From Firmicutes bacterium ADurb.Bin182 (lineage in GTDB: Bacteria; Bacillota; Clostridia; Christensenellales; CAG-138), in assembly GCA_002070205.1 (NCBI GenBank), contig MWCU01000035.1:1-64000 (forward strand): a DNA stretch of 64,000 nucleotides, written 5' to 3'. Below are positions 1 to 64,000 of the stretch, one piece after another. Numbering within the stretch: position 1 is the first letter of the stretch; every line of letters begins with the position of its first letter. The notes under the pieces were generated by a model. The model was given only the letters and a program-made list of their open reading frames with translations. It had not been told where the DNA came from and made no database searches. Made by a program: the position numbers and the translations under genes.

Positions 1-104
1 GACTGAAATAAATCTCCATCCGTCCCTTGACACTTTCCTTGAGTAAATGTGTTACCTATGTTTGACGCTTTAACAGCGGCTCCCGTAAAAACTCGTATTG
101 TCGC
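1..104. other. upstream edge, no gene recognised
   Basis: No convincing coding sequence is visible. A TTGACA hexamer at 27-32 has no good -10 partner at 16-18 bp, so I do not call a promoter there. The stretch is probably the intergenic space before htpG, possibly with the last codons of an upstream gene. Confidence 0.3.
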
Positions 105-133
105 TTGACAAAACCAGAACGGATGCCTAAACT
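105..133 (+). promoter_or_regulatory. sigma-A promoter of htpG
   Basis: A perfect -35 hexamer TTGACA (105-110) is followed after 17 bp by TAAACT (128-133). The predicted start near 140 falls inside the CIRCE dyad, so repressor binding would block initiation. Confidence 0.75.
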
Positions 134-137
134 AATA

Positions 138-164
138 TTAGCACTCCAGACGACGGAGTGCTAA
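138..164. promoter_or_regulatory. CIRCE operator (HrcA site)
   Basis: The sequence TTAGCACTC, nine bases, GAGTGCTAA matches the CIRCE consensus exactly, with both 9-bp arms intact. CIRCE is the binding site of the heat-shock repressor HrcA. It lies between the promoter and the htpG start. It places htpG in the HrcA regulon, unlike Bacillus subtilis, where htpG is not controlled by HrcA. Confidence 0.93.
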
Positions 165-195
165 TATTACATCATGTTATATGGGGTGGTAAGTG

Positions 196-2073
196 ATGGC
201 AAAAAAACAGTTTAAGGCGGAATCCAAGCGTCTGCTTGATCTGATGATCAATTCTATCTATACACACAAGGAAATTTTCCTGAGGGAGTTGATTTCCAAC
301 GCGAGCGACGCGATAGACAAAATATACTATAAAGCGTTGACGGATGAGAATATAAGCTTTAATCCGTCCGATTACCATATCAAGGTCGAGGCGGATAAAA
401 AGAACAGGATTCTGAAAATCACGGATACAGGAATAGGTATGACCAAAGAGGAACTTGAAGGCAATCTCGGCGTAATTGCAAAAAGCGGTTCGCTTGACTT
501 TAAGAAAGAAAATGAAATCAAAGACGGGTATGATATTATCGGGCAGTTCGGAGTCGGTTTTTATTCGGCTTTTATGGTAAGCGATAAAGTAACCGTAATC
601 AGCCGCGCTTTCGGCAGCGAAACGGCTTATAAATGGGAGTCGAGCGGCGCGGACGGATATACCATTGAGCCTTGCGAAAAAGAAAATATAGGAACGGAGG
701 TAATACTTCAAATAAAACAAAATACCGAGGACGAGGAGTATGACGAATTTCTTGAGGAATACCGCCTTAGAGCCTTGATAAAGAAGTACTCGGATTTTGT
801 CCGCTATCCCATAAAAATGGACAAGACGGTCAGGAACAAAAAGGAAGGCACAGGGGACGAATATGAGGAGCATATCGAGGAGCAAGTAGTTAACTCGATG
901 GTTCCCATATGGCGCAGGAATAAAAACGAGCTGACCGGCGAGGATTATGAAAAGTTCTATTCCGAAAAGCATTACGGTTTCGATAAGCCCGTTAAGTACA
1001 TCCATATCTCCGCGGACGGAGCCGTTCGGTATAATTCGATTTTATATATTCCGGAAAAGATGCCTTTCGATTTCTATACGAAGGAATTCGAAAAGGGCCT
1101 TGAACTCTATTCGAGCGGAATTTTAATAATGAACAAATGCCCCGACCTGCTGCCCGATTATTTCAGTTTTGTTCAGGGAATGGTGGATTCCGAGGATCTG
1201 TCCCTCAATATCTCAAGGGAGCTCTTACAGCATAACAGGCAGCTTAAGCTGATCGCCAAAAACATAAAAAACAAAATCAAAGCGGAGCTGCTGGGGCTTT
1301 TAAGCAGCGAGCGCGAGAAATATGAGGCTTTCTTCAAATCCTTCGGAAGGCAGCTTAAATACGGAATCTACAGCGAATACGGAATGAACAGGGAGGACCT
1401 TGAGGACCTTTTGATGTTCTATTCATCCACGGAAAAGAAGATGGCAACGCTCAACGAATATGTCGGCAGGATGAAGGAAAATCAAAAGTACATTTATTAT
1501 GCATCGGGCGAAACGACGGAGCGGATAGACAACCTTCCTCAAACGGAGCTTGTAAAGGACAAGGGATATGAAATACTCTACTTTACCGATGACGTCGACG
1601 AATTCGCCATCCGTATGCTGAGAAGCTATAAGGATAAGGAGTTTAAATCGGTTTCGGACAACGATCTGGGGCTTGAGCCGGATGAGGATAATAAGGAAGC
1701 CGAAACCGACCCGGTCGACAAGGAAATGTTTGATTTCATGAAGGACGCTCTGAAAGACAAAGTTCATGCCGTAAGGCTTTCCAAACGGCTGAAGAGCCAT
1801 CCGGTCTGCTTGGTAAGCGAAGGCGTCTTATCGATTGAAATGGAGAAGGTGCTCAATACCATGCCCAACAATCAGGGCGTTGCAGCGCAAAAGATATTGG
1901 AAATCAACAAAAATCATGATATTTATGCGACTTTAAAGGACGCGTTTTTGAATGACAAGGATAAATTGACTCGGTATACGAATCTGCTCTACAATCAGGC
2001 ATTGCTGATGGAGGGACTTTCGGTGGCGGATCCGCTGGAATTCTCCAATGAAATATGCAAGCTGATGATATGA
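196..2073 (+). CDS. htpG: HSP90-family chaperone HtpG
   Basis: This is the bacterial Hsp90, a dimeric cytosolic ATP-dependent chaperone. The 625-residue product has the usual length. The N-terminal GHKL ATPase domain shows its hallmark motifs: ELISNASD (31-38), DTGIGM (77-82) and GQFGVGF (116-122); the middle and C-terminal dimerisation domains follow. A GTG lies one codon upstream at 193, but the ATG at 196 gives the family N-terminus [14 protein letters not shown] and sits well after the GGGGTGG ribosome site at 183-189. The gene is monocistronic, with its own promoter and a CIRCE operator just upstream, so heat induction through HrcA is expected. A hairpin at 2119-2146 follows. Confidence 0.97.
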
Positions 2074-2116
2074 ATGCGTTAGAGCAGATCCCGGGTATTT
2101 TACTATGGCTTCTGAC

Positions 2117-2148
2117 AAAAAGGAGGGTAGGTAGATACCCTCCTTTAC
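2117..2148 (-). terminator. intrinsic terminator of the xdh operon, shared with htpG
   Basis: An 11-bp perfect stem AAAGGAGGGTA / TACCCTCCTTT (2119-2129 and 2136-2146) has a 6-nt loop. On the minus strand it is followed by TTTTT, so it is a good terminator for the xdh genes. The weaker T run on the plus strand may still end htpG transcripts. Confidence 0.8.
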
Positions 2149-2172
2149 TGTATGGGGATTGTATGAGGATAA

Positions 2173-4485
2173 TTATTTTTTGTTTTTTCCCTTCAATGCA
2201 TTCAGCACATCATCCGGGGTAATGGGCATCCTTGTGAATCTGCATCCTATTGCATTGGCAACCGCGTTGGCGATAGCGGGCGCTCCGGGCACCATAACAG
2301 GCTCTCCGATACCGCGTGCTCCGTACGGTCCGGTCAGCTCGGCATTCTCCGCAACCTTGACTATCAACTCGGGTATATCGTAAGCCGTAGCGATTTTATA
2401 ATCAACAAAATTCTTGTTGAGAATATGACCGTCCTTCAGCTTCAGTTCTTCCCACAGCACAGTGCCCATAGCCTGGACCATAGCTCCTTCAACCTGGCCT
2501 TGATATGTCAATGGGTTGATAACTTTCCCGGGATCAAAGCAGCTGACCATTTTCAGCACCTTTATGAGCCCTGTCTCGGTATCGACTTCGACCTCCGCAC
2601 CGTTAAATCCGATCGTCCAGAATGCGACGGGGTGCTCGCCCATTCCCGTGTACTTATCCGCGTTCATGTTGTTGGGAACCACAAAAGTGCCGACGCCTAT
2701 GGCCGGACCGCCGACTCCGCTCCCGTCGGGCAGCGTAAGCCCGAGAGCGAAAGTTTGTATCGGCACTCTGTTCTCGGGGTGCATCTTGTTTACTACAAAA
2801 CCGTTTTGGAATTCGAGCTCGCGTTTATAAGCGCACATTTTGATCTGCGCAAGTTCGATGACCTTTGATTTCAAATCTTCGGCGGCAAGCTTGACGGCAT
2901 TGCCCGCGCAGTATGTCGTGCGGCTTGCGACAGTCTGCCATTCATAAGGCGTATGATCCGTATCGCCGGTTCGGATCGTGATATTCTCGGGCGGTACGTC
3001 CAGCACTTCCGCGGCTATTTGAGTAAGCACGGTATCCGAACCCTGGCCTATGTCCATCGCGCTCACCATAAGGAAGAACGTACCGTCCTCGTTCATGCGG
3101 ATGATTGCGGAGCTTGCGACGTCGGTTGGCATGGACGGCGCTTTCCAGCACGCGGCGATGCCTTTCCCTCTCAGCTTAACAGGGGAGGTATTGACGCAGG
3201 GTTTATCATACTCGATTTCTTTCAAAACCGTTTCAAGGCAATCATGATACCCCGATACTATCATTTTTTCGCCTTGGCCCGTAATGCCGCCTTTGCGCAG
3301 TCCGTTGATGCGCCTTATCTCGACTTCACTGATGCTCGTTTCTTTTGCTACTATATCGATGTTTTGTTCGATAGCAAAATGGATCTCGCACATGCCGAAT
3401 CCTCGGTACGGACCGCCCACAGGATGATTTGTGTAAACACAGTAGCTGTCGGTCCAGATATTGTCAACGTCATAGGGCCCGGGCGAAGCGTAACCCGCTG
3501 CCTTGACTATGTTCACCCCGTATTCCGTATAGGCTCCGCCGTCCCATATGAATCTGTTTTTGAGGGCTACTATCTTCCCGTCCTTTCTTATTCCGGTCTT
3601 GATGGTCGCATGCAGCCCCTGGCGAACGTAAGCGTTTTCAAACTCATCCTCGCGGGTGTAGACCAGTTTGACAGGCCTTCCCTGACAGCGTTTTGCAAGG
3701 GGAATGACAATGCCTTCAAGGGTCGTGCCGGCTTTAGAGCCGAAACCTCCGCCGACGGCCTGCGATATTACTCTGATTTTATTCAGCGGGATATCAAAAG
3801 AGGCGGAGAGGGCCTGGCGCACTGCATAAGGTGACTGGCAGCTCGCCCAAACAGTCATTCTCCCGTCGGATTCATACAGAGCGATCGCCGCATGGGGTTC
3901 TATGGGAACGTGCTGGATATGAGGTATAAAGAAGCTGTGTTCGGTTACAAAATCGGCCGTCGAAAACGCGCTGTCGACATCGCCCTTTCTGAGTTTATAA
4001 TGATGCGAAATATTTGTGCCCGGCTGAGGGAAAAAGATCGGAATAACTTTGTAACTTCCGAGGTCAGGGTGAATCAGCGGAGCATCTGGCTTCATTCCGT
4101 CTATTGCGTTGGTGACCGCAGGAAGCTCTTCGTAATCGACTTTGATAAGCTCGACTGCCGCTTCCGCTATATCCAAAGTTTCTGCGGCGACTGCGGCAAC
4201 GGCTTCTCCGCAGTATTTCGCCGTTCCGACCGCCAGGAAATTTCTGTCCTCAAGGTACAGGCCGCCGCGCTTTTTATAATCTTCGCCGGTTATGACGCAT
4301 TTTACGCCCGGCAGCTTTACGGCTTCACTGATATCGATATTGAGGATTTTCGCATGGGGATAAGGGCTGCGTTTTACTTGTGCATAGAGCATGCGCGCAA
4401 GCTTTACGTCGCTTACGAATGTCGCTGAACCCGTAACTTTCTTATAGGAATCTACCCTTTGTAACGATTCGCCTACATACTTCAT
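2173..4485 (-). CDS. xdhA: xanthine dehydrogenase family, molybdenum-binding subunit
   Basis: This is the large catalytic subunit of a molybdenum hydroxylase, an enzyme that hydroxylates purines or other N-heterocycles and passes electrons to FeS and FAD subunits. The 770 residues carry the family signatures: VGGGFGSK (244-251, dithiolene/Gln loop), PYRGFG with the active-site Arg361, and GARGIGEP near residue 722 with the catalytic Glu728. The start codon overlaps the stop of the FeS subunit gene as ATGA, which implies coupled translation. The order FAD-FeS-Mo is the split form seen in many anaerobes. Substrate cannot be assigned from sequence alone. The neighbouring NCS2 permease makes a purine likely, while CoxL-type and other hydroxylases are less likely because the AYRCSF loop is absent. 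Confidence 0.9.
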   Translation of the reverse strand: MKYVGESLQRVDSYKKVTGSATFVSDVKLARMLYAQVKRSPYPHAKILNIDISEAVKLPGVKCVITGEDYKKRGGLYLEDRNFLAVGTAKYCGEAVAAVAAETLDIAEAAVELIKVDYEELPAVTNAIDGMKPDAPLIHPDLGSYKVIPIFFPQPGTNISHHYKLRKGDVDSAFSTADFVTEHSFFIPHIQHVPIEPHAAIALYESDGRMTVWASCQSPYAVRQALSASFDIPLNKIRVISQAVGGGFGSKAGTTLEGIVIPLAKRCQGRPVKLVYTREDEFENAYVRQGLHATIKTGIRKDGKIVALKNRFIWDGGAYTEYGVNIVKAAGYASPGPYDVDNIWTDSYCVYTNHPVGGPYRGFGMCEIHFAIEQNIDIVAKETSISEVEIRRINGLRKGGITGQGEKMIVSGYHDCLETVLKEIEYDKPCVNTSPVKLRGKGIAACWKAPSMPTDVASSAIIRMNEDGTFFLMVSAMDIGQGSDTVLTQIAAEVLDVPPENITIRTGDTDHTPYEWQTVASRTTYCAGNAVKLAAEDLKSKVIELAQIKMCAYKRELEFQNGFVVNKMHPENRVPIQTFALGLTLPDGSGVGGPAIGVGTFVVPNNMNADKYTGMGEHPVAFWTIGFNGAEVEVDTETGLIKVLKMVSCFDPGKVINPLTYQGQVEGAMVQAMGTVLWEELKLKDGHILNKNFVDYKIATAYDIPELIVKVAENAELTGPYGARGIGEPVMVPGAPAIANAVANAIGCRFTRMPITPDDVLNALKGKNKK

Positions 4486-4964
4486 ATGCGTTTGCCTCCT
4501 TCATAATGAGAAGCAACATCCTCAATGGCTTCTATGATGCTCTTGTACCCCGTGCAGCGGCACAAGTTTCCGCTGATGCCCTTCATGATCTGTTCACGTG
4601 TCGGATGAGGATCTTCATCAAGCAGCGCGGTTGCCGTCATCAAAAATCCGGGCGTACAAAATCCGCATTGAAGCGCCGCATGAGCGATAAAAGCTTCCTG
4701 AAGCGGGGAGAGTTTCCCGTTTTTAGATAACCCTTCAACGGTTGTGATATGCTTTCCGTCAAGCTCCGGAGCCAGAACCAGACAGCCGTTGACAGGTTTT
4801 CCGTCCATTATGACAGTACATGCTCCGCATTCGCCTGCCGAGCATCCGTCTTTTGCGCCAGTAAGATTCAGCATATCTCTCAGGACATACAAAAGAGTCA
4901 TATTCGCGGGAACATAAAGTTCAACGGGCTCTTCATTCACAAAAAAACTGACTTTGTACTTCAA
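4482..4964 (-). CDS. xdhC: xanthine dehydrogenase family, [2Fe-2S] subunit
   Basis: This 160-residue electron-transfer subunit has two [2Fe-2S] clusters. The plant-ferredoxin-type N-terminal cluster uses Cys41, 46, 49 and 61. The helical C-terminal domain has the second set, Cys100, 103, 135 and 137 (QCGFCTPG and LCRCTGY). All eight ligands are present. The start is a TTG preceded by AAGGAGGG. The gene lies between the FAD subunit (12-nt gap) and the Mo subunit (4-nt overlap). The symbol follows the E. coli use, where XdhC is the FeS subunit, not the Bacillus PucA/XdhC maturation factor, which is not seen here. Confidence 0.9.
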   Translation of the reverse strand: MKYKVSFFVNEEPVELYVPANMTLLYVLRDMLNLTGAKDGCSAGECGACTVIMDGKPVNGCLVLAPELDGKHITTVEGLSKNGKLSPLQEAFIAHAALQCGFCTPGFLMTATALLDEDPHPTREQIMKGISGNLCRCTGYKSIIEAIEDVASHYEGGKRI

Positions 4965-4976
4965 ATCGATCCCTCC

Positions 4977-5813
4977 TTATGAAGCAAACCGCTCAAGGCC
5001 GCGGCGGACGATAAGCGCCGACATATCTAAGCGGTATTGCCTTGAAGCGCGCACGTCGTCGATGGGCGATATCTCGCTTTTTGCGAGTTCCGCAGCCTCT
5101 GCTATCAGTGAAGCCGTGAGTTTCCTGCCCGACAGCAGCGCTTCGGTCTTTTTAAGACGCACGGGTGTGGGAGCGACGGCTCCGAGCGCGATGCGGTATT
5201 CGCCGCCTGTTTTCGCGACGGTTCCGCAGACGGTCGATAGATCGACTTCATGGCGGCGCGATATCTTGAAAAATTCTCCTTCGATTCCCGGGATGTGCGG
5301 AACGCGGATCCCGGTTACGATCTCGCAGGGTTTAAGATCCACTTTACGCACAAAGGTTATGAATTTGTCTATGGGAATTTCTCGTTTGCCTTCGGAGCCT
5401 TCCGCCTCGATAACGGCGCCGCATACATATAGAGGAGTGGCGGTATCGGCAAGAGGCGATGCATTGACGATGTTTCCCGCGCATGTCGCGCGGTTTCGAA
5501 GCTGTTTTGAACCGACAGATTCGGCCGCTTGTGCGAGGAAAGGATAAAAACGCTTTACGTATTCATTTTCCGCGATCTCGTTAAGCGTTGAGCATGCGCC
5601 GATAAGCAATCCTTTTGATTCGGAAAACTCTATGCCATATAACGCTTTGATGCGTTTGATATCGATGACGCATTCAGGGCTTATCAATTTGTCCCTCATG
5701 CGTATTATGATATCGGTGGCGCCTGCCATAATAACCGCAGAGCTTTGGAACTGCTGATAGATGCTGATGGCGTCCTTGATTGACTCGGGCGCCTGATACA
5801 AGAAATCTTTCAA
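4977..5813 (-). CDS. xdhB: xanthine dehydrogenase family, FAD-binding subunit
   Basis: This is the medium subunit that carries FAD and hands electrons to the final acceptor. The 278-residue product has the CO-dehydrogenase-flavoprotein fold: an N-terminal FAD-binding half with AGATDI (residues 31-36) and a second flavin motif RNRATCAGNIVNASP (about 106-120), followed by the C-terminal domain. Translation starts at a TTG, eight bases after a perfect GGAGGTG. It is first in the three-gene minus-strand operon. No clear promoter or known riboswitch was recognised in the upstream 385 bases. Confidence 0.9.
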   Translation of the reverse strand: MKDFLYQAPESIKDAISIYQQFQSSAVIMAGATDIIIRMRDKLISPECVIDIKRIKALYGIEFSESKGLLIGACSTLNEIAENEYVKRFYPFLAQAAESVGSKQLRNRATCAGNIVNASPLADTATPLYVCGAVIEAEGSEGKREIPIDKFITFVRKVDLKPCEIVTGIRVPHIPGIEGEFFKISRRHEVDLSTVCGTVAKTGGEYRIALGAVAPTPVRLKKTEALLSGRKLTASLIAEAAELAKSEISPIDDVRASRQYRLDMSALIVRRGLERFAS

Positions 5814-6152
5814 AATGTATGCACCTCCGTTTCTGTTTTGATTAGATCCCTGCTTCTGTATTAAAATATATATATACGACCCTTTGGAACGAAGTATGAG
5901 ACCCGCCTTTTAATACCGGAATATGTTTTGAGTTAATGAGGCGAACCTGTTATGCTTTGCAATAAATGGCCGGCGAAAGCCCGGACCGGGCAGCTATGAC
6001 AGTAATGAGATTAATATGTTTTCGTCTTATATCTATCATACTAACAGAACCTGAAATATTCAAGATAAAAAGACCAGATATTACAAATTTCGCAAGCTCC
6101 TGCAGCCCTTCTTTAGAAATCCGTAAAGCCGCCGCGACCGCATTCTGTAAAC
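5814..6152. other. intergenic region upstream of xdhB, no assigned element
   Basis: The region is the probable leader of the xdh operon on the minus strand. It holds AT-rich tracts near 5858-5876 and a GC-rich self-complementary patch near 5968-5992. I found no match by eye to the purine, Moco or NMT1/xanthine riboswitch consensus. A minus-strand frame near 6000-6150 reads as moderately protein-like but has no ribosome site and overlaps the permease terminator, so I do not call it. Confidence 0.3.
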
Positions 6153-6187
6153 AAAAATCCCCGCTGCATTTCTGCAGCAGGGGATTT
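6153..6187 (-). terminator. intrinsic terminator of the NCS2 permease gene
   Basis: On the minus strand a long stem of AAATCCCC-TGCTGCA type (6155-6168 paired with 6173-6187, one bulge) is followed by TTTTTG. It lies 12 bases past the permease stop codon. Confidence 0.85.
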
Positions 6188-6198
6188 CGCTTTTTTAC

Positions 6199-7608
6199 CT
6201 ATGCTTCAACGTTCTTTCCTTCCTTCTTTTCGACCTTTCCGGCTTGCGTTTTATCTTTTTTAACGCCGATGCTGAGAATAAGATTGAGAAGGATTCCGAA
6301 TACCGCAGCGCCTGCGATACACGGTACGCTAAGGCCGAATACGGGGATATTTCCGCCGAATCCGTACTGTCCGCCCACGCCGATGATCATGATGGTTGCA
6401 ATGACCGCAATGTTTTTGGAACTGAACAGATCGACTTTTTTATCCAGCATTATCGCTACGCCCTGAGCCGCGATCGCGCCGAACAGATAGATTTCAAGTC
6501 CGCCTATTACAGGCTGAGGTATTGCATATATCGCATTGATCAAAGGTGAGAAGAAGGAAATGATCATGGCAATGACTGCCGCCGTAAGAATAACGGGAAC
6601 GGAGAAAACTTTGGTGATTGCCATAGCGCTGATGTTTTCACCGTAGTTGGTGCCCGCGGGACCGCCGACTGCGCCCGCTACCATATCGCCTATACCGTCA
6701 CCGATCAAGTTTAAGCCGAGCTTGCCTGCAATGTCATACCTTTTATCGCCTTTTTTCTTCGCGAGGTCATTGACATAAATATCGAGCTGGTAAACGTGTG
6801 CTGTAGATTCGGGGATGGTCGCGATAGCTATCGGCATTATGGCAGCAACGGCCATAAGCGAAGGTTTTGGCAGCGTGAATATGGGCAGCGCGAACAGATT
6901 GCTGCTTGCGGTTTCGGGCAGCACTTTAAAGAAGTCTAGGCCTGTCGCCCATTTGATTATAAATGAGGCAAACACGCCTACCAGTGGCCCGAGCAGCAAA
7001 GGCAGCTGGCTCCAGAACCCTTTCAGATATACCGAGAAGAGGATGGTCGCAAACAGCGTGATAAGGGAAATGACCCATGCTAAATTGGACCCGAGCACTT
7101 GTGAAGATTCCGGTACGGATCCAGGCACTGCGGCGGCGTCCGTGATCGCTACTGCCGCAAGCGTCAGACCGATCGCCATCGCAATAGGTCCCGTTACCGT
7201 TGCAGGAAGGACCTTGTCGATGGTTTCCTTGCCAAACCACTTAACGATAAATCCGGCCGCGATGGATACCAAGCCGGATAAAACGATACCGAACTGAGCT
7301 ATGGCTATCTTTTCGTTCAGCGCGGTTCCGGCCAAAGCTTCAGCCGACATGATACCGATAATGGCAGGAAGATAGGAGAAGCTCGATCCGTAATACAGCG
7401 GCAGTTTTCTTCCCGTAATAAGGATGAAGCAGATTGTTGCAAGACCGCTTGCAAAAATCGTCGTGGAGACATGGAAACCCGTTAGCAGCGCAACAGCTAT
7501 CGTCGCAGGGAACATGACGATGACCTGCTGAATGGCGTACAGAAGAAGCTTCCATATGGGCGGTCTTTCGTCGGGGAGATACCCGATTGCCTGATTCTTC
7601 AATGACAT
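6199..7608 (-). CDS. NCS2-family purine (xanthine/uracil-type) permease
   Basis: This 469-residue integral membrane protein belongs to the nucleobase-cation symporter-2 family (UraA, PbuX, PucJ/K), which import uracil or purines with protons. It has about 14 hydrophobic segments. The family signature is seen in the paired loops with GTAL (about residue 95) and GGPAGTNYGENISAM (about 315-329), the latter in the substrate-binding half-helix region. A lysine-rich hydrophilic tail ends it. AGGAGGGTC precedes the ATG. Its own promoter and a ~200-nt leader ending in an intrinsic terminator lie upstream. Position next to the molybdenum hydroxylase genes favours xanthine or a related purine, but specificity is inferred. 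Confidence 0.88.
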   Translation of the reverse strand: MSLKNQAIGYLPDERPPIWKLLLYAIQQVIVMFPATIAVALLTGFHVSTTIFASGLATICFILITGRKLPLYYGSSFSYLPAIIGIMSAEALAGTALNEKIAIAQFGIVLSGLVSIAAGFIVKWFGKETIDKVLPATVTGPIAMAIGLTLAAVAITDAAAVPGSVPESSQVLGSNLAWVISLITLFATILFSVYLKGFWSQLPLLLGPLVGVFASFIIKWATGLDFFKVLPETASSNLFALPIFTLPKPSLMAVAAIMPIAIATIPESTAHVYQLDIYVNDLAKKKGDKRYDIAGKLGLNLIGDGIGDMVAGAVGGPAGTNYGENISAMAITKVFSVPVILTAAVIAMIISFFSPLINAIYAIPQPVIGGLEIYLFGAIAAQGVAIMLDKKVDLFSSKNIAVIATIMIIGVGGQYGFGGNIPVFGLSVPCIAGAAVFGILLNLILSIGVKKDKTQAGKVEKKEGKNVEA

Positions 7609-7631
7609 TTGTTGACCCTCCTGTTTTATTT

Positions 7632-7655
7632 AAAAACGCTGTGCAGCGTTTTTTT
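7632..7655 (-). promoter_or_regulatory. leader terminator / attenuator of the NCS2 permease
   Basis: A perfect 9-bp inverted repeat, AAAAACGCT and AGCGTTTTT with a 4-nt loop (7632-7640 and 7645-7653), lies between the permease promoter and its ribosome site. On the minus strand it is followed by T residues, so it could end transcription before the gene. No gene lies upstream on either strand that it would otherwise serve. This placement is typical of riboswitch or protein-controlled attenuation. Confidence 0.55.
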
Positions 7656-7815
7656 CGGTTCCGGAAAAATTCAAGAGAACGTTCAGGAAACAAATATTGG
7701 TCAAATGCTTCAGGTCTTTCAGAGCTCTTCAATTGCGGTCGCGGTTTGTTTAAGCGATTCGGGGACTGATACAGTTTAAATGGTAAATGCTTTTAGACTC
7801 GTCTGTGCTTTTATA

Positions 7816-7845
7816 ATATTACCACCATTTGGGTCTGGCTGTCAA
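7816..7845 (-). promoter_or_regulatory. promoter of the NCS2 permease
   Basis: On the minus strand TTGACA (7845-7840) is followed after 18 bp by TAATAT (7821-7816). Initiation near 7809 would give a leader of about 200 nt. Confidence 0.65.
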
Positions 7846-7898
7846 TGTACACAGCACTGAAGGGAATATGAATTTTCGGCAAAGGATCATCTAAATTC

Positions 7899-7927
7899 TT
7901 GACAGTGAATTCTTAATTTGCTATAAA
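7899..7927 (+). promoter_or_regulatory. promoter of the fab operon
   Basis: TTGACA (7899-7904), a 17-bp spacer and TATAAA (7922-7927) form a near-consensus sigma-A promoter upstream of fabT. Confidence 0.8.
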
Positions 7928-7937
7928 TAATTAAATT

Positions 7938-7962
7938 AACTAATTAGAAGAACTAATTAGAA
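7938..7962 (+). promoter_or_regulatory. tandem operator, probable FabT site
   Basis: Two direct copies of AACTAATTAGAA (7938-7949 and 7951-7962) are spaced by 13 bp. Each contains the palindrome CTAATTAG. They sit just after the -10 box, across the expected transcription start, where a MarR-type repressor would block initiation. Binding by the adjacent FabT is inferred. Confidence 0.6.
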
Positions 7963-7985
7963 AGCTTAACGAAAGGACAGTCCGC

Positions 7986-8492
7986 ATGCGAGATAGCTTT
8001 TCCGTGACGCTGAATGAGCTTTTGGTCAACACCTATCGAACCGTTCTCAGGGTCGAAGAACAAATGATCAAGAACATGAACGGAATTGACCTTAGCATAA
8101 ATGAATTGCATATGCTTGAGTTTATCGGAAACAGCGAGGAAGGAGCAACGATAAGCGATATTGCGCGCGTGATGGATATAACGCTTCCTTCGGTAACCGT
8201 AGCCATCAAGAAACTTGAAAAAAAGGGATATATCCAAAAAATAAAGTGCAAAGACGACGGGCGCATAGTTCATGTCATACTGACCAGGACGGGCAAAAAA
8301 ATAGACGCCATGCACAGATATTTCCATGAACAAATGATACGGAACATCTCAAAAGAAATCCGGGAGGACGAAAAAGAGCTATTGCTGAAAGCAATGGTCA
8401 ATTTGAACGAATTTTTTAAGAAGAAGCTTGCCGCGATGAAAAGCGGCAGAACAACTGTCCCGAAAAACAACGAAAAGGATTTATTGACATGA
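7986..8492 (+). CDS. fabT: MarR-family regulator of fatty-acid synthesis, FabT
   Basis: This 168-residue winged-helix protein has the MarR fold. The recognition region lies at about residues 54-78 (ISDIARVMDITLPSVTVAIKK) and the wing carries DDGR (about 90-93). As the first gene of a complete fab operon it fits FabT, a repressor that binds DNA with long-chain acyl-ACP as corepressor. Its stop overlaps the fabH start (ATGA). The tandem CTAATTAG operator at its promoter implies autoregulation. The ATG at 7986 follows AAAGGACAG. Confidence 0.85.
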   Translation: MRDSFSVTLNELLVNTYRTVLRVEEQMIKNMNGIDLSINELHMLEFIGNSEEGATISDIARVMDITLPSVTVAIKKLEKKGYIQKIKCKDDGRIVHVILTRTGKKIDAMHRYFHEQMIRNISKEIREDEKELLLKAMVNLNEFFKKKLAAMKSGRTTVPKNNEKDLLT

Positions 8493-9445
8493 GAATTACG
8501 GGAACCGGCAGCGAACTGCCGAAACGCGTCGTTACGAACGACGAATTGATGACTTTCCTGGACACAAGCGACGAGTGGATCACGTCGAGAACCGGAATTT
8601 CAAAACGGCGGGTATTATCGGACGAGTCTCTGGACAAGCTCGCCGCTTCCGCCGCGGCTAAAGCGCTTGAAAATGCCGGGATAGGCGCAAATGAGCTTGA
8701 CCTGATGATCTGCTCGAACGTAATGGGACCTTATATCACGCCGGGGCTGAGCTGCATCGTGCAGGGACTGATAGGGGCGCATTGCCCTTGCTTTGATATA
8801 AACGCGGCATGCGCGGGATTCATTTATGCGCTTGACATGGCCAAAGCATATCTGGACAGTAATAAAGCCGCCAATATACTAATCGTCAGCGCGGAAGCCG
8901 TTTCCCATATGACAGACTGGAATGACCGGGCTACATGCGTTCTGTTCGGGGACGGTGCCGGGGCCGTTGTCGTATCAAAAGGCGAAGGACTGCGGGCTGT
9001 CCGCCTGGGCACGACGAGCAACACGGAGGTTTTGTATCAGAAACAAATAACCGGAAACAGCCCGTTTGAGCTCAATCAAGTAAAAGACCCTTCTCTGGTA
9101 ATGAACGGGCAGGAAGTCTATAAATTCGCTGTTTCCGTATCGGCCGAGGATGTAAAGGCGGTACTTGAGCAATCCGGCATTCAGGCTCAGGACGTAAAAT
9201 ACTTTTTGCTTCATCAGGCAAACCACAGAATACTGGAAGCCGTAAGGTCAAGGCTTCATCAGGGGAAGGAAAAGTTCCCCGTAAACCTTGACAGGCTCGG
9301 CAATACGTCCTCTGCCAGCATACCTATACTTCTTGACGAACTCAACAGGCAGGGAAAGCTCAGCGACGGCGACATTTTGGCTATGAGTGCGTTCGGCGCG
9401 GGTCTTGTGAACGGAGCATGCGTTATTCAATGGAATTTTAAATAA
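8489..9445 (+). CDS. fabH: beta-ketoacyl-ACP synthase III
   Basis: FabH condenses acetyl-CoA (or another short acyl-CoA) with malonyl-ACP to start fatty-acid synthesis. The 318-residue thiolase-fold protein has the complete Cys-His-Asn triad: Cys108 in NAACAG, His242 in LLHQANHR and Asn272 in GNTSSASIP. The N-terminus contains TSDEWITSRTGI, typical of the CoA-binding region. It is coupled to fabT by a 4-nt overlap and followed by acpP after 22 bases. Confidence 0.96.
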   Translation: MRITGTGSELPKRVVTNDELMTFLDTSDEWITSRTGISKRRVLSDESLDKLAASAAAKALENAGIGANELDLMICSNVMGPYITPGLSCIVQGLIGAHCPCFDINAACAGFIYALDMAKAYLDSNKAANILIVSAEAVSHMTDWNDRATCVLFGDGAGAVVVSKGEGLRAVRLGTTSNTEVLYQKQITGNSPFELNQVKDPSLVMNGQEVYKFAVSVSAEDVKAVLEQSGIQAQDVKYFLLHQANHRILEAVRSRLHQGKEKFPVNLDRLGNTSSASIPILLDELNRQGKLSDGDILAMSAFGAGLVNGACVIQWNFK

Positions 9446-9467
9446 ATAAACACGGAGGACAAAAATC

Positions 9468-9695
9468 ATGACATTCGAAAAAGTAGCAAAAATTATCGCG
9501 GATTTTAAGGAAATCGATGTGAGTGAAATCACAATGCAGACGACACTGAACAAGGATCTGGGGCTGGACAGCCTCGACACGGTCGAGCTTATTATGTCCT
9601 TTGAATCGGAATTCGGCATTACGCTTGAACCCGACGCGAGCCTCCAGACTATAGGGGACGTCGTGAGCATGATCGACAAGGAGACGAAAAAGTGA
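9468..9695 (+). CDS. acpP: acyl carrier protein
   Basis: This 75-residue acidic helical protein carries growing acyl chains on a phosphopantetheine arm. The attachment site is Ser35 in the invariant LGLDSLDTVEL context. A strong GGAGGAC precedes the ATG. It lies between fabH and fabK, and its stop codon overlaps the GTG start of fabK. Confidence 0.96.
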   Translation: MTFEKVAKIIADFKEIDVSEITMQTTLNKDLGLDSLDTVELIMSFESEFGITLEPDASLQTIGDVVSMIDKETKK

Positions 9696-10639
9696 TTCAT
9701 TCCGGGATTTGCAGTTTATTGGGTATCCGGTATCCGATATTCCAGGGCGGGATGGCATGGGTTTCCGATGCTTCATTAGCCGGAGCGGTATCGGACGCCG
9801 GGGGGCTGGGGATCATTTCCGCAATGAACGCGAACGCCGATTACCTGAGAACCGAAATACGAAAACTGAGGCAGATGACGAATATGCCGTTTGGCGTGAA
9901 CATCATGCTCATGAGCCCGTTTGCGGACGAGGTTGCAAAGGTGGTAGCGGAGGAGAGAGTTCCCGTTGTGACGACGGGCGCCGGTCTTCCTTCAAAATAC
10001 ATGAAGGCATGGATCGAATGCGGAATAAAGGTTATCCCCGTCGTTCCCTCAACAGGTATCGCGAAAATGGTCGAGAGGATGGGTGCGACGGCTGTTATAG
10101 CCGAGGGCGGCGAGTCCGGCGGCCATGTCGGAGACCTTACTACCATGACTCTGGTTCCTCAGGTATGCGACGCGGTTCGCATCCCCGTGCTTGCTGCGGG
10201 TGGCATCGCCGACGGACGCGGTATTGCCGCCGCTTTCATGCTGGGCGCTTCAGGCGTACAGTGCGGCACCAGGTTTTTGGTCGCAAAAGAATGCACCATC
10301 CATCAAAACTATAAAAAACGGGTGCTGGAAGCGAAGGATATAGATACTATGGTAACCGGCAAAAGGCTCGGCCACCCCGTGAGGGCTTTAAAAAACAAGT
10401 TTACCAAGGAATTTTTCAATAAAGAATACGATTCTTCTGTTTCGAACGAGGAGCTTGAAGCATTCGGCGTCGGCGCTCTGAGACGTGCCGCGGTCGAAGG
10501 CGATGAAACGACGGGGAGCTTTTTAGCCGGTCAGGCGGCCGCGATGGTTAAAAAGGAGCAGACAGCAAAGGAGATCATCGAAGAGATGTTTGCCGAAGCG
10601 GAAGCTGTTTTAAACGGGGCCCGAAAATGGATAAAATAG
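9692..10639 (+). CDS. fabK: enoyl-ACP reductase II (FMN-dependent)
   Basis: FabK reduces trans-2-enoyl-ACP at the end of each elongation round, using FMN and NAD(P)H. The 315-residue TIM barrel of the nitronate-monooxygenase/FabK family shows the N-terminal PIFQGGMAWVSDASLAGAVS, the GGESGGHVG loop (about residues 136-144) with the conserved His, and the FMN phosphate motif AAGGIADGRG. The start is GTG, overlapping the acpP stop. Because no FabI or FabL is seen here, this is probably the enoyl reductase of the pathway; FabK enzymes are insensitive to triclosan. Confidence 0.94.
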   Translation: MIHSGICSLLGIRYPIFQGGMAWVSDASLAGAVSDAGGLGIISAMNANADYLRTEIRKLRQMTNMPFGVNIMLMSPFADEVAKVVAEERVPVVTTGAGLPSKYMKAWIECGIKVIPVVPSTGIAKMVERMGATAVIAEGGESGGHVGDLTTMTLVPQVCDAVRIPVLAAGGIADGRGIAAAFMLGASGVQCGTRFLVAKECTIHQNYKKRVLEAKDIDTMVTGKRLGHPVRALKNKFTKEFFNKEYDSSVSNEELEAFGVGALRRAAVEGDETTGSFLAGQAAAMVKKEQTAKEIIEEMFAEAEAVLNGARKWIK

Positions 10640-11553
10640 CTTTTCTGTTCGCCGGCCAGGGTTCGCAGTATCCGGGCATGGGAAAAGAACTGTACGAAGG
10701 CTCGCAAAAAGCCCGGGAGGTTTTCGATACTGCCGAAAGGCTTTTGCCCGGAATAATCGAGCGATGTTTCTTCGGAACGAAAGAAGAACTGTCCGTAACC
10801 GTCAACACGCAGCCCTGTCTCTATACGCTTGATTATGCCTGCGCTGCGGCCCTTTCGGAAATCGGGATACGGGCTGACTTCGTTGCGGGGTTTTCGCTCG
10901 GTGAGCTGGCCGCCGTCGCTTACAGCGGGATGATTTCTTTTGAATCGGGCATTCGCTTGGTAAGCGAACGGGCGAGATTGATGCACAAGTGTTCCGGGGA
11001 GAACCCGGGAGCAATGATCGCGGTTCTCGGATTGGATGCGGAAAAGGTAAAAAGCATTTGCGAGGAGTTCGAGCGGGTCTATGCGGTGAATTTCAACTGC
11101 CCGGGGCAAACTGTCGTCGCGGCAGGCTGTGAGGAGCTGAGCCGCTTTACGGACAGGGTCTCGGAATCGAAAGGCAAGGCGATACGCCTTCCCGTAAGCG
11201 GAGGATTCCACTCACCGTTTATGGATAAGGCCGCCGCGGAATTTTCTGATGTTTTGAGAGATTGCAGTTTTTGTGATCCGTCCGTGCCGGTGTACTCCAA
11301 CGTGACGGCGCTTCCTTATTCAAGCGACCCGAAGGATCTTTTATGCCGCCAGATCAAAAGCCCGGTGCTCTGGCAAAAGACCGTCGAGAACATGATATCG
11401 GACGGCTGTACCGTTTTTATTGAGGCAGGAGCGGGCAGGGTCCTTTCGGGGCTGGTTAAAAAAATCAGCGGAGCCGTTACCGTCTGCAACGTGGAGGACA
11501 TTGAAAGTCTTAAAATTGCGGCTGACGTATTGGGAGGAAAAAGTAATGCTTAA
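10627..11553 (+). CDS. fabD: malonyl-CoA:ACP transacylase
   Basis: FabD moves malonyl from CoA to ACP. The 308-residue protein has the N-terminal FAGQGSQYPGMG, the nucleophile elbow GFSLGE with Ser90, and the catalytic His195 in GGFHSPFM. It overlaps the end of fabK by 13 nt and the start of fabG by 8 nt, consistent with coupled translation. Confidence 0.95.
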   Translation: MDKIAFLFAGQGSQYPGMGKELYEGSQKAREVFDTAERLLPGIIERCFFGTKEELSVTVNTQPCLYTLDYACAAALSEIGIRADFVAGFSLGELAAVAYSGMISFESGIRLVSERARLMHKCSGENPGAMIAVLGLDAEKVKSICEEFERVYAVNFNCPGQTVVAAGCEELSRFTDRVSESKGKAIRLPVSGGFHSPFMDKAAAEFSDVLRDCSFCDPSVPVYSNVTALPYSSDPKDLLCRQIKSPVLWQKTVENMISDGCTVFIEAGAGRVLSGLVKKISGAVTVCNVEDIESLKIAADVLGGKSNA

Positions 11554-12286
11554 AGGTAAAAATGCGCTGATAACGGGCGCGTCAAGGGGCATCGGCAGAG
11601 CTGTTGCGCTTAAGCTTGCGTCCGAAGGCGCGAATATTGCCATAGTCTACGCGGGCAATACGCAAGCGGCGATGGAAACGCGGGACGAAGCAAAAGAATT
11701 CGGCGTAAACGCGGAATGTTACATGTGTGATGTTTCCGATTATGAAGCGGTCGGGGAAACGATAAAAAAAATAAATGATCAGCTCGGTATTATACATATT
11801 TTAATCAATAACGCAGGCATCACATGCGATAAACTGGTCATGCGGATGTCGGAAAGCGATTTCTCAGGCGTAATAAACGTTAATCTCAAGGGCGCTTTCA
11901 ATCTGATTCGTCACACCTCAAGCGGTTTTGTGCGCGCAAAAGCCGGCAGGATCATCAACATTACTTCCGTAGCGGGCATACGGGGAAATGCAGGCCAGGT
12001 CAATTATGCGGCCGCAAAGGCAGGGCTTATCGGGATGACCAAAAGCGTTGCCAGGGAGCTTTCGGGCAGGAATATCACCTGCAACGCGATTGCTCCGGGT
12101 TTTATCGAGACGGATATGACGAATAACCTTCCCGAGGATATAAAAAACGAGTATCTAAAGTCCATTCCTCTAGGGAGGTACGGAACTCCTTCGGATATTG
12201 CGGAGCTCGCCGCGTTTTTGGCATCCGATAAAGCTGCATATATCACAGGCGCCGTGATAGCGGTAGACGGCGGACTGAGTATGTAA
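11546..12286 (+). CDS. fabG: 3-oxoacyl-ACP reductase
   Basis: FabG is the NADPH-dependent ketoreductase of elongation. The 246-residue short-chain dehydrogenase has the cofactor motif TGASRGIG (10-17), NNAG (88-91) and the Ser141-Tyr154-Lys158 triad. A longer open frame exists upstream, but the ATG at 11546 is preceded by GGGAGG at the right distance and gives the normal family length. It overlaps fabD by 8 nt. Confidence 0.95.
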   Translation: MLKGKNALITGASRGIGRAVALKLASEGANIAIVYAGNTQAAMETRDEAKEFGVNAECYMCDVSDYEAVGETIKKINDQLGIIHILINNAGITCDKLVMRMSESDFSGVINVNLKGAFNLIRHTSSGFVRAKAGRIINITSVAGIRGNAGQVNYAAAKAGLIGMTKSVARELSGRNITCNAIAPGFIETDMTNNLPEDIKNEYLKSIPLGRYGTPSDIAELAAFLASDKAAYITGAVIAVDGGLSM

Positions 12287-12297
12287 GGAGAGTTTTT

Positions 12298-13527
12298 ATG
12301 AGACGTGTTGTTGTAACCGGATTGGGCGTTATTTCGCCCGTCGGAAATTCAGTAAATGAGTTTTGGACCGGGCTGATAAGCGGCCGATGCGGTATAGATT
12401 TTATAACAAAATTCAATACGGAAGAATTCAAGGTAAAGATCGCGGCTGAAGTCAAGGATTTTGACCCTTTAAAGTACGGAATGGAAAAAAGCGATGTGCG
12501 CCGTACCGACCTATATTCGCAATATGCGCTTGCCGCCGCGTATCAGGCAGTGCAGGACAGCGGTTTGGCGGGCATTGAGCCCGAACGTCTGGGCGTTTAC
12601 GTAGGCTCCGGAATAGGAGGGATGATCACTTTCGTTCAGGAAACCGAAAAGCTTATGACATCGGGTCCCAAAAGGATCTCGCCCTTTTTTATACCGATGA
12701 TGATAGGGAACATCGCCTCGGGCAATATCGCAATCAAGTATAAAGCCCAAGGCCCTTGTTTGCCGGTGGTTACGGCATGCGCCACCTCAACGCACGCGAT
12801 AGGCGAAGCCTATCGCGCAATAGCGCACGGTTACGCGGATGCCATAATAGCAGGCGGAGCCGAGGCTACTATCACTCCTCTCGCAATAGCCGGATTTACA
12901 AATTGCATGGCGCTTTCCACAACAAACGATCCGCTGAACAGCTCGCTTCCGTTCGATAAACGCAGGGACGGATTCGTGATGGGCGAAGGGTCGGGCGTCA
13001 TTGTGATTGAGGAGTATGAGCTTGCAAAAAGTCGGAGCGCGCGGATATACGCGGAGATCTGCGGATACGGAAATACGTGCGACGCTTACCACGTCACCGC
13101 TCCCGACCCGGAAGCGAAGGCGGGGACGCGCGCCATTTGGCTCGCGTTGGAGGAGGCAGGCGCGTCTGACGATGATTTGATCTACATCAACGCTCACGGC
13201 ACCGGAACGCCTCTGAACGACTCGACCGAGACGAAGGCCGTAAAGCAGGCTATGGGAGAGGATGCCGCAAGGCGCGCAATGATAAGCTCCACTAAGTCCA
13301 TGACAGCTCACATGCTCGGCGCCGCCGGAGCGGTCGAAGCCATTGCCGCGCTGCTGGCGCTTTACAACGGCGAAATACCGCCGACCATAGGGCTTAAGGA
13401 GCCCGACCCCGAATGCGACCTCGATTATGTTCCAAACAGAGCGCGCAAAGCGGATTGCACGCTTGCCCTTTCCACTTCCCTTGGCTTCGGCGGACATAAC
13501 GGCTGCCTTGCATTCAGGAAAGTTTAA
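12298..13527 (+). CDS. fabF: beta-ketoacyl-ACP synthase II
   Basis: FabF elongates acyl-ACP with malonyl-ACP. The 409-residue condensing enzyme shows the Cys-His-His triad: Cys161 in [11 protein letters not shown], His300 in [11 protein letters not shown] and His338 in [20 protein letters not shown] precedes the ATG, 11 bases after the fabG stop. No FabB is seen in the operon. Confidence 0.96.
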
Positions 13528-13543
13528 ATACACGAGGTATGAT

Positions 13544-13981
13544 GTGAATATTGAAGATATTGAAAAACTTGCATGTATCGTGCAGAAATATAACCTTTCG
13601 AGATTGGACGTCAGCGACGGCGACATAAAACTCAGGCTCGAAAGCTCTTTATGCGGGGCGGAAACAGAGCAGCGGACCGTTGCGCCGAGTCCTGCCGGGC
13701 AGGTAAATATTCCGGTAATAAAGGATCCCGGCATAGATTTCAACGATATCAAGGAGATAAAATCTCCCATGGTCGGAGTATTTTATGCGGCGCCGTCGCC
13801 CGATTCCGCTCCTTTTGCAACGATCGGCAGCAACATCAAAAAGGGCGATGTGCTGTGCATTATTGAAGCCATGAAGCTGATGAACGAAATTTGTGCGGAG
13901 ATCGAAGGACAGATAGTGGATGTCTGCGTTTCGAACGGGGACGTTGTCGAGTTCGGCCAGACGCTTTTCAAGGTGATATGA
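13544..13981 (+). CDS. accB: acetyl-CoA carboxylase biotin carboxyl carrier protein
   Basis: AccB carries the biotin that shuttles CO2 between biotin carboxylase and carboxyltransferase. The 145-residue form has a helical N-terminus, a Pro/Ala-containing linker and a C-terminal biotinyl domain with the target Lys111 in EAMKLMNEI. The frame is open further upstream into fabF, but the GTG at 13544 has GAGG six bases before it and starts with the family sequence NIEDIEKLA. No in-frame ATG fits as well. Confidence 0.92.
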
Positions 13982-13989
13982 GGTTTAGT

Positions 13990-14409
13990 ATGAACAGAGA
14001 TGAAATAAAGGAGTATTTGCCGCATAGGGAACCCATGCTTCTGGTTGACCGCGTTGAGCTTGAGGCTGACGGGTCCGCGCGGGGAGAGTATCATGTGAGG
14101 GGTGACGAATGGTTTCTTCAGGGCCATTTCCCCGGCAACCCTGTCGTGCCCGGCGTTATATTGCTTGAAATCATGGCGCAGTCGTGCTGCGTGCTGCTTC
14201 TTGATAACCTCAAAGGATCGACCCCTTACTACTCGGGTATCGATAAGGTCAAGTTCAGAAAGCAGGTCCATGCCGGCGACACGATAGAAATTTCCGCCAG
14301 AACGGAAAGATCCATCGGCGCGTTTTACTTCGCGAACTGCACGGCGATTGTCGATGGTGCGCTGTGCTGTGAGGGCAGGCTGTCGTTTGCGGTGGTGGAA
14401 GGAAGATAG
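13990..14409 (+). CDS. fabZ: 3-hydroxyacyl-ACP dehydratase
   Basis: FabZ dehydrates 3-hydroxyacyl-ACP to the enoyl form. The 139-residue hot-dog-fold protein has the catalytic pair His46 (GHFPGNPVVPG) and Glu60 (LLEIMAQ). Two in-frame ATGs compete: 13978, which overlaps the accB stop as ATGA but has a poorly placed ribosome site, and 13990, which has TGAGG six bases upstream. I chose 13990. Confidence 0.93.
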   Translation: MNRDEIKEYLPHREPMLLVDRVELEADGSARGEYHVRGDEWFLQGHFPGNPVVPGVILLEIMAQSCCVLLLDNLKGSTPYYSGIDKVKFRKQVHAGDTIEISARTERSIGAFYFANCTAIVDGALCCEGRLSFAVVEGR

Positions 14410-14412
14410 CGA

Positions 14413-15759
14413 TTGTTTTCGAAAATATTGATTGCCAACCGCGGCGAAATCGCGGTACGTATAATACGCGCATGCAATGAAATGGGCATCAGAACGGTCG
14501 CGGTGTTTTCCGAAGCGGACTGTGACGCTTTGCATGTCAATATGGCCGATGAGAGCTTTTGCATAGGTCCCGGCCCCGTAAAGGACAGCTATTTGAACGT
14601 TAGCGCAATACTCACGGCGGCGGTTCTCAGCAAAGCGGAAGCGATCCATCCGGGCTACGGACTGCTGTCCGAGAATTACAAGTTTGCCCAAATGTGCGAG
14701 CAATGCAATATCGCATTCATCGGACCTCCGTTCGATATAATCAAAAAGATGGGCGATAAGGATGCCGCGCGCAAGCTTATGAAGGAAGCAGGCGTACCCG
14801 TCATACCCGGTTCGGGCATCGTAAAGGATATTCATGAAGCGAACGAGTGCGCGAAACAAATCGGTTTTCCTTTGCTTATAAAGGCCAGCGCGGGCGGAGG
14901 CGGAAAAGGCATAAGGAAAGTGGATAAAGAGTCCGATTTTGAGAAGGCTTTTTTTGCCGCTTCCGCTGAAGCCAAAAACGCTTTCGGCGACGAAAGGGTT
15001 TATTTGGAAAAATACCTGAGCCCGGTGAAGCACATCGAAATGCAGGTCATGTGCGATAATTTCGGCAATACGGTTTGCCTTGGAGAGCGCGAATGCTCCA
15101 TGCAGCGCAAGAATCAAAAGCTTATCGAGGAAAGCCCTTCGCCGGCGGTAACGGAAGAACTCAGGCAAAAGATAATCAAAGCTTCCTTGCTTGCCGTGAA
15201 AGCGGTCGGGTACCGGAATATCGGCACTATAGAGTATTTGCTTACCGGTGACGGGAATTTTTACTTCATGGAAATGAACACCCGTCTGCAGGTCGAGCAT
15301 CCTGTGACCGAAATGGTAACGGGCGTCGATCTTGTGAAATGGCAAATCCGCCTGGCGGCCGGAGCCGAGCTGGAATTTTCGCAAAGCGATATTAAGATGA
15401 AGGGCTGCGCCATCGAGTGCCGTATAAACGCGGAAGACGCTCTGCACGGTTTTCGCCCATCAAGCGGCAGGATAACGCTTCTGCATATTCCGGGCGGGCC
15501 GTGGGTTAGGTTTGACACCGCGATTTATCAGGACTATTTTATACCTCCTTATTATGACTCCATGATCGGAAAGCTTATCGTTCATGCGAGAACGCGGGTG
15601 GAAGCGATTCGAAAGATGCAAGCCGCATTATGCGAGCTGGTCATTGAAGGAGTTGAGCATACTCGCGAATTGCAGATTGAGCTCGTATCCGAGCAGGAGT
15701 TCAGGGAAGGAACCTATACCACGGATCATTTGCTGAGAAAGGAGGGCGGGTCTCTTTAA
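14413..15759 (+). CDS. accC: acetyl-CoA carboxylase, biotin carboxylase
   Basis: AccC carboxylates biotin on AccB with ATP and bicarbonate. The 448-residue ATP-grasp enzyme begins KILIANRGEIAVRII, has the glycine-rich ATP loop KASAGGGGKGIRKV, and the catalytic MEMNTRLQVEHPVTE segment. The start is TTG, with GGAAG upstream and only 3 nt after the fabZ stop; the ATP-grasp family N-terminus begins right at this codon, which supports the choice. Confidence 0.95.
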   Translation: MFSKILIANRGEIAVRIIRACNEMGIRTVAVFSEADCDALHVNMADESFCIGPGPVKDSYLNVSAILTAAVLSKAEAIHPGYGLLSENYKFAQMCEQCNIAFIGPPFDIIKKMGDKDAARKLMKEAGVPVIPGSGIVKDIHEANECAKQIGFPLLIKASAGGGGKGIRKVDKESDFEKAFFAASAEAKNAFGDERVYLEKYLSPVKHIEMQVMCDNFGNTVCLGERECSMQRKNQKLIEESPSPAVTEELRQKIIKASLLAVKAVGYRNIGTIEYLLTGDGNFYFMEMNTRLQVEHPVTEMVTGVDLVKWQIRLAAGAELEFSQSDIKMKGCAIECRINAEDALHGFRPSSGRITLLHIPGGPWVRFDTAIYQDYFIPPYYDSMIGKLIVHARTRVEAIRKMQAALCELVIEGVEHTRELQIELVSEQEFREGTYTTDHLLRKEGGSL

Positions 15760-15775
15760 ACGGAGATGAATACAG

Positions 15776-16657
15776 ATGTTATTTAAGAAAAGCATGTTCA
15801 AAACACCCAGAAATACGCTGGAAGGCTCGGACGAAAAAAGAGTCGGAAGAACTCTGTCCGTTCCGTCCGACTTGTATTATTCCTGCCCTTCCTGCAAAAG
15901 CATGGTCAGTTTAAACGATTTAAAGGAACAGCTTCTGGTATGTCCGAAATGCGGATACCACGAAAAAATGGGCGCCCGCGAGCGAATATTGTCGGTTGCG
16001 GATGAAGGGACCTTTGTTGAAACGGGAGCCGGTTTGGCTTCTTCCGATCCTCTGAATTTTCCGGGTTACGTCGAAAAGCTGAAAAAGGCAGCCGGTAACA
16101 GCGGCGAAGCCGAGTCGGTCATCACGGGAACCTGCAGGATAGGGGGGCGCCCCTGCGCTATATTCGCATTGGACCCGAACTTTATGATGGGAAGCATGGG
16201 CAGCGTGACCGGAGAAAAGATAACCGTATTGTTTGAAATGGCCGCTGCACAATCCTTGCCGGTTGTCGGGTTCTCGGTGTCCGGCGGGGCAAGGATCCAG
16301 GAAGGGATACTGTCCCTCATGCAAATGGCAAAGACAAGCGGGGCGGTAAAGCATCACAGCGATTCCGGCAATTTGTATATCTCCGTGCTGACAAACCCCA
16401 CGACGGGCGGCGTTATGGCAAGCTTTGCCATGGAAGGGGATATTATCCTTTCCGAGCCCAAGGCTTTGATAGGATTTGCGGGCCCGCGCGTTATAGAGCA
16501 AACAATGCGCCAGAAGCTTCCGGACGGTTTCCAGAAAGCGGAGTTCCTGCTTGAAAAAGGATTTATCGACAATATCGTTGAACGCAGGCAAATGAAGTCC
16601 GTATTGACCTATTTGCTTTGTTTGCATCAAAGGAGGACTTCTTATGACCGCATATGA
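15776..16657 (+). CDS. accD: acetyl-CoA carboxylase carboxyltransferase beta subunit
   Basis: AccD is half of the carboxyltransferase that transfers CO2 from biotin to acetyl-CoA. The 293-residue protein has the N-terminal zinc ribbon (Cys37, 40, 56, 59) and the crotonase-type core with SGGARIQEG and TNPTTGGVMASFAM. It overlaps accA by 14 nt, which fits co-translation of a subunit pair. Confidence 0.95.
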   Translation: MLFKKSMFKTPRNTLEGSDEKRVGRTLSVPSDLYYSCPSCKSMVSLNDLKEQLLVCPKCGYHEKMGARERILSVADEGTFVETGAGLASSDPLNFPGYVEKLKKAAGNSGEAESVITGTCRIGGRPCAIFALDPNFMMGSMGSVTGEKITVLFEMAAAQSLPVVGFSVSGGARIQEGILSLMQMAKTSGAVKHHSDSGNLYISVLTNPTTGGVMASFAMEGDIILSEPKALIGFAGPRVIEQTMRQKLPDGFQKAEFLLEKGFIDNIVERRQMKSVLTYLLCLHQRRTSYDRI

Positions 16658-17414
16658 CAGGCTTTTGGCCGCGCGCGCGAAAGGCCGGCCAACGGCGTCG
16701 GCTTTTATAAAAGGAATCTTCTCGGATTTTTTTGAGCTGCACGGGGACAGGTGCTTCTCTGACGATAAAGCGGTAATGGCGGGACTTGCGTATTTGAACG
16801 GGTTGCCGGTTACCGTTATAGGACTTGAAAAAGGCACGGATACGAAGGACAAAATAAAAAGGAATTTCGGGTCGGCACATCCCGAAGGCTACCGGAAAGC
16901 GCTTCGGTTGATGAGGCAGGCCGAGAAATTCAACAGGCCGGTCGTGTGCATCGTCGACACGGCAGGCGCATTTTGCGGTATAGGCGCGGAGGAGCGCGGG
17001 CAGGGCTTGGCAATAGCGACCAATATGATGGAAATGATGACCCTTAAAACGCCGATCATTTCAATTATCATCAGCGAAGGCGGAAGCGGGGGAGCGATCG
17101 CTTTGGCTGTCGCGGATGAGGTTTGGATGCTCGAAAACGCCGTTTACTCCGTGATTTCTCCCGAGGGCGCTGCCAGCATCATCTGGAAGGATGCGGCGAA
17201 AGTCAAGGAAGCAAGCGAAAACCTGAAAATGACCGCGCAGGATCTGTTCGATTTGGGCATTATTGAACGTGTTTTTGAAGAACCCAAGGATTTTGCTTCT
17301 CTTTATAATGTAATCAGGGACGCGATGATAAAGGCTTTGAATGAAAAGATTAGCATGAACAGGGATGAACTGATATCTAAACGCTACAATAGATTTCGAA
17401 GGTTTGGAGGATAA
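16644..17414 (+). CDS. accA: acetyl-CoA carboxylase carboxyltransferase alpha subunit
   Basis: AccA pairs with AccD in the carboxyltransferase. The 256-residue protein is at the short end for AccA, as in many Clostridia. It has ELHGDRCFSDDKAV near the N-terminus, DTAGAFCGIGAEERGQG and the oxyanion region SEGGSGGAIALAVAD. AAAGGAGGAC precedes the ATG inside the end of accD. Confidence 0.94.
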   Translation: MTAYDRLLAARAKGRPTASAFIKGIFSDFFELHGDRCFSDDKAVMAGLAYLNGLPVTVIGLEKGTDTKDKIKRNFGSAHPEGYRKALRLMRQAEKFNRPVVCIVDTAGAFCGIGAEERGQGLAIATNMMEMMTLKTPIISIIISEGGSGGAIALAVADEVWMLENAVYSVISPEGAASIIWKDAAKVKEASENLKMTAQDLFDLGIIERVFEEPKDFASLYNVIRDAMIKALNEKISMNRDELISKRYNRFRRFGG

Positions 17415-17418
17415 AAGT

Positions 17419-18234
17419 TTGATCGCGATCGTAACCGACAGTACGGCATGCATGACGAGCCGGGATGCGCAAAAGCTGGACATCCATTATGTACCAATGA
17501 CATACACTATCGATGGCCGCAGCTATTCCGAGAAATTTATCGATATGTGCGGAGATTACGAACGGCTTATATTCAAAGCGAACATTCTTCGCACCTCCCA
17601 GGCAAACACGCATTCGATAATGAAAACATTTTATAAGCTGCGTCAAAGCGGTTATGAGATCTTATTCTTATCCATTTCATCCAAGCTCAGCGGCACTTTC
17701 GGCAACGCGCTGAACTGCGCTCGGGAGCTGGATGAAAGCGCGATAAAGGTGATCGATACGAAAACAACTGCGGGGGGGCTCCATATCCTCGCGAAGGAAG
17801 CCCGCCGCCTTGTCAACGAAGGAAACACGCTTGCGCAAACCGTAAAAGAGATCCTCGAGATGCGCTCAAAAATAAAGATAGCTTTTTCTGTCAGCGACAT
17901 GATCCCTTTGAGACACAGCGGCAGGCTCGGTCACGTGCGACTGTCGGTAAGCACGATCCTTAACAGAAAACCGATTCTAATCTGCAAGGAAGGCCAAATC
18001 ACAAGCGTTAATCTGGTAAGAGGAAACCGGGAGAGGATCATCGAACTCGTTAACGAGGTGCCCGAGGACGCTAAGGATATCATCGTGCATCATATCGAAG
18101 CTGAAGAGGATGCGAACGCGCTTGCGGCCGAACTTAAAGAAAAAAGCGGCAGGGAAGTGATGATCCGCAAAGCAAGTCCGTCTCTTTGCATCCATCTTGG
18201 CGCCGATGTGGTAGGCGTCGTATTTCGTTCGTAA
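17419..18234 (+). CDS. DegV/FakB-family fatty-acid-binding protein
   Basis: DegV-family proteins bind a single long-chain fatty acid. The characterised FakB members present it to fatty acid kinase FakA for phosphorylation. The 271-residue product has the N-terminal IVTDSTACM and the lipid-head-binding segment SSKLSGTFGNA (about residues 91-101). TTG at 17419 is chosen because GGAGG (17406-17410) lies eight bases before it; an earlier in-frame TTG at 17404 overlaps that site. It is the last gene of the fab/acc operon, five bases after accA, which supports a role with exogenous fatty acids. No FakA kinase is present in the window. Confidence 0.88.
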   Translation: MIAIVTDSTACMTSRDAQKLDIHYVPMTYTIDGRSYSEKFIDMCGDYERLIFKANILRTSQANTHSIMKTFYKLRQSGYEILFLSISSKLSGTFGNALNCARELDESAIKVIDTKTTAGGLHILAKEARRLVNEGNTLAQTVKEILEMRSKIKIAFSVSDMIPLRHSGRLGHVRLSVSTILNRKPILICKEGQITSVNLVRGNRERIIELVNEVPEDAKDIIVHHIEAEEDANALAAELKEKSGREVMIRKASPSLCIHLGADVVGVVFRS

Positions 18235-18256
18235 ATCGCTATCGGATTTTAAATGC

Positions 18257-18281
18257 AAAAAGCGGCAGCGATCCGCTTTTT
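18257..18281 (+). terminator. terminator of the fab/acc operon
   Basis: Stem AAAAGCGG / CCGCTTTT (18258-18265 and 18273-18280) with a 7-nt loop and a terminal T run, 22 bases after the degV stop. Confidence 0.85.
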
Positions 18282-18291
18282 CAATAAACAG

Positions 18292-18314
18292 AAGGTGCGT
18301 TGTGCGCACCTTTT
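18292..18314. terminator. hairpin between convergent degV and tlp
   Basis: Stem GGTGCG / CGCACC with a 5-nt loop is followed by TTTT on the plus strand and lies two bases beyond the tlp stop codon. It probably ends tlp transcription or backs up the upstream terminator. Confidence 0.5.
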
Positions 18315-18316
18315 AT

Positions 18317-18556
18317 CTACTCGTTCCTTTTTTGCCATTCGGCTTCATCCTTGATTTCTTTGCGGAATCCTTCGAGCGCGTCCCTTCTGCGTTCGTTTTT
18401 TTCGATCAATTCCTGCTTGGTTCTTTCGTTTGAGGTTTTTTCGATCATTTCTTCCGCCGCTTCCATGTTATGGATCGTCATGTTTATGTTTTTCTGGATC
18501 TTTTCAACATTGTCGCTGCGGTCGTCCGGCTTCGGTTTGCTGCATCCTTTATCCAT
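18317..18556 (-). CDS. tlp: small acid-soluble spore protein, Tlp family
   Basis: The 79-residue, highly charged protein aligns from memory with Bacillus Tlp: KPDDRSDNVEKIQ near the N-terminus, a Glu/Lys-rich helix with TIHNMEAAEEMIE, and the C-terminal block EKNERRRDALEGFRKEIKDE. Tlp is a minor spore-core protein made in the forespore. An AGGAGGG site precedes the ATG. It is transcribed alone, convergent to the fab operon. I could not identify a sigma-G promoter with confidence. The gene is direct evidence that the organism's lineage forms spores. Confidence 0.85.
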   Translation of the reverse strand: MDKGCSKPKPDDRSDNVEKIQKNINMTIHNMEAAEEMIEKTSNERTKQELIEKNERRRDALEGFRKEIKDEAEWQKRNE

Positions 18557-19281
18557 GGATACCCTCCTGTTGTCATTCTGAGGTTATTTTTTACAAGTCA
18601 TGGGGTTTTATGATTGGGAAAAAAAGGCTGTGGGATATGTCAAGTTACAAGCGCGATCCGGTCCGCAGCCGCGGGCGCTGTTTCTTAACTTCCTGCTTTC
18701 CCATAATAGTATTTTTTTCTAAATCCTAGTTTGCTAAAAAAGTCGTATTAGACAATATATTTTTATAATCACACTTTAATATTAAAAACAATTGGAGTAC
18801 AATAGACTATAAAACAAATGTTGTATTGTAAATTATTAAGTTCCTTTAGTAATGGGTCTCATTTATTGGATTTATGCCCATGTTCCAAATCTTGCCTATT
18901 CTATTGGTTCCGTTACCTTGGCTACTATATTAGACGAAGACAGTCCGGTTGGTTCTCGAATGCGAAAAATGGTCGGCGCGGAATGGTTGTACGCTCTTAG
19001 CGTCGGATTGTGAATTGGAAAACACCGGCAGCTTGAATTTTCATTTGAGCATCGGTTTTTCGGAAGTAAGCCGCAATATCCGTTTTATCAAGAGGCTCAC
19101 TTCGAGCGGGTTTTTTTAATTTCAGCACAAATGGCAGCGACCTCTCTGATAAAGCCGTCCATGCGTAAATTGTTTGCAAGGAAAGACGGGATGTCGTTTT
19201 CTGTGTTGGAGGACGCCGAATTGAAGGCGCTCACGCAATTCTGTAAGATTAAAAACTTTGAATAAAAATCCTTAAAAACAT
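18557..19281. other. long gene-poor region between tlp and the TetR gene
   Basis: About 720 bases contain no gene I can support. The 18720-18840 part is AT-rich. A 53-codon frame at 18852-19013 (starting MGLIYWIYAHVPNL) and a 44-codon frame at 19131-19265 (MAATSLIKPSMRKLF) read like protein but lack ribosome sites; the first uses codons such as GGT, TCT and CCA that are rarer in the neighbours. They may be fragments of decayed genes. Confidence 0.3.
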
Positions 19282-19310
19282 TTGCACTTTTTTGATAACA
19301 TGTGTTATAT
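19282..19310 (+). promoter_or_regulatory. possible promoter of the TetR gene
   Basis: TTGCAC (19282-19287), 17 bp, TTATAT (19305-19310). The -10 region lies inside the left arm of the dyad at 19297-19348. Confidence 0.4.
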
Positions 19311-19348
19311 AATAGATGTTATATAATAGATGTTATATAACACATGTT
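19297..19348. promoter_or_regulatory. large operator-like dyad with internal direct repeats
   Basis: Two perfect 16-bp arms, AACATGTGTTATATAA (19297-19312) and its reverse complement (19333-19348), flank a 20-bp centre. The centre and inner arm edges are made of a 14-bp unit TTATATAATAGATG, repeated twice in tandem and followed by TTATATAA. The dyad lies just before a TetR-family gene, so autorepression is likely. Confidence 0.65.
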
Positions 19349-19366
19349 TTAGGATGGTGATGTCTT

Positions 19367-19948
19367 ATAGGACCGAAGAATAAATTTACAAGGGAACAAA
19401 TAATCGACTCAGCCTTTGAAATAGCTCAAACAGAGGGGATCGACGGTATTACCATGAGAAAAATCGCAGAAAGAATGGGCAGTTCCGTAGCGCCCATTTA
19501 CGTGAATTTTAAAAACGTTGACGAACTGCTCGAAACTTTACTGGAAAAAATAATGAGTGTTTGCCGGAAGCTGTTAGCGGAGGAGAATAGCGGCAGTCCC
19601 TTACGCGATATAGGAAGCGCAAGTCTTAGATTTGCCATGGAGTACAGCGTTATTTTCAGAGATTTGGCTATAAAAAGCGGCAAATATATGCAAGGCTATG
19701 ATGAAAAAATGATGCCGGCTTTAATCGAAGAAATGCAAAAAGACCCCGGGCTGAACGGGTTCACCGTCGAGGAGTTGAAAACGATTTTATTAAAAATGAG
19801 GATATTTCAGTTAGGGCTTTCGATGATGGCTGCCAACAGCTTACTCCCCAAAGATTACAGTAAACAAGAAATGATGGATATCTTATCAAGTACCGCTGAT
19901 GATGTAATAATGTCTGCTAAACTGAGGAGAGGTTTATTTAAAAAATAA
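19367..19948 (+). CDS. TetR/AcrR-family transcriptional regulator
   Basis: The product has a TetR N-terminal helix-turn-helix: FTREQIIDSAFEIAQTEGIDGITMRKIAERMGSS is seen piecewise (for example ITMRKIAERMGSS and VAPIYVNFKNVDELLE), then an all-helical ligand domain. The first in-frame ATG (19454) would cut the helix-turn-helix in half, so it cannot be the real start. Upstream in this frame the only suitable codon after the TGA at 19358 is ATA at 19367, with AGGATGGTG at a normal ribosome-site distance. It would give MGPKNKFTREQ. Either ATA is used, or a base change or sequence error has removed an ATG. 193 residues from ATA. Ligand and targets unknown; a CPBP protease gene follows. Confidence 0.8.
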   Translation: MGPKNKFTREQIIDSAFEIAQTEGIDGITMRKIAERMGSSVAPIYVNFKNVDELLETLLEKIMSVCRKLLAEENSGSPLRDIGSASLRFAMEYSVIFRDLAIKSGKYMQGYDEKMMPALIEEMQKDPGLNGFTVEELKTILLKMRIFQLGLSMMAANSLLPKDYSKQEMMDILSSTADDVIMSAKLRRGLFKK

Positions 19949-20044
19949 AAACTATTTATTATACCGGGACTTTCATTATTAATTTTTATTTCTGCAGAAT
20001 CAAAAAACAGCCGCTCATCGGCTGATAATGGAGGTTAAAGTTAA

Positions 20045-20791
20045 ATGGTAAAGGATAGGTTTCGGAGTATCGATAAACTGCTGTACTGCAGCCTTGCATT
20101 CATTGCGCTGTTTCTCGTTCAGGTATTTGCCGGTAAAACCGGATGGTTCGTTGCCGATCTGTTTTCCTATAATTCATTTGACCCCGATCAGCTTTTTGCC
20201 CGGCTGTCCGTTCATCACTTCGTCCAAATGCTGATCGCGCTGGCTGTTATTGCGGTTTTAAGCAAGCTTATAAAAGCGGATTTCGGCTTCGGGCTTGGAG
20301 AGAGCAAAAAGGGGCTGCGGTATTTCCTGATATTTACCGCTGTGATTGCCGGAATCGCGCTGATATATCATATGCTTATGTATGTCCTCGGCCGGCCGCT
20401 GACATATGATTTCCCGTTAACCGCAAACAATGTTCTCGGAACTCTGGGTTTTCAGCTGTTTTTAAGCGGTACTTCCGAAGAGATTTTATATCGCGCGCTG
20501 CCTGTTACGGTGCTTGTTTATGTTTTGGGGAAGAGCATCCGGATAAAATGGGATATTACATTGGAAGTTGTTCTCGCATCCGTTCTGTTCACCGCAGCAC
20601 ATATCAAATGGTCCTTATTCCCTTTATCCGCAGACTTCAGTCTTTCCCAATTATTTTACGCGTTTGCCATGGGTACCGTAAACGGTATCGTGTATCAGCA
20701 GAGCCGCAGCATTTTATATCCTATGCTTATGCATAGCATCAGCAATGTCCTTATGGTCGGAACGGGTTATCTGTTCTATATTCTGCTGTAA
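20045..20791 (+). CDS. CPBP-family intramembrane metalloprotease
   Basis: This 248-residue polytopic membrane protein has the CPBP (CAAX protease and bacteriocin-processing) motifs: SEEILYRAL with the EExxxR signature (about residue 143-151), a second-motif His in FTAAHIKW (about 182-189), and HSISNVLM with HxxxN near the end. It has about seven hydrophobic segments. GGAGG lies 10 bases before the ATG. Gene follows the TetR regulator by 96 bases, so it is the natural target of that repressor. Functions in the family range from prenyl-protein processing to bacteriocin immunity; none can be assigned here. Confidence 0.85.
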   Translation: MVKDRFRSIDKLLYCSLAFIALFLVQVFAGKTGWFVADLFSYNSFDPDQLFARLSVHHFVQMLIALAVIAVLSKLIKADFGFGLGESKKGLRYFLIFTAVIAGIALIYHMLMYVLGRPLTYDFPLTANNVLGTLGFQLFLSGTSEEILYRALPVTVLVYVLGKSIRIKWDITLEVVLASVLFTAAHIKWSLFPLSADFSLSQLFYAFAMGTVNGIVYQQSRSILYPMLMHSISNVLMVGTGYLFYILL

Positions 20792-20825
20792 ATACGGTTG
20801 CCTCATACATATATTGTATTGTGCG

Positions 20826-20969
20826 GGGAGGTCATTAGGTTCTTTCTATGCCTTAATCTGCACGGCTGCCGTCTTTATCATTATGATAATCCGTACCGCA
20901 TTGGAAGATAAAATGATGCAAAATGAATTACCGCCGGCTTGTAAAATTATGCGAAATATACCAGGATAA
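20826..20969 (+). pseudogene. C-terminal remnant of an isoprenylcysteine methyltransferase-like membrane protein
   Basis: One frame reads GRSLGSFYALICT, a hydrophobic helix, then RTALEDKMMQNELP and a short tail ending NIPG. This resembles the C-terminus of the ICMT/PEMT-like membrane methyltransferase family, where a last helix is followed by RTALEDRxLQxELPGYxxY and VRYRLIPG. The GYxxY block is disrupted, the tail is shortened, and no N-terminal part of the family is present upstream. It looks like a decayed fragment. Assignment rests on recall of the family pattern. Confidence 0.45.
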
Positions 20970-21032
20970 TCGCGGCGTGTTACCTTGTATAAATCGGCCG
21001 ATAGAGCAAACGATATGAAGGGAGGTGATAGC

Positions 21033-21278
21033 ATGGAAGACAGAATGGGCTTGAGAGAGCTGCTTGAAGAAGATATCAATGCGAGGAATTATTATAATAC
21101 GCTGCATCCCGTAGTTCGGCACAAGGTTCGCCAGCAGGCGGACAGCATAGGTTCTGCCGGCGATTTGTATGCGATCGCCAACAATGAAATGACGAATGCG
21201 CTGATCGACATAAATGAAATCTATCAGGACAGCGATCCGTACCCGTTCGGGTCGGATGTTCCTCAAACAAAAAAATAG
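21033..21278 (+). CDS. small hypothetical protein, 81 residues
   Basis: I do not recognise the family. The ATG at 21033 follows a near-perfect GGAGGTGAT (21021-21029), which strongly supports translation and excludes the longer frame from 20985. The product is soluble, mildly acidic, probably helical, with LRELLEEDINARNYY, then LHPVVRHKVRQQA and a tail rich in Asp and Pro. It stands alone between the methyltransferase fragment and the P-loop kinase gene. Confidence 0.7.
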   Translation: MEDRMGLRELLEEDINARNYYNTLHPVVRHKVRQQADSIGSAGDLYAIANNEMTNALIDINEIYQDSDPYPFGSDVPQTKK

Positions 21279-21315
21279 CTGATGTTGACCCTAAAACTGT
21301 TCAAGGCCGGTTATA

Positions 21316-21344
21316 TTGCGTTTGTCGAAATTTAGCTGTATAAT
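21316..21344 (+). promoter_or_regulatory. promoter of the P-loop kinase gene
   Basis: TTGCGT (21316-21321), 17 bp, TATAAT (21339-21344), giving a start about 30 bases before the TTG codon at 21383. Confidence 0.65.
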
Positions 21345-21382
21345 CTCAAAGAATTGCATTAACGTAATACCGGTGGTTTGAG

Positions 21383-21949
21383 TTGGAAATTTTACAAGAA
21401 ATTGAATGTCGAATCGATTTGTTGTCCTTTTCAAAAGCGCTCGTGATAGTCGCTATCGACGGAAGCAGCGGAGCCGGGAAAAGCACTCTTGCCGCGCAGC
21501 TGAACGATCGCTATGATTTAAACGTATTCCATATGGATGATTTCTTTCTTCCGCCTGCGCTAAAAACGGAGGAACGGCTGAATGAGGCCGGCGGGAATGC
21601 GGATTATGAGCGTTTTAAGAGGGAGGTTATTGACGGCATTCATAGCCTTCGCGAGTTCGAATACCGAACATATAACTGTTCCGTTCAAAAATTCGATACA
21701 ACCGTCAGGATAAAGCCCAAAAAGCTGAACATAATAGAAGGCGTTTACAGTATGCATCCTTCTTTGTCCGGTTTTTATGACCTGAAGATTTTCATGAAAA
21801 CAGATTTACAAAAGCAGCGGGAACGGATCCTTGCAAGGAGTTCCGAAGAGGTTCTCAAAAGGTTTATGAAAGAGTGGATCCCCCTTGAAAACCGGTATTT
21901 TCGGGAGCTCAAAATCGAAGAAAATTGCGATCTGGTATTCGTTGTATAG
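21383..21949 (+). CDS. uridine kinase-like P-loop NTPase
   Basis: The 188-residue protein has a Walker A loop DGSSGAGKST (about residues 26-35), the HMDDFFLP acceptor-binding segment seen in uridine/phosphoribulokinase-type enzymes, and an IIEGVYS motif followed by a lid with QRERILARSSEE. It fits the small nucleoside- or metabolite-kinase group, but the true acceptor is unknown. The start is TTG, preceded by GGTGG; its own promoter lies 40 bases upstream. Length is shorter than Udk (about 210), so I give no symbol. Confidence 0.8.
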   Translation: MEILQEIECRIDLLSFSKALVIVAIDGSSGAGKSTLAAQLNDRYDLNVFHMDDFFLPPALKTEERLNEAGGNADYERFKREVIDGIHSLREFEYRTYNCSVQKFDTTVRIKPKKLNIIEGVYSMHPSLSGFYDLKIFMKTDLQKQRERILARSSEEVLKRFMKEWIPLENRYFRELKIEENCDLVFVV

Positions 21950-21988
21950 AATTTTACAGCGCTTATTCGGAAGCTGCGGCCGGTTTGA

Positions 21989-23602
21989 TTACTTTGTTAT
22001 CGAATAAGCTATGTTTTCCGCCCTGTCGGCAACTCTTTCCAAATCCGAAATCATATTGGTAAATATAACGCCCGTTTGAGGGTCGCAGGTCTTTTCCTGC
22101 AGCCTTTGAATGTGGTTGTTTATGTAAGCATCATGAAGCTCGGTCACTTCTTTTTCGAGCTTATCGAAAGGTTCAAGGTCGCGGACGCTTCTGCGCTCGA
22201 AAATCCTTAAACCTTCATCCAGTGTTTCGGTTACTTTTTCCGCCATCGATTTGAGTTCTTCCTCGCCGAAGCTCGTCATCTGCATCCGTTTATCGGCCAG
22301 AACAGCACCGTATTTCACGATATTTTCCGCATGATCGCTTATACGCTCCAAATCGATAATAACGTGGTGAAGGCTTCCCAATACCTTAATATCGTTTTCC
22401 GCCAGTTTATAGCCGCTGTATTCGATGATGCGCTTTGAGATTTCGTTGCTCAGAAAGTCAACGGTGTTTTCCGTTTCCAGCACGGTTTCTCTTTTTTTCT
22501 CGTTGTTTTCAAAGAAAGCTTCCAGCGCAAGCTTGAAATTGCCGCTCGAGATCTTTGCTAAGCGGACAATCTCTTTGAGAGTCATGGGCACTATAAGGGT
22601 AGGATTATGACTGATTTTCTCCTGAATGAACATAAGCTTTCTTTCTGCCTTGTGAGGGTCGTATTTTTCGGGCAGTATCTTTGAAATAAGGCTGACCATC
22701 ATATTCGCGAACGGGAAAAGCAGAATGGTGACCGTAACGTTGAACAAAGTGTGAAAATTCGCTATTTGTCTTCTGACATTGCTTCCGGTGAACGAGACGA
22801 CCCAATCGACGATGCCCGGGAATATGCCGAGCAGGACAAGGAAAATGACCGTTCCGATAATATTGAACATCAGATGGATGCCCGCAGTCCTCTTGGAATT
22901 CGTGCCTGTGCCTATCGACGCCAAAAGCGCCGTCGCGCATGTTCCGATGTTCTGTCCCAATACGACGAAAACAGCGCTGTCAAGGCCGATAAGGCCGGCT
23001 GCGGCGAGAGTTTGCAGTATACCTACCGAAGCGGAAGAGCTTTGGATGACCGCCGTGAAAACAGCTCCTATCAAGACTCCCACAACGGGATTTTTGAAGT
23101 TCACAAGGAAGTTTTTAAATGCTTCGTCGTTCTGCAAAGGCTTCATTGCATCGGACATAAGGCCGAGACCGACAAAAAGGATGCCGAAGCCGAGTATGAT
23201 AAGACCTATCCGAGTCAATATTCTTTTTTTCAGTAAAACAGTCATGAGCATGCCCGCAAAAAGAATAATCGGCGCTGCATCCGAAAGGTTGAAGGCAATG
23301 AGCTGAGCAGTGACGGTCGTTCCGATGTTTGCCCCCATGATAACGCCGGTAGCTTGAAGCAAAGTCATAAGCCCGGCGTTTACAAAGCCGACGACCATGA
23401 CCGTTGTTGCGGAAGAACTCTGTATTACAGCCGTAACGCCCGTACCGACCGCAAGTCCCGCAAAGCGGTTTTCGGTCAATACTTCAAGCGTCCGCCGCAT
23501 CCTGTCGCCTGCGGCATGCTCAAGCCCGTCCGACATCATTTTCATGCCGTACAGGAACAGACCAAGTCCGCCGAGCAGCAGAAAAACCATTTCTAATTTC
23601 AT
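21989..23602 (-). CDS. Na+/phosphate symporter of the NptA/YjbB type with PhoU-like domain
   Basis: The 537-residue protein has two copies of the Na/Pi-cotransporter repeat, each with a QSSSA motif (GVTAVIQSSSATTVM about residues 57-71 and FTAVIQSSSASVG about 180-192), giving about eight membrane segments. The C-terminal 180 residues form a PhoU-like helical domain (for example DLERISDHAENI and DLERVADRAENI). It probably exchanges phosphate across the membrane with Na+. AGAGG precedes the ATG. Monocistronic, with a promoter at 23652-23680. Confidence 0.9.
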   Translation of the reverse strand: MKLEMVFLLLGGLGLFLYGMKMMSDGLEHAAGDRMRRTLEVLTENRFAGLAVGTGVTAVIQSSSATTVMVVGFVNAGLMTLLQATGVIMGANIGTTVTAQLIAFNLSDAAPIILFAGMLMTVLLKKRILTRIGLIILGFGILFVGLGLMSDAMKPLQNDEAFKNFLVNFKNPVVGVLIGAVFTAVIQSSSASVGILQTLAAAGLIGLDSAVFVVLGQNIGTCATALLASIGTGTNSKRTAGIHLMFNIIGTVIFLVLLGIFPGIVDWVVSFTGSNVRRQIANFHTLFNVTVTILLFPFANMMVSLISKILPEKYDPHKAERKLMFIQEKISHNPTLIVPMTLKEIVRLAKISSGNFKLALEAFFENNEKKRETVLETENTVDFLSNEISKRIIEYSGYKLAENDIKVLGSLHHVIIDLERISDHAENIVKYGAVLADKRMQMTSFGEEELKSMAEKVTETLDEGLRIFERRSVRDLEPFDKLEKEVTELHDAYINNHIQRLQEKTCDPQTGVIFTNMISDLERVADRAENIAYSITK

Positions 23603-23651
23603 TATTTCCTCTTTATTTACTAAATTTGGCTATTTCTTTCAGTCCGTCAAT

Positions 23652-23680
23652 ATGATACACGGATATACGGCAAAACTCAA
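23652..23680 (-). promoter_or_regulatory. promoter of the Na/Pi symporter gene
   Basis: On the minus strand TTGAGT (23680-23675), 17 bp, TATCAT (23657-23652). Confidence 0.5.
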
Positions 23681-23692
23681 CATGAAATCCGT

Positions 23693-23721
23693 TTGATAAA
23701 TAATCGTTTTGATGAGATAAT
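23693..23721 (+). promoter_or_regulatory. promoter of the ferredoxin gene
   Basis: TTGATA (23693-23698), 17 bp, GATAAT (23716-23721); both boxes match five of six consensus bases. Confidence 0.6.
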
Positions 23722-23799
23722 AATAAAAGTCAATGGCAGCTTTTGTTTATTTATCCTTTAGCTGTAAACAATAAGCGGAAAAAGAAGGAGTGTGAGATC

Positions 23800-23994
23800 A
23801 TGAAGGCATATATCGACCGGGACGGCTGCATTTCCTGCGGGCTTTGCGCGTCTACCTGCCCCGAGGTGTTCAGGATTAACGATGACGACGGACTGGCTGA
23901 AGTTTATGTGGACGAGGTTCCGGAGGAGATTAAGGACTCGGCAGTCGAATGCCAGGAAAATTGCCCCACCTCGGTAATAACCGTAGAAGAGTGA
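23800..23994 (+). CDS. small [4Fe-4S] ferredoxin
   Basis: The 64-residue acidic protein is a single-cluster ferredoxin, a soluble low-potential electron carrier. The cluster-binding set is Cys10, 13 and 16 in CISCGLC plus a late Cys in QENCPT. Cys20 and the extra Cys51 could form the disulfide known in Thermotoga-type ferredoxins. GAAGGAG precedes the ATG at 23800, so the longer open frame upstream is not used. Own promoter and terminator, so it is a free-standing gene. Its partner cannot be told from context. Confidence 0.92.
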   Translation: MKAYIDRDGCISCGLCASTCPEVFRINDDDGLAEVYVDEVPEEIKDSAVECQENCPTSVITVEE

Positions 23995-24013
23995 GAGATC
24001 GCTCTTCTTTTTT
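23985..24013 (+). terminator. terminator of the ferredoxin gene
   Basis: Stem GAAGAG / CTCTTC (23986-23991 and 24002-24007) with a 10-nt loop, followed by six T residues. The stem overlaps the stop codon region. Confidence 0.75.
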
Positions 24014-24106
24014 ATAAGCAGTTGCGTGAGTTTTTTTGCGTTGCTGTTTACGTTTTGAATTCAAGCGCATACCGCGAAGCGAGTCGGTGAGCTTTTAATG
24101 ACGGCT

Positions 24107-24922
24107 TCATCCGATGCTTTTGCTTCGGGAATTGACGGTCCGCTTTTTTCTCTGCGCGGGTTTTGGCTTTTGCTGCTCAATGCTGGCTTTAAGCGCCTCC
24201 ATGAGATCTATTACGTTGGTCCGCTCCTCGGGTTTTGCTGCTACGATCTCTTTTCCGGCGATCTTTTGCTCGATCAATTCGCGCAAACGCTCCTGATATT
24301 CGTCACGGTAAATCTCCGGCTCAAACGGCTTGTCCATGGAATTGATGAGCGTTTTTGCCATTTCGAGTTCGGCGTCGCTGACAGGCGGCTTGCCGGGCGA
24401 TTTGACCAGTTCCTTTATCTCGTCATGGTAGAACATCGTTTCTATAAGCAAGCCGTCGGCTGTGGGCAGTATTGCAAGAAGCGTTTCTTTATTGCCCATA
24501 ACGGTCTTGCCGATGGCTACTTTGTTTTCCGCAAGCATCGCAGACCGGAGCAATTCAAAAGCTTTGTCGCCGCCGACGTCCGGGACCGCGTGATAGGTTT
24601 TGTCATAATAAATGGGCGCGATTGTCGAAATATCGGTGAAGTGCAGTATCCGTATCGACCTGTCCTTCTCCGTTTTGATCTTTTCAAAGTCCTCGTCCGT
24701 TACAACAACGTAGCTGTCCTTATCGTATTCAAAGCCTTTTACGATATCCTTTGGCGAAACTTCTTTGCCGCAATGTCCGCATACTTTTTTATAGCGGATG
24801 CGCTGGTTGTCCTCCTTGTGGAGTTGATTGAAGCTGATATCGTTGTCCTGCGTCGCCGTATACAGCGCGACTGGGATGTGCACAAGTCCGAACGATATTG
24901 CCCCTCTATGAGAAACCGCCAT
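24107..24922 (-). CDS. ku: Ku-family DNA end-binding protein
   Basis: Bacterial Ku forms a homodimeric ring on double-strand breaks and recruits LigD for non-homologous end joining. The 271-residue product begins AVSHRGAISFGLVHIPV and continues with the beta-barrel core (KVCGHCGKEV, YVVVTDEDFEKI, and a conserved GNKETLLAILPTADGL stretch seen piecewise). It ends in a basic Lys/Arg tail, typical of the extended C-termini of bacterial Ku. The frame opens with a GTG three codons earlier, but AGAGG is correctly placed for the ATG at 24922. No ligD or polymerase domain gene is adjacent. The CGHCG pair is notable as a possible half metal site. Confidence 0.93.
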   Translation of the reverse strand: MAVSHRGAISFGLVHIPVALYTATQDNDISFNQLHKEDNQRIRYKKVCGHCGKEVSPKDIVKGFEYDKDSYVVVTDEDFEKIKTEKDRSIRILHFTDISTIAPIYYDKTYHAVPDVGGDKAFELLRSAMLAENKVAIGKTVMGNKETLLAILPTADGLLIETMFYHDEIKELVKSPGKPPVSDAELEMAKTLINSMDKPFEPEIYRDEYQERLRELIEQKIAGKEIVAAKPEERTNVIDLMEALKASIEQQKPKPAQRKKRTVNSRSKSIG

Positions 24923-25080
24923 TATAATCACCTCTTGGTCCTTAGTATTCCGCGGAAGGCGTTTTGAATTCCCGGCGGCATATCACGTATGCATGCTTTT
25001 TCCGTTTTTTCTGAATATTAAGGGTTTATCATCGACTGCGAAAAGTGCGCGGAATTTCTTGACGAGAATGCCGGACAGCG

Positions 25081-25218
25081 TCAGCACTTTCCCGCAACTC
25101 GTCTGCGTCTGCCTTTTTTTGCGAGCGTCATCGGGATCTCGGGAAACATGGCGGTAAGGACCGCAATTGTTATCGCGATACCGGATACGACGCCGACAAT
25201 GAACGGGACTTGCTTCAT
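25081..25218 (-). CDS. 45-residue single-span membrane peptide
   Basis: A short frame starts MKQVPFIVGVVSG, runs through a hydrophobic helix of about 20 residues, and ends in a strongly basic tail with KKGRRRR. AGAGG lies eight bases before the ATG. One hydrophobic span plus a positive tail suggests an N-out, C-in membrane peptide. It resembles small Clostridial membrane peptides in layout only; function unknown. It lies upstream of ku on the same strand, with about 160 bases between. Confidence 0.55.
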   Translation of the reverse strand: MKQVPFIVGVVSGIAITIAVLTAMFPEIPMTLAKKGRRRRVAGKC

Positions 25219-25642
25219 CGCTTCAACCTCTCAAAAAGCGTTCTTTCAGCATTTACTATGCCCAAAAGCATAATGTTCTATTGTGAAATACGGGTTTTAA
25301 AGCATCTATCCTGCCTTTTTAATGCTTACGGGCATGTGTTTGAAACATATAAGTTCACTTGTAATTGTTCCGGTAATTTGCAATAATGAACATGCGGCTG
25401 AAAAATAAAGATATATACCCGGTATTTTTTAAAGGCACTCGGACAGCCGTTAAAAAATCTTAAGAAAAAATCCGGTCGCTCCGGTTTATATGCAAAAATG
25501 TCGGTTTTCTTCGGGAAGGGATATAAACTTCGGCGGGAACGGAGCGTATAATGAATTGCGGAAACGCAAGGTGATTGCGGGGCATTAGCGAAGGATATTG
25601 TTTTGACGATTTTTTCGTATTAAGCGGCTGAAAGGAGCAAAT
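25219..25642. other. intergenic region before glmM
   Basis: About 420 bases without a supported gene. A short CCGG-based hairpin lies at 25470-25485 with a T run on the minus strand, but no gene upstream of it needs a terminator. I did not find a convincing glmM promoter. Confidence 0.3.
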
Positions 25643-26986
25643 ATGAAGTTTTTTGGAACCGACGGTTTCAGAGGTGAAGCCAATAAATCGTTGACCGTTG
25701 AGCACGCATACAAGGTGGGCAGATTCTTGGGCTGGTATTACGGCCGGGACCGTAAATGCAAAGTGGTAATCGGCAAGGATACGAGGCGCAGCAGCTATAT
25801 GTTTGAATACGCGCTTGCTGCCGGGATCACGGCATCGGGAGCGGACGCTTACATGCTTCATGTCACAACCACGCCGAGCGTATCTTATGTTGTGCGTACC
25901 GAGGGATTCGATTGCGGGATTATGATATCGGCAAGCCATAACCCGTATTACGACAACGGCATCAAAGTGCTGGGCAGCAAGGGCGAAAAGCTGGAAGACT
26001 CGGTGCTGGAGCAGGTCGAGGATTATCTTACGGGCAAAATTCCGGAGCTGCCGCTTGCTCAAAGGGACGAAATCGGCGTTACCGTGGATTTTGCCATGGG
26101 AAGGAACCGTTATATCGGCTATTTGATATCGCTTGCGACCCGTTCGTTCAAAGACGTGAAGGTCGGCCTGGATTGCGCCAACGGCAGCGCGTGGATGATA
26201 GCCAAAACAGTGTTTGACGCTTTGGGAGCCAGGACGTATGTTATCAATAATGCTCCGGACGGATTGAATATCAATACAAACTGCGGCTCGACCCACATCG
26301 AAGGGCTGCAAAAGTTCGTCAGGGATAAGGGACTGGACGTCGGCTTCGCGTTCGACGGAGACGCGGATCGCTGCCTTGCGGTGGACGAAAACGGAAATGT
26401 CGTCGACGGGGACCTCATTCTTTATATTTGCGGGACTTACCTAAAAGAGTGCGGGGAGTTGGAAAACAACACGATCGTAACGACCGTCATGTCCAACCTC
26501 GGCCTGTATAAAGCGCTTGATGAAGCCGGAATCGATTACGTAAAAACTCCGGTAGGCGATAAATACGTTTATGAAAGCATGGCCGCAAACGGTTATAAAA
26601 TCGGCGGGGAACAGTCGGGTCATATAATTTTCAGCAAGTTCGCGACAACCGGCGACGGCATACTGACCTCCATTATGCTTATGGAAGTTATGCTCAACAA
26701 AAAAACGACGCTCAGCAAGTTGTCGGCGCCCGTCAAAATATATCCGCAGCTTGTAAAAAACGTAAAAGTTCTAGATAAAGAAGCGGTCCTGAAGGATCCG
26801 GACGTAGGCTTTTGCGTGCAGTCTGTGCAGGATGAACTGCAAGATGACGGAAGGATACTGGTCCGTAAAAGCGGGACCGAGCCCGTCATAAGGGTAATGG
26901 TTGAGGCAAAAGCATTGCCCGAATGCGAAGCGTATTGCGGCAGAGTAATAGATGTAATGAAGAAAAAGGGTCACTGCGCAGGTTGA
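25643..26986 (+). CDS. glmM: phosphoglucosamine mutase
   Basis: GlmM interconverts glucosamine-6-phosphate and glucosamine-1-phosphate on the way to UDP-GlcNAc. The 447-residue alpha-phosphohexomutase has the usual length and family motifs: FFGTDGFRG at the N-terminus, the phosphoserine loop ISASHNPYYDNG with Ser98, the metal loop FDGDADR, the sugar-binding GEQSGH, and the phosphate-binding RKSGTEPVIRVM. AAAGGAG precedes the ATG. A perfect 14-bp terminator follows. The N-terminal and GEQSGH motifs favour GlmM over phosphomannomutase. Confidence 0.93.
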   Translation: MKFFGTDGFRGEANKSLTVEHAYKVGRFLGWYYGRDRKCKVVIGKDTRRSSYMFEYALAAGITASGADAYMLHVTTTPSVSYVVRTEGFDCGIMISASHNPYYDNGIKVLGSKGEKLEDSVLEQVEDYLTGKIPELPLAQRDEIGVTVDFAMGRNRYIGYLISLATRSFKDVKVGLDCANGSAWMIAKTVFDALGARTYVINNAPDGLNINTNCGSTHIEGLQKFVRDKGLDVGFAFDGDADRCLAVDENGNVVDGDLILYICGTYLKECGELENNTIVTTVMSNLGLYKALDEAGIDYVKTPVGDKYVYESMAANGYKIGGEQSGHIIFSKFATTGDGILTSIMLMEVMLNKKTTLSKLSAPVKIYPQLVKNVKVLDKEAVLKDPDVGFCVQSVQDELQDDGRILVRKSGTEPVIRVMVEAKALPECEAYCGRVIDVMKKKGHCAG

Positions 26987-27024
26987 ATAACCGGTTTATC
27001 ACCGCAGATACTGTGTTTTTTGAA

Positions 27025-27057
27025 AAAATCCGCTCAAACACTATTTGAGCGGATTTT
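27025..27057 (+). terminator. terminator of glmM
   Basis: A perfect 14-bp stem AAAATCCGCTCAAA / TTTGAGCGGATTTT (27025-27038 and 27044-27057) with a 5-nt loop. It separates glmM from the GH94 unit. Confidence 0.85.
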
Positions 27058-27091
27058 CCCAACAACGTACAATTTTTCGCACTCCTGTCCA

Positions 27092-27121
27092 TTCTGTGCC
27101 TTGTTTGTTTCGGACTATAAT
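27092..27121 (+). promoter_or_regulatory. probable promoter of the GH94 gene
   Basis: A perfect -10 box TATAAT (27116-27121) lies 31 bases before the start codon. The -35 match is weak (TTCTGT at 27092-27097, 18 bp away), which suggests a need for an activator, such as the AraC-type response regulator of this locus. Confidence 0.4.
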
Positions 27122-27151
27122 GGAAGCGGAAAAAAGGGCGGAGGTGCGCCG

Positions 27152-29560
27152 ATGAAATACGGGCATTTCGACAATGAGAATTTTGAGTATGTCATCGACC
27201 GGGTCGATATTCCCGTAAGCTGGACGAATTACATCGGGACAAAAGACCTGTGCGGCGTTTTTAATCACACCGCGGGCGGATACGTTTTTTATAAAAGCCC
27301 GGAGTACCACAGGATCACCCGTTTCAGACCGAACGGAGTGCCGATGGACAGACCGGGACATTATGTATACATACGCGATGACGAAACCGGAGAATACTGG
27401 TCCGTATCCTGGCAGCCGGTCGGCAAGCCTTTGGACAAAGCCTCCTATTCATGCCGTCACGGTCTTTCTTATATTAAATATCTTTGTGATTATGACGGCG
27501 TCCATGCCGAGCAGAAGCTTTTTACCGCTACGGACGATCCGGTCGAGTTTATAGATGTGCTCGTACGCAATGACAGCGGCAGACGGCGGACGCTGAGCTT
27601 GTTCGGCTATATCGAATTCTCGTTTCATCATATAGACATGGATAACCGCAATTTTCAGATGAGCCTGTACTGCGCGGGTTCCGCGTATGAGGAAGGAGTA
27701 ATAGAGCACGATCTTTTCTATGAGCCTGACGGATATCAGTTCTTCACTTCAAGCATGCTTCCGGACAGCTTCGATTGCGTAAGGGACATATTTATCGGCC
27801 CTTATCGCACGGAAACAAATCCGCTTGCCGTAGAAAGGGGAATCTGCTCCAAAAGCTTCGAAAAAGGCGGCAACCATTGCGGCGCACTCCATCATAAGGC
27901 GGTTTTGCTGCCCGGCGAATCGATGCGGATAGTCTATATTCTCGGCGAAGGCGGCATAGGCGAGGGCAAAGCCATGCGAAAGCGGTTTGCAAACTCTGCC
28001 GCGGCGGACAGGGAAGTGGAAAAACTGAAAGAGTTTTGGCAAACAAGGCTCAGTAAGCTCTATATCAATACGCCGGACCCGGGCATGAACACGCTCATAA
28101 ACATCTGGACTCTGTACCAAAGCTCGATAAACGTCCGTTTTTCAAGATTCTCTTCCTTTATCGAAGTGGGGGGGAGAACGGGACTGGGATTCCGGGATAC
28201 CGCGCAGGATGCAATGTGCATCCCTCATGCGGAACCGGACATATGCCGCCTGAGGCTCAGGCAGCTGCTTCAAGCGCTGACTAAAAGAGGTTACGGGCTG
28301 CATCTTTTCGATCCGCGCTGGTTTGAGGAAGAGCAGCCCGAAGGCAACATGAAAAACCCGACTCTCGTAATTAAACCGAAAAAAGAAGATATGGTCCACG
28401 GAGCGGACCAGGCCTGCGCCGATGACGCGCTGTGGCTTATAGCGGCTGTCGCGCAGTATATAAAAGAAACGGGCGATACCGCATTTTTGTGGGAAAACAT
28501 AGGTTATGCGGACGGCGGCGAGGGCAGCGTATACGAGCATATGCTGCGTATACTGGAATTTTCCCGCGAACAGACGGGAGCTAACGGGATCTGCCGCGGT
28601 CTGCGCGCCGATTGGAACGACTGCCTTAACCTCGGCGGCGGGGAAAGCGCTATGGTCAGCTTTCTTTATTATTGGTCTCTCAGGCAGTTTGCGGAGCTTG
28701 CGCGCTTTGCGGGAAAACTTGAGGATGCGGAAAAATACGGGCAAATCGCGGCCCGGGTGCGGGAAATCTCGGAGGAAGTGCTTTGGGACGGTGAATGGTA
28801 TATCAGGGGAATCACGGCAGACGGCCGCAGGATAGGGACTCACTGCGACGAAGAGGGGCGCGTGCATCTTGAGAGCAATGCGTGGGCGGTGCTTTCCGGT
28901 GCGGCGTCACGGGAGCGCGGAATATTGTGCATGGATGCCGTCAGGAAACATCTCTTTACTAGGTACGGGCTTATGCTCAATGCCCCGCCCTATACAAGGG
29001 TTGACGACGGCATAGGTTTCGTTACGCGCGTCTATCCCGGTGTAAAGGAGAACGGATCGATATTTTCCCACCCCAATCCCTGGGCTTGGGCAGCGGAATG
29101 CGTTCTCGGCAGAGGAGACGAGGCAAAGCGATATTACGATGCTCTTTCGCCGTATAACCAGAACGATTTGATAGAGATAAGGCAGGCGGAGCCATACAGC
29201 TACTGTCAGTTTATAATGGGGGCTTCGCATACGGCTTTCGGGCGGGCAAGGCACCCGTTTATGACCGGCTCGGCGGGCTGGGCGTATTTCAGCGCGACTC
29301 AGTTTATGCTGGGGATCCGCCCGGGGTTTGACCGGCTTATCGTCGAGCCGTGCATACCGGCCTCTTGGAACGGGTTTGAAGCGAAAAGGATATGGCGGAA
29401 AGCCCTGTATGATATCCGGGTTCATAATCCCGGGCATGTCGGCGGCAACGTGATAAAAATCCTCTTGAACGGAAAGGAAGTTCCGTATATACCGGTTATG
29501 CCGGAGGATTCCGTAAACAGCGTCGAGGTATGGCTCGGGGAAAAGGAGAATGGTTTATGA
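27152..29560 (+). CDS. GH94 phosphorylase, N,N'-diacetylchitobiose phosphorylase-like
   Basis: GH94 enzymes cleave beta-linked disaccharides with phosphate. The 802-residue product matches the length and sequence pattern of Vibrio chitobiose phosphorylase more than cellobiose phosphorylase: MKYGHFDNENFEYVI, DRPGHYVYIRDDETG (66-80), SFIEVGGRTGLGFRDTAQDA (335-354), and ADWNDCLNLGGGESAMVSFL (486-505) holding the general acid Asp490. Domains in order are the N-terminal beta-sandwich, linker, alpha6/alpha6 barrel and C-terminal sheet. ChbP yields GlcNAc and GlcNAc-1-phosphate. GGAGGTG precedes the ATG at 27152; the frame is open further upstream through the glmM terminator and is not used there. 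Substrate is inferred from motif likeness recalled by eye; cellobiose or another beta-glycan disaccharide remains possible. Confidence 0.82.
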   Translation: MKYGHFDNENFEYVIDRVDIPVSWTNYIGTKDLCGVFNHTAGGYVFYKSPEYHRITRFRPNGVPMDRPGHYVYIRDDETGEYWSVSWQPVGKPLDKASYSCRHGLSYIKYLCDYDGVHAEQKLFTATDDPVEFIDVLVRNDSGRRRTLSLFGYIEFSFHHIDMDNRNFQMSLYCAGSAYEEGVIEHDLFYEPDGYQFFTSSMLPDSFDCVRDIFIGPYRTETNPLAVERGICSKSFEKGGNHCGALHHKAVLLPGESMRIVYILGEGGIGEGKAMRKRFANSAAADREVEKLKEFWQTRLSKLYINTPDPGMNTLINIWTLYQSSINVRFSRFSSFIEVGGRTGLGFRDTAQDAMCIPHAEPDICRLRLRQLLQALTKRGYGLHLFDPRWFEEEQPEGNMKNPTLVIKPKKEDMVHGADQACADDALWLIAAVAQYIKETGDTAFLWENIGYADGGEGSVYEHMLRILEFSREQTGANGICRGLRADWNDCLNLGGGESAMVSFLYYWSLRQFAELARFAGKLEDAEKYGQIAARVREISEEVLWDGEWYIRGITADGRRIGTHCDEEGRVHLESNAWAVLSGAASRERGILCMDAVRKHLFTRYGLMLNAPPYTRVDDGIGFVTRVYPGVKENGSIFSHPNPWAWAAECVLGRGDEAKRYYDALSPYNQNDLIEIRQAEPYSYCQFIMGASHTAFGRARHPFMTGSAGWAYFSATQFMLGIRPGFDRLIVEPCIPASWNGFEAKRIWRKALYDIRVHNPGHVGGNVIKILLNGKEVPYIPVMPEDSVNSVEVWLGEKENGL

Positions 29561-30966
29561 TAAGGTTCGGTACGGGCGGTTGGAGGGCAATAATAGGTGA
29601 CGGGTTCACGAAAGCCAACGTACAGCTGCTGTGCACCGCGCTTGCCCGCATGATGCAGGACAAAGGGGCGCAGATGAGCATTTGCATTGGGTTTGACAGG
29701 CGTTTTTTATCGCGTCAGGCCGCTGTCTGGGCCGCAGAAGCTCTGGCGGGAGAAGGCGTGTTCTGCCGCGTGCTGGACAGGGAAGCTCCTACGCCTCTCA
29801 TAATGTTCACGGTCAAGCAATATGGCCTTGATTACGGCATAGCGGTCACGGCAAGCCACAATCCCGCCCTTTATAACGGCATCAAGGTTTTTACCGCAGG
29901 CGGAAGGGACGCGGACGAGCAGACGACCGGCGAAATTGAAAAATATATAGGATTATTGGAGAATCAGCGCATTAAGGTTCTTCCGTATGATGAAGCAAAA
30001 TCTCAGGGCCTTGTGGTGGAAATCAATCCGCTCAACGATTATATAGACAGCATACTTTCAATGATCGATACCGAGTCCATTAAGCAAAGAAGGCTGAAGG
30101 TAGTCCTTGATCCCATGTACGGAGTGAGCCAGACCTCTCTTAGAACGATTCTGCTGACCGCCCGCTGCGAGGTGGACGTTATACATGAAAGGCACGATAC
30201 GCTTTTCGGAGGAAGGCTGCCCGCGCCCAATGTCAAAACCCTTAACGGGCTTTCCCAGTTTGTTACCGAAAACAAATGCGATCTCGGCATCGCGACGGAC
30301 GGCGACGCCGACCGCATAGGCGTCATAGATGAGTCCGGAGCGTTCCTTCATCCTAATAAGCTCCTCGTCCTTCTCTATTATTATTTGCTCAAATACCGCA
30401 AATGGCACGGACCCGTCGTTCGCAACAACTCCACTACGCATCTTCTGGACAGGGTGGCTCAGGGATTCGGGGAAACGTGCTATGAAGTTCCTGTCGGCTT
30501 CAAACATATTTCATTAAAAATGGAGCAGTCCGATGCCGTCATAGGCGGCGAATCGTCCGGCGGGCTTTCGGTTCGCGGTCATATCAAAGGCAAGGACGGT
30601 ATATATGCCGCCGTTTTGCTCATAGAGATGATGGCGGTTACCCGAAAGAAGCTCAGCGAACTGTACCGCGAGATCACGGACAAGTACGGGGAAGTTTTTC
30701 AGGCGGACGCAGAGGTGCAGCTGGATGAGAGGCTCAGGCAAACGCTTAAAGACCGTCTGTTCGTCGATAAGCTTCTGCCGAGGTTTGTGCATCCCGTCAA
30801 GTCCGTTTCCTATCTTGACGGGTGCAAAGTCAACTTTGAAAACGGCGGATGGGTCGTTGTCAGATTTTCGGGGACCGAGCCGCTTTTGAGGATATGCGCG
30901 GAAATGCAGACGAAGCAGAAGGCAAAAGAGCTCGTGCATGCGTTCAGGGAGTTTTTGAATGTTTGA
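29557..30966 (+). CDS. alpha-phosphohexomutase (phosphoglucomutase / phosphoacetylglucosamine mutase type)
   Basis: The 469-residue mutase has FGTGGWRAIIGD at the N-terminus, the phosphoserine loop TASHNPALYNG with Ser100, the metal loop TDGDADRIGV, the sugar-binding GGESSGGLS, and RFSGTEPLLRI. Its ATG overlaps the stop of the GH94 gene as ATGA, with AGGAG eight bases upstream, so the two are made together. In the chitobiose phosphorylase pathway such a mutase turns the sugar-1-phosphate product into the 6-phosphate. The GGESSGG loop differs from the GEQSGH loop of the GlmM encoded upstream, so the two are not redundant copies. Confidence 0.88.
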   Translation: MIRFGTGGWRAIIGDGFTKANVQLLCTALARMMQDKGAQMSICIGFDRRFLSRQAAVWAAEALAGEGVFCRVLDREAPTPLIMFTVKQYGLDYGIAVTASHNPALYNGIKVFTAGGRDADEQTTGEIEKYIGLLENQRIKVLPYDEAKSQGLVVEINPLNDYIDSILSMIDTESIKQRRLKVVLDPMYGVSQTSLRTILLTARCEVDVIHERHDTLFGGRLPAPNVKTLNGLSQFVTENKCDLGIATDGDADRIGVIDESGAFLHPNKLLVLLYYYLLKYRKWHGPVVRNNSTTHLLDRVAQGFGETCYEVPVGFKHISLKMEQSDAVIGGESSGGLSVRGHIKGKDGIYAAVLLIEMMAVTRKKLSELYREITDKYGEVFQADAEVQLDERLRQTLKDRLFVDKLLPRFVHPVKSVSYLDGCKVNFENGGWVVVRFSGTEPLLRICAEMQTKQKAKELVHAFREFLNV

Positions 30967-30983
30967 AGAAAGTTGCTTGCTCC

Positions 30984-31012
30984 TTGTCCTGCCGGGATTT
31001 ATGTGCTATTAT
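30984..31012 (+). promoter_or_regulatory. promoter of the sensor kinase gene
   Basis: TTGTCC (30984-30989), 17 bp, TATTAT (31007-31012), about 95 bases before the kinase start. Confidence 0.5.
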
Positions 31013-31106
31013 GCAAGCACATCCGGACGGATCTGTTCTCCCCCTTTTGCGCCCGTTTTTTCTTTGCCGAACAGGCCGGGCAATTTTGCAGTAACGGGAG
31101 TGAATC

Positions 31107-32867
31107 ATGGAGAAGGTATCGAAACAGGGCATTTCACTCAAATGGAGCTTGATTGCCATAATCGTTTTATGCTGGGTAGTCCCAATATTCCTTATAACAG
31201 GCGCGGTCGGGCTGTATATATCAAAAAACGTAAAGAACCGTATCAACGATACGATAATATCCTCCGTAGACTCCGCCGTCGACCTCGTGCAAAACGAGGT
31301 GGATTCGGCGATCGGCGCCTCGCGCAAGGCATCTTACGATCCTGCTATCCGCAATGCATATAATCGTTTTCTGTATGATGGGGATTCCGTTGCGCTGTAT
31401 GAAAGCATAACGGATTTTTTAACGCTGCAGTACAAATACGACGAAAAATTTATCACTACGCTTCTTTATTTTTCAAGCGACCCAGAAACGCTCTATTATA
31501 CGTATAACCCCGAATTGATGGGTACTTTTGCCGGCATTAAGCAGTACCGCGAGCTTGTGCATGAAAAGGTAAAGGAGACTTCTCCCGGGCTCGGCACGCG
31601 GTTCAGTTTTCTCTACTCGGGGGAGCGGCTGTATATGGTGCGAAATATTCTGGGAAGCGATTATAAGCCGTACGCCGTCATTGTTATGGAACTCAACATA
31701 CCCATGATGTTCGGCAGTCTTCAAAGCGTCGTTTGGGAAACGGCTTGCGCAGTAAAATTGGAAGACGCCGTTTTGCCCGTGAAAGGTTCTTTTATGAGCG
31801 GAACGCGTTTGGAAGAATCTATATTCGCAGCAAGCCCGCCGGTTTCCGTCCGGGAAAACGTTTACACCGTGCGCGGATTTCGGCAGGGAGAAGCCTATAC
31901 GCTTTCTTATGTGCTGGAGGCGGACAGCAGGGACTTGACAAACGAGCTTACGGGCTACTGGCGCGTGCTTAGCTATATACTGATGCTGACGGTCCCGCTG
32001 CTCGTCATCGTTTTGCTCTTTTTTTACAGAAACTTCTCCCGTCCCGTAGTCGCGCTCATGCAGTCGGCTCAAAAAATAGAGCGGGGTGAACTGGGCGTCC
32101 GGGTGGCGGAGGATTGGGGAAGCAGCGAATTTCGGATATTGACCTCCGGATTTAACAGCATGTCAAGCAAGCTTAAATACCAGTTCGAACGAATCTATCA
32201 GGAGCAGGCCGCTCTGCAGGAGGCGAGGATCAAAGCGCTTCAATCCCAGATAAACCCTCATTTTCTCAATAATACGCTGGAGATCATCAACTGGGAGGCG
32301 CGCATGAGCGGCGACAGCGCAGTTTCGAGAATGATCGAGGCATTGTCGACAATGCTTACGGCGGCAACCGGACGGGATGAGAAGGCATCGGTTCAGCTGA
32401 GGGAGGAACTCGAGTATGTTGACGCATATTTATATATCATCTCGGTACGGTTCGGCAAACGCCTGAACGTGAGGCGGGAGATCGACGACTCGCTGCTTGA
32501 TATTCCGGTGCCCAGGCTGATTTTGCAGCCTATTGTGGAAAACGCGGTCGAACACGGAATCACGCCCCGCATGCAGGGCGCAATTGTTCTTCGGGTGTAC
32601 AGGAATGACGATAAGCTCGTGATGGAAGTGGAAAATGACGGGAAGATGACCGAGCAGGATATAAAGGCTGTTGAACTGCTGCTGAACGGCAGTGTACAGC
32701 CCGCGCAGCAGACCGGGGCAGGCTCTTCGAGCCTCGGCATCCGCAACATAAATCAGCGGCTAAAGATACTGTATAAAGAGCAATGCAGCTTTACCATAGA
32801 AATGACTGAGGAAGGCAATACGCTTGCAAGAGTGGCCATAGGTCCCCTCCCGGATATACGGCAATGA
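31107..32867 (+). CDS. YesM-type sensor histidine kinase
   Basis: The 586-residue membrane kinase has a first membrane helix (about 13-38), an extracellular sensor region of about 245 residues, a second helix (about 285-307), a HAMP linker, the LytS/YesM-type phosphoacceptor domain with His385 in QSQINPHFLNNTLE, and a C-terminal ATPase with the N box PIVENAVEHGI and GSSSLGIRNINQRL. This family works with AraC-type response regulators and controls sugar uptake genes. Its probable partner lies at 36373, beyond the importer genes. CGGGAG precedes the ATG. Confidence 0.9.
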   Translation: MEKVSKQGISLKWSLIAIIVLCWVVPIFLITGAVGLYISKNVKNRINDTIISSVDSAVDLVQNEVDSAIGASRKASYDPAIRNAYNRFLYDGDSVALYESITDFLTLQYKYDEKFITTLLYFSSDPETLYYTYNPELMGTFAGIKQYRELVHEKVKETSPGLGTRFSFLYSGERLYMVRNILGSDYKPYAVIVMELNIPMMFGSLQSVVWETACAVKLEDAVLPVKGSFMSGTRLEESIFAASPPVSVRENVYTVRGFRQGEAYTLSYVLEADSRDLTNELTGYWRVLSYILMLTVPLLVIVLLFFYRNFSRPVVALMQSAQKIERGELGVRVAEDWGSSEFRILTSGFNSMSSKLKYQFERIYQEQAALQEARIKALQSQINPHFLNNTLEIINWEARMSGDSAVSRMIEALSTMLTAATGRDEKASVQLREELEYVDAYLYIISVRFGKRLNVRREIDDSLLDIPVPRLILQPIVENAVEHGITPRMQGAIVLRVYRNDDKLVMEVENDGKMTEQDIKAVELLLNGSVQPAQQTGAGSSSLGIRNINQRLKILYKEQCSFTIEMTEEGNTLARVAIGPLPDIRQ

Positions 32868-32975
32868 AATACAATAAAGGGCAAGTCTGTACATACCTCT
32901 TTCAGGGTTGAATCAGTACAATATTTATGGAGTGAATTTTTCCCAACCTAACAAAATTGAATGGAGGTTTTCGGA

Positions 32976-34310
32976 ATGAAGAAAGCGATTTCCCTTTTGC
33001 TGGCGGCGCTTATGTGCGTGCTCTTTTTATCCGGTTGCCAGGGCGCAACGATAACGCCGGAAAACCCGCAGGAAACACAGCCTGCTGAGCCGCAAAAACC
33101 CGCGGACAATGAGCCCGAGAAAGGGCCCGTCGAGATTATGGTAGTAACATCCTATGGCGGAGACGACGGGAACAGGGCAAATTACGAGGCAGCCTTCAGA
33201 GCATACGAAGCGGCTTCCGGCAATATAGTCAAGGACGCTTCCGCCACATCCAATGAAGAATGGAAAGCAAGGGTCATGACGGATTTCCAGACCGGATCAG
33301 AGCCCGATGTGCTGTTCTATTTCAACGGCGTGGATTCCAATGCACTGATTGAAGGCGGCAAGGTCGTGAGTATCGATGAGATCAGAGCGGAGTACCCCGA
33401 ATATGCTAGCAACATGAAAGACGGCATGCTGGGCGCTTCCCCCGTAGACGGCAAGAACTATTCGGTGCCCGTTAACGGTTACTGGGAAGGCTTGTATGTT
33501 AACCTAAAAGTGCTTAAGGATTGCGGAGTCGCCGTTCCGGGACCCGATTATACATGGGAGCAGTTTTTAGCGGACTGTGAAACCATCAAGTCAAAGGGAT
33601 ATACCCCCATTGCCTGCTCTCTGCAGGAGGTGCCGCATTATTGGTTCGAGTTTTGCATCTACAACCACGGTTCCGCAGCGAATCATGGTCAGCTGCCCGA
33701 AACTTCCTCGGACGAGGTCGGCCAAAAATGGGCAGCAGGTCTGAACGACATCAAGACCCTGTATGAGAAGGGTTACTTCCCCGTGAATACGCTGACCGCG
33801 ACCGATCCGGAGACATTCCAATTGATGGCGGATAACCAGGCTGCTTTCGCAATAGACGGCAGCTGGAAAATCGGCTGGTTCCAGGCGAACGCCGCGGATA
33901 TCAACGACTTTACGGTAGTATTTGTCCCCGGGATGGGCGACAGAGCGGCTACGGACATCATAGGCGGCCTGTCCATGGGTTATTACATCACCCGCAAAGC
34001 ATGGGACGATCCCGTGAAGCGCGAAGCCTGCGTAGAATTCGTTATGGCAATGACGACCGACGAGGTGGTTTCTACGTTCGGAGCGACCGCAGTGACCGCT
34101 CTCAAAAACGGTACTACGCCTCCCGCCGAAACCGACGCGCTTATTAACGCAGCGCTGGCGATGACCAAGGGAGCTACCGGGGTCGTCGGGGCGGTTCAGG
34201 ACAGCCTTAATCCGAATGCGCGCGGTGAAATGTTCTCGCAGATTAAGAACATCGTGACCGGAGCTGTCACGGCGGAAGAGGTCATAGATTCTGTTCTCGC
34301 CATTAAATAA
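32976..34310 (+). CDS. ABC transporter sugar-binding lipoprotein (family 1)
   Basis: The 444-residue protein is a UgpB/MalE-type extracellular binding protein. It has a signal peptide ending in the lipobox LSGC, then an acidic, Pro-rich tether of about 30 residues, and the mature domain with a family pattern (VMTDFQTGSEPDVLFYFNG; IDGSWKIGWF). The ATG at 32976 follows GGAGG by eight bases; an earlier ATG at 32961 overlaps that site. Two permease genes follow. By context it may bind chitobiose or a similar disaccharide; this is inference only. Confidence 0.9.
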   Translation: MKKAISLLLAALMCVLFLSGCQGATITPENPQETQPAEPQKPADNEPEKGPVEIMVVTSYGGDDGNRANYEAAFRAYEAASGNIVKDASATSNEEWKARVMTDFQTGSEPDVLFYFNGVDSNALIEGGKVVSIDEIRAEYPEYASNMKDGMLGASPVDGKNYSVPVNGYWEGLYVNLKVLKDCGVAVPGPDYTWEQFLADCETIKSKGYTPIACSLQEVPHYWFEFCIYNHGSAANHGQLPETSSDEVGQKWAAGLNDIKTLYEKGYFPVNTLTATDPETFQLMADNQAAFAIDGSWKIGWFQANAADINDFTVVFVPGMGDRAATDIIGGLSMGYYITRKAWDDPVKREACVEFVMAMTTDEVVSTFGATAVTALKNGTTPPAETDALINAALAMTKGATGVVGAVQDSLNPNARGEMFSQIKNIVTGAVTAEEVIDSVLAIK

Positions 34311-34335
34311 CAGATATTACAGTATCTCGGGCATT

Positions 34336-34373
34336 AAGAGAGCCGTATCGGCCGGGTCCATCACGGCTCTCTT
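34336..34373 (+). terminator. intercistronic hairpin after the binding-protein gene
   Basis: An 11-bp perfect stem AAGAGAGCCGT / ACGGCTCTCTT (34336-34346 and 34363-34373) with a 16-nt loop that is itself partly self-complementary. Only a weak T run follows. It may act as a partial terminator or as a 3'-end stabiliser, raising binding protein over permease levels as at malE-malF. Confidence 0.6.
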
Positions 34374-34405
34374 GTTTATGAGACACTGCAAAGGGGAAGC
34401 GGACA

Positions 34406-35293
34406 ATGAATTCGACCATCTATAAAAGAAAATTCCCTTTGATAATCTTTTTGGTTCCCGCGTTTTTGTTCATGGCTGTGTTTCTTTATTATCCTTTTAT
34501 AATGAATATTATAAACAGCATATCGAACATATCGGATCTGGGCGCGCCCGCGAACGGCATGAATCAGCCCTGGTACCAGAACTATATCAGAATGTTTGAG
34601 GATCCGCTAATGGCTACGGCCGTTAAAAATACGCTGATCCTAATGGGTGCGACCATTGTTTTTCAGGTCGGGACGGCGCTGCTTCTGGCGCTTTTGGTGG
34701 ACCGCATCAGAAAGGGCTCCCAATTTTTCCGTACCGTTTATTTCTTTCCCATCGTTATTTCGGCTACGGCGCTCGGTTTATTGTTCAATCTCGTTTTTTT
34801 GTATAACGGCGGAATGCTCAATCAGCTTAGGGCAGCTTTCGGCGCAGCTCAGTATATCGATTGGAAGGGCGAGGCTCATTTCATGTTTACGATGCTCGCG
34901 CCGGTCATGTGGCAGTACGTCGGTTTCTATTTTGTAATAATCGTAACCGGCCTTAACAATATATCGACCGAGGTATATGAGGCGGCGGAACTGGACGGCG
35001 CCTGCTGCTTGAAGCGGGTACGCTATATCACACTGCCGCTGTTGCGCAACGTGCTTTGCACATGCCTTGTGCTTGCGGTCACCGGAGCGCTTAAAGTGTT
35101 CGACCTGCCGTGGGTCATGATGGGGGCGGGCATTCCGATGGATAAAAGCTGGCTGACCGGGACTTATATGTACAATCAGACATTTCTTCGCCATGACGTG
35201 GACTACAGCTCGGCAATCGCCATTGTTATCGTGGTGCTCGGGGTGGTCATTTCAAAAATTGCCAATACCGTGTTCAAAGAAAAGGATTATTGA
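34406..35293 (+). CDS. ABC sugar transporter permease (MalF/UgpA type)
   Basis: The 295-residue permease has six predicted membrane segments and the inner-loop EAA motif YEAAELDGACCLKRVRYITLPLL (seen as EAAELDGA then ITLPLL), which contacts the ATPase. It follows the binding-protein gene and precedes a second permease; together they form a CUT1-type heterodimer. No ATPase gene is present in this locus, so a shared MsiK/UgpC-like ATPase elsewhere would be needed. Confidence 0.9.
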   Translation: MNSTIYKRKFPLIIFLVPAFLFMAVFLYYPFIMNIINSISNISDLGAPANGMNQPWYQNYIRMFEDPLMATAVKNTLILMGATIVFQVGTALLLALLVDRIRKGSQFFRTVYFFPIVISATALGLLFNLVFLYNGGMLNQLRAAFGAAQYIDWKGEAHFMFTMLAPVMWQYVGFYFVIIVTGLNNISTEVYEAAELDGACCLKRVRYITLPLLRNVLCTCLVLAVTGALKVFDLPWVMMGAGIPMDKSWLTGTYMYNQTFLRHDVDYSSAIAIVIVVLGVVISKIANTVFKEKDY

Positions 35294-35311
35294 GGAGGGG
35301 GATGGGAAGGG

Positions 35312-36193
35312 ATGAAATTTGAAAACTTTGATTCCCGCTCAAAATGGAAAATCAGCAGGATTATGGCCTATTCCGTGCTCGCAGTCTGGGCTTTTACCAC
35401 GGTATATCCGTTTTTTTGGGTCATCATCAATTCGTTCCGCGTGAGAGGCGAGATCCGCTCGGATTCGTTTTCGATTCCCTGGCCTTGGACGGACAGCTTT
35501 ACTTTGGATAATTATACGACCGCATTTGAGCGATCGGATATTTTCAATGCCTATGCGAACAGCCTTGTGATTTCGGCTTGCGTGACGCTGACAGTCGTTA
35601 TTCTTGCGGGCTTTGCCGCGTACGGCATGGTGAGATACCGGTTCAAAGCGCAGAAGCTGCTTTATTCAGTCGTTATAGCAAGTATGATGTTTCCGGTATT
35701 TTCAACCATAATACCGGTGTTTCGCATGGAGTTCGCATGGGGAATAGCCAACACCGGAAAAGTTCCTTTGTCGCTGTTGAGCGTGATTCTGCCGCAAATC
35801 GCGGGAAATCTCTCGTTTTCAATAATTGTGCTTATGGGATTTATCCGCTCTTTGCCGGTTGAGCTGGAAGAAAGCGCGTTTCTTGACGGATGCAGTATAT
35901 TCAAGATTTACTTTAAAATCGTGCTTCCCGTAGCGAAGCCTTCATTTGCGACAATAGCGATTTTTACGTTCCTTTGGTCATACAACGATCTGTTCACGCA
36001 AATGTTCTTCTTAAGGTACAGGGATGAACATACCGTAACTATGCTTCTCAATGAGATAAGCTCACAAGCCGGGGTGAATTACGGCTTGATGGCAGCCGCC
36101 GTGGTGCTCGTCGTCGTGCCGGTCCTCATCGTTTATGTCTGTCTGCAGAAAAATATCATCAAGGGCATGACGGCAGGCGCAATCAAAGGATAA
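35312..36193 (+). CDS. ABC sugar transporter permease (MalG/UgpE type)
   Basis: The 293-residue permease has six predicted membrane segments and the EAA-type loop LEESAFLDGCSIFKIYFKIVLP (key residues E-SAFLDG and the following IVLP). It pairs with the MalF-type protein encoded 18 bases upstream. GAGGAGGGGG lies before the ATG region. Confidence 0.9.
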   Translation: MKFENFDSRSKWKISRIMAYSVLAVWAFTTVYPFFWVIINSFRVRGEIRSDSFSIPWPWTDSFTLDNYTTAFERSDIFNAYANSLVISACVTLTVVILAGFAAYGMVRYRFKAQKLLYSVVIASMMFPVFSTIIPVFRMEFAWGIANTGKVPLSLLSVILPQIAGNLSFSIIVLMGFIRSLPVELEESAFLDGCSIFKIYFKIVLPVAKPSFATIAIFTFLWSYNDLFTQMFFLRYRDEHTVTMLLNEISSQAGVNYGLMAAAVVLVVVPVLIVYVCLQKNIIKGMTAGAIKG

Positions 36194-36242
36194 CCTTGCA
36201 TTGCTTCTGTGCTGTTTTTTATAAATTCTTGGCTCAAACTCG

Positions 36243-36275
36243 CTCCCGCGGTCATATCCCTGCGGGAGATGTTTT
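36243..36275 (+). terminator. possible terminator of the ABC importer genes
   Basis: Stem CTCCCGC / GCGGGAG (36243-36249 and 36262-36268) with a 12-nt loop and a downstream ATGTTTTATG tract. The T run is broken, so the call is moderate. Confidence 0.45.
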
Positions 36276-36372
36276 ATGTTTTCGATTTCGCATGAAAGAA
36301 AGCCTTGAACCGGTATGTAATATGTACACTAAATTACAAAAAAATGTTACAATGGTTGCGGGAAGGTTTTTT

Positions 36373-37149
36373 ATGTATAAAGTTGTTATTATAGATGACG
36401 AAGAGATAATAGTGCAGGGATTGATGCGTGTTATTGACTGGGAGCGCTTCAACTGCCGCGTCGTCGCCGCGGCTTATGACGCCGATTCCGGTACGCAGGC
36501 AATCCTCAGGCATATGCCCGATATTCTTCTTACGGATATCAAAATGCCGGGCATGAACGGCCTCGCCATGCTTGCCGGCGTAAAGTCGGAGTTTCCGAAT
36601 ATGCAGGTGACCGTGCTTACGGGCTACCGCGATTTCAGTTTTGCGCAGGAGGCTATAAGGCTCGGCGTAAGCAGGTTTTTGCTCAAGCCTTCAAAAATGG
36701 ATGAGATTGAGGAAGCTTTGAACGTAATGATCGAAAAGCTCGATAAAATATATCATCCGCCTAAAGAATCGAAAGCCGGCGAACAGACCGAAGACGATGA
36801 CGGACACGATCAGGATGTCGCGGCAAGCTTCATAGTTCGGCAGGCGCTCTCGTTTATCCAGGAGCATTATCCCGAAAAATTGAGCCTTCAGGAAACCGCA
36901 AACAACTGTTATGTCAGTCAATGGCACTTAAGCAAGCTTTTGAACAAGCATACCGGCCAGAGCTTTTATGATATACTCAACGGCTGCAGAATCAAGGAAG
37001 CGAAACGACTGCTCAAAGATCCGTCGCTCAGAATAACCGATATATGCGAAATAGTGGGATATACGGATTCAGCGCATTTTGCCCGGATATTCAAAAAACT
37101 TACGGGAATGTCCGCGAACGAATACCGGAATACTAAGCTGAGGGAATAG
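36373..37149 (+). CDS. AraC-type response regulator (YesN-like)
   Basis: The 258-residue protein has an N-terminal receiver (IIDDEE acid pair, phospho-acceptor Asp55 in LTDIKMPG, Thr and Lys at TGY and LLKPSK) and a C-terminal AraC helix-turn-helix pair (CYVSQWHLSKLLNKHTGQSF; ITDICEIVGYTD; ARIFKKLTGMS). It is short because the receiver joins the DNA-binding domain almost directly. The ATG at 36373 follows GGAAGG; the frame is open upstream but lacks a ribosome site. Probable partner of the kinase at 31107 and regulator of the GH94/importer locus. Confidence 0.9.
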   Translation: MYKVVIIDDEEIIVQGLMRVIDWERFNCRVVAAAYDADSGTQAILRHMPDILLTDIKMPGMNGLAMLAGVKSEFPNMQVTVLTGYRDFSFAQEAIRLGVSRFLLKPSKMDEIEEALNVMIEKLDKIYHPPKESKAGEQTEDDDGHDQDVAASFIVRQALSFIQEHYPEKLSLQETANNCYVSQWHLSKLLNKHTGQSFYDILNGCRIKEAKRLLKDPSLRITDICEIVGYTDSAHFARIFKKLTGMSANEYRNTKLRE

Positions 37150-37330
37150 ACAATGTAATACCTATGCTTCCCGGATATTAAGCTGCTTAAAAACAGTTGC
37201 AAATCCCGGTGTTTACGCCGCTGTTGATAAACGGCATGCAGCAAAACGCCGCCGAATACTCATATATTCGAAGTTTATCCGTAAATTGTTGAAGAACCCT
37301 AAAAAACAAACCGATTTCTGAAAAAAACAC

Positions 37331-37359
37331 ATTGTTTGCCGCCACAAAATGATACATAA
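37331..37359 (+). promoter_or_regulatory. promoter of the second regulatory unit
   Basis: TTGTTT (37331-37336), 17 bp, CATAAT (37354-37359), about 65 bases before the GTG start at 37424. Confidence 0.55.
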
Positions 37360-37423
37360 TTTATGGGGGATTATACATATCACAAAGAATGATGCGACAA
37401 ATCTATCAGAGGGGAAGAGCAAC

Positions 37424-39037
37424 GTGTTTAAAGTCTTTATTGTTGAAGATGAGATAGTGGTGCGTGAAGGCATACGCAATAACATCCATTGGGAGCAGTA
37501 TGGCTTTATTTATGCCGGAGACGCTTCTGACGGAGAACTCGCACTGCCCATGATCCGCCGTATACAGCCCGATCTTATCATTACGGATATCAAAATGCCG
37601 TTTATGGACGGCCTTGAATTGATAAAACTGGTCCGCGAGGAACTGCCAAGGACAAAAATCGTCATAATCAGCGGATATGACGATTTTTCCTATGCGCAGC
37701 AGGCGATACGCATGGGCGTTGAGCAGTATCTGCTAAAGCCGATAGTTAAGGAAAAAATGGTTGAGATTCTGGCTTCTTTGCATAAAAAAATGGAAGCCGA
37801 GCTGAAGCAGCAGGAATATCTTGCTAAATTTCAGCGGGAAGCCCAGGAGTATGAAACGTTTTCGCGCAGGAGGTTTTTCGAGCAAATCGTTACAGGCGGT
37901 CTCAGCGTATCGGAAATCTCGGAGACCGCGAAATCGATGGGAATCGATGTGAATGCCCCGTTCTACAACATCGTGCTGTTTTCGCTAAGCAGCGCCGGAA
38001 ACGACGCAAGCGCTCCGGAGAACTATACCGATTCGCTTATAGCTGTACAGGACAGGGTCACCGAATTCATCGTCAGCCATCCGGAGTTGATTTTATTCCG
38101 GTTGAATGTGACCACATACGCTGTTTTGGTTAAGGGCGGACAGGACGATATTGCGCGGTTTACGTATGACTGCACCGAGAACATCCGAGAATTTTGCTCC
38201 GTTTACGAAAATGATGTGGATTGGTATATAACCTGCGGTACTCCCGTATCGCGGCTGAGTGCCGTTCCGGCATGTTTTACGGAGGCGAACCGCATATTGT
38301 CCTACCGTTATCTGTGCCCTGAAGAGCATATCCTGTCCGAAACAAGCATCAGGAATATCCTGAAAAAAGACTTAAAATCGGACGCCGGCAAAAAGGAGAT
38401 CGATCAGGAGCGCATCCGTAAATTTTTAAATGACGGAGCGGTGGAAGATATTGACCGCTTTATCGACCAGCTTATGCAGAGCGCTGACGAGGAAGCCGTT
38501 TCTCTGCCGTTTTTTTGCAGGTATCTGGCAATGACGGTTTACTTCGCCGCGGCGGAGTACATCGATTCGATTGGCTGCCGGGCGGACAGCTTTTGGCCCC
38601 CGGAGCTTCGCCCCAAAGACAACGCTTCGGCGCCCGAGGAAGCGCGGCAATACGCCCGCCAGGTCATATTGCGGACAATAGAATTGCGCGACCGCGAAAG
38701 CAAAAAGCGGCAGCGGGACATTCTTGTTCAAGCGATCGGATTCATAGACAAGCATTATCCCGACGAGTCGATTTCGCTTGACAGGGTGGCGCGGGAGGTA
38801 AACATCAGCCCGAACTACTTCTCGGCAATGTTCAGTCAGGAAGTCGGCCGGACATTCATAGAATACCTCACGAATAAACGGATAAGCGAAGCGAAGCGCA
38901 TGCTTCGCCAAACGGACAAGCGTTCAAGCGAGATCGCTTTCGCAATCGGGTATAAGGACCCGCATTATTTCAGCTTCGTGTTTAAAAAAGTTGCGGAGTG
39001 CACTCCGAGCGAATATCGCAGAGGTACCAGGTCGTGA
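37424..39037 (+). CDS. AraC-type response regulator with long linker domain
   Basis: The 537-residue regulator has a receiver (IVEDE, Asp55 in ITDIKMPFMDG, SGYDDFSYA, LLKPI), a central region of about 290 residues of the YesN linker type, and a C-terminal AraC domain (ISLDRVAREVNISPNYFS; IAFAIGYKDPHYFS; FKKVAECTPSEYR). The GTG at 37424 is chosen because GAGGGG lies about ten bases before it and the receiver starts directly. The stop overlaps the kinase start (GTGA). Confidence 0.9.
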   Translation: MFKVFIVEDEIVVREGIRNNIHWEQYGFIYAGDASDGELALPMIRRIQPDLIITDIKMPFMDGLELIKLVREELPRTKIVIISGYDDFSYAQQAIRMGVEQYLLKPIVKEKMVEILASLHKKMEAELKQQEYLAKFQREAQEYETFSRRRFFEQIVTGGLSVSEISETAKSMGIDVNAPFYNIVLFSLSSAGNDASAPENYTDSLIAVQDRVTEFIVSHPELILFRLNVTTYAVLVKGGQDDIARFTYDCTENIREFCSVYENDVDWYITCGTPVSRLSAVPACFTEANRILSYRYLCPEEHILSETSIRNILKKDLKSDAGKKEIDQERIRKFLNDGAVEDIDRFIDQLMQSADEEAVSLPFFCRYLAMTVYFAAAEYIDSIGCRADSFWPPELRPKDNASAPEEARQYARQVILRTIELRDRESKKRQRDILVQAIGFIDKHYPDESISLDRVAREVNISPNYFSAMFSQEVGRTFIEYLTNKRISEAKRMLRQTDKRSSEIAFAIGYKDPHYFSFVFKKVAECTPSEYRRGTRS

Positions 39038-40482
39038 GCATGAAACTCCGGAGCAAAGAGAAAAAAGAAAAAAAGACCCTGCAGACAAGCCTTTGGAAGA
39101 TGATACTCATCGTCGCGCTGCCGCTGATGCTCGTTATCATCGCGATTGCGATTATAGGCATCGTATATGCGCTGCAGTATCATGCCATCCTTAATAACGT
39201 TACCACGGCCTCGGATTTCAATCAGAACTTCAAGGACGACGTTGACCTCAAAATGTACTATTACGTAATAGACAGCCAGTATTCTGAAGGCCTGCCTATC
39301 GGCGAGGTTCAGTCTGCGGAGATAATAGCTCGAAAACTTATTGACACGACAACCGAAAAGGATAGTCTCCGCTCAATAAGCAGCGTCCTCAACCTGTGCC
39401 ACAACCTGAAGGAAAAGATGCAGCAGATCGCCGAAACCGAGGAATACGATTCCCGGGTGGAGCAGCTTGATAACAACATCTATATTCTCACCGATCTTAT
39501 TCAGAAATACATGTATACATACCTTTATTACGAGGCTGCGCATCTTAACGCGCTGCAATCGTCCATGATTTCGAGCATGATCGTTTTTATGGGCATAGTC
39601 CTTGGCTTATCGCTTGTGCTGCTGTATATCCTTTTGACAAACTCAAGAAAACTGAGCCGCAGGATAGTGAATCCTATAGACAAGATATGTGAGCGCCTGG
39701 ATGCAATAGGCAAGGGAAGCCTGCTGGTTTGCGAGCCCGTGCAGGCGGACGTTGAGGAAGTGCAGCTTCTCTCCGACGGCATAGAGAGCATGGTCGGACG
39801 CTTGAGGCAGCAGATAGATAAGAACGCGGAGCAGGAAAAGCAGCGGCGCCGAACCGAACTGGCGCTTTTGCAGTCGCAGATGAACCCGCATTTTCTTTAT
39901 AACACGCTGGATACGATTATTTGGCTTATAGAATCGAAAGCAATCAGCGAAGCGGTTACCATGATCTGCAGCCTGTCCAATTATTTCCGTTTTTCGCTTA
40001 GCCGCGGCAAGAACGTCATCACGCTCGCGGAGGAGGAGCAGCATATCCGCAGTTATCTGGAAATCCAGCAGATGCGCTATCGGGATCTCATGGAGTATGA
40101 AATAGATATTCCCGATACTCTGAAGAATTACATACTTCCAAAACTCACGCTGCAGCCGCTGGTGGAAAACGCTCTGTACCACGGAATAAAAATCAGCCGC
40201 CGCAAAGGGTTTATCAGCGTAACGGGCAGAGTTCGGGATGACAGCCTGATTCTTGAAGTGGCGGATGACGGCTGCGGAATGGCGAGGGAACGCCTTGACG
40301 CCGTACTGGCGTCCCTTACGGACGATAAAAGCGAAGGTTTCGGCCTCAGGACCGTTCACCACAGGATTCAAATACTGTTTGGCGGGGCATACGGGTTAAA
40401 TGTAGAAAGCGCTCCGAATGCCGGAACAAGGGTAAATGTTGTCATTCCCATGCAGACGATCGATAAGGAGTTGGGGGCATGA
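39034..40482 (+). CDS. YesM-type sensor histidine kinase
   Basis: The 482-residue kinase has two membrane helices (about 22-48 and 186-208) around a helical sensor domain of about 140 residues, a HAMP linker, the phosphoacceptor His286 in QSQMNPHFLYNTLDT, and an ATPase with PLVENALYHGI and GFGLRTVHHRI. GTG at 39034 overlaps the regulator stop and is best spaced from AGAGG; an ATG lies two codons later. Its stop overlaps the start of the sensor lipoprotein gene, so the three proteins are likely made as one module. Confidence 0.9.
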   Translation: MSMKLRSKEKKEKKTLQTSLWKMILIVALPLMLVIIAIAIIGIVYALQYHAILNNVTTASDFNQNFKDDVDLKMYYYVIDSQYSEGLPIGEVQSAEIIARKLIDTTTEKDSLRSISSVLNLCHNLKEKMQQIAETEEYDSRVEQLDNNIYILTDLIQKYMYTYLYYEAAHLNALQSSMISSMIVFMGIVLGLSLVLLYILLTNSRKLSRRIVNPIDKICERLDAIGKGSLLVCEPVQADVEEVQLLSDGIESMVGRLRQQIDKNAEQEKQRRRTELALLQSQMNPHFLYNTLDTIIWLIESKAISEAVTMICSLSNYFRFSLSRGKNVITLAEEEQHIRSYLEIQQMRYRDLMEYEIDIPDTLKNYILPKLTLQPLVENALYHGIKISRRKGFISVTGRVRDDSLILEVADDGCGMARERLDAVLASLTDDKSEGFGLRTVHHRIQILFGGAYGLNVESAPNAGTRVNVVIPMQTIDKELGA

Positions 40483-41474
40483 AAAAACGATTGATTGTCA
40501 TAGCGGCATGTATTGCGGCTTTATTTTGCGGCTGCGAAAAAGCAGAGCAGCTCAATGCGGACGTTATTGAAGGAAAGCCGATCGTAGTCGGGTTTTCACA
40601 GGTCGGTTCGGAATCAGAGTGGCGGGTTGCCAACACGGAGAGCATGAAGGAGGCGTTGAGCGAGGAAAACGGATATGAACTGATATTTGACGATGCCCGA
40701 AACAAACAGGAAAATCAGATAAGGGCTATCCGCACGTTTATTCAACAGGATGTCGATTATATAGTGTTCTCTCCCAGAGTTGAAACGGGCTGGAACTCGA
40801 TACTTCAGGAAGCAAAGGAAGCCGGTATTCCGGTAATCGTAATAGACAGGGATATCAAGACTGTTGATGAGGACCTGTATACGGCGTACATCGGCTCAAA
40901 CTTTCGCGAAGAAGGTGAAAAAGCCGTTCGGTGGCTGGAGGATTTGCTCGAAAGCCAGGGAAGAACGGAAGAGATCATCCGGATTGTCGATATTCAGGGA
41001 ACGATAGAATCCTCCGCTCAGGTCGGACGCACCGCTGCTCTGGAGCAGGCGCTCCTTCGCAATCCTAACTGGGAAATGATAGCGCAGGAATGCGGTGACT
41101 TTACCAGGGCTAAGGCCTACGAGGTTATGGGCGAGATCTTAAACCGGACGAAAGATATCGACGTCGTTTATTGCGAAAACGACGGCGAAGCGCTCGGCGC
41201 TATCGACGCGATGGAGGAGGCGGGACTCAAATGCAATCCGAATGACGGAGTTATTGTCATCTCGTTCGACGCGACAAGGCTCGGGCTTATGTATTGCCTG
41301 GGGGGGAAGATCGCGCTGAACGTTGAATGCAACCCTCTTCAAGGTCCCTATGTTGACGATTTGATCAAGCGGATTGAGCGCGGCGAGACGATCGAACGGA
41401 AAAAATACATCGATGAGACCCAGTTCGACTGTTTCACAATAACGCAGGATATGATCGACCAAAGAGACTATTGA
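40479..41474 (+). CDS. YtfQ-like sugar-binding lipoprotein, probable sensor of the kinase
   Basis: The 331-residue type-I periplasmic-binding protein has a lipoprotein signal ending in FCGC and the YtfQ-type pattern VGFSQVGSESEWRVAN, KQENQIRAIRTF, VETGWNSIL, and VDIQGT. It is more like E. coli YtfQ than the second binding protein at 41808. The gene is fused to the kinase gene by an ATGA overlap and separated from the transporter genes by a 333-base gap with a promoter. This suggests it presents sugar to the kinase, not to the importer. That role is inferred. Confidence 0.85.
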   Translation: MKKRLIVIAACIAALFCGCEKAEQLNADVIEGKPIVVGFSQVGSESEWRVANTESMKEALSEENGYELIFDDARNKQENQIRAIRTFIQQDVDYIVFSPRVETGWNSILQEAKEAGIPVIVIDRDIKTVDEDLYTAYIGSNFREEGEKAVRWLEDLLESQGRTEEIIRIVDIQGTIESSAQVGRTAALEQALLRNPNWEMIAQECGDFTRAKAYEVMGEILNRTKDIDVVYCENDGEALGAIDAMEEAGLKCNPNDGVIVISFDATRLGLMYCLGGKIALNVECNPLQGPYVDDLIKRIERGETIERKKYIDETQFDCFTITQDMIDQRDY

Positions 41475-41693
41475 GGAATACTAATGCAACGCCAAACCCG
41501 TAATTCTGCGGACGTCGGCGCGGCCGGAAGGGCTTCGCTCACCTGCAATTTTTCTGATTTTACGGCAGTCGTTTTTTTTATGGGAAAGTCTGAAAAATTA
41601 CGGTTGATAAAGGTTTCGTTATGGTATGAAAATTTCCGGCCGTTCGCTATCTAATCGAAAGCGTTGGAATTCTTCCGCAGTTTTCTACACGTG
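41475..41693. other. intergenic region between sensor module and importer
   Basis: No gene and no clear terminator were seen. A short inverted repeat AATTTTTC / GAAAAATT lies near 41548-41600. The promoter and two operator-like palindromes follow at 41694-41779. Confidence 0.35.
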
Positions 41694-41723
41694 TTGATTT
41701 TCGCTTTTCCGATATGATATAAG
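41694..41723 (+). promoter_or_regulatory. promoter of the ytfQ-type importer operon
   Basis: TTGATT (41694-41699), 18 bp, TATAAG (41718-41723), about 80 bases before the binding-protein start. Confidence 0.5.
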
Positions 41724-41733
41724 CGAAATTAAG

Positions 41734-41779
41734 GGAATGAATATATTCATTCCGCCGTAAGAATGTATGTATTCATTTC
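41734..41779. promoter_or_regulatory. paired palindromes before the importer operon
   Basis: A perfect 20-bp palindrome GGAATGAATATATTCATTCC (41734-41753) is followed by a degenerate copy, GAATGTATGTATTCATTTC (41761-41779). They lie near the expected transcription start. The 27-bp spacing places them almost on one DNA face. Candidate sites for the AraC-type regulator or a separate repressor; a stem in the 5' leader is also possible. Confidence 0.5.
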
Positions 41780-41807
41780 ATAAAATATCAGAAAGGAAAA
41801 ACGAAAC

Positions 41808-42773
41808 ATGAAAAAACTCATTTCAGTTGTATTGATTCTCGCAATGGCGTCGGGACTTGTCGCATGCTCCGCACTGACGTCAAAGTCTAAGCTTATTAAG
41901 GTCGGTATCGTCAACAATCCGCCGGCCGAGTCCGGTTATCGCGCAGCGAACGTGGCGGACTTTGAAAAAGTCTTCACGGAGGAGAACGGTTACGATGTTT
42001 CGACTTACTACAGCCTGAAGAATGATGAGCAGTTGAATGCGGCCGGGCAGTTTATCACCGACGGCGTGGACTATCTCCTCATATCGGCGGCGGCTACAGA
42101 CGGCTGGGAATCGGTTCTGTCCAGTGCAAAGGAAGCCGGAGTTAAAGTGTTCCTGTTCGACCGCATGCTGAACGCCGACGAGAGCCTGTATGAAGCTGCC
42201 GTCGTATCCGACATGGCCCAGGAAGGCATCACGGCTGTGGAGTGGCTCAAGTCACAGAAACTTGATTCGTATAAGGTAGTCCATATTCAGGGCGCGATGG
42301 GCAGCGATGCTCAAATAGGCCGCACTGCGGCGCTGGAAGCTGAATTCGCAGCCGGCACCATGACAAAGGTTGCACAGCAGACGGCTACCTGGGATGAAGC
42401 CGAGGCAAAGAAAATCGTAGAGGCGGTTATCAATTCCGGCGAAGAGTTCAACGTTATTTATGCCGAAAATGACGGCATGGCGAAAGGCGCTGTCGCGGCG
42501 CTGGATGAAGCCGGTATCACTCACGGCGTCGGCAAGGAAGTCATTATAATGGGCTTTGACTGCAATAAGTGGGCGCTCAGGGAATTGCTCGCGGGAAATT
42601 GGAACTATGACGGGCAGTGCAGCCCCTTCCAGGCATCCGTAATCCATGAGATGATACAGAAACTTGAAGCCGGCGAGAAGCTGGCCGAAAAGAAGGTTAT
42701 TTCCAAAGAGCGCGGTTTCGATGCGACGACCATTACGCAGGCGGACATCGACACATACGGACTCGGCGAATAA
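41808..42773 (+). CDS. YtfQ-like sugar-binding lipoprotein of the importer
   Basis: The 321-residue type-I binding protein has a lipobox LVAC and a pattern paralogous to the sensor lipoprotein (ESGYRAAN, TDGWESVLSSAKEAG, HIQGAMGSDAQIGRTAALE). It is the first gene of the importer operon and so the likely transport receptor. The ligand is unknown; a hexose or furanose sugar is likely from the YtfQ relationship. Confidence 0.88.
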   Translation: MKKLISVVLILAMASGLVACSALTSKSKLIKVGIVNNPPAESGYRAANVADFEKVFTEENGYDVSTYYSLKNDEQLNAAGQFITDGVDYLLISAAATDGWESVLSSAKEAGVKVFLFDRMLNADESLYEAAVVSDMAQEGITAVEWLKSQKLDSYKVVHIQGAMGSDAQIGRTAALEAEFAAGTMTKVAQQTATWDEAEAKKIVEAVINSGEEFNVIYAENDGMAKGAVAALDEAGITHGVGKEVIIMGFDCNKWALRELLAGNWNYDGQCSPFQASVIHEMIQKLEAGEKLAEKKVISKERGFDATTITQADIDTYGLGE

Positions 42774-42899
42774 ACAACAGCCTTTTCTTCTCCTGATAGC
42801 AGGACTTCGCTAAAGTATGTGCGGTGCGGAGTATGTGGATATTTTCCGCATACTCGCACCGCATATTCAAGAAACTCCCATGCTCAAAGGATGGATCCA

Positions 42900-44420
42900 A
42901 TGCAAGAAGGTATCGTTTTATCCATGCACAGAATTTGCAAAGCGTTTCCGGGTGTACGCGCTTTGCAAAATGTTGATTTCACTCTTCGTAAAGGAGAAAT
43001 CCATGCCCTTATGGGTGAGAACGGAGCCGGCAAGTCAACATTGATCAAAGTTTTGACGGGCGTTTACCCGAAGGATTCGGGGCAAGTTTACATATCCGGA
43101 ATAAACAGGGAAATTACCGTAAAATCACCTCAAGAGGCTCAGAATTTAGGCATAAGCACCGTTTATCAGGAGATAATGCTATGCCCCAACTTAACGGTCG
43201 CCGAAAATATGTTTATAGGGCGCGGCAATTATCGCTTCGTAAATTGGCGCTCAATGGAAGAAAAGGCGACCGAGATACTGACTAAGCTTAATATCCCCGT
43301 GAGAGCCACGCAGCAGCTTGTCGCATGCTCGCTTGCCGTTCAGCAGATGGTCGCGATAGCCCGTTCCGTTGATATGGACTGCAAAGTGCTTATATTGGAT
43401 GAGCCGACATCTTCGCTGGATGAAAGCGAAGTTGCAAAGCTTTTTTCTCTAATGCGCGAACTAAAGTCCCGCGGGGTCGGAATAATATTCATAACGCATT
43501 TTCTTGAGCAGGCATATGAAATCAGCGACCGGATAACGGTTCTCAGGAACGGAGAGCTGGTCGGGGAGTTTGAGGTCGAAAAGCTGCCGCGCATCGAGCT
43601 TGTGACAAAGATGATGGGCAAGGCGCTTGACGACATTTCAGAATTGCAAAATCGAAAGGCATCAAACATTAATACGGATACCGCGCCGGTCTTCGAGGCC
43701 TCCGGGTTATCCAGCGCCGGTGGCGCCAGGACGTTTGACTTCAAAATCCATAAGGGAGAAGTAAACGGGTTTACGGGGCTTCTCGGTTCCGGGCGCAGCG
43801 AAAGCGTGCGCGCCATATTCGGAGCCGATAAAATTACCGGCGGCAGCGTTAAGGTAGAGGGGAAAAACGTCAGGATCACAAAACCCAAGGACGCCATGAA
43901 ACACGGAATCGGGTACCTGCCCGAGGACAGAAAGCAGGACGGCATCGTTGAGGATCTGTCCGTCCGCGAAAACATACTGCTTGCATTGCAGGTAATGAAG
44001 GGCTTTTTCCGCCCGTTTTCCAAAGCGGAGGCGGAGGCCTTCGCGGATGAATATATCAGACTGTTAGGAATAAAAACCGCATCCGCGGATACGCCCATAA
44101 AATCGCTTTCGGGCGGCAATCAGCAAAAGGCGATACTCGCGCGCTGGCTGCTCACAAATCCAAAGTATCTCATATTGGACGAACCGACTCGCGGCATAGA
44201 TGTCGGTACAAAAGTTGAAATACAAAAACTTGTTCTCAAGCTTGCAGAGGAAGGCGTCAGCGTTACGTTTATTTCATCCGAAATAGAGGAGATGCTTCGC
44301 ACTTGTTCGCGGCTCATAGTTATGCGGGATCGTAAAATCGTCGGCGAATTGACGGGGGATGATATGACGCAGCTGAAAATCATGCACACGATAGCGGGGG
44401 AGGCAGCTCAAAATGGATAA
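42900..44420 (+). CDS. sugar ABC transporter ATPase with two ATP-binding domains
   Basis: The 506-residue CUT2-type ATPase has two cassettes. The first has Walker A GENGAGKST, Walker B VLILDEPTSSLD and a degenerate signature (SLAVQQM). The second has a degenerate Walker A (GLLGSGRSE), the signature LSGGNQQKAILA and Walker B YLILDEPTRGID. This asymmetry is normal for the MglA/RbsA/YtfR family. The ATG at 42900 follows AAAGGATGG; the upstream open frame has no ribosome site. It overlaps the next gene by 8 nt. Confidence 0.92.
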   Translation: MQEGIVLSMHRICKAFPGVRALQNVDFTLRKGEIHALMGENGAGKSTLIKVLTGVYPKDSGQVYISGINREITVKSPQEAQNLGISTVYQEIMLCPNLTVAENMFIGRGNYRFVNWRSMEEKATEILTKLNIPVRATQQLVACSLAVQQMVAIARSVDMDCKVLILDEPTSSLDESEVAKLFSLMRELKSRGVGIIFITHFLEQAYEISDRITVLRNGELVGEFEVEKLPRIELVTKMMGKALDDISELQNRKASNINTDTAPVFEASGLSSAGGARTFDFKIHKGEVNGFTGLLGSGRSESVRAIFGADKITGGSVKVEGKNVRITKPKDAMKHGIGYLPEDRKQDGIVEDLSVRENILLALQVMKGFFRPFSKAEAEAFADEYIRLLGIKTASADTPIKSLSGGNQQKAILARWLLTNPKYLILDEPTRGIDVGTKVEIQKLVLKLAEEGVSVTFISSEIEEMLRTCSRLIVMRDRKIVGELTGDDMTQLKIMHTIAGEAAQNG

Positions 44421-45474
44421 TGGTTTAAAGAAATTTTCGAGGTCTCAACTGGTTGTCCCGCTTTTCTCGCTTTTTTTGCTGATAGTTTTTAATCTTATAA
44501 GGGATGTCGGGTTTTTCTCCGTGATAGTTACGACAAATAACGAAGGCAATACCGTTCTGTCCGGCAATTTGATCAGCATATTGAACGGCGCATCCGAGCT
44601 TGCTATCATAGCGATAGGTATGACGCTTGTAACGGCGTCGTCGGGAGGGCAGGATATAAGCGTCGGCGCGGCCGCGGCAATTGCGGGAAGCGTTTTTGTC
44701 CGTGTGCTTCGCGAGAATCAAATCACGATGCCTATTATTCTTGCCGCCTTTTTGGCAGGTTGTGTCGTGGCGATAATATTCGGTTCCTTCAACGGGACAT
44801 TGGTTGCCGCATTTAAAATTCAGCCTATGATTGCGACGCTGATACTGTTTACGGCCGGCCGTCCCATAGCGTATTGGATAAACGGCGGAGCAACGCCGAC
44901 GGTTTCAAGCTCCCTGCTGAATTACATCGGAAGTTTTATTCCGGGCATCCCCATACCTACGCCGATTATTATCGTAATAATATTCGGGGTGCTGGTTTCG
45001 CTCGTATTAAGGTTTACAAATCTCAGGTTATACACGCAGGCGGTCGGAATAAACGAAAGATCCGCCCGCTTGACCGGAATCAACGCTGCAGGAATAAAAT
45101 TGTTGTCATTTATGATACTGGGGGTTTGCGTTGCTATATCAGGCTCCATCGGCGTCAGCAGAATAGGTCTTATAAACCATGAAACTCTGCTTTTGGATAT
45201 CGAAATGGACGCTATTTTGGCGGTAGCCATCGGAGGCAATTCCCTCGGCGGCGGAAAATTCAGCTTGACAGGCTCTGTCATAGGCGCATACATCATTCAA
45301 GCTCTGACTATAACGCTTTACGCGATGAAAGTGTCCTCGACGGCCGTGAAAGCCTATAAGGCGATAGTTATCATAGCCATAGTCATAATAAGTTCGCCGA
45401 TAGTAAAAGAATATGCCCTTCGCCTGCGCGGCAGGCTCCTTGGAAAACCAAAGGAAGTAACGGAGAATCAATAA
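44413..45474 (+). CDS. sugar ABC transporter permease (YtfT-like)
   Basis: The 353-residue BPD_transp_2 permease has about nine hydrophobic segments and the family signature GQDISVGAAAAIAG and AVAIGGNSLGGGKFSLTGSVIGA. It is the first of two permeases, as in E. coli ytfT-yjfF, and differs from MglC/RbsC systems, which use one permease as homodimer. Confidence 0.9.
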   Translation: MDNGLKKFSRSQLVVPLFSLFLLIVFNLIRDVGFFSVIVTTNNEGNTVLSGNLISILNGASELAIIAIGMTLVTASSGGQDISVGAAAAIAGSVFVRVLRENQITMPIILAAFLAGCVVAIIFGSFNGTLVAAFKIQPMIATLILFTAGRPIAYWINGGATPTVSSSLLNYIGSFIPGIPIPTPIIIVIIFGVLVSLVLRFTNLRLYTQAVGINERSARLTGINAAGIKLLSFMILGVCVAISGSIGVSRIGLINHETLLLDIEMDAILAVAIGGNSLGGGKFSLTGSVIGAYIIQALTITLYAMKVSSTAVKAYKAIVIIAIVIISSPIVKEYALRLRGRLLGKPKEVTENQ

Positions 45475-45475
45475 T

Positions 45476-46588
45476 ATGATAAGCAGAAATTTTTCAGCCG
45501 CGATATCGGGAGGAAAAAGGGAGCCTATTTCCAACACCGGCTTGCTCCTGAGCATAACCATTTGCACATTCATCGGCATGTATGTGCTTGCAATGCTCAT
45601 ATGGGGCGGAGGTTTCCTGAATCCTCAGCAATTCCTTGATATTTTCAATAACAATGCGTTTTTGATAGTGATTTCCTGCGGACTGACCGTAGTCATGATA
45701 GCGGGCGGGATTGATATTTCGGTCGGGGGAATAACCGCTCTGGTGACGATGGCTTGCGTTGTTTACCTAGACGATCACGGCGGCAGCGTTATAGGTTCGA
45801 TGGGCTTGGCCTTGGGTATAGGCGCAGCGTTCGGGCTTGTTCAGGGAATTCTGATATCATATCTTGATATACAGCCCTTTATTGTCACTTTAGCGGGTAT
45901 GTTTTTTGCAAAAGGCATGACGACAATAGTCAGCGTTGCTCCGCGCACAGCGGTTCACGAAGCATTTGTCGCCTTTAAACAATTCCGAATTGTCATTCCC
46001 GGTATCGGTTCTTTCGGAAAATCCGGGAATTTCATCCCTGCAAAAATCGAGATCGGCGTAATAGCAGCCATTGCTGTCGTTTTGGCCGTAACGGCAATTC
46101 TGAAATGGACCCGATTCGGGCGCAACCTCTATGCTGTCGGAGGGAATAAGCAGAGCGCGCTGATGCTCGGCATCAATGTTAAGCGGACAAAATTCTATTC
46201 CCATTTGCTCTCCGGGTTTTTAGCCGGAATCGGCGGTTATGTTTATCTGCTGCATACGGGGGCGGGAAATGCTTCAAATGCGACCGCCGCTGAGATGCAG
46301 GCAATCGCATCCGCCATCATTGGCGGGACATTATTGACCGGCGGCGTTGGCAATGCGATAGGTACGCTTTTCGGAGTGCTCTCATTAAAGAATATCAACA
46401 ACATTGTAATAGCTTCCGGGCTTCGGGAGCCGTATTGGCAGAGCATTACGACAGGGCTTATACTCTGCTTCTTTATTTTGCTTCAAAGCGTTGTTCTCGC
46501 GCTCCGCGGCAAAGGCAGCTTTAATCAGCAGTTGCCGGAGTGGCTGAAATTCAGGGATAAAGAGGACAGCAAGGATTTGACGTCATAA
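45476..46588 (+). CDS. sugar ABC transporter permease (YjfF-like)
   Basis: The 370-residue BPD_transp_2 permease has about nine hydrophobic segments, the GGIDISVGGITALV motif and IIGGTLLTGGVGNAIGTLFGV. It follows the YtfT-like gene by one base. Two paralogous permeases fit a heterodimer as in the galactofuranose importer YtfQRT-YjfF. Confidence 0.9.
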   Translation: MISRNFSAAISGGKREPISNTGLLLSITICTFIGMYVLAMLIWGGGFLNPQQFLDIFNNNAFLIVISCGLTVVMIAGGIDISVGGITALVTMACVVYLDDHGGSVIGSMGLALGIGAAFGLVQGILISYLDIQPFIVTLAGMFFAKGMTTIVSVAPRTAVHEAFVAFKQFRIVIPGIGSFGKSGNFIPAKIEIGVIAAIAVVLAVTAILKWTRFGRNLYAVGGNKQSALMLGINVKRTKFYSHLLSGFLAGIGGYVYLLHTGAGNASNATAAEMQAIASAIIGGTLLTGGVGNAIGTLFGVLSLKNINNIVIASGLREPYWQSITTGLILCFFILLQSVVLALRGKGSFNQQLPEWLKFRDKEDSKDLTS

Positions 46589-46793
46589 AAAGCTGCGGGT
46601 CTGAATAAGGCGGTTTTCATATAACACGATGCCTCCTGCTTCCTTGATTCAAACTATGTTCTGCATCGTATAAATTCACGCATATTGATATTTGCTCCCG
46701 CGCTCCTTTTATAATTCGGACAGCGGGAGCGTTTGCTTTAATATAAACGCGCGTTTACGGCATGCTCTGTTGCTCAAATATTATAAAGTTAAA
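46589..46793. other. intergenic region after the importer operon
   Basis: The arms GCTCCCGC / GCGGGAGC (46694-46701 and 46723-46730) could form a hairpin with a 21-nt loop, perhaps ending the importer transcript; the following T run is broken. A -10-like TATTAT lies at 46779-46784, just before the structured segment. No gene seen. Confidence 0.35.
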
Positions 46794-46929
46794 ATGGCTC
46801 TCAGTAAAGGTCCACCGTCAACGGTTGACTTTAAAAGCCGAGGCTTTCCGGATGCAGGATAATGAGTCTTCAGGGAGATTTTTCTCCTTTGGAGGACTTT
46901 TTGGCTTGCGGCGGATCGCTGAGAGCCAT
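46794..46929 (+). other. candidate structured RNA, class unknown
   Basis: A perfect 11-bp long-range inverted repeat, ATGGCTCTCAG (46794-46804) and CTGAGAGCCAT (46919-46929), encloses three local hairpins: GTCAA-CGG-TTGAC (46817-46829), AAAGCC/GGCTTT (46834-46847) and GGAGA-TTTT-TCTCC (46874-46887). The last is enclosed by a further stem AGTCTTC / GAGGACT (46865-46871 and 46892-46898, one G-U pair). This looks like a closed multi-branched RNA. No open frame fits. I cannot match it to a known riboswitch, 6S, SRP or RNase P RNA. Confidence 0.4.
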
Positions 46930-46950
46930 GTTTGATGCTTCTGCCTTGCA

Positions 46951-46985
46951 ACGGCGGCCGGACTTTAATATATTACGGCGGCCGG
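46951..46985. repeat. short GC-rich direct repeat
   Basis: ACGGCGGCCGG occurs at 46951-46961 and again at 46975-46985, a 24-bp period in an otherwise AT-rich spacer. It lies between the structured segment and the LCP gene. Confidence 0.6.
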
Positions 46986-47065
46986 TTTGATTGTTATACC
47001 CAAGTATTGGCAAGCATATAATTTAAAAATCATTCGGTGCATCCGGATATACAGGGTGAGAGTTT

Positions 47066-48154
47066 ATGCCGGACAACATAATTAAAAAAAACAAACAAAC
47101 GGTCCGGATCATCGCAATCGCTGCGGCCTCGGTTATTCTCGCCTCCGCCGCTGCCTTCGGTTACGTTTATTTGAACATTATAAAGCTGAACGCAAATGCG
47201 GCACGTATAGTCGATAAGCCCGACGCGGTATCCGCGTTTGCGCCGGTAGACCGGTTGGAGCGAATCGAAGGCACGCCTTCAGATATTGACGAGGACCATT
47301 TCTCGGATGTTCCCGAACCGACGCAGGAACCTATATACAATCAGGTACCTATCAATGGAAATGTAATCAATGTCCTCCTGCTCGGAACCGATGTCCGGCC
47401 GAACCAAAAGAGCAACGGAAGAACGGACAGCATAATGCTCCTTTCATATAACCGAAACACAAGAACTGCAAAATTGATTTCATTTATGCGCGATGTCTGG
47501 CTCCATATTCCGGGCAGGGGGTGGGATCGCATCAACGCTTCTTTTACTTACGGCAATATTGGACTGACCGTTAATACCGTAAACAAGAATTTTAATCTGG
47601 ATATCCAAAACTATCTGGTTATCGATTTTGAAGGATTCAAAAAAATCGTGGATAAACTCGGCGGAATAGAAGTAATGCTCGATGAAAAGGAGATTAAATA
47701 CATCAACGACAGGTCAAGCAGACAGCTGACAAAAGAGGCGGGAATGAAGCTGCTAAACGGTGAGCAGATGCTCATCCATTGCCGGAACCGCAAAACCGGA
47801 GGCGGCGATTTTGAAAGAACGCAGCGGCAAAGGGACGTTATGCTGTCCATTTTCAACAAAGCAAAAACCATAAATGACCCTGTGCTGTTTGCGCAAGTTC
47901 TGTCCTACGCCTTGAAGCATGTTCAAACAAACATGACGCCGGATATAATATTCACGCTCGGCCTTGAGGTTTTGACCTCAAAGGAGTTTAAAATGGAGCA
48001 GGGCAGGATCCCGTTCGACAATACCTGGCGCTACGCGAGCAAGGACGGCAAAAGCGTCATCAGCATCGATTTGAGCGAAAATATCCATCTGCTGCATGAT
48101 TGTCTGTATGAAGACGGCTCTGTGAACAAGCTCATCATCAAATTTGAAGATTGA
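47066..48154 (+). CDS. LCP-family (LytR-CpsA-Psr) cell-wall polymer ligase
   Basis: LCP proteins transfer anionic or other glycopolymers from a lipid carrier to peptidoglycan, on the outer face of the membrane. The 362-residue protein has a short cytoplasmic N-terminus, one membrane helix (about 11-33), and the LCP domain with NVLLLGTDVR, GRTDSIMLLSYN, SFMRDVWLHIPG, RINASFTYGN and HCRNRKTGGGDFERTQRQR, including the Arg and Asp residues that bind pyrophosphate. GGGTGAG precedes the ATG. The last 17 bases overlap the convergent PhzF-family gene. Confidence 0.9.
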   Translation: MPDNIIKKNKQTVRIIAIAAASVILASAAAFGYVYLNIIKLNANAARIVDKPDAVSAFAPVDRLERIEGTPSDIDEDHFSDVPEPTQEPIYNQVPINGNVINVLLLGTDVRPNQKSNGRTDSIMLLSYNRNTRTAKLISFMRDVWLHIPGRGWDRINASFTYGNIGLTVNTVNKNFNLDIQNYLVIDFEGFKKIVDKLGGIEVMLDEKEIKYINDRSSRQLTKEAGMKLLNGEQMLIHCRNRKTGGGDFERTQRQRDVMLSIFNKAKTINDPVLFAQVLSYALKHVQTNMTPDIIFTLGLEVLTSKEFKMEQGRIPFDNTWRYASKDGKSVISIDLSENIHLLHDCLYEDGSVNKLIIKFED

Positions 48155-48920
48155 TCTCCCCCGAGAGATACAATACTGCGTGCCCCGCGATTTTGACGCG
48201 TTTTGAGAGATGTCTGCAATACAGTACTCCGCCGCGGCTGCTGAGCTGTTTTGCTGTCATTTCGGTTTTACCTAGCCGCTCGCTCCAAAAAGGGATAAGC
48301 GTGCAATGCGCGGAGCCCGTTACAGGGTCTTCCAAAGTGCCGTCATGAGGTGAAAAATACCGGGACACAAAATCGCAGTCATCGCCTTTTGCCGTTACCG
48401 TCAATCCGATAATATCCGGGATTTTTTTCATGACCGTAAAGTCGGGACGCAAATCCTTCACCTGCCGCGCGTTTTCGAGCAAAACGACATGATCCCTGGC
48501 GAGGTGATAGGAGAGGGGCTTTACGCCCAGCGATTCGGCAATAAGGGGAACAGGCGGAATTTCTTTCGCGGGCCGGGAAGGAAAATCAAGCACATACATA
48601 TCGCCTTCCTTTTCAACGCTTAAGTCACCGCTCTTTGAAACAAATTTAACTTCTTTAAGCCCGGGTTCCACGAAATTCATTATAACAAATGCGCTTGCGA
48701 GAGTGGCATGACCGCACAGGTCGAATTCTCCGGACACGGTGAACCAGCGTATATGCCACTTCTCCTTTTGCTTGACTAGAAACGCCGTTTCGGGAAGATT
48801 GTTCTCTTTTGCGATATTCAGCATCACGCTGTCTGCAGGCCAGTTCGAAACAAAGCATATCCCCGCGGGATTCCCCTTGAAAATCGTATCGGTAAACGCA
48901 TCCGCAATAAAGTATTTCAT
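48138..48920 (-). CDS. PhzF-family isomerase-like protein
   Basis: The 260-residue protein has the two-domain diaminopimelate-epimerase-like fold of the PhzF family. It shows FTDTIFKGNPAGIC (about 9-22), the catalytic Glu in NNLPETAFL, CGHATLASAFVI and EDPVTGSAHCTL. Members of this family are mostly uncharacterised isomerases; the phenazine role is not implied because no other phz genes are present. GGGAGG precedes the ATG. An 11-bp dyad overlaps its promoter. The 3' end overlaps the LCP gene by 17 nt. Confidence 0.9.
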   Translation of the reverse strand: MKYFIADAFTDTIFKGNPAGICFVSNWPADSVMLNIAKENNLPETAFLVKQKEKWHIRWFTVSGEFDLCGHATLASAFVIMNFVEPGLKEVKFVSKSGDLSVEKEGDMYVLDFPSRPAKEIPPVPLIAESLGVKPLSYHLARDHVVLLENARQVKDLRPDFTVMKKIPDIIGLTVTAKGDDCDFVSRYFSPHDGTLEDPVTGSAHCTLIPFWSERLGKTEMTAKQLSSRGGVLYCRHLSKRVKIAGHAVLYLSGEINLQI

Positions 48921-48937
48921 AACCGTCCTCCCAAAAG

Positions 48938-48979
48938 ATAGGATATTGTAACAATATCCTATTGAAACGAAATTGGCAA
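48938..48979 (-). promoter_or_regulatory. promoter and operator-like dyad of the PhzF-family gene
   Basis: On the minus strand TTGCCA (48979-48974), 17 bp, TATTGT (48956-48951). A perfect 11-bp dyad ATAGGATATTG / CAATATCCTAT (48938-48948 and 48952-48962, 3-bp centre) covers the -10 box. A repressor site is the simplest reading. Confidence 0.5.
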
Positions 48980-49157
48980 GTTTATACTGCCGGCTGTTCG
49001 GAAATACGATTTAATCCATAGAAAAATCGCATATATGAGCCACAGTGTGCTGTTTACAGCGGAAATAATGCCGTAATAAACCATGACGGAGTATCCCGCG
49101 CCTGCGCGGCCGCTTCCGCTTGATTTCCGGAGCAACGCTTACCGGATGCTTCGTCGG
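48963..49157. other. intergenic region, possible membrane peptide frame
   Basis: A minus-strand 41-codon frame (48959-49084) starts MVYYGIISAVNSTLWLIYA and reads like one membrane helix with a basic tail. It has no good ribosome site and its end overlaps the PhzF-gene promoter, so I do not call it a gene. A fragment of a lost membrane protein is possible. Confidence 0.25.
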
Positions 49158-49186
49158 TTGTTCTTTAACTGCGGTTATGATAAAAT
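49158..49186 (+). promoter_or_regulatory. promoter of the pdp-polA operon
   Basis: TTGTTC (49158-49163), 17 bp, TAAAAT (49181-49186), about 70 bases before the pdp start. Confidence 0.6.
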
Positions 49187-49259
49187 ACTATGATACGGAA
49201 AGCGCCTGAATCATTCGGCGTCGCCGGCGATTGACTAAATTGCGTGAGGTGATGGTTTT

Positions 49260-50573
49260 ATGCGCATGGTCGATTTGATACTGAAGAAAAAGAATTCACA
49301 GGAGCTTACGGGCGTTGAGCTCGAGTATATCGTTAAGGGCTTCGTATCGGGAGAGATCCCGGATTATCAGATGTCGGCCTTTTTAATGACGGTCTGTTTT
49401 TCCGGCATGACATATAAAGAAACCGCAGCATTGACGATGGCCATGGCAGACTTCGGAGACAGAGCGGACCTATCGGATATACCCGGCATCAAAGTGGATA
49501 AGCACTCAACGGGCGGCGTCGGCGATACGACTACTTTGGTCGCAGCTCCGCTGGTTGCGGCATGCGGAGGCAAAGTCGCGAAAATGAGCGGCAGAGGACT
49601 CGGACACACCGGAGGAACGATTGATAAGCTGGAATCCATATACGGCTTTAACGCCGAGCAGTCAATCGAGCGCTTCAAACAGATCGTAAACAAAATCGGA
49701 GTGAGCGTTATCGGCCAGACCGCCAACCTGGTCCCCGCGGATAAAAAAATGTACGCTTTAAGGGATGTAACGGGCACCGTCAACAGCATTCCGCTTATAG
49801 CTTCAAGCATAATGAGCAAAAAAATAGCTGCTGGAGCAGACGCGATAGTGCTTGACGTCAAGACGGGTAGCGGCGCGTTTATGCAGACGGTCGACGATGC
49901 GAGGTCGCTCGCACAAACGATGGTCGAAATCGGGGAACAGGTGGGCAGGAGATGCGTTGCCGTTATCACGGATATGAACCAGCCTCTCGGGCTCAATATC
50001 GGCAACGGACTTGAAGTAAAAGAAGCTGTTGAAATGCTTTCGGGCCAAGTTATGCGCGGCGATCCGCTTTTTGAGGTATGCATGCTGCTCTCCTGTCACA
50101 TGCTGCAGCTTTCAGGCTTGGCGAACGACGACGATACGGCGTTAAGTCTGCTTGATGAAGCCCTTTATTCGGGCGCCGGGCTCAAAAAACTTGCCGAAAT
50201 GATCGAAGAACAGGGAGGAGATCCCGCAGTTATAAAAAATCCCGAAATGCTTTGCAGGACACGCGAAAAAATCGATTTGCGCGCGGCAAAAAGCGGATAT
50301 ATCAAAGGCATGGACGTACAGGGCATAGGGATGGCGGCGATGCTGCTCGGCGCCGGCCGCGAGAAAAAATCGGACAGAATTGATCCTGCAGTCGGTCTTG
50401 TCCTGCATCACCGTTTGGGCGGTCTCGTCAGCGCAGGGAGCAGCCTTGCGACTTTATATGTCAATGATGACTCGCGCCTGAAAGACGCAATGGCACTGCT
50501 TGAAGATTCTATAATGATCGGCGATGCAGCGCCCGGGAAAACACCCATCGTGTATGATGTGATCAAAAAATAA
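49260..50573 (+). CDS. pdp: pyrimidine-nucleoside phosphorylase
   Basis: Pdp cleaves uridine, thymidine and deoxyuridine with phosphate to free base and (deoxy)ribose-1-phosphate. The 437-residue product is of the usual length and shows MRMVDLILKKKN, KVDKHSTGGVGDTTTL (phosphate-binding), MSGRGLGHTGGTIDKLE and DVKTGSGAFM. The family signature and start match Firmicute Pdp, including the MRMVDLI N-terminus, which supports ATG 49260. It precedes polA by 12 bases, so the two share a transcript. Confidence 0.95.
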   Translation: MRMVDLILKKKNSQELTGVELEYIVKGFVSGEIPDYQMSAFLMTVCFSGMTYKETAALTMAMADFGDRADLSDIPGIKVDKHSTGGVGDTTTLVAAPLVAACGGKVAKMSGRGLGHTGGTIDKLESIYGFNAEQSIERFKQIVNKIGVSVIGQTANLVPADKKMYALRDVTGTVNSIPLIASSIMSKKIAAGADAIVLDVKTGSGAFMQTVDDARSLAQTMVEIGEQVGRRCVAVITDMNQPLGLNIGNGLEVKEAVEMLSGQVMRGDPLFEVCMLLSCHMLQLSGLANDDDTALSLLDEALYSGAGLKKLAEMIEEQGGDPAVIKNPEMLCRTREKIDLRAAKSGYIKGMDVQGIGMAAMLLGAGREKKSDRIDPAVGLVLHHRLGGLVSAGSSLATLYVNDDSRLKDAMALLEDSIMIGDAAPGKTPIVYDVIKK

Positions 50574-50585
50574 GGAGATTGCATA

Positions 50586-53144
50586 TTGGAAAAGCTTATT
50601 GCGGTCGACGGAAACAGCCTTATGCACAGGGCTTTCTATGCGCTGCCGTCCATGACGACAAAGACCGGGACGCCTACAGGCGCCATATACGGTTTTTTAA
50701 GCATGTTGTTTAAGCTTATCGAGCTTCGTCCGGATTATCTGGTTGTCGCGTTTGATATGCACGGGCCGACTTTCAGGCATGAAGCTTTTAAGGAGTATAA
50801 AGAGGGCAGAAAAGAAACTCCGGAAGATTTGAGGCCGCAGTTCCCCAAATTGAAGGAATTGCTGCGCGCAATGGGCATTGCGGTTTGCGAATGCGAGCGC
50901 TATGAGGCGGACGATATACTGGGAACTTTTTCGAGAATAGCGGGCAAACGGGGCATAGAGTCGCTGCTTGTTACGGGAGACAGGGACGCGCTTCAGCTGA
51001 TCGATGACAAAACGCACGTTCTTCTCACAAAAAAGGGTATCAGCGAAACGGTGGAGTACGATGAGTCCGTTTTGATGGAACAGTTCGGACTCGCTCCCGT
51101 AGGCATGCTGGATCTGAAAGGCCTTATGGGAGATCATTCGGACAATATTCCCGGAGTACCGGGAGTTGGAGAAAAAACGGCGTTAAAGCTTCTTTCGGAA
51201 TATAAAACGCTGGAAAATACCCTTGCCCATGCAGGTGAAGTCAAGGGGAAACTGGGAGAAAAATTGAGCGAATTTGCCGACCAGGCAAGGTTCAGCTATA
51301 AGCTCGGCATCATAGACCGCAACGCGCCTGTTAAAATGTCGATCGAAGACGTCAAGTTTGCGCCCGAGAAGCTTAGCGAAGCGATTCCGCTGATGCATGA
51401 ATTGGAACTGCGCAGCCTGATAAACAGGCTTCCCGAGCAGCCCGCGGTTCGTAAACCGGACAAGGCTTTTCCGGTGAGAACGGAGCAGATATCCTCGATT
51501 GAACGGCTTAAGGACGTAATTTCAGCCCTTCTCGACAGACAGACCGTCGCAATGCATATGGAAGATACGCTCTTTTTGGCTGCCGATTCAGATAATCAAT
51601 ACGAAATCGTTCTTTCGGGCACGCTTCTTGATCCCGGCCTTGACAGGGCGGAGGTTTTCAGGCTATTAAAGCCTGTTTTTGAATCGGAGGGAGTAAAGAA
51701 GCTGCTGTTTGACGCAAAGCGGTATATGCATTTGCTGTCGGAAGAGGAAACGGAGCTGAAAGGGCCGATATTCGATGCTATGATAGCCGATTATCTCCTG
51801 CATGCGGTTCACCCCGCGTTATCGTTGAAAACGCTTTGCTCCGAACGATTTGCCGGGCAGTCCGAGAATCCCGCCTCAGCACTGTTCCGTTTATATGATA
51901 TTATGCAGAGGGAACTCAATGAAAATGAATTGGACGGATTATATCGCGAAATAGAACTGCCTCTCATAAGGGTTCTGTTCGAAATGGAGCGCGAAGGCTT
52001 TATGGTCGATACAAAAATGCTGCTTGAGCTTAGGGAAAACTTTTCTCAAAGGCTGGAGAGACTCGGCATCGAAATTTACGAGATGGCGGGATGTCCGTTC
52101 AATATCCTTTCGACAAAGCAGCTCGGAGCGGTTTTGTTTGAAAAGCTGGGACTTCCTCCCCAAAAAAAGACCCGCACCGGATATTCGACGGACGCCGAGG
52201 TGCTTGATAAGCTTGAGACGATGCATCCTATTATACCTTTGATAATCGAGTATCGGACAGTTTCAAAACTCAAAAGCACTTTTTTGGACGGTTTGCTCTC
52301 GCTCGAAAAATCGGGAAGGGTTCATACGAGCTTTAACCAGAACGTGACCGCCACGGGCCGTATCTCAAGCACCGAACCCAATCTGCAGAACATACCTGTG
52401 CGTACGGAGCTTGGAAGAGAAATTCGCAAAGCGTTCATTGCATCCCCCGGAAACGTGCTTGTCGGAGCGGACTATTCTCAAATCGAGCTTCGACTGCTCG
52501 CCCATATGAGCAAGGATGAACGCCTTATAGCCGCATTTAACGGCGATGCGGACATTCATGCCCGAACTGCGGCGGAAGTTTTCGGCGTCGGAATAGATGA
52601 AGTGACGTCTCAGCAAAGAAATGCCGCCAAAGCTGTAAATTTCGGCATCGTGTACGGCATCAGCGATTTCGGACTTGCACGGAACCTATCCATCTCCCGG
52701 AAGGAGGCAAGCCTGTATATCGAGCTTTACCTTTCACGCTATCCCGGCGTCAAACGGTATATGAAAGAATCCATTGAAGCCGGAAGGAAAAAGGGCTATG
52801 TCAAAACGCTTTTCGGAAGAAGAAGGGAGCTTCCCGAAATCAACGCGTCCAACTTCAATACAAGGTCCTTCGGCGAAAGGGTTGCGCTCAATATGCCGAT
52901 TCAGGGAACCGCGGCGGATATTATAAAGCTTGCCATGGTCCGCACCAGCGAAGCCATGAAGAAAGAAGGCCTTAAAGCAAAGCTCGTTCTTCAGATCCAC
53001 GATGAGCTTATAATTGATGCGCCCGAGGGGGAAGCGCAAAAAGTCGCGGAGCTGCTTGAGCAAAATATGAGAAATGTGATACCGCTGTCCGTGCCGCTGA
53101 ATGTGGACGTCAAGTGCGGACACAGCTGGTATGATACGAAATGA
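50586..53144 (+). CDS. polA: DNA polymerase I
   Basis: PolA fills gaps and removes RNA primers. The 852-residue protein has the N-terminal 5'-3' nuclease (VDGNSLMHRAF; YEADDILGT; GLMGDHSDNIPGVPGVG), a middle 3'-5' exonuclease-like domain, and the polymerase domain with motif A GADYSQIELRLLAH, the O helix RNAAKAVNFGIVYG and motif C LQIHDELIID. In the middle domain the exonuclease acid motifs are not intact (the first reads VAMHMED), so proofreading is probably absent, as in many Firmicutes. The start is TTG with AAGGAG upstream. Confidence 0.96.
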   Translation: MEKLIAVDGNSLMHRAFYALPSMTTKTGTPTGAIYGFLSMLFKLIELRPDYLVVAFDMHGPTFRHEAFKEYKEGRKETPEDLRPQFPKLKELLRAMGIAVCECERYEADDILGTFSRIAGKRGIESLLVTGDRDALQLIDDKTHVLLTKKGISETVEYDESVLMEQFGLAPVGMLDLKGLMGDHSDNIPGVPGVGEKTALKLLSEYKTLENTLAHAGEVKGKLGEKLSEFADQARFSYKLGIIDRNAPVKMSIEDVKFAPEKLSEAIPLMHELELRSLINRLPEQPAVRKPDKAFPVRTEQISSIERLKDVISALLDRQTVAMHMEDTLFLAADSDNQYEIVLSGTLLDPGLDRAEVFRLLKPVFESEGVKKLLFDAKRYMHLLSEEETELKGPIFDAMIADYLLHAVHPALSLKTLCSERFAGQSENPASALFRLYDIMQRELNENELDGLYREIELPLIRVLFEMEREGFMVDTKMLLELRENFSQRLERLGIEIYEMAGCPFNILSTKQLGAVLFEKLGLPPQKKTRTGYSTDAEVLDKLETMHPIIPLIIEYRTVSKLKSTFLDGLLSLEKSGRVHTSFNQNVTATGRISSTEPNLQNIPVRTELGREIRKAFIASPGNVLVGADYSQIELRLLAHMSKDERLIAAFNGDADIHARTAAEVFGVGIDEVTSQQRNAAKAVNFGIVYGISDFGLARNLSISRKEASLYIELYLSRYPGVKRYMKESIEAGRKKGYVKTLFGRRRELPEINASNFNTRSFGERVALNMPIQGTAADIIKLAMVRTSEAMKKEGLKAKLVLQIHDELIIDAPEGEAQKVAELLEQNMRNVIPLSVPLNVDVKCGHSWYDTK

Positions 53145-53162
53145 ACGGAGCTGGAGCTGCGC

Positions 53163-53762
53163 ATGCCTTTGATAGGACTGACAGGTTCAATAGGTTCGGG
53201 AAAATCGACAGCATCCCGGTATCTTGCCGGTTTGGGAGCTGTTATAATCGATGCTGACCTGATATCGAGAGAAGCGGTAAAGCCCGGCGCCGAAAGCTCC
53301 AAAAGGATCGAAGAAAGGTTCGGCCGGGATGTGTTTTTTGAGGACGGCGCCCTGAACAGGAAAATGCTTGCCGATATGATATTTGCCGATGAAAGCAAGC
53401 GCAAAGCGCTTAATGACATTTTGCATCCGGTTATAGCTGATGAAATGTTCAAAAGGGCGGAAGAGCAAATAAAAAAGCGGCCGGACAGCGTCGTTGTTCT
53501 CGTCGCTCCGCTGCTTATCGAAACGGGAATGCACAAAAAAGTCGATTCCGTCTGGCTGATAACGGCCGATAACGATGCCGTGATTTCAAGGATAATGGAG
53601 CGAGACGGATGCACAAGGGCTCAGGCGCAAAGAAGGCTTGCCTCTCAGATGCCGGAGAGCGAAAAACGCCTCCACTCGGATGTGATTTTCGAGAATGACA
53701 AGGGTATCGGCGATCTGCATCTTAAGCTTAAAAGCGCTTTCGATGCGATAAGCAGGCAATGA
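53163..53762 (+). CDS. coaE: dephospho-CoA kinase
   Basis: CoaE makes the last step of coenzyme A synthesis. The 199-residue P-loop kinase has GLTGSIGSGKST at the N-terminus, DADLISREAV and the lid region with RDGCTRAQAQRRLASQM. polA-coaE is a common Firmicute gene pair. The spacing to polA is 18 bases and to the transglycosylase gene 13 bases. Confidence 0.95.
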   Translation: MPLIGLTGSIGSGKSTASRYLAGLGAVIIDADLISREAVKPGAESSKRIEERFGRDVFFEDGALNRKMLADMIFADESKRKALNDILHPVIADEMFKRAEEQIKKRPDSVVVLVAPLLIETGMHKKVDSVWLITADNDAVISRIMERDGCTRAQAQRRLASQMPESEKRLHSDVIFENDKGIGDLHLKLKSAFDAISRQ

Positions 53763-53775
53763 AACGGGGAATTTT

Positions 53776-54357
53776 ATGGCGAAAAAAATCAGCAAAACAG
53801 GGCTTGCCGCCGCGATGATAATCGTAATCGTATTTTTGTCGGCTGCTTTGGTTTTGCTGAGCGCGGTTCTGGAAAGGCGCACATATAAGCTTGTTTATCC
53901 CGGCTTTATAAAAACGTTTTCGAGTCTTTATGAGCTGGATCCGTTTCTTGTAGCGGCCGTTATTCACTGCGAAAGCGATAATGTGCCGAATGCGGTATCA
54001 AGGAGCGGAGCGGTAGGCTTGATGCAGATAATGCCCGAGACGGGCGAATGGATCGCCGGAAAGCTCGAAATAGAGGATTTTTCGCCGGAAGACCTGAACG
54101 AGCCCGAATTGAATATCCGGATAGGCTGTTGGTATTTAAGATTTTTGTATGACAGATACGACGGGAATATGACCAATATGCTTGCAGCTTATAATGCCGG
54201 CCACGGGAATGCCGATAAATGGCTTTCGGATAAAAGCATATCCGAGGAAGGGCAGCTTTTGAATATCCCATTCAAAGAGACAAAAGATTATGTTGAAAAG
54301 GTGCTTCGCGTTTATGATAAATATAAAGCGCTCTATTCCGAAAAAGCGTTCGATTAA
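53776..54357 (+). CDS. membrane-anchored lytic transglycosylase (SLT domain)
   Basis: The 193-residue protein has an N-terminal membrane anchor (about 10-31) and a goose-lysozyme-like SLT domain that cleaves peptidoglycan. The catalytic Glu66 lies in HCESDNVP, followed by GAVGLMQIMPETG and MLAAYNAGHG. polA-coaE followed by an slt gene is common in Clostridia. The 3' end overlaps the peptide-binding lipoprotein gene by 44 nt. Confidence 0.92.
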   Translation: MAKKISKTGLAAAMIIVIVFLSAALVLLSAVLERRTYKLVYPGFIKTFSSLYELDPFLVAAVIHCESDNVPNAVSRSGAVGLMQIMPETGEWIAGKLEIEDFSPEDLNEPELNIRIGCWYLRFLYDRYDGNMTNMLAAYNAGHGNADKWLSDKSISEEGQLLNIPFKETKDYVEKVLRVYDKYKALYSEKAFD

Positions 54358-55981
54358 GATACTCTGCGTGATTCTGGCGCTCGTTTTTATTTTTGCGATG
54401 AGCGGATGCGCCGATCCCGAACCTGTGAGCGATCTTGCCATAGTGGTGCCGACTGCGGAGCCGAGTCCGGCTCCTGCCGAAGGCGGAGAACTGCGCGTTC
54501 CGATGCCAGAAAACGCAGCCTTTTACAATCCGCTTTCGGTAAATACGGAAGAAATGAAACTCATGTATTCGCTTGTTTTTGAGAGCCTTGTCCGCGTTGA
54601 CAAAGAAAACCTGATAGTTCCGGCGCTTGCCGAAAATTGGGCGGCGGATGAGACCGGGAAGGTATGGACGTTTAACCTTCGAAAAAACGTTCTGTGGCAT
54701 AACAGTACATCTGTTTTTTCATCGTCAGACGTCGAGTATACTTATCAAAAGCTCCTGGCGATGGGCAGCGACACTTATTACAGCTATGCCGCCGAAAGGA
54801 TATCGAGCGTCGAAGCGATCGACGCGAATACGGTAAAAATCACGATGAAAGAACCCGGCTATGCTTCGCTTTACGCTTTGACATTTCCCATTATGTGCGC
54901 AAACGTGGATATGCTTTCCGCGGATTTTCCCATAGGCACAGGTCCGTACTTCGTGTCCGAATCGAATGATTCAAGGCTTGTGCTTTCCGCAAATAAGAAC
55001 TGGTGGAGACAGGGCGCTTATATCCCGAGAATAATCTTCGAAGCGCGCGACGATAACGAAACCGCGCTCGCTTCCTATCAGGCGGGCCAGCTGAATTTCG
55101 TCCCGACCTCGAATCTTTCTTCCGGCAAGTACCGCGAGCAGGGCGTATCCGTCGTTCAGGACGTTATGACGCAGATATCGGAAGTAATGCTGATAAATCA
55201 CCAAAACGGCATTCTTCAGGATATCAGAGTGAGAAAAGCTTTGGCATATGCGCTTAACAGGATAGACCTCGTCTCGAACGTTTACATGAACCATGCGTTT
55301 CTTTCCGACGTCCCGGTCGCTCCTGATTCGTTTCTTTATGAGAGCAAATCGAAAATTTACGATTACGACCTCGATGCCGCCGACGCCTTGCTGAATGAAG
55401 CCGGCTGGACGGATAAGGATAATGACGGGATTCGTGAAAAGGACAATTCGTCCAAAGAGCTGACTTTAACACTGCTGGTCAACGACTCAACCGAGTCGAA
55501 CGCAAGGCATGAAGCCGCGATGCTGATGCAGTCTCAGCTTGCGCTTGCGGGCTTTGAAATTGAAATCGTTGCGCTGCCGTTCAAGCTCGGTGACGAGAAA
55601 TCGGAATATGCGCAAAAACTGAAGAGCGGCGACTTTGATTTGGCCCTTGCGGGATTTAATCTGTCCAGGGACACGGATCTTTCCGTTTTTTTGAAGCCGG
55701 GCGGAAAACATAATTACGGGCATTATAACAATTCCGCAATGGCCATTCTGGCGGACGCCGTCGTGCATGCCGCTGATGAAACAGCGGCCCGGGACGCCGC
55801 GAGCGAGCTTCAGATGCGGTTCGTAGAGGACCTTCCGTTTATAAACCTGTATTTCAGGATGAACAGCATCGTCTATTCGGCCGAAATCAAAGGTGTTCAG
55901 GGCGTCCGTGAACCCGATATTTTCGCAAATATCGAAAAATGGTATATCAACACTGCAGCCGGTCAGTCCGGCGCAGAATAA
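54314..55981 (+). CDS. oligopeptide-binding lipoprotein (family 5)
   Basis: The 555-residue protein is an OppA/DppA-type extracellular binding protein. The signal peptide ends in the lipobox MSGC and is followed by an acidic, Pro-rich tether. The mature part has the family pattern LVFESLVRVDKE, LAENWAADETGKVWTFNLRKNV and ALAYALNRIDLV. The ATG at 54314 follows AAAGGTG by ten bases; another in-frame ATG lies at 54290. Both give a normal signal. No Opp permease or ATPase genes are adjacent, so it may be a receptor for a transporter encoded elsewhere. Confidence 0.88.
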   Translation: MINIKRSIPKKRSIKILCVILALVFIFAMSGCADPEPVSDLAIVVPTAEPSPAPAEGGELRVPMPENAAFYNPLSVNTEEMKLMYSLVFESLVRVDKENLIVPALAENWAADETGKVWTFNLRKNVLWHNSTSVFSSSDVEYTYQKLLAMGSDTYYSYAAERISSVEAIDANTVKITMKEPGYASLYALTFPIMCANVDMLSADFPIGTGPYFVSESNDSRLVLSANKNWWRQGAYIPRIIFEARDDNETALASYQAGQLNFVPTSNLSSGKYREQGVSVVQDVMTQISEVMLINHQNGILQDIRVRKALAYALNRIDLVSNVYMNHAFLSDVPVAPDSFLYESKSKIYDYDLDAADALLNEAGWTDKDNDGIREKDNSSKELTLTLLVNDSTESNARHEAAMLMQSQLALAGFEIEIVALPFKLGDEKSEYAQKLKSGDFDLALAGFNLSRDTDLSVFLKPGGKHNYGHYNNSAMAILADAVVHAADETAARDAASELQMRFVEDLPFINLYFRMNSIVYSAEIKGVQGVREPDIFANIEKWYINTAAGQSGAE

Positions 55982-55999
55982 GGAACTTTTGGGGGTAAA

Positions 56000-56488
56000 A
56001 TGCTCGAACTGTTAATTATCGCTGTCATTATCGTTTTAGATCTTATTACAAAAAACCTTGCCGCGAATTTGCTCCGCCCCCTTCCCGGGAGAACTTTTCC
56101 CTTTATCGAAGGGATATTTCATTTTACCTATGTTGAAAACAAGGGCGCCGCTTTCGGGATGCTGTGGAACGCGCGCTGGCTTTTTATCTCGGTTACGTTT
56201 ATCGTATGCGGTTTATGCATTTACGCGCTTATCAGGTACCGCAGCAAAATGCATTTGCTTCTTAGGATTTCGATAGCGCTGATAGTTGCTGGGGCGCTCG
56301 GGAACAATCTTTTCGACCGCATATTCTTAGGATATGTTCGAGATATGTTTGAATTCCGCCTGATAAACTTTGCCGTTTTCAATGTGGCGGACAGTGCGGT
56401 CACCATAGGAGCTGTTATTCTGGTGCTGGACGTTTTGTTCGGCAAGGGGAAGAAACTGCTGGATGAGCTTGACAGCAAAAAAAAGTAA
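56000..56488 (+). CDS. lspA: lipoprotein signal peptidase
   Basis: LspA cleaves the signal peptide of prolipoproteins after lipid attachment. The 162-residue protein has four membrane segments and the two catalytic Asp motifs: GALGNNLFDRIFLGYVRD (first Asp in the NLFDR/VRD region) and FNVADSAVTIG. YVENKGAAFG is also typical. It follows a lipoprotein gene and precedes rluD, a common Firmicute order. Confidence 0.95.
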   Translation: MLELLIIAVIIVLDLITKNLAANLLRPLPGRTFPFIEGIFHFTYVENKGAAFGMLWNARWLFISVTFIVCGLCIYALIRYRSKMHLLLRISIALIVAGALGNNLFDRIFLGYVRDMFEFRLINFAVFNVADSAVTIGAVILVLDVLFGKGKKLLDELDSKKK

Positions 56489-57421
56489 ATGGATGATAAC
56501 GGACTTGAAAATTCGCGTGAATTGACTTTTTTTGCCGAAAAAGACGGGGAGCGGCTGGATGTTTTTTGCGCGCGGGCTTGCAGCGAAACCCGTTCTTATA
56601 TGCAGCGTGTCGTCGCTTCGGGCAATGTATATGTGAACGAAAGGACCGAAAAATCAAATTACCGCCTGAAGAAGGGCGATAATATCAGGATAATGATGCC
56701 TGAACCTGAGAAGTCGGAAGTCGAACCGCAAAACATACCGCTTGAGGTACTCTATCAGGACGATGATATTGCCGTCATAGATAAGCCTAAAGGCATGGTC
56801 GTCCATCCCGCACCCGGAAACCCCGACCGGACTCTCGTCAACGCAATTATGTATCACGTGAGGGATCTCTCGGGAATAGGAGGGGAAATGCGTCCGGGGA
56901 TCGTTCACCGCATCGATAAAATGACTTCCGGCCTTATCGTAATTGCCAAAAACGACAAAGCGCACCGAAGCCTCAGCGAACAATTTAAGCGGCATACCGC
57001 AAAGCGCACATATCTTGCTATTGTGGAAGGGAACATAAAAGAGGACGAAGGGACGGTGGACGCGCCGGTCGGAAGGCATCCCGTTGACAGAAAACGCATG
57101 GCTGTGGTCGGGGGCGGGCGCAGCGCCGTTACTCACTGGCGTGTACTTGAGCGGTTCGGCCGATATACTTTAATCGAAGCTTCGCTTGAGACAGGCCGTA
57201 CGCATCAGATCAGGGTACATATGGCCCATATAAAACATCCCCTTGCGGGCGATACCGTATACGGAGCTTCAAAGCCGAAACTGAATTTGGACGGGCAGGC
57301 TCTTCACGCGATAAAGCTTGAGCTTATACACCCCGGAACAGGCAGGAAAGTGGAATTCACGTCGGATTTGCCGGATTATTTTGCGGCGGTGCTCAGCCAT
57401 CTTCGAAGTTTGAAGCAATAA
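56489..57421 (+). CDS. RluD-type 23S rRNA pseudouridine synthase
   Basis: The 310-residue enzyme has an N-terminal S4 RNA-binding domain (about 12-75) and a RluA-type catalytic domain with the Asp in IVHRIDKMTSG. It also has LETGRTHQIRVHM near the C-terminus. It starts directly after the lspA stop. YlyB/RluD-like enzymes modify 23S rRNA; the exact target bases cannot be read from sequence. Confidence 0.93.
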   Translation: MDDNGLENSRELTFFAEKDGERLDVFCARACSETRSYMQRVVASGNVYVNERTEKSNYRLKKGDNIRIMMPEPEKSEVEPQNIPLEVLYQDDDIAVIDKPKGMVVHPAPGNPDRTLVNAIMYHVRDLSGIGGEMRPGIVHRIDKMTSGLIVIAKNDKAHRSLSEQFKRHTAKRTYLAIVEGNIKEDEGTVDAPVGRHPVDRKRMAVVGGGRSAVTHWRVLERFGRYTLIEASLETGRTHQIRVHMAHIKHPLAGDTVYGASKPKLNLDGQALHAIKLELIHPGTGRKVEFTSDLPDYFAAVLSHLRSLKQ

Positions 57422-57465
57422 ACAGGACAATATGAAAACCTGATATGACAAACCGCCGGAATAAG

Positions 57466-57494
57466 TTGCCTGTGCCGCTCGTTTTTTATATAAT
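57466..57494 (+). promoter_or_regulatory. promoter of the def-fmt-rsmB cluster
   Basis: TTGCCT (57466-57471), 17 bp, TATAAT (57489-57494), about 30 bases before def. Confidence 0.75.
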
Positions 57495-57526
57495 TTAAAT
57501 AACCATAATTTTGGAGACAGATAAAA

Positions 57527-58012
57527 ATGGCTTTCAGAAAAATTCTGACCGATAACGATCCCAAACTGTACAAGGTCTCAAGGCCGGTCGAAAACTTTGA
57601 TGACCGGTTGTTTATGCTTCTTGACGATATGGCGGAAACGATGTATAAAGCCGAAGGGGCGGGACTCGCGGCCTGTCAGGTCGGCATATTGAAGAGGGTT
57701 TGCGTAATAGACTGCGGTGACGGATTGATAGAGCTTATCAATCCGGTGATAATAAGCACAGAAGGCGAGCAGGGAGGATATGAGGGATGCCTTTCTTTTC
57801 CCGGCAAGCGAGGGTATGTCGTCAGGCCTCAAAAAGTTGTTGTCCGGGCTTTCGACAGGAACGGCGAACTGAAGGAATATACCGCTGCGGATATGTTTGC
57901 GCGCGCTGTCATGCATGAGACGGACCATCTTGACGGAAAGGTTTATACGCGGCTGATAACCGAGCCTCCCGAAGGATTCGACGAAGAAAACGGCGAAGAG
58001 GATGAGGAATGA
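57527..58012 (+). CDS. def: peptide deformylase
   Basis: Def removes the formyl group from nascent proteins. The 161-residue metalloenzyme shows all three motifs: GAGLAA (44-49), EGCLSFP with Cys88, and HETDHLDG with His130, Glu131 and His134. GGAGAC precedes the ATG. It is the first gene of the def-to-rsgA cluster and overlaps fmt by 4 nt. Confidence 0.96.
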   Translation: MAFRKILTDNDPKLYKVSRPVENFDDRLFMLLDDMAETMYKAEGAGLAACQVGILKRVCVIDCGDGLIELINPVIISTEGEQGGYEGCLSFPGKRGYVVRPQKVVVRAFDRNGELKEYTAADMFARAVMHETDHLDGKVYTRLITEPPEGFDEENGEEDEE

Positions 58013-58932
58013 AAATAGCTTTTCTCGGAACCCCTGAGTTCGCGCTGCCTTCTTTGGAAATGCTCGTCCGGGAACACCATGACATCGCTGTGTTTACGCA
58101 GCCGGACAGGCCCCGGGGGAGGCATGCCGCTTTCGAGGCGCCTCCGGTCAAGCTTTACGCGCAAGAGCGCGGCATACCGGTAAACCAGTTCGAGCAAATA
58201 CGAAGCTCCGAGGGCAATAAGGCACTTTCGGATTTTGCGCCCGACCTTATGGTGACTGCGGCTTTCGGGCAGATTTTATCGAAGGAAAACCTGTCCGTCC
58301 CCCGTTTTGGCTGTATCAACGTCCACGGGTCATTGCTTCCGAAGTACCGCGGGGCCGCTCCCGTCCAATGGGCAATAATCAACGGCGAAGAAAAAACAGG
58401 CGTCACGACAATGATGACGGACGCAGGATTGGATACCGGCGATATTTTGCTGATGCGCGAAACATCCATTCTTCCGGACGAAACGGCGGGCGAACTCAGC
58501 GAAAGACTTGCCGTTCTCGGCGCTCAGGTGCTGAAGGAAACCCTTTGCAAGCTGGAGGAAGGCACGCTTGTCCGCGTTCCGCAGGACAACGGCAGCGCGA
58601 CCAGGTGCGCGATGCTTAAAAAGGAGCACGGGCGCATTGATTTTACTCTGTCGCAAAAGCAGGTGCACGATCTGGTCCGCGGAGTGAATCCGTGGCCGGG
58701 CGCATATGCTATGCTGAACGGGAGTCCCGTTAAGATATGGAGAACGAAGGTTGCCGGTTCCGAATTTTCGGCGCCTCCCGGAACTTTGAGAGGCGATGCG
58801 AAAAAAGGTTTGTTTGTCGCGGCGGGCGACGGTGAGCTGGAGATACTCGAAATCCAGTTTCCCGGCTCGAGGAAAATGGATGCAAAGTCCGCTTTGATGG
58901 GCAAACCGCTTGAAGGCGCAAGGTTGTTATGA
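58009..58932 (+). CDS. fmt: methionyl-tRNA formyltransferase
   Basis: Fmt formylates initiator Met-tRNA. The 307-residue protein has the N-terminal formyltransferase domain with FLGTPEFALPSL, the catalytic Asn/His/Asp region INVHGSLLPKYRGAAPVQWAI and MTDAGLDTGD, and a C-terminal tRNA-binding domain. ATGA overlaps link it to def and to rsmB. Confidence 0.96.
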   Translation: MKIAFLGTPEFALPSLEMLVREHHDIAVFTQPDRPRGRHAAFEAPPVKLYAQERGIPVNQFEQIRSSEGNKALSDFAPDLMVTAAFGQILSKENLSVPRFGCINVHGSLLPKYRGAAPVQWAIINGEEKTGVTTMMTDAGLDTGDILLMRETSILPDETAGELSERLAVLGAQVLKETLCKLEEGTLVRVPQDNGSATRCAMLKKEHGRIDFTLSQKQVHDLVRGVNPWPGAYAMLNGSPVKIWRTKVAGSEFSAPPGTLRGDAKKGLFVAAGDGELEILEIQFPGSRKMDAKSALMGKPLEGARLL

Positions 58933-60248
58933 GCGTAAGAAGAAGGGCACTGGAAGCGCTTATTGATATTACCGAGGAAGGCGCTTACGCAAATCTCAGG
59001 CTGAAACGGGCACAGCAGGGTCTTTCGCCCAAAGATGCGGCATGGGTTGCCGCAGCCGTGTACGTAACGCTGGACAATTTGATATATATCGATCAAATGC
59101 TGGCGAAACATATCAAGGGGAACGTGAAAAAACATGTGCGGGCGATACTCCGGCTCGGTTTATGCCAGATGCTCTATATGAACGTTCCGGACAGAACGGC
59201 GTGTGACGAAAGCGTCAAGCTGGCAAAGGAGATCGGAAAAGGCGCGCTTTCGGGCTTCATAAACGGAGTTATGCGGAATCTGGTCAGAGCGAGGAATGAA
59301 AACATCGCCCTTTTAGAAGATCCGGCAGACAGAGTTTCGGTTCAATACAGCTACCCGAAATGGCTTGTTAAAGAGCTTGCGGATAAATACGGCCTTGACC
59401 AAACGGAAGCAATGCTTGGGGCAAAACCCGTCAGGTATTCAATGACTATAAGAGCGCAGGCTCCGTTTACTTCTTTGATGTTGGAGAAGGAACTCATCGA
59501 GCGGCGCATGGAATACGTCAGGGGCGAATTGGACCCGAATGCTTTTAAATTGAAGAAAGGATTCGACATAGCGCGTGACCCTTTGTTTTTAAACGGCAGC
59601 ATAACGGCGCAGAGTGAAAGCGCGATGCTCGCATGCAGAGTGCTCGGGGCAAAACCCGGCTTTATGATACTGGACGCATGCGCAGCTCCGGGAGGCAAGA
59701 CTGCCTATTTGGCGGAGCTCATGGGAAATGAAGGCAAAATATGCTCATGGGAACTGCATCCTCACCGAAAAGCTTTGATGGACAGGACGCTTTCAAGACT
59801 GCGTGTTAAAATCGCACAAACTCAAACGAGGGACGCGTCTATAGCCCATAAAGGCTTTGACAAAATGTTTGATGCCGTGCTTGTCGATGCGCCGTGCTCC
59901 GGCCTCGGCCTTTTCGGGAAGCCCGATGTACGCTATGCGAAAACGCCTGAAATAATCGATGAATTGACGAAAATTCAGCGTTCTATCCTGAACGCATGCT
60001 CAGAGTATGTAAAGCCCGGCGGAACGCTTTTATACGCCACATGCACCGTATCGCACAGGGAAAATGAAATGATCGCGGAGGAGTTTTTAAAGGCGCATAA
60101 TGATTTTGAGCCTTATTTGCCAGAAACGCTCGTTCCCGAGGCTTTGCGCCCGCGATGCGTGAACGGAATGCTTCAGCTGTTACCTCATATCGACGGGACG
60201 GAAGGATTTTTTATCGCGAGAATGACAAGGAACGGAAGGGATTCTTAG
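58929..60248 (+). CDS. rsmB: 16S rRNA m5C967 methyltransferase
   Basis: RsmB methylates C967 of 16S rRNA. The 439-residue protein has an N-terminal NusB-like RNA-binding domain (about 1-140) and a SAM-dependent Fmu/NOL1 domain with DACAAPGGKTAYLAE, the catalytic Cys in VDAPCSGLGLFGKPD, and a second Cys in YATCTVSHRENE. It lies in the conserved def-fmt-rsmB-rlmN order. Confidence 0.95.
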   Translation: MSVRRRALEALIDITEEGAYANLRLKRAQQGLSPKDAAWVAAAVYVTLDNLIYIDQMLAKHIKGNVKKHVRAILRLGLCQMLYMNVPDRTACDESVKLAKEIGKGALSGFINGVMRNLVRARNENIALLEDPADRVSVQYSYPKWLVKELADKYGLDQTEAMLGAKPVRYSMTIRAQAPFTSLMLEKELIERRMEYVRGELDPNAFKLKKGFDIARDPLFLNGSITAQSESAMLACRVLGAKPGFMILDACAAPGGKTAYLAELMGNEGKICSWELHPHRKALMDRTLSRLRVKIAQTQTRDASIAHKGFDKMFDAVLVDAPCSGLGLFGKPDVRYAKTPEIIDELTKIQRSILNACSEYVKPGGTLLYATCTVSHRENEMIAEEFLKAHNDFEPYLPETLVPEALRPRCVNGMLQLLPHIDGTEGFFIARMTRNGRDS

Positions 60249-61295
60249 GTGCAAAACCTTACCGACATGGGCTTAAATGAGCTCGAATTGCTGATGAGGG
60301 ATCTCGGGCAGCCGAAATTCCGTGCGCGCCAGGTTTTCGAATGGATACAAAAGGGCGTCAGGCCGGGCGGCATGTCAAATTTGCCGGCGGCGTTAAGGGA
60401 ACGGCTCTCCTCAATGCTTTGGGGCGGAGCTGAAATCCATACAAAACGCATATCAAAAAAAGACGGGACGATAAAATATCTGTTTAAATTGGAGGACGGC
60501 AATCTCATAGAAGGCGTCCTCATGAGCAACAGATACGGCAATACTCTGTGTTTATCCACACAAGTCGGATGCGCGATGGGCTGCGCGTTCTGTGCTTCGA
60601 CTCTTGAAGGCTGCGTAAGAAATTTATCCTGCGGCGAGATGCTTTCACAGGTCAGTGAAGTGGAAAAGGACGTCCCTCATGAGGAGGGAGCTTCAAGGAC
60701 CGTTACAAATATCGTCCTTATGGGCAGCGGCGAGCCGCTTGCGAATTTCGAGCAAACCGTCAAGTTTATAAGGCTTGTAAGCGCGCCGGAGGGAATGAAC
60801 ATCAGTCCGAGGAATATATCTCTGTCAACTTGCGGATTGGTTCCTGAAATATTGAGGCTGATAACCGAAGCGCAGCACGTGACGCTGAGCATTTCGCTTC
60901 ATGCCCCGAATAACGGGATAAGATCCGGTCTCATGCCTATAAACCGGAGGTATCCCATCGAGCAGGTGATCGGCGCCGCCCGTGAATATGCCGAAAAAAC
61001 AGGGCGCAGAGTCATTTTCGAGTATGCTCTTATCAAGGGGGTCAACTGCGAACGGGCACACGCGGAGGAGCTTTCGGATATCCTTCACGGTATAAACTGC
61101 CATGTAAACCTTATCCCGCTCAATCACGTGAAAGAGAGGGGCCTTGAAGGGATCGGCAGAAAAGAAGCTCATGTATTTGCTGCTTGGCTGCAGGAGCGCG
61201 GGATTTCAGCTTCCGTGCGGCGGGAAATGGGAGCTGACATCGAGGGAGCATGCGGACAGTTAAGGAGAAGCATACTCCAAAATGATATCGGGTGA
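60249..61295 (+). CDS. rlmN: dual-specificity 23S rRNA/tRNA m2A methyltransferase
   Basis: RlmN methylates A2503 of 23S rRNA and A37 of tRNAs by a radical SAM mechanism. The 348-residue protein has the cluster motif Cys108-x3-Cys112-x2-Cys115 (CAMGCAFC), the MGSGEPLANF motif and the C-terminal catalytic Cys in EGACGQLR. GTG start, directly after the rsmB stop. Confidence 0.96.
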   Translation: MQNLTDMGLNELELLMRDLGQPKFRARQVFEWIQKGVRPGGMSNLPAALRERLSSMLWGGAEIHTKRISKKDGTIKYLFKLEDGNLIEGVLMSNRYGNTLCLSTQVGCAMGCAFCASTLEGCVRNLSCGEMLSQVSEVEKDVPHEEGASRTVTNIVLMGSGEPLANFEQTVKFIRLVSAPEGMNISPRNISLSTCGLVPEILRLITEAQHVTLSISLHAPNNGIRSGLMPINRRYPIEQVIGAAREYAEKTGRRVIFEYALIKGVNCERAHAEELSDILHGINCHVNLIPLNHVKERGLEGIGRKEAHVFAAWLQERGISASVRREMGADIEGACGQLRRSILQNDIG

Positions 61296-61309
61296 CGAAG
61301 GGGGTATAA

Positions 61310-62038
61310 ATGCGATACGCATCATCCACAAATATCGGGAAACGGAGGAGAAACGAGGACTGCTTCTACATTCCTCCGGCGGGATCCATACCTCTTGTAA
61401 TCGTTGCCGACGGAATGGGCGGGCACAGCGCGGGTGACGTCGCATCCAGTATGGCCGTGAAGGTCATCGTGTCCGAAATTGAAAAAGGCGATCTGAATGC
61501 TCCCGAGCAGCTCATAAGAAATGCGATAAACAAGGCAAACCGGGCAATGTTCGAGCATGCCGAAGTGCATACGGAATGCGGCGGAATGGGCTCGACCGTA
61601 ATCCTTGCGCTTTTGTTCCGAAACAGATTCCTTGCGGCAAATATCGGCGACAGCAGGCTGTATCATTATGACGGCAGATCGCTCAGCCAGGTCAGCATAG
61701 ACCATACCTTTGTCAGGGAGATGATCGCCTCAGGCGAAATAACAAAAGAACAGGCGCTGCATCATCCGCAGAGAAATGTGATCACCCGGGCGCTGGGCAC
61801 GCGAAGATACGAGAATGCGGACCTGTTTGAAAGGGACTGGAATAAGGGAGATATTTTGCTTTTGTGTTCTGACGGCCTGTATGAGACATTGGATGATAAT
61901 TACATCCTGGACATGCTCTCTTGCGGCGGGGATATTCAGGAAATTTGCGAGACGCTGATCAATGAAGCGATACTTCGCGGCTCTTCTGATAATGTCACGG
62001 CGGTGCTCGCCGTCAATGAGGGGGGCGGCGGAATATGA
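61310..62038 (+). CDS. prpC: PP2C-family Ser/Thr protein phosphatase
   Basis: PrpC (Stp) removes phosphates placed by the PrkC kinase. The 242-residue metal-dependent phosphatase shows RRRNEDCFYI, VADGMGGHSAGDVAS, the GSTVILALL region, NIGDSRLYHY and LLCSDGLYE followed by SSDNVTAVL. It overlaps prkC by 4 nt. Confidence 0.95.
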   Translation: MRYASSTNIGKRRRNEDCFYIPPAGSIPLVIVADGMGGHSAGDVASSMAVKVIVSEIEKGDLNAPEQLIRNAINKANRAMFEHAEVHTECGGMGSTVILALLFRNRFLAANIGDSRLYHYDGRSLSQVSIDHTFVREMIASGEITKEQALHHPQRNVITRALGTRRYENADLFERDWNKGDILLLCSDGLYETLDDNYILDMLSCGGDIQEICETLINEAILRGSSDNVTAVLAVNEGGGGI

Positions 62039-63897
62039 TAGGAACAGTTCTTGCCGGCAAATACAGGCTGGATTCTCTTATAGGCACCGGAGGAATGGCA
62101 AATGTTTATAAAGCCTTTTGCATTCCGGAGCAGAAGACAGTAGCAGTTAAGATACTCAAAGACGAGTACAAAGAAGACGCGGAGTTCGTTCGCCGCTTTA
62201 AGCTTGAGGCAAAAGCGGTGCTCGCGTTATCGCACGAGAATATCGTTCGCTCATACGATGTGGGCGAGGACCTGGGCTGTTACTATATTGTTCTTGAATA
62301 TGTTGAAGGTATAACCCTTAAGGATTCGATTCAAAAAGAAGGCGGGCTCAGCCCTAAGGACGCTGTGAGCATCGCCTGCCAGATGCTTGACGCCCTTTCT
62401 CACGCGCATGAAAAAGGAATCATTCACAGGGATGTGAAGCCGCAGAATGTTATTGTAAACAAACGCGGGAAGGCGAAGCTTGCCGATTTCGGCATAGCAA
62501 GGGACGTGACCGGGTCGACTCGTACGTTTGCGGGAGCAAATGTGCTTGGCTCCGTTCATTATCTGTCTCCCGAGCAGGCAAAGGGAGAACAGGCGCACAT
62601 TGAAAGCGATATTTATTCCATGGGGATAACCCTATATGAAATGCTGACGGGCAGCGTTCCTTTCGTAGGGGAAACGCCGGTATCAATAGCGCTCAAACAT
62701 CTGAACGAAGAAATCCCGGCCCCGCTGAGCGTCGACCCGACTCTTCCGAGGTCGCTCAGCGATATTGTTGTCAAGGCTTCATCGAAGGATCCCGCGCTTA
62801 GATACCACAGCGCAAAAGATATGCGCCATGATTTGATTCGTTCGCTCAAGGAGCCGAACGGTACTTTTGCCGTAATTCGTAAAAAGGCGGAACCGAAGCC
62901 GAAAAAAAGAAGAGCATCGCATGTTTGGAATATAGGGTTGTTGACGATGGTTGCGCTCGGTATGTTCGCTGTCATGTTTTTTCTGGGCCGCTCCCTGCTT
63001 GAGCGGGAGCCCTCGGATATGACGGAACGGGTGCCGAAACTGGTGGAAAAAACCTTGGAGGAGGCAGAAGAATTCGCAAAGCTGCGCGGGGGCTTCATCG
63101 TTCAGGTTGAGGACTGGGTTCCGAGCGATGATTATGAAAGCGGGGTAATTATTTCTCAGGTGCCGCCTGCCGGCGAAAAAGGCGTTAAAGGGGACGTTAT
63201 CAGCGTCGTGGTATCGAGCGGTAATAACAACGCGCTCGTTCCGGACCTTTTCGGAGCTTCGCTTGCGGACGGTCTTATGCTCATCGACCAGGCGGATTTG
63301 GTTCAGGGGGAAGTAGTATATCAGGCAAGCGAATATCCCGAGGGAACTATATTCCGTCAAAACCCGCCGCCGGATACGCTTGTGGTAAGGGGAGACGAAG
63401 TCGATATTTGGATAAGCGGAGATCCCGGCCGTAACTTCGAGATGCCCATCCTCATTGACAATCAGCTAGAAGACGCGCTCAAAGTGCTTGAAGAACGGCA
63501 GTTTGCTCATGTGCTTATAAGGGAACAGATGCCAAAAGAAGGAGCCCCCCCCGCGAAAGAGGACACGGTCATACTGCAGTCTCCTTCAGCCGGGATCACG
63601 GTAACGAATAAATCCAACGTGGAAATAACGGTTCAGAGAATATTTAAAGGTCCTTTCGGCGCGGACGTGGCGTTCAACGTTGATATCCCGAACAATGATA
63701 CGCCTGTGATGGTAACGCTTCTGCTTAAGGACTCTGTGGAACTTGTTCTTTACGAAGGGGTCTTGCCGGAAGGCGAACAGCAGCCGGTTTCATTCAGCGC
63801 TTTGGTCAGGCAGGGGGGCGAATTCGATACGATTTTATACGTAAACGGAGAAGAAGTCCGCAGAACTGTGATAAACTATACATACAAGGGTTTTTGA
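62035..63897 (+). CDS. prkC: PASTA-domain Ser/Thr protein kinase
   Basis: PrkC (Stk/PknB) is a membrane kinase that senses muropeptides or lipid II and, in Bacillus, helps trigger spore germination. The 620-residue protein has the kinase domain (Gly loop GTGGMANVYK, Lys39, HRDVKPQN with Asp133, DFG 151-153), a basic juxtamembrane region, one membrane helix (about 298-318), and an extracellular part. The latter has three PASTA-like repeats (about 335-400, 403-468 and 470-545) and a C-terminal beta domain of about 80 residues, seen in some Clostridial PrkC. Overlap with prpC implies coupled expression. Confidence 0.95.
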   Translation: MIGTVLAGKYRLDSLIGTGGMANVYKAFCIPEQKTVAVKILKDEYKEDAEFVRRFKLEAKAVLALSHENIVRSYDVGEDLGCYYIVLEYVEGITLKDSIQKEGGLSPKDAVSIACQMLDALSHAHEKGIIHRDVKPQNVIVNKRGKAKLADFGIARDVTGSTRTFAGANVLGSVHYLSPEQAKGEQAHIESDIYSMGITLYEMLTGSVPFVGETPVSIALKHLNEEIPAPLSVDPTLPRSLSDIVVKASSKDPALRYHSAKDMRHDLIRSLKEPNGTFAVIRKKAEPKPKKRRASHVWNIGLLTMVALGMFAVMFFLGRSLLEREPSDMTERVPKLVEKTLEEAEEFAKLRGGFIVQVEDWVPSDDYESGVIISQVPPAGEKGVKGDVISVVVSSGNNNALVPDLFGASLADGLMLIDQADLVQGEVVYQASEYPEGTIFRQNPPPDTLVVRGDEVDIWISGDPGRNFEMPILIDNQLEDALKVLEERQFAHVLIREQMPKEGAPPAKEDTVILQSPSAGITVTNKSNVEITVQRIFKGPFGADVAFNVDIPNNDTPVMVTLLLKDSVELVLYEGVLPEGEQQPVSFSALVRQGGEFDTILYVNGEEVRRTVINYTYKGF

Positions 63898-63910
63898 ACG
63901 GGAAATCGAA

Positions 63911-64000
63911 GTGAAAGGATTGGTTTTAAAGGGAATAGGCGGCTTTTATACGGTTTGGACTCCCGAAGGCGAAATCGTATGCAAGGCGCGCGGCCGCTTC
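63911..64000 (+). CDS. rsgA: ribosome small-subunit GTPase RsgA, 5' part
   Basis: The window ends 30 codons into a gene that starts GTG (63911) and reads MKGLVLKGIGGFYTVWT, then EGEIVCKARGRF. This is the start of the OB-fold domain of RsgA (YloQ), a GTPase for 30S maturation. The gene order prkC-rsgA is the expected Firmicute order. The GTPase domain lies outside the window. Confidence 0.85.
   Translation, partial: MKGLVLKGIGGFYTVWTPEGEIVCKARGRF

Follow-up and report, generated by a model that had tools for sequence, protein, structure and literature searches.

Relation of the element to described structured RNAs

Retron noncoding RNAs have paired ends and short hairpins followed by one long arm, and 6S RNA forms a long closed rod that carries side hairpins midway along its length. 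A structured element at positions 46788-46936 (plus strand) of the window, by which we mean the whole 64,000-nt stretch of DNA that was analyzed, recalls both. It likewise has paired ends, short hairpins and a long arm, but no reverse transcriptase adjoins it; the flanking genes encode an importer and an LCP protein, a genome-wide search at E 1e-3 gave no RVT_1 match, and a retron was rejected. The likeness to 6S RNA lies in the rod with side hairpins, but the element has no 6S match, and 6S RNA was rejected because the only RF00013 match in the genome lies elsewhere (G000:C35:66210-66381). That 6S RNA scores 62.6 bits, above the Rfam cut-off, and is found about 2.2 kb beyond the end of the window. 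With riboswitch-like leaders the element shares a junction fold upstream of a gene and, in our model, mutually exclusive pairings that would reach the Shine-Dalgarno region; it differs from them in matching no known aptamer or Rfam family and in the absence of detected homologs. With intergenic bacterial small RNAs it shares a possible promoter at its 5' edge, a self-contained fold and a hairpin that follows, and it differs in the weakness of that promoter and of the terminator and in having no detected conservation.

The fold, closed and multi-armed with a long arm at its end, is superficially like several known RNAs, which speaks for a highly diverged representative of a known family. We consider that explanation very improbable and already largely refuted: a search with the Rfam 15 covariance models gave no match at gathering thresholds over the window and none up to E 10 over 46600-47150, 6S RNA is encoded elsewhere, ARAGORN called neither a tRNA nor a tmRNA in the window, and the genome is without RVT_1 or TROVE matches. 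Candidate tRNA or tmRNA identity was rejected on the ARAGORN result, and a bacterial Y RNA was rejected on the absence of TROVE (Ro) matches in the genome. The view of an earlier note on this DNA, made from the sequence alone, that no known RNA class could be assigned here also holds under the covariance-model search. Of the listed publications on both LCP proteins and riboswitches, none is about such a leader, judging by the titles and the opening lines of the abstracts.

Gene setting, fold and strand of the element

The element lies in a spacer (46589-47065) bounded on one side by the gene for the last permease of a sugar-type ABC importer (BPD_transp_2; ending at 46588) and on the other by a LytR-CpsA-Psr (LCP) gene (47066-48154; PF03816, E 1e-36). 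Both flanking genes are on the plus strand, and the LCP gene is the next plus-strand gene 3' of the element. Early in the spacer, at 46694-46731, a plus-strand inverted repeat forms a hairpin with a short T-rich tail (GTTTGCTTT; -20.9 kcal/mol, z -3.6) that is probably the terminator of the importer operon mRNA. Between this hairpin and the element lies a perfect 14-bp DNA palindrome, TAAACGCGCGTTTA, at 46744-46757, which appeared as a self-match, has no second exact copy in the window and overlaps the nearest -35-like hexamer; it may be an operator-like site. Elsewhere in the window, at 19295-19348, a TetR-like frame (assigned by eye) is preceded by AT-rich repeats, short and of the ATGTTATATAATAG type, which are also operator-like. 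For none of the three short open reading frames over the region (46692 and 46762 on the plus strand, 46781-46951 on the minus strand) was there a Pfam match below E 0.13.

The computed fold of the element is a closed four-way junction with 60 pairs and an energy of -69.5 kcal/mol. Helix P1 consists of a 5' strand (46788-46805) and a 3' strand (46918-46936) with G46930 bulged, giving 18 pairs, 12 of which are contiguous (46794-46805 with 46918-46929) and six of which lie beyond the bulge. It closes the hairpins P2 (46807-46832) and P3 (46835-46846) and the long arm P4 (46847-46915), which ends in an apical hairpin at 46864-46899 and includes five consecutive T (46898-46902). The core of P1 is the 11-bp perfect inverted repeat that the earlier note had picked out (ATGGCTCTCAG at 46794-46804 and CTGAGAGCCAT at 46919-46929), which closes a segment of 136 nt, and the three internal hairpins it had described, one of them nested, correspond to P2, P3 and P4 with its apical hairpin. 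Pair probabilities mostly exceed 0.9 and are lowest at the outer end of P1 (0.66-0.70), at the foot of P4 (0.61) and inside P4 (0.49 and 0.54).

The excess of structure over chance, also computed, is large. The minimum free energy of 46780-46935 is -68.3 kcal/mol against -42.2 +/- 3.8 for 200 shuffles (z -6.8), none of which was as good, and a second run with 300 shuffles of the element gave z -6.76. When the window was tiled as a control, the element tile ranked second of 858 tile-strands with z -5.8, a rough value given 25 shuffles for each tile-strand. The sole tile scoring below it is a minus-strand tile at 34271 that holds a terminator-like hairpin. This hairpin, GAGAGCCGT...ACGGCTCTC followed by TTGTTT at 34338-34371, occupies the gap after a solute-binding protein gene, and no other tile of the control has as low a z. 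Of 400 shuffled versions of the spacer, 5 contained an 11-bp perfect inverted repeat with a gap of 50-200 nt; the 64 kb contain two such repeats.

The 60 pairs comprise 25 A-U, 25 G-C and 10 G-U; the 1x1 mismatches number three (C-U, A-G and U-U) and include no A-C. In a decaying DNA palindrome, A-C mismatches are expected to be as frequent as G-U. RNA is therefore favored over a decaying palindrome, because 10 of the 60 pairs are G-U with no opposing A-C, an argument to be taken with caution in that the folding program itself favors G-U. The computed strand bias points the same way: the plus strand folds 21.8 kcal/mol better than the minus strand, a difference whose absolute size is reached by one of 429 tiles. 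We take the plus-strand RNA to be the likelier product of the element.

A nonfunctional or DNA-level feature, whether a mobile-element remnant, a set of nested inverted duplications or a DNA cruciform, is in our estimation unlikely. It would suit an element confined, as a single copy, to its own genome among those sampled. Y1-type transposases use hairpin ends, the genome has six Y1-transposase matches, and a 10-nt direct repeat, CTTTAATATA, with copies at 46736 and 46963, flanks the element. Against it stand the lack of a second copy in the genome, the comparison with the six Y1 loci, which returned only words of 10-14 nt at E 3.5, the G-U pairs without A-C mismatches, a pattern that points to selection acting on RNA, and the absence of matches in phages and plasmids. 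The Y1 matches themselves are on contigs C54, C48, C18, C126, C58 and C109 of the genome, in open frames of 91 to 254 aa. A MITE or mobile repeat, which requires several copies, was rejected when blastn and the covariance model R1 found one, and the decayed mobile element that the earlier note had entertained is not borne out, with a single copy in the genome and no match in phages, plasmids or IMG/VR patterns.

Distribution of the element and of its gene neighborhood

No credible match beyond the element itself was found in the collections searched. By blastn it was found in its own genome only among 101 genomes (its own and 100 relatives). The covariance model R1 was made by entering the window sequence two times, and as a one-sequence model it carries no covariation. 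Across 103 family genomes it gave no credible match in the 102 others, two incomplete matches, 42 and 48 bases long (E 0.50 and 0.76), being taken as chance, and at E 0.05 it recovered only the element itself in samples of 396 order, 391 class and 398 phylum genomes, which overlap, were filtered more strictly than the family scan and yield counts that are not additive. In a set of 25 sources it found, besides the element, four matches with E values of 0.37 to 5.5 that were taken as noise, and it had no match in loci L031-L033 and L045-L049 and in 21 further loci. Patterns made from the P1 arms matched three IMG/VR stretches and five genome contigs, none of which has the fold.

There is consequently no covariation evidence, because no homolog was found. 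The conservation in related genomes by which the earlier note would have judged the region did not appear in the family, order, class or phylum samples; close relatives of the source lineage seem not to have been sampled, and no same-genus genomes are among the matches listed. Pipelines that mine spacers, for instance those in PMC8632094, PMC6429828 and PMC11109978, would be the natural route for filing such a spacer; the first of them refers in its abstract to comparative sequence analysis, for which relatives are lacking here.

LCP homologs are at most 47% identical, and a protein scan of the genome contigs for the LCP gene found no relative. The last importer permease was found in 15 of the 102 other family genomes (E 1e-60), where the genes after the importer, in cases in which they are readable, are CarA-like or sugar-isomerase-like frames (by eye). 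No cognate spacer was found in family genomes with readable downstream sequence, and the junction between importer and LCP gene looks private to the lineage.

Possible transcript boundaries and predicted pairing with the LCP start region

The predicted start of a transcript coincides with the edge of P1. A -10-like TATTAT at 46779-46784 (plus strand), read directly from the sequence and not listed by the promoter scan, would put the start at about 46790. The promoter proposed for this hexamer in the earlier note survives in part: the hexamer is present and the start would fall where expected, but the promoter is rated weak because no -35 was found 16-18 nt upstream. The nearest -35-like hexamer is TTTACG at 46754-46759, at a spacing of 19 nt. 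A minus-strand promoter-like site at 46780-46808 (TTTACT-17-TATAAT, 10/12), directed toward the importer end and away from the element, outscores TATTAT at the same place.

Downstream of the element, the GC-rich 11-bp direct repeat reported earlier is present (46951-46961 and 46975-46985), and its copies pair as the two arms of a hairpin because each is nearly self-complementary. The G+C hairpin at 46951-46985 is a possible, weak terminator on the plus strand: the 46952-46984 hairpin has an energy of -16.8 kcal/mol and z -1.65, with a 15-nt loop and the tail GTTTGATTGTT, and it is missing from the list of the terminator scan, which has a loop limit of 8. The 15 nt at 46978-46992 (GCGGCCGGTTTGATT) are repeated exactly at 21976-21990, between two other genes. 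A TATAAT at 47017-47022 (plus strand), again read directly, without a good -35 and not listed by the promoter scan, is a candidate -10 of the LCP gene itself.

These signals would fit a free-standing small RNA about 150-200 nt long, with a start near 46790, a four-way junction body, an end at or after the G+C hairpin and an action in trans by pairing or protein binding, the LCP gene being transcribed from its own promoter around 47017. This is the chief competitor of the leader reading set out below, and we regard it as possible but somewhat doubtful. It accounts for the predicted start at the P1 edge, the closed and self-contained body, the G+C hairpin with a T-rich stretch downstream and the TATAAT ahead of the LCP gene; against it, the downstream hairpin is a weak terminator (unlisted, with its long loop and modest z), and the match of two strands of the element to the LCP start region would have to be chance.

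That match is a new observation here. Within the last 28 nt ahead of the LCP start codon lie complements of the 5' strands of P1 and P4, arranged so that the two helices would nest. The sequence TGCATCCGGA at 47038-47047 is a perfect 10-nt complement of the P4 5' strand (46847-46856), and when this helix is forced the folding program also pairs the P1 5' strand (46796-46803) with TGAGAGTT at 47057-47064, in the interval between the Shine-Dalgarno sequence and the start codon, leaving P2, P3 and the tip of P4 unchanged. When P1 is closed, the predicted partner of the Shine-Dalgarno region (47052-47063) is the stretch 46937-46948, and CAGGGUG (47052-47058) is paired with 46942-46948; in the alternative fold the Shine-Dalgarno AGGG is mostly open and the 8 nt directly before the start codon are paired. 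The two computed folds are nearly equal in energy. The alternative is about 2-4 kcal/mol worse than the best fold (-102.9 against -104.9 kcal/mol over 46790-47065, and -102.9 against -107.0 over 46790-47080), and the ensemble energy over 46790-47080 favors the P1-closed state by 3.6 kcal/mol. A 10-bp Watson-Crick helix to the start region occurred in 8 of 1000 leaders with the downstream part shuffled. Its combination with a second, enclosing helix of 7 bp or more occurred in 4 of 1000, and none of the window's 39 other upstream regions had it. These figures flatter the match in that the test was designed after it was seen. Unseating P1 costs 2.0 kcal/mol compared with 8.5 +/- 2.8 in shuffles, 5 of 200 of which were as low.

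Our best reading, which we hold tentatively, is that the element is a structured leader at the 5' end of the LCP mRNA, specific to this lineage and acting in cis. We infer that a plus-strand transcript from about 46790 would run into the LCP mRNA as its 5' leader and could adopt two states. In the first, P1-P4 would form the compact four-way junction with CAGGGUG paired to 46942-46948. In the second, the 5' strands of P1 and P4 would leave their 3' partners and pair with 47057-47064 and 47038-47047, keeping the nested order, leaving P2 and P3 intact and freeing most of the Shine-Dalgarno AGGG. The two states would alter LCP translation, and some signal would pick between them. The probable importer-ending hairpin upstream and the position of the LCP gene next on the same strand speak for a leader. 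Against it, no homolog was found in the samples searched, the G+C hairpin and the TATAAT between the element and the LCP gene could split the transcripts, both predicted states pair part of the LCP start region, the P1-closed state is the one favored by ensemble energy, and related LCP genes in loci L004 and L034 (the latter a paralog) are preceded by coding sequence (by eye) with no such leader. We rank the leader above the small RNA because of the switch-like complementarity. That one or the other is correct, and that a strongly structured plus-strand RNA is real, we consider probable. The earlier note had left three possibilities side by side, namely a small RNA, an LCP riboswitch and a decayed mobile element. 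Folding and strand asymmetry support the structured plus-strand RNA well, the nested complementarities, noticed post hoc, lend some support to the cis-acting leader, and the mobile element is not supported.

A narrower proposal, which we think improbable, is that the element represents a new class of switch RNA, narrow in its distribution, in which the P1 and P4 strands jointly swap partners with copies directly ahead of the start codon and so control the LCP gene, a member of a cell-wall glycopolymer ligase family, while P2 and P3 serve as a fixed sensing core. Should the element prove to be a leader switch, an LCP gene would have a regulatory RNA that belongs to no Rfam family. Should it instead be an orphan small RNA, that RNA would be specific to the lineage and, with no close relatives sampled, beyond comparative confirmation. 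Either reading yields a precise and testable model with two named strand exchanges.
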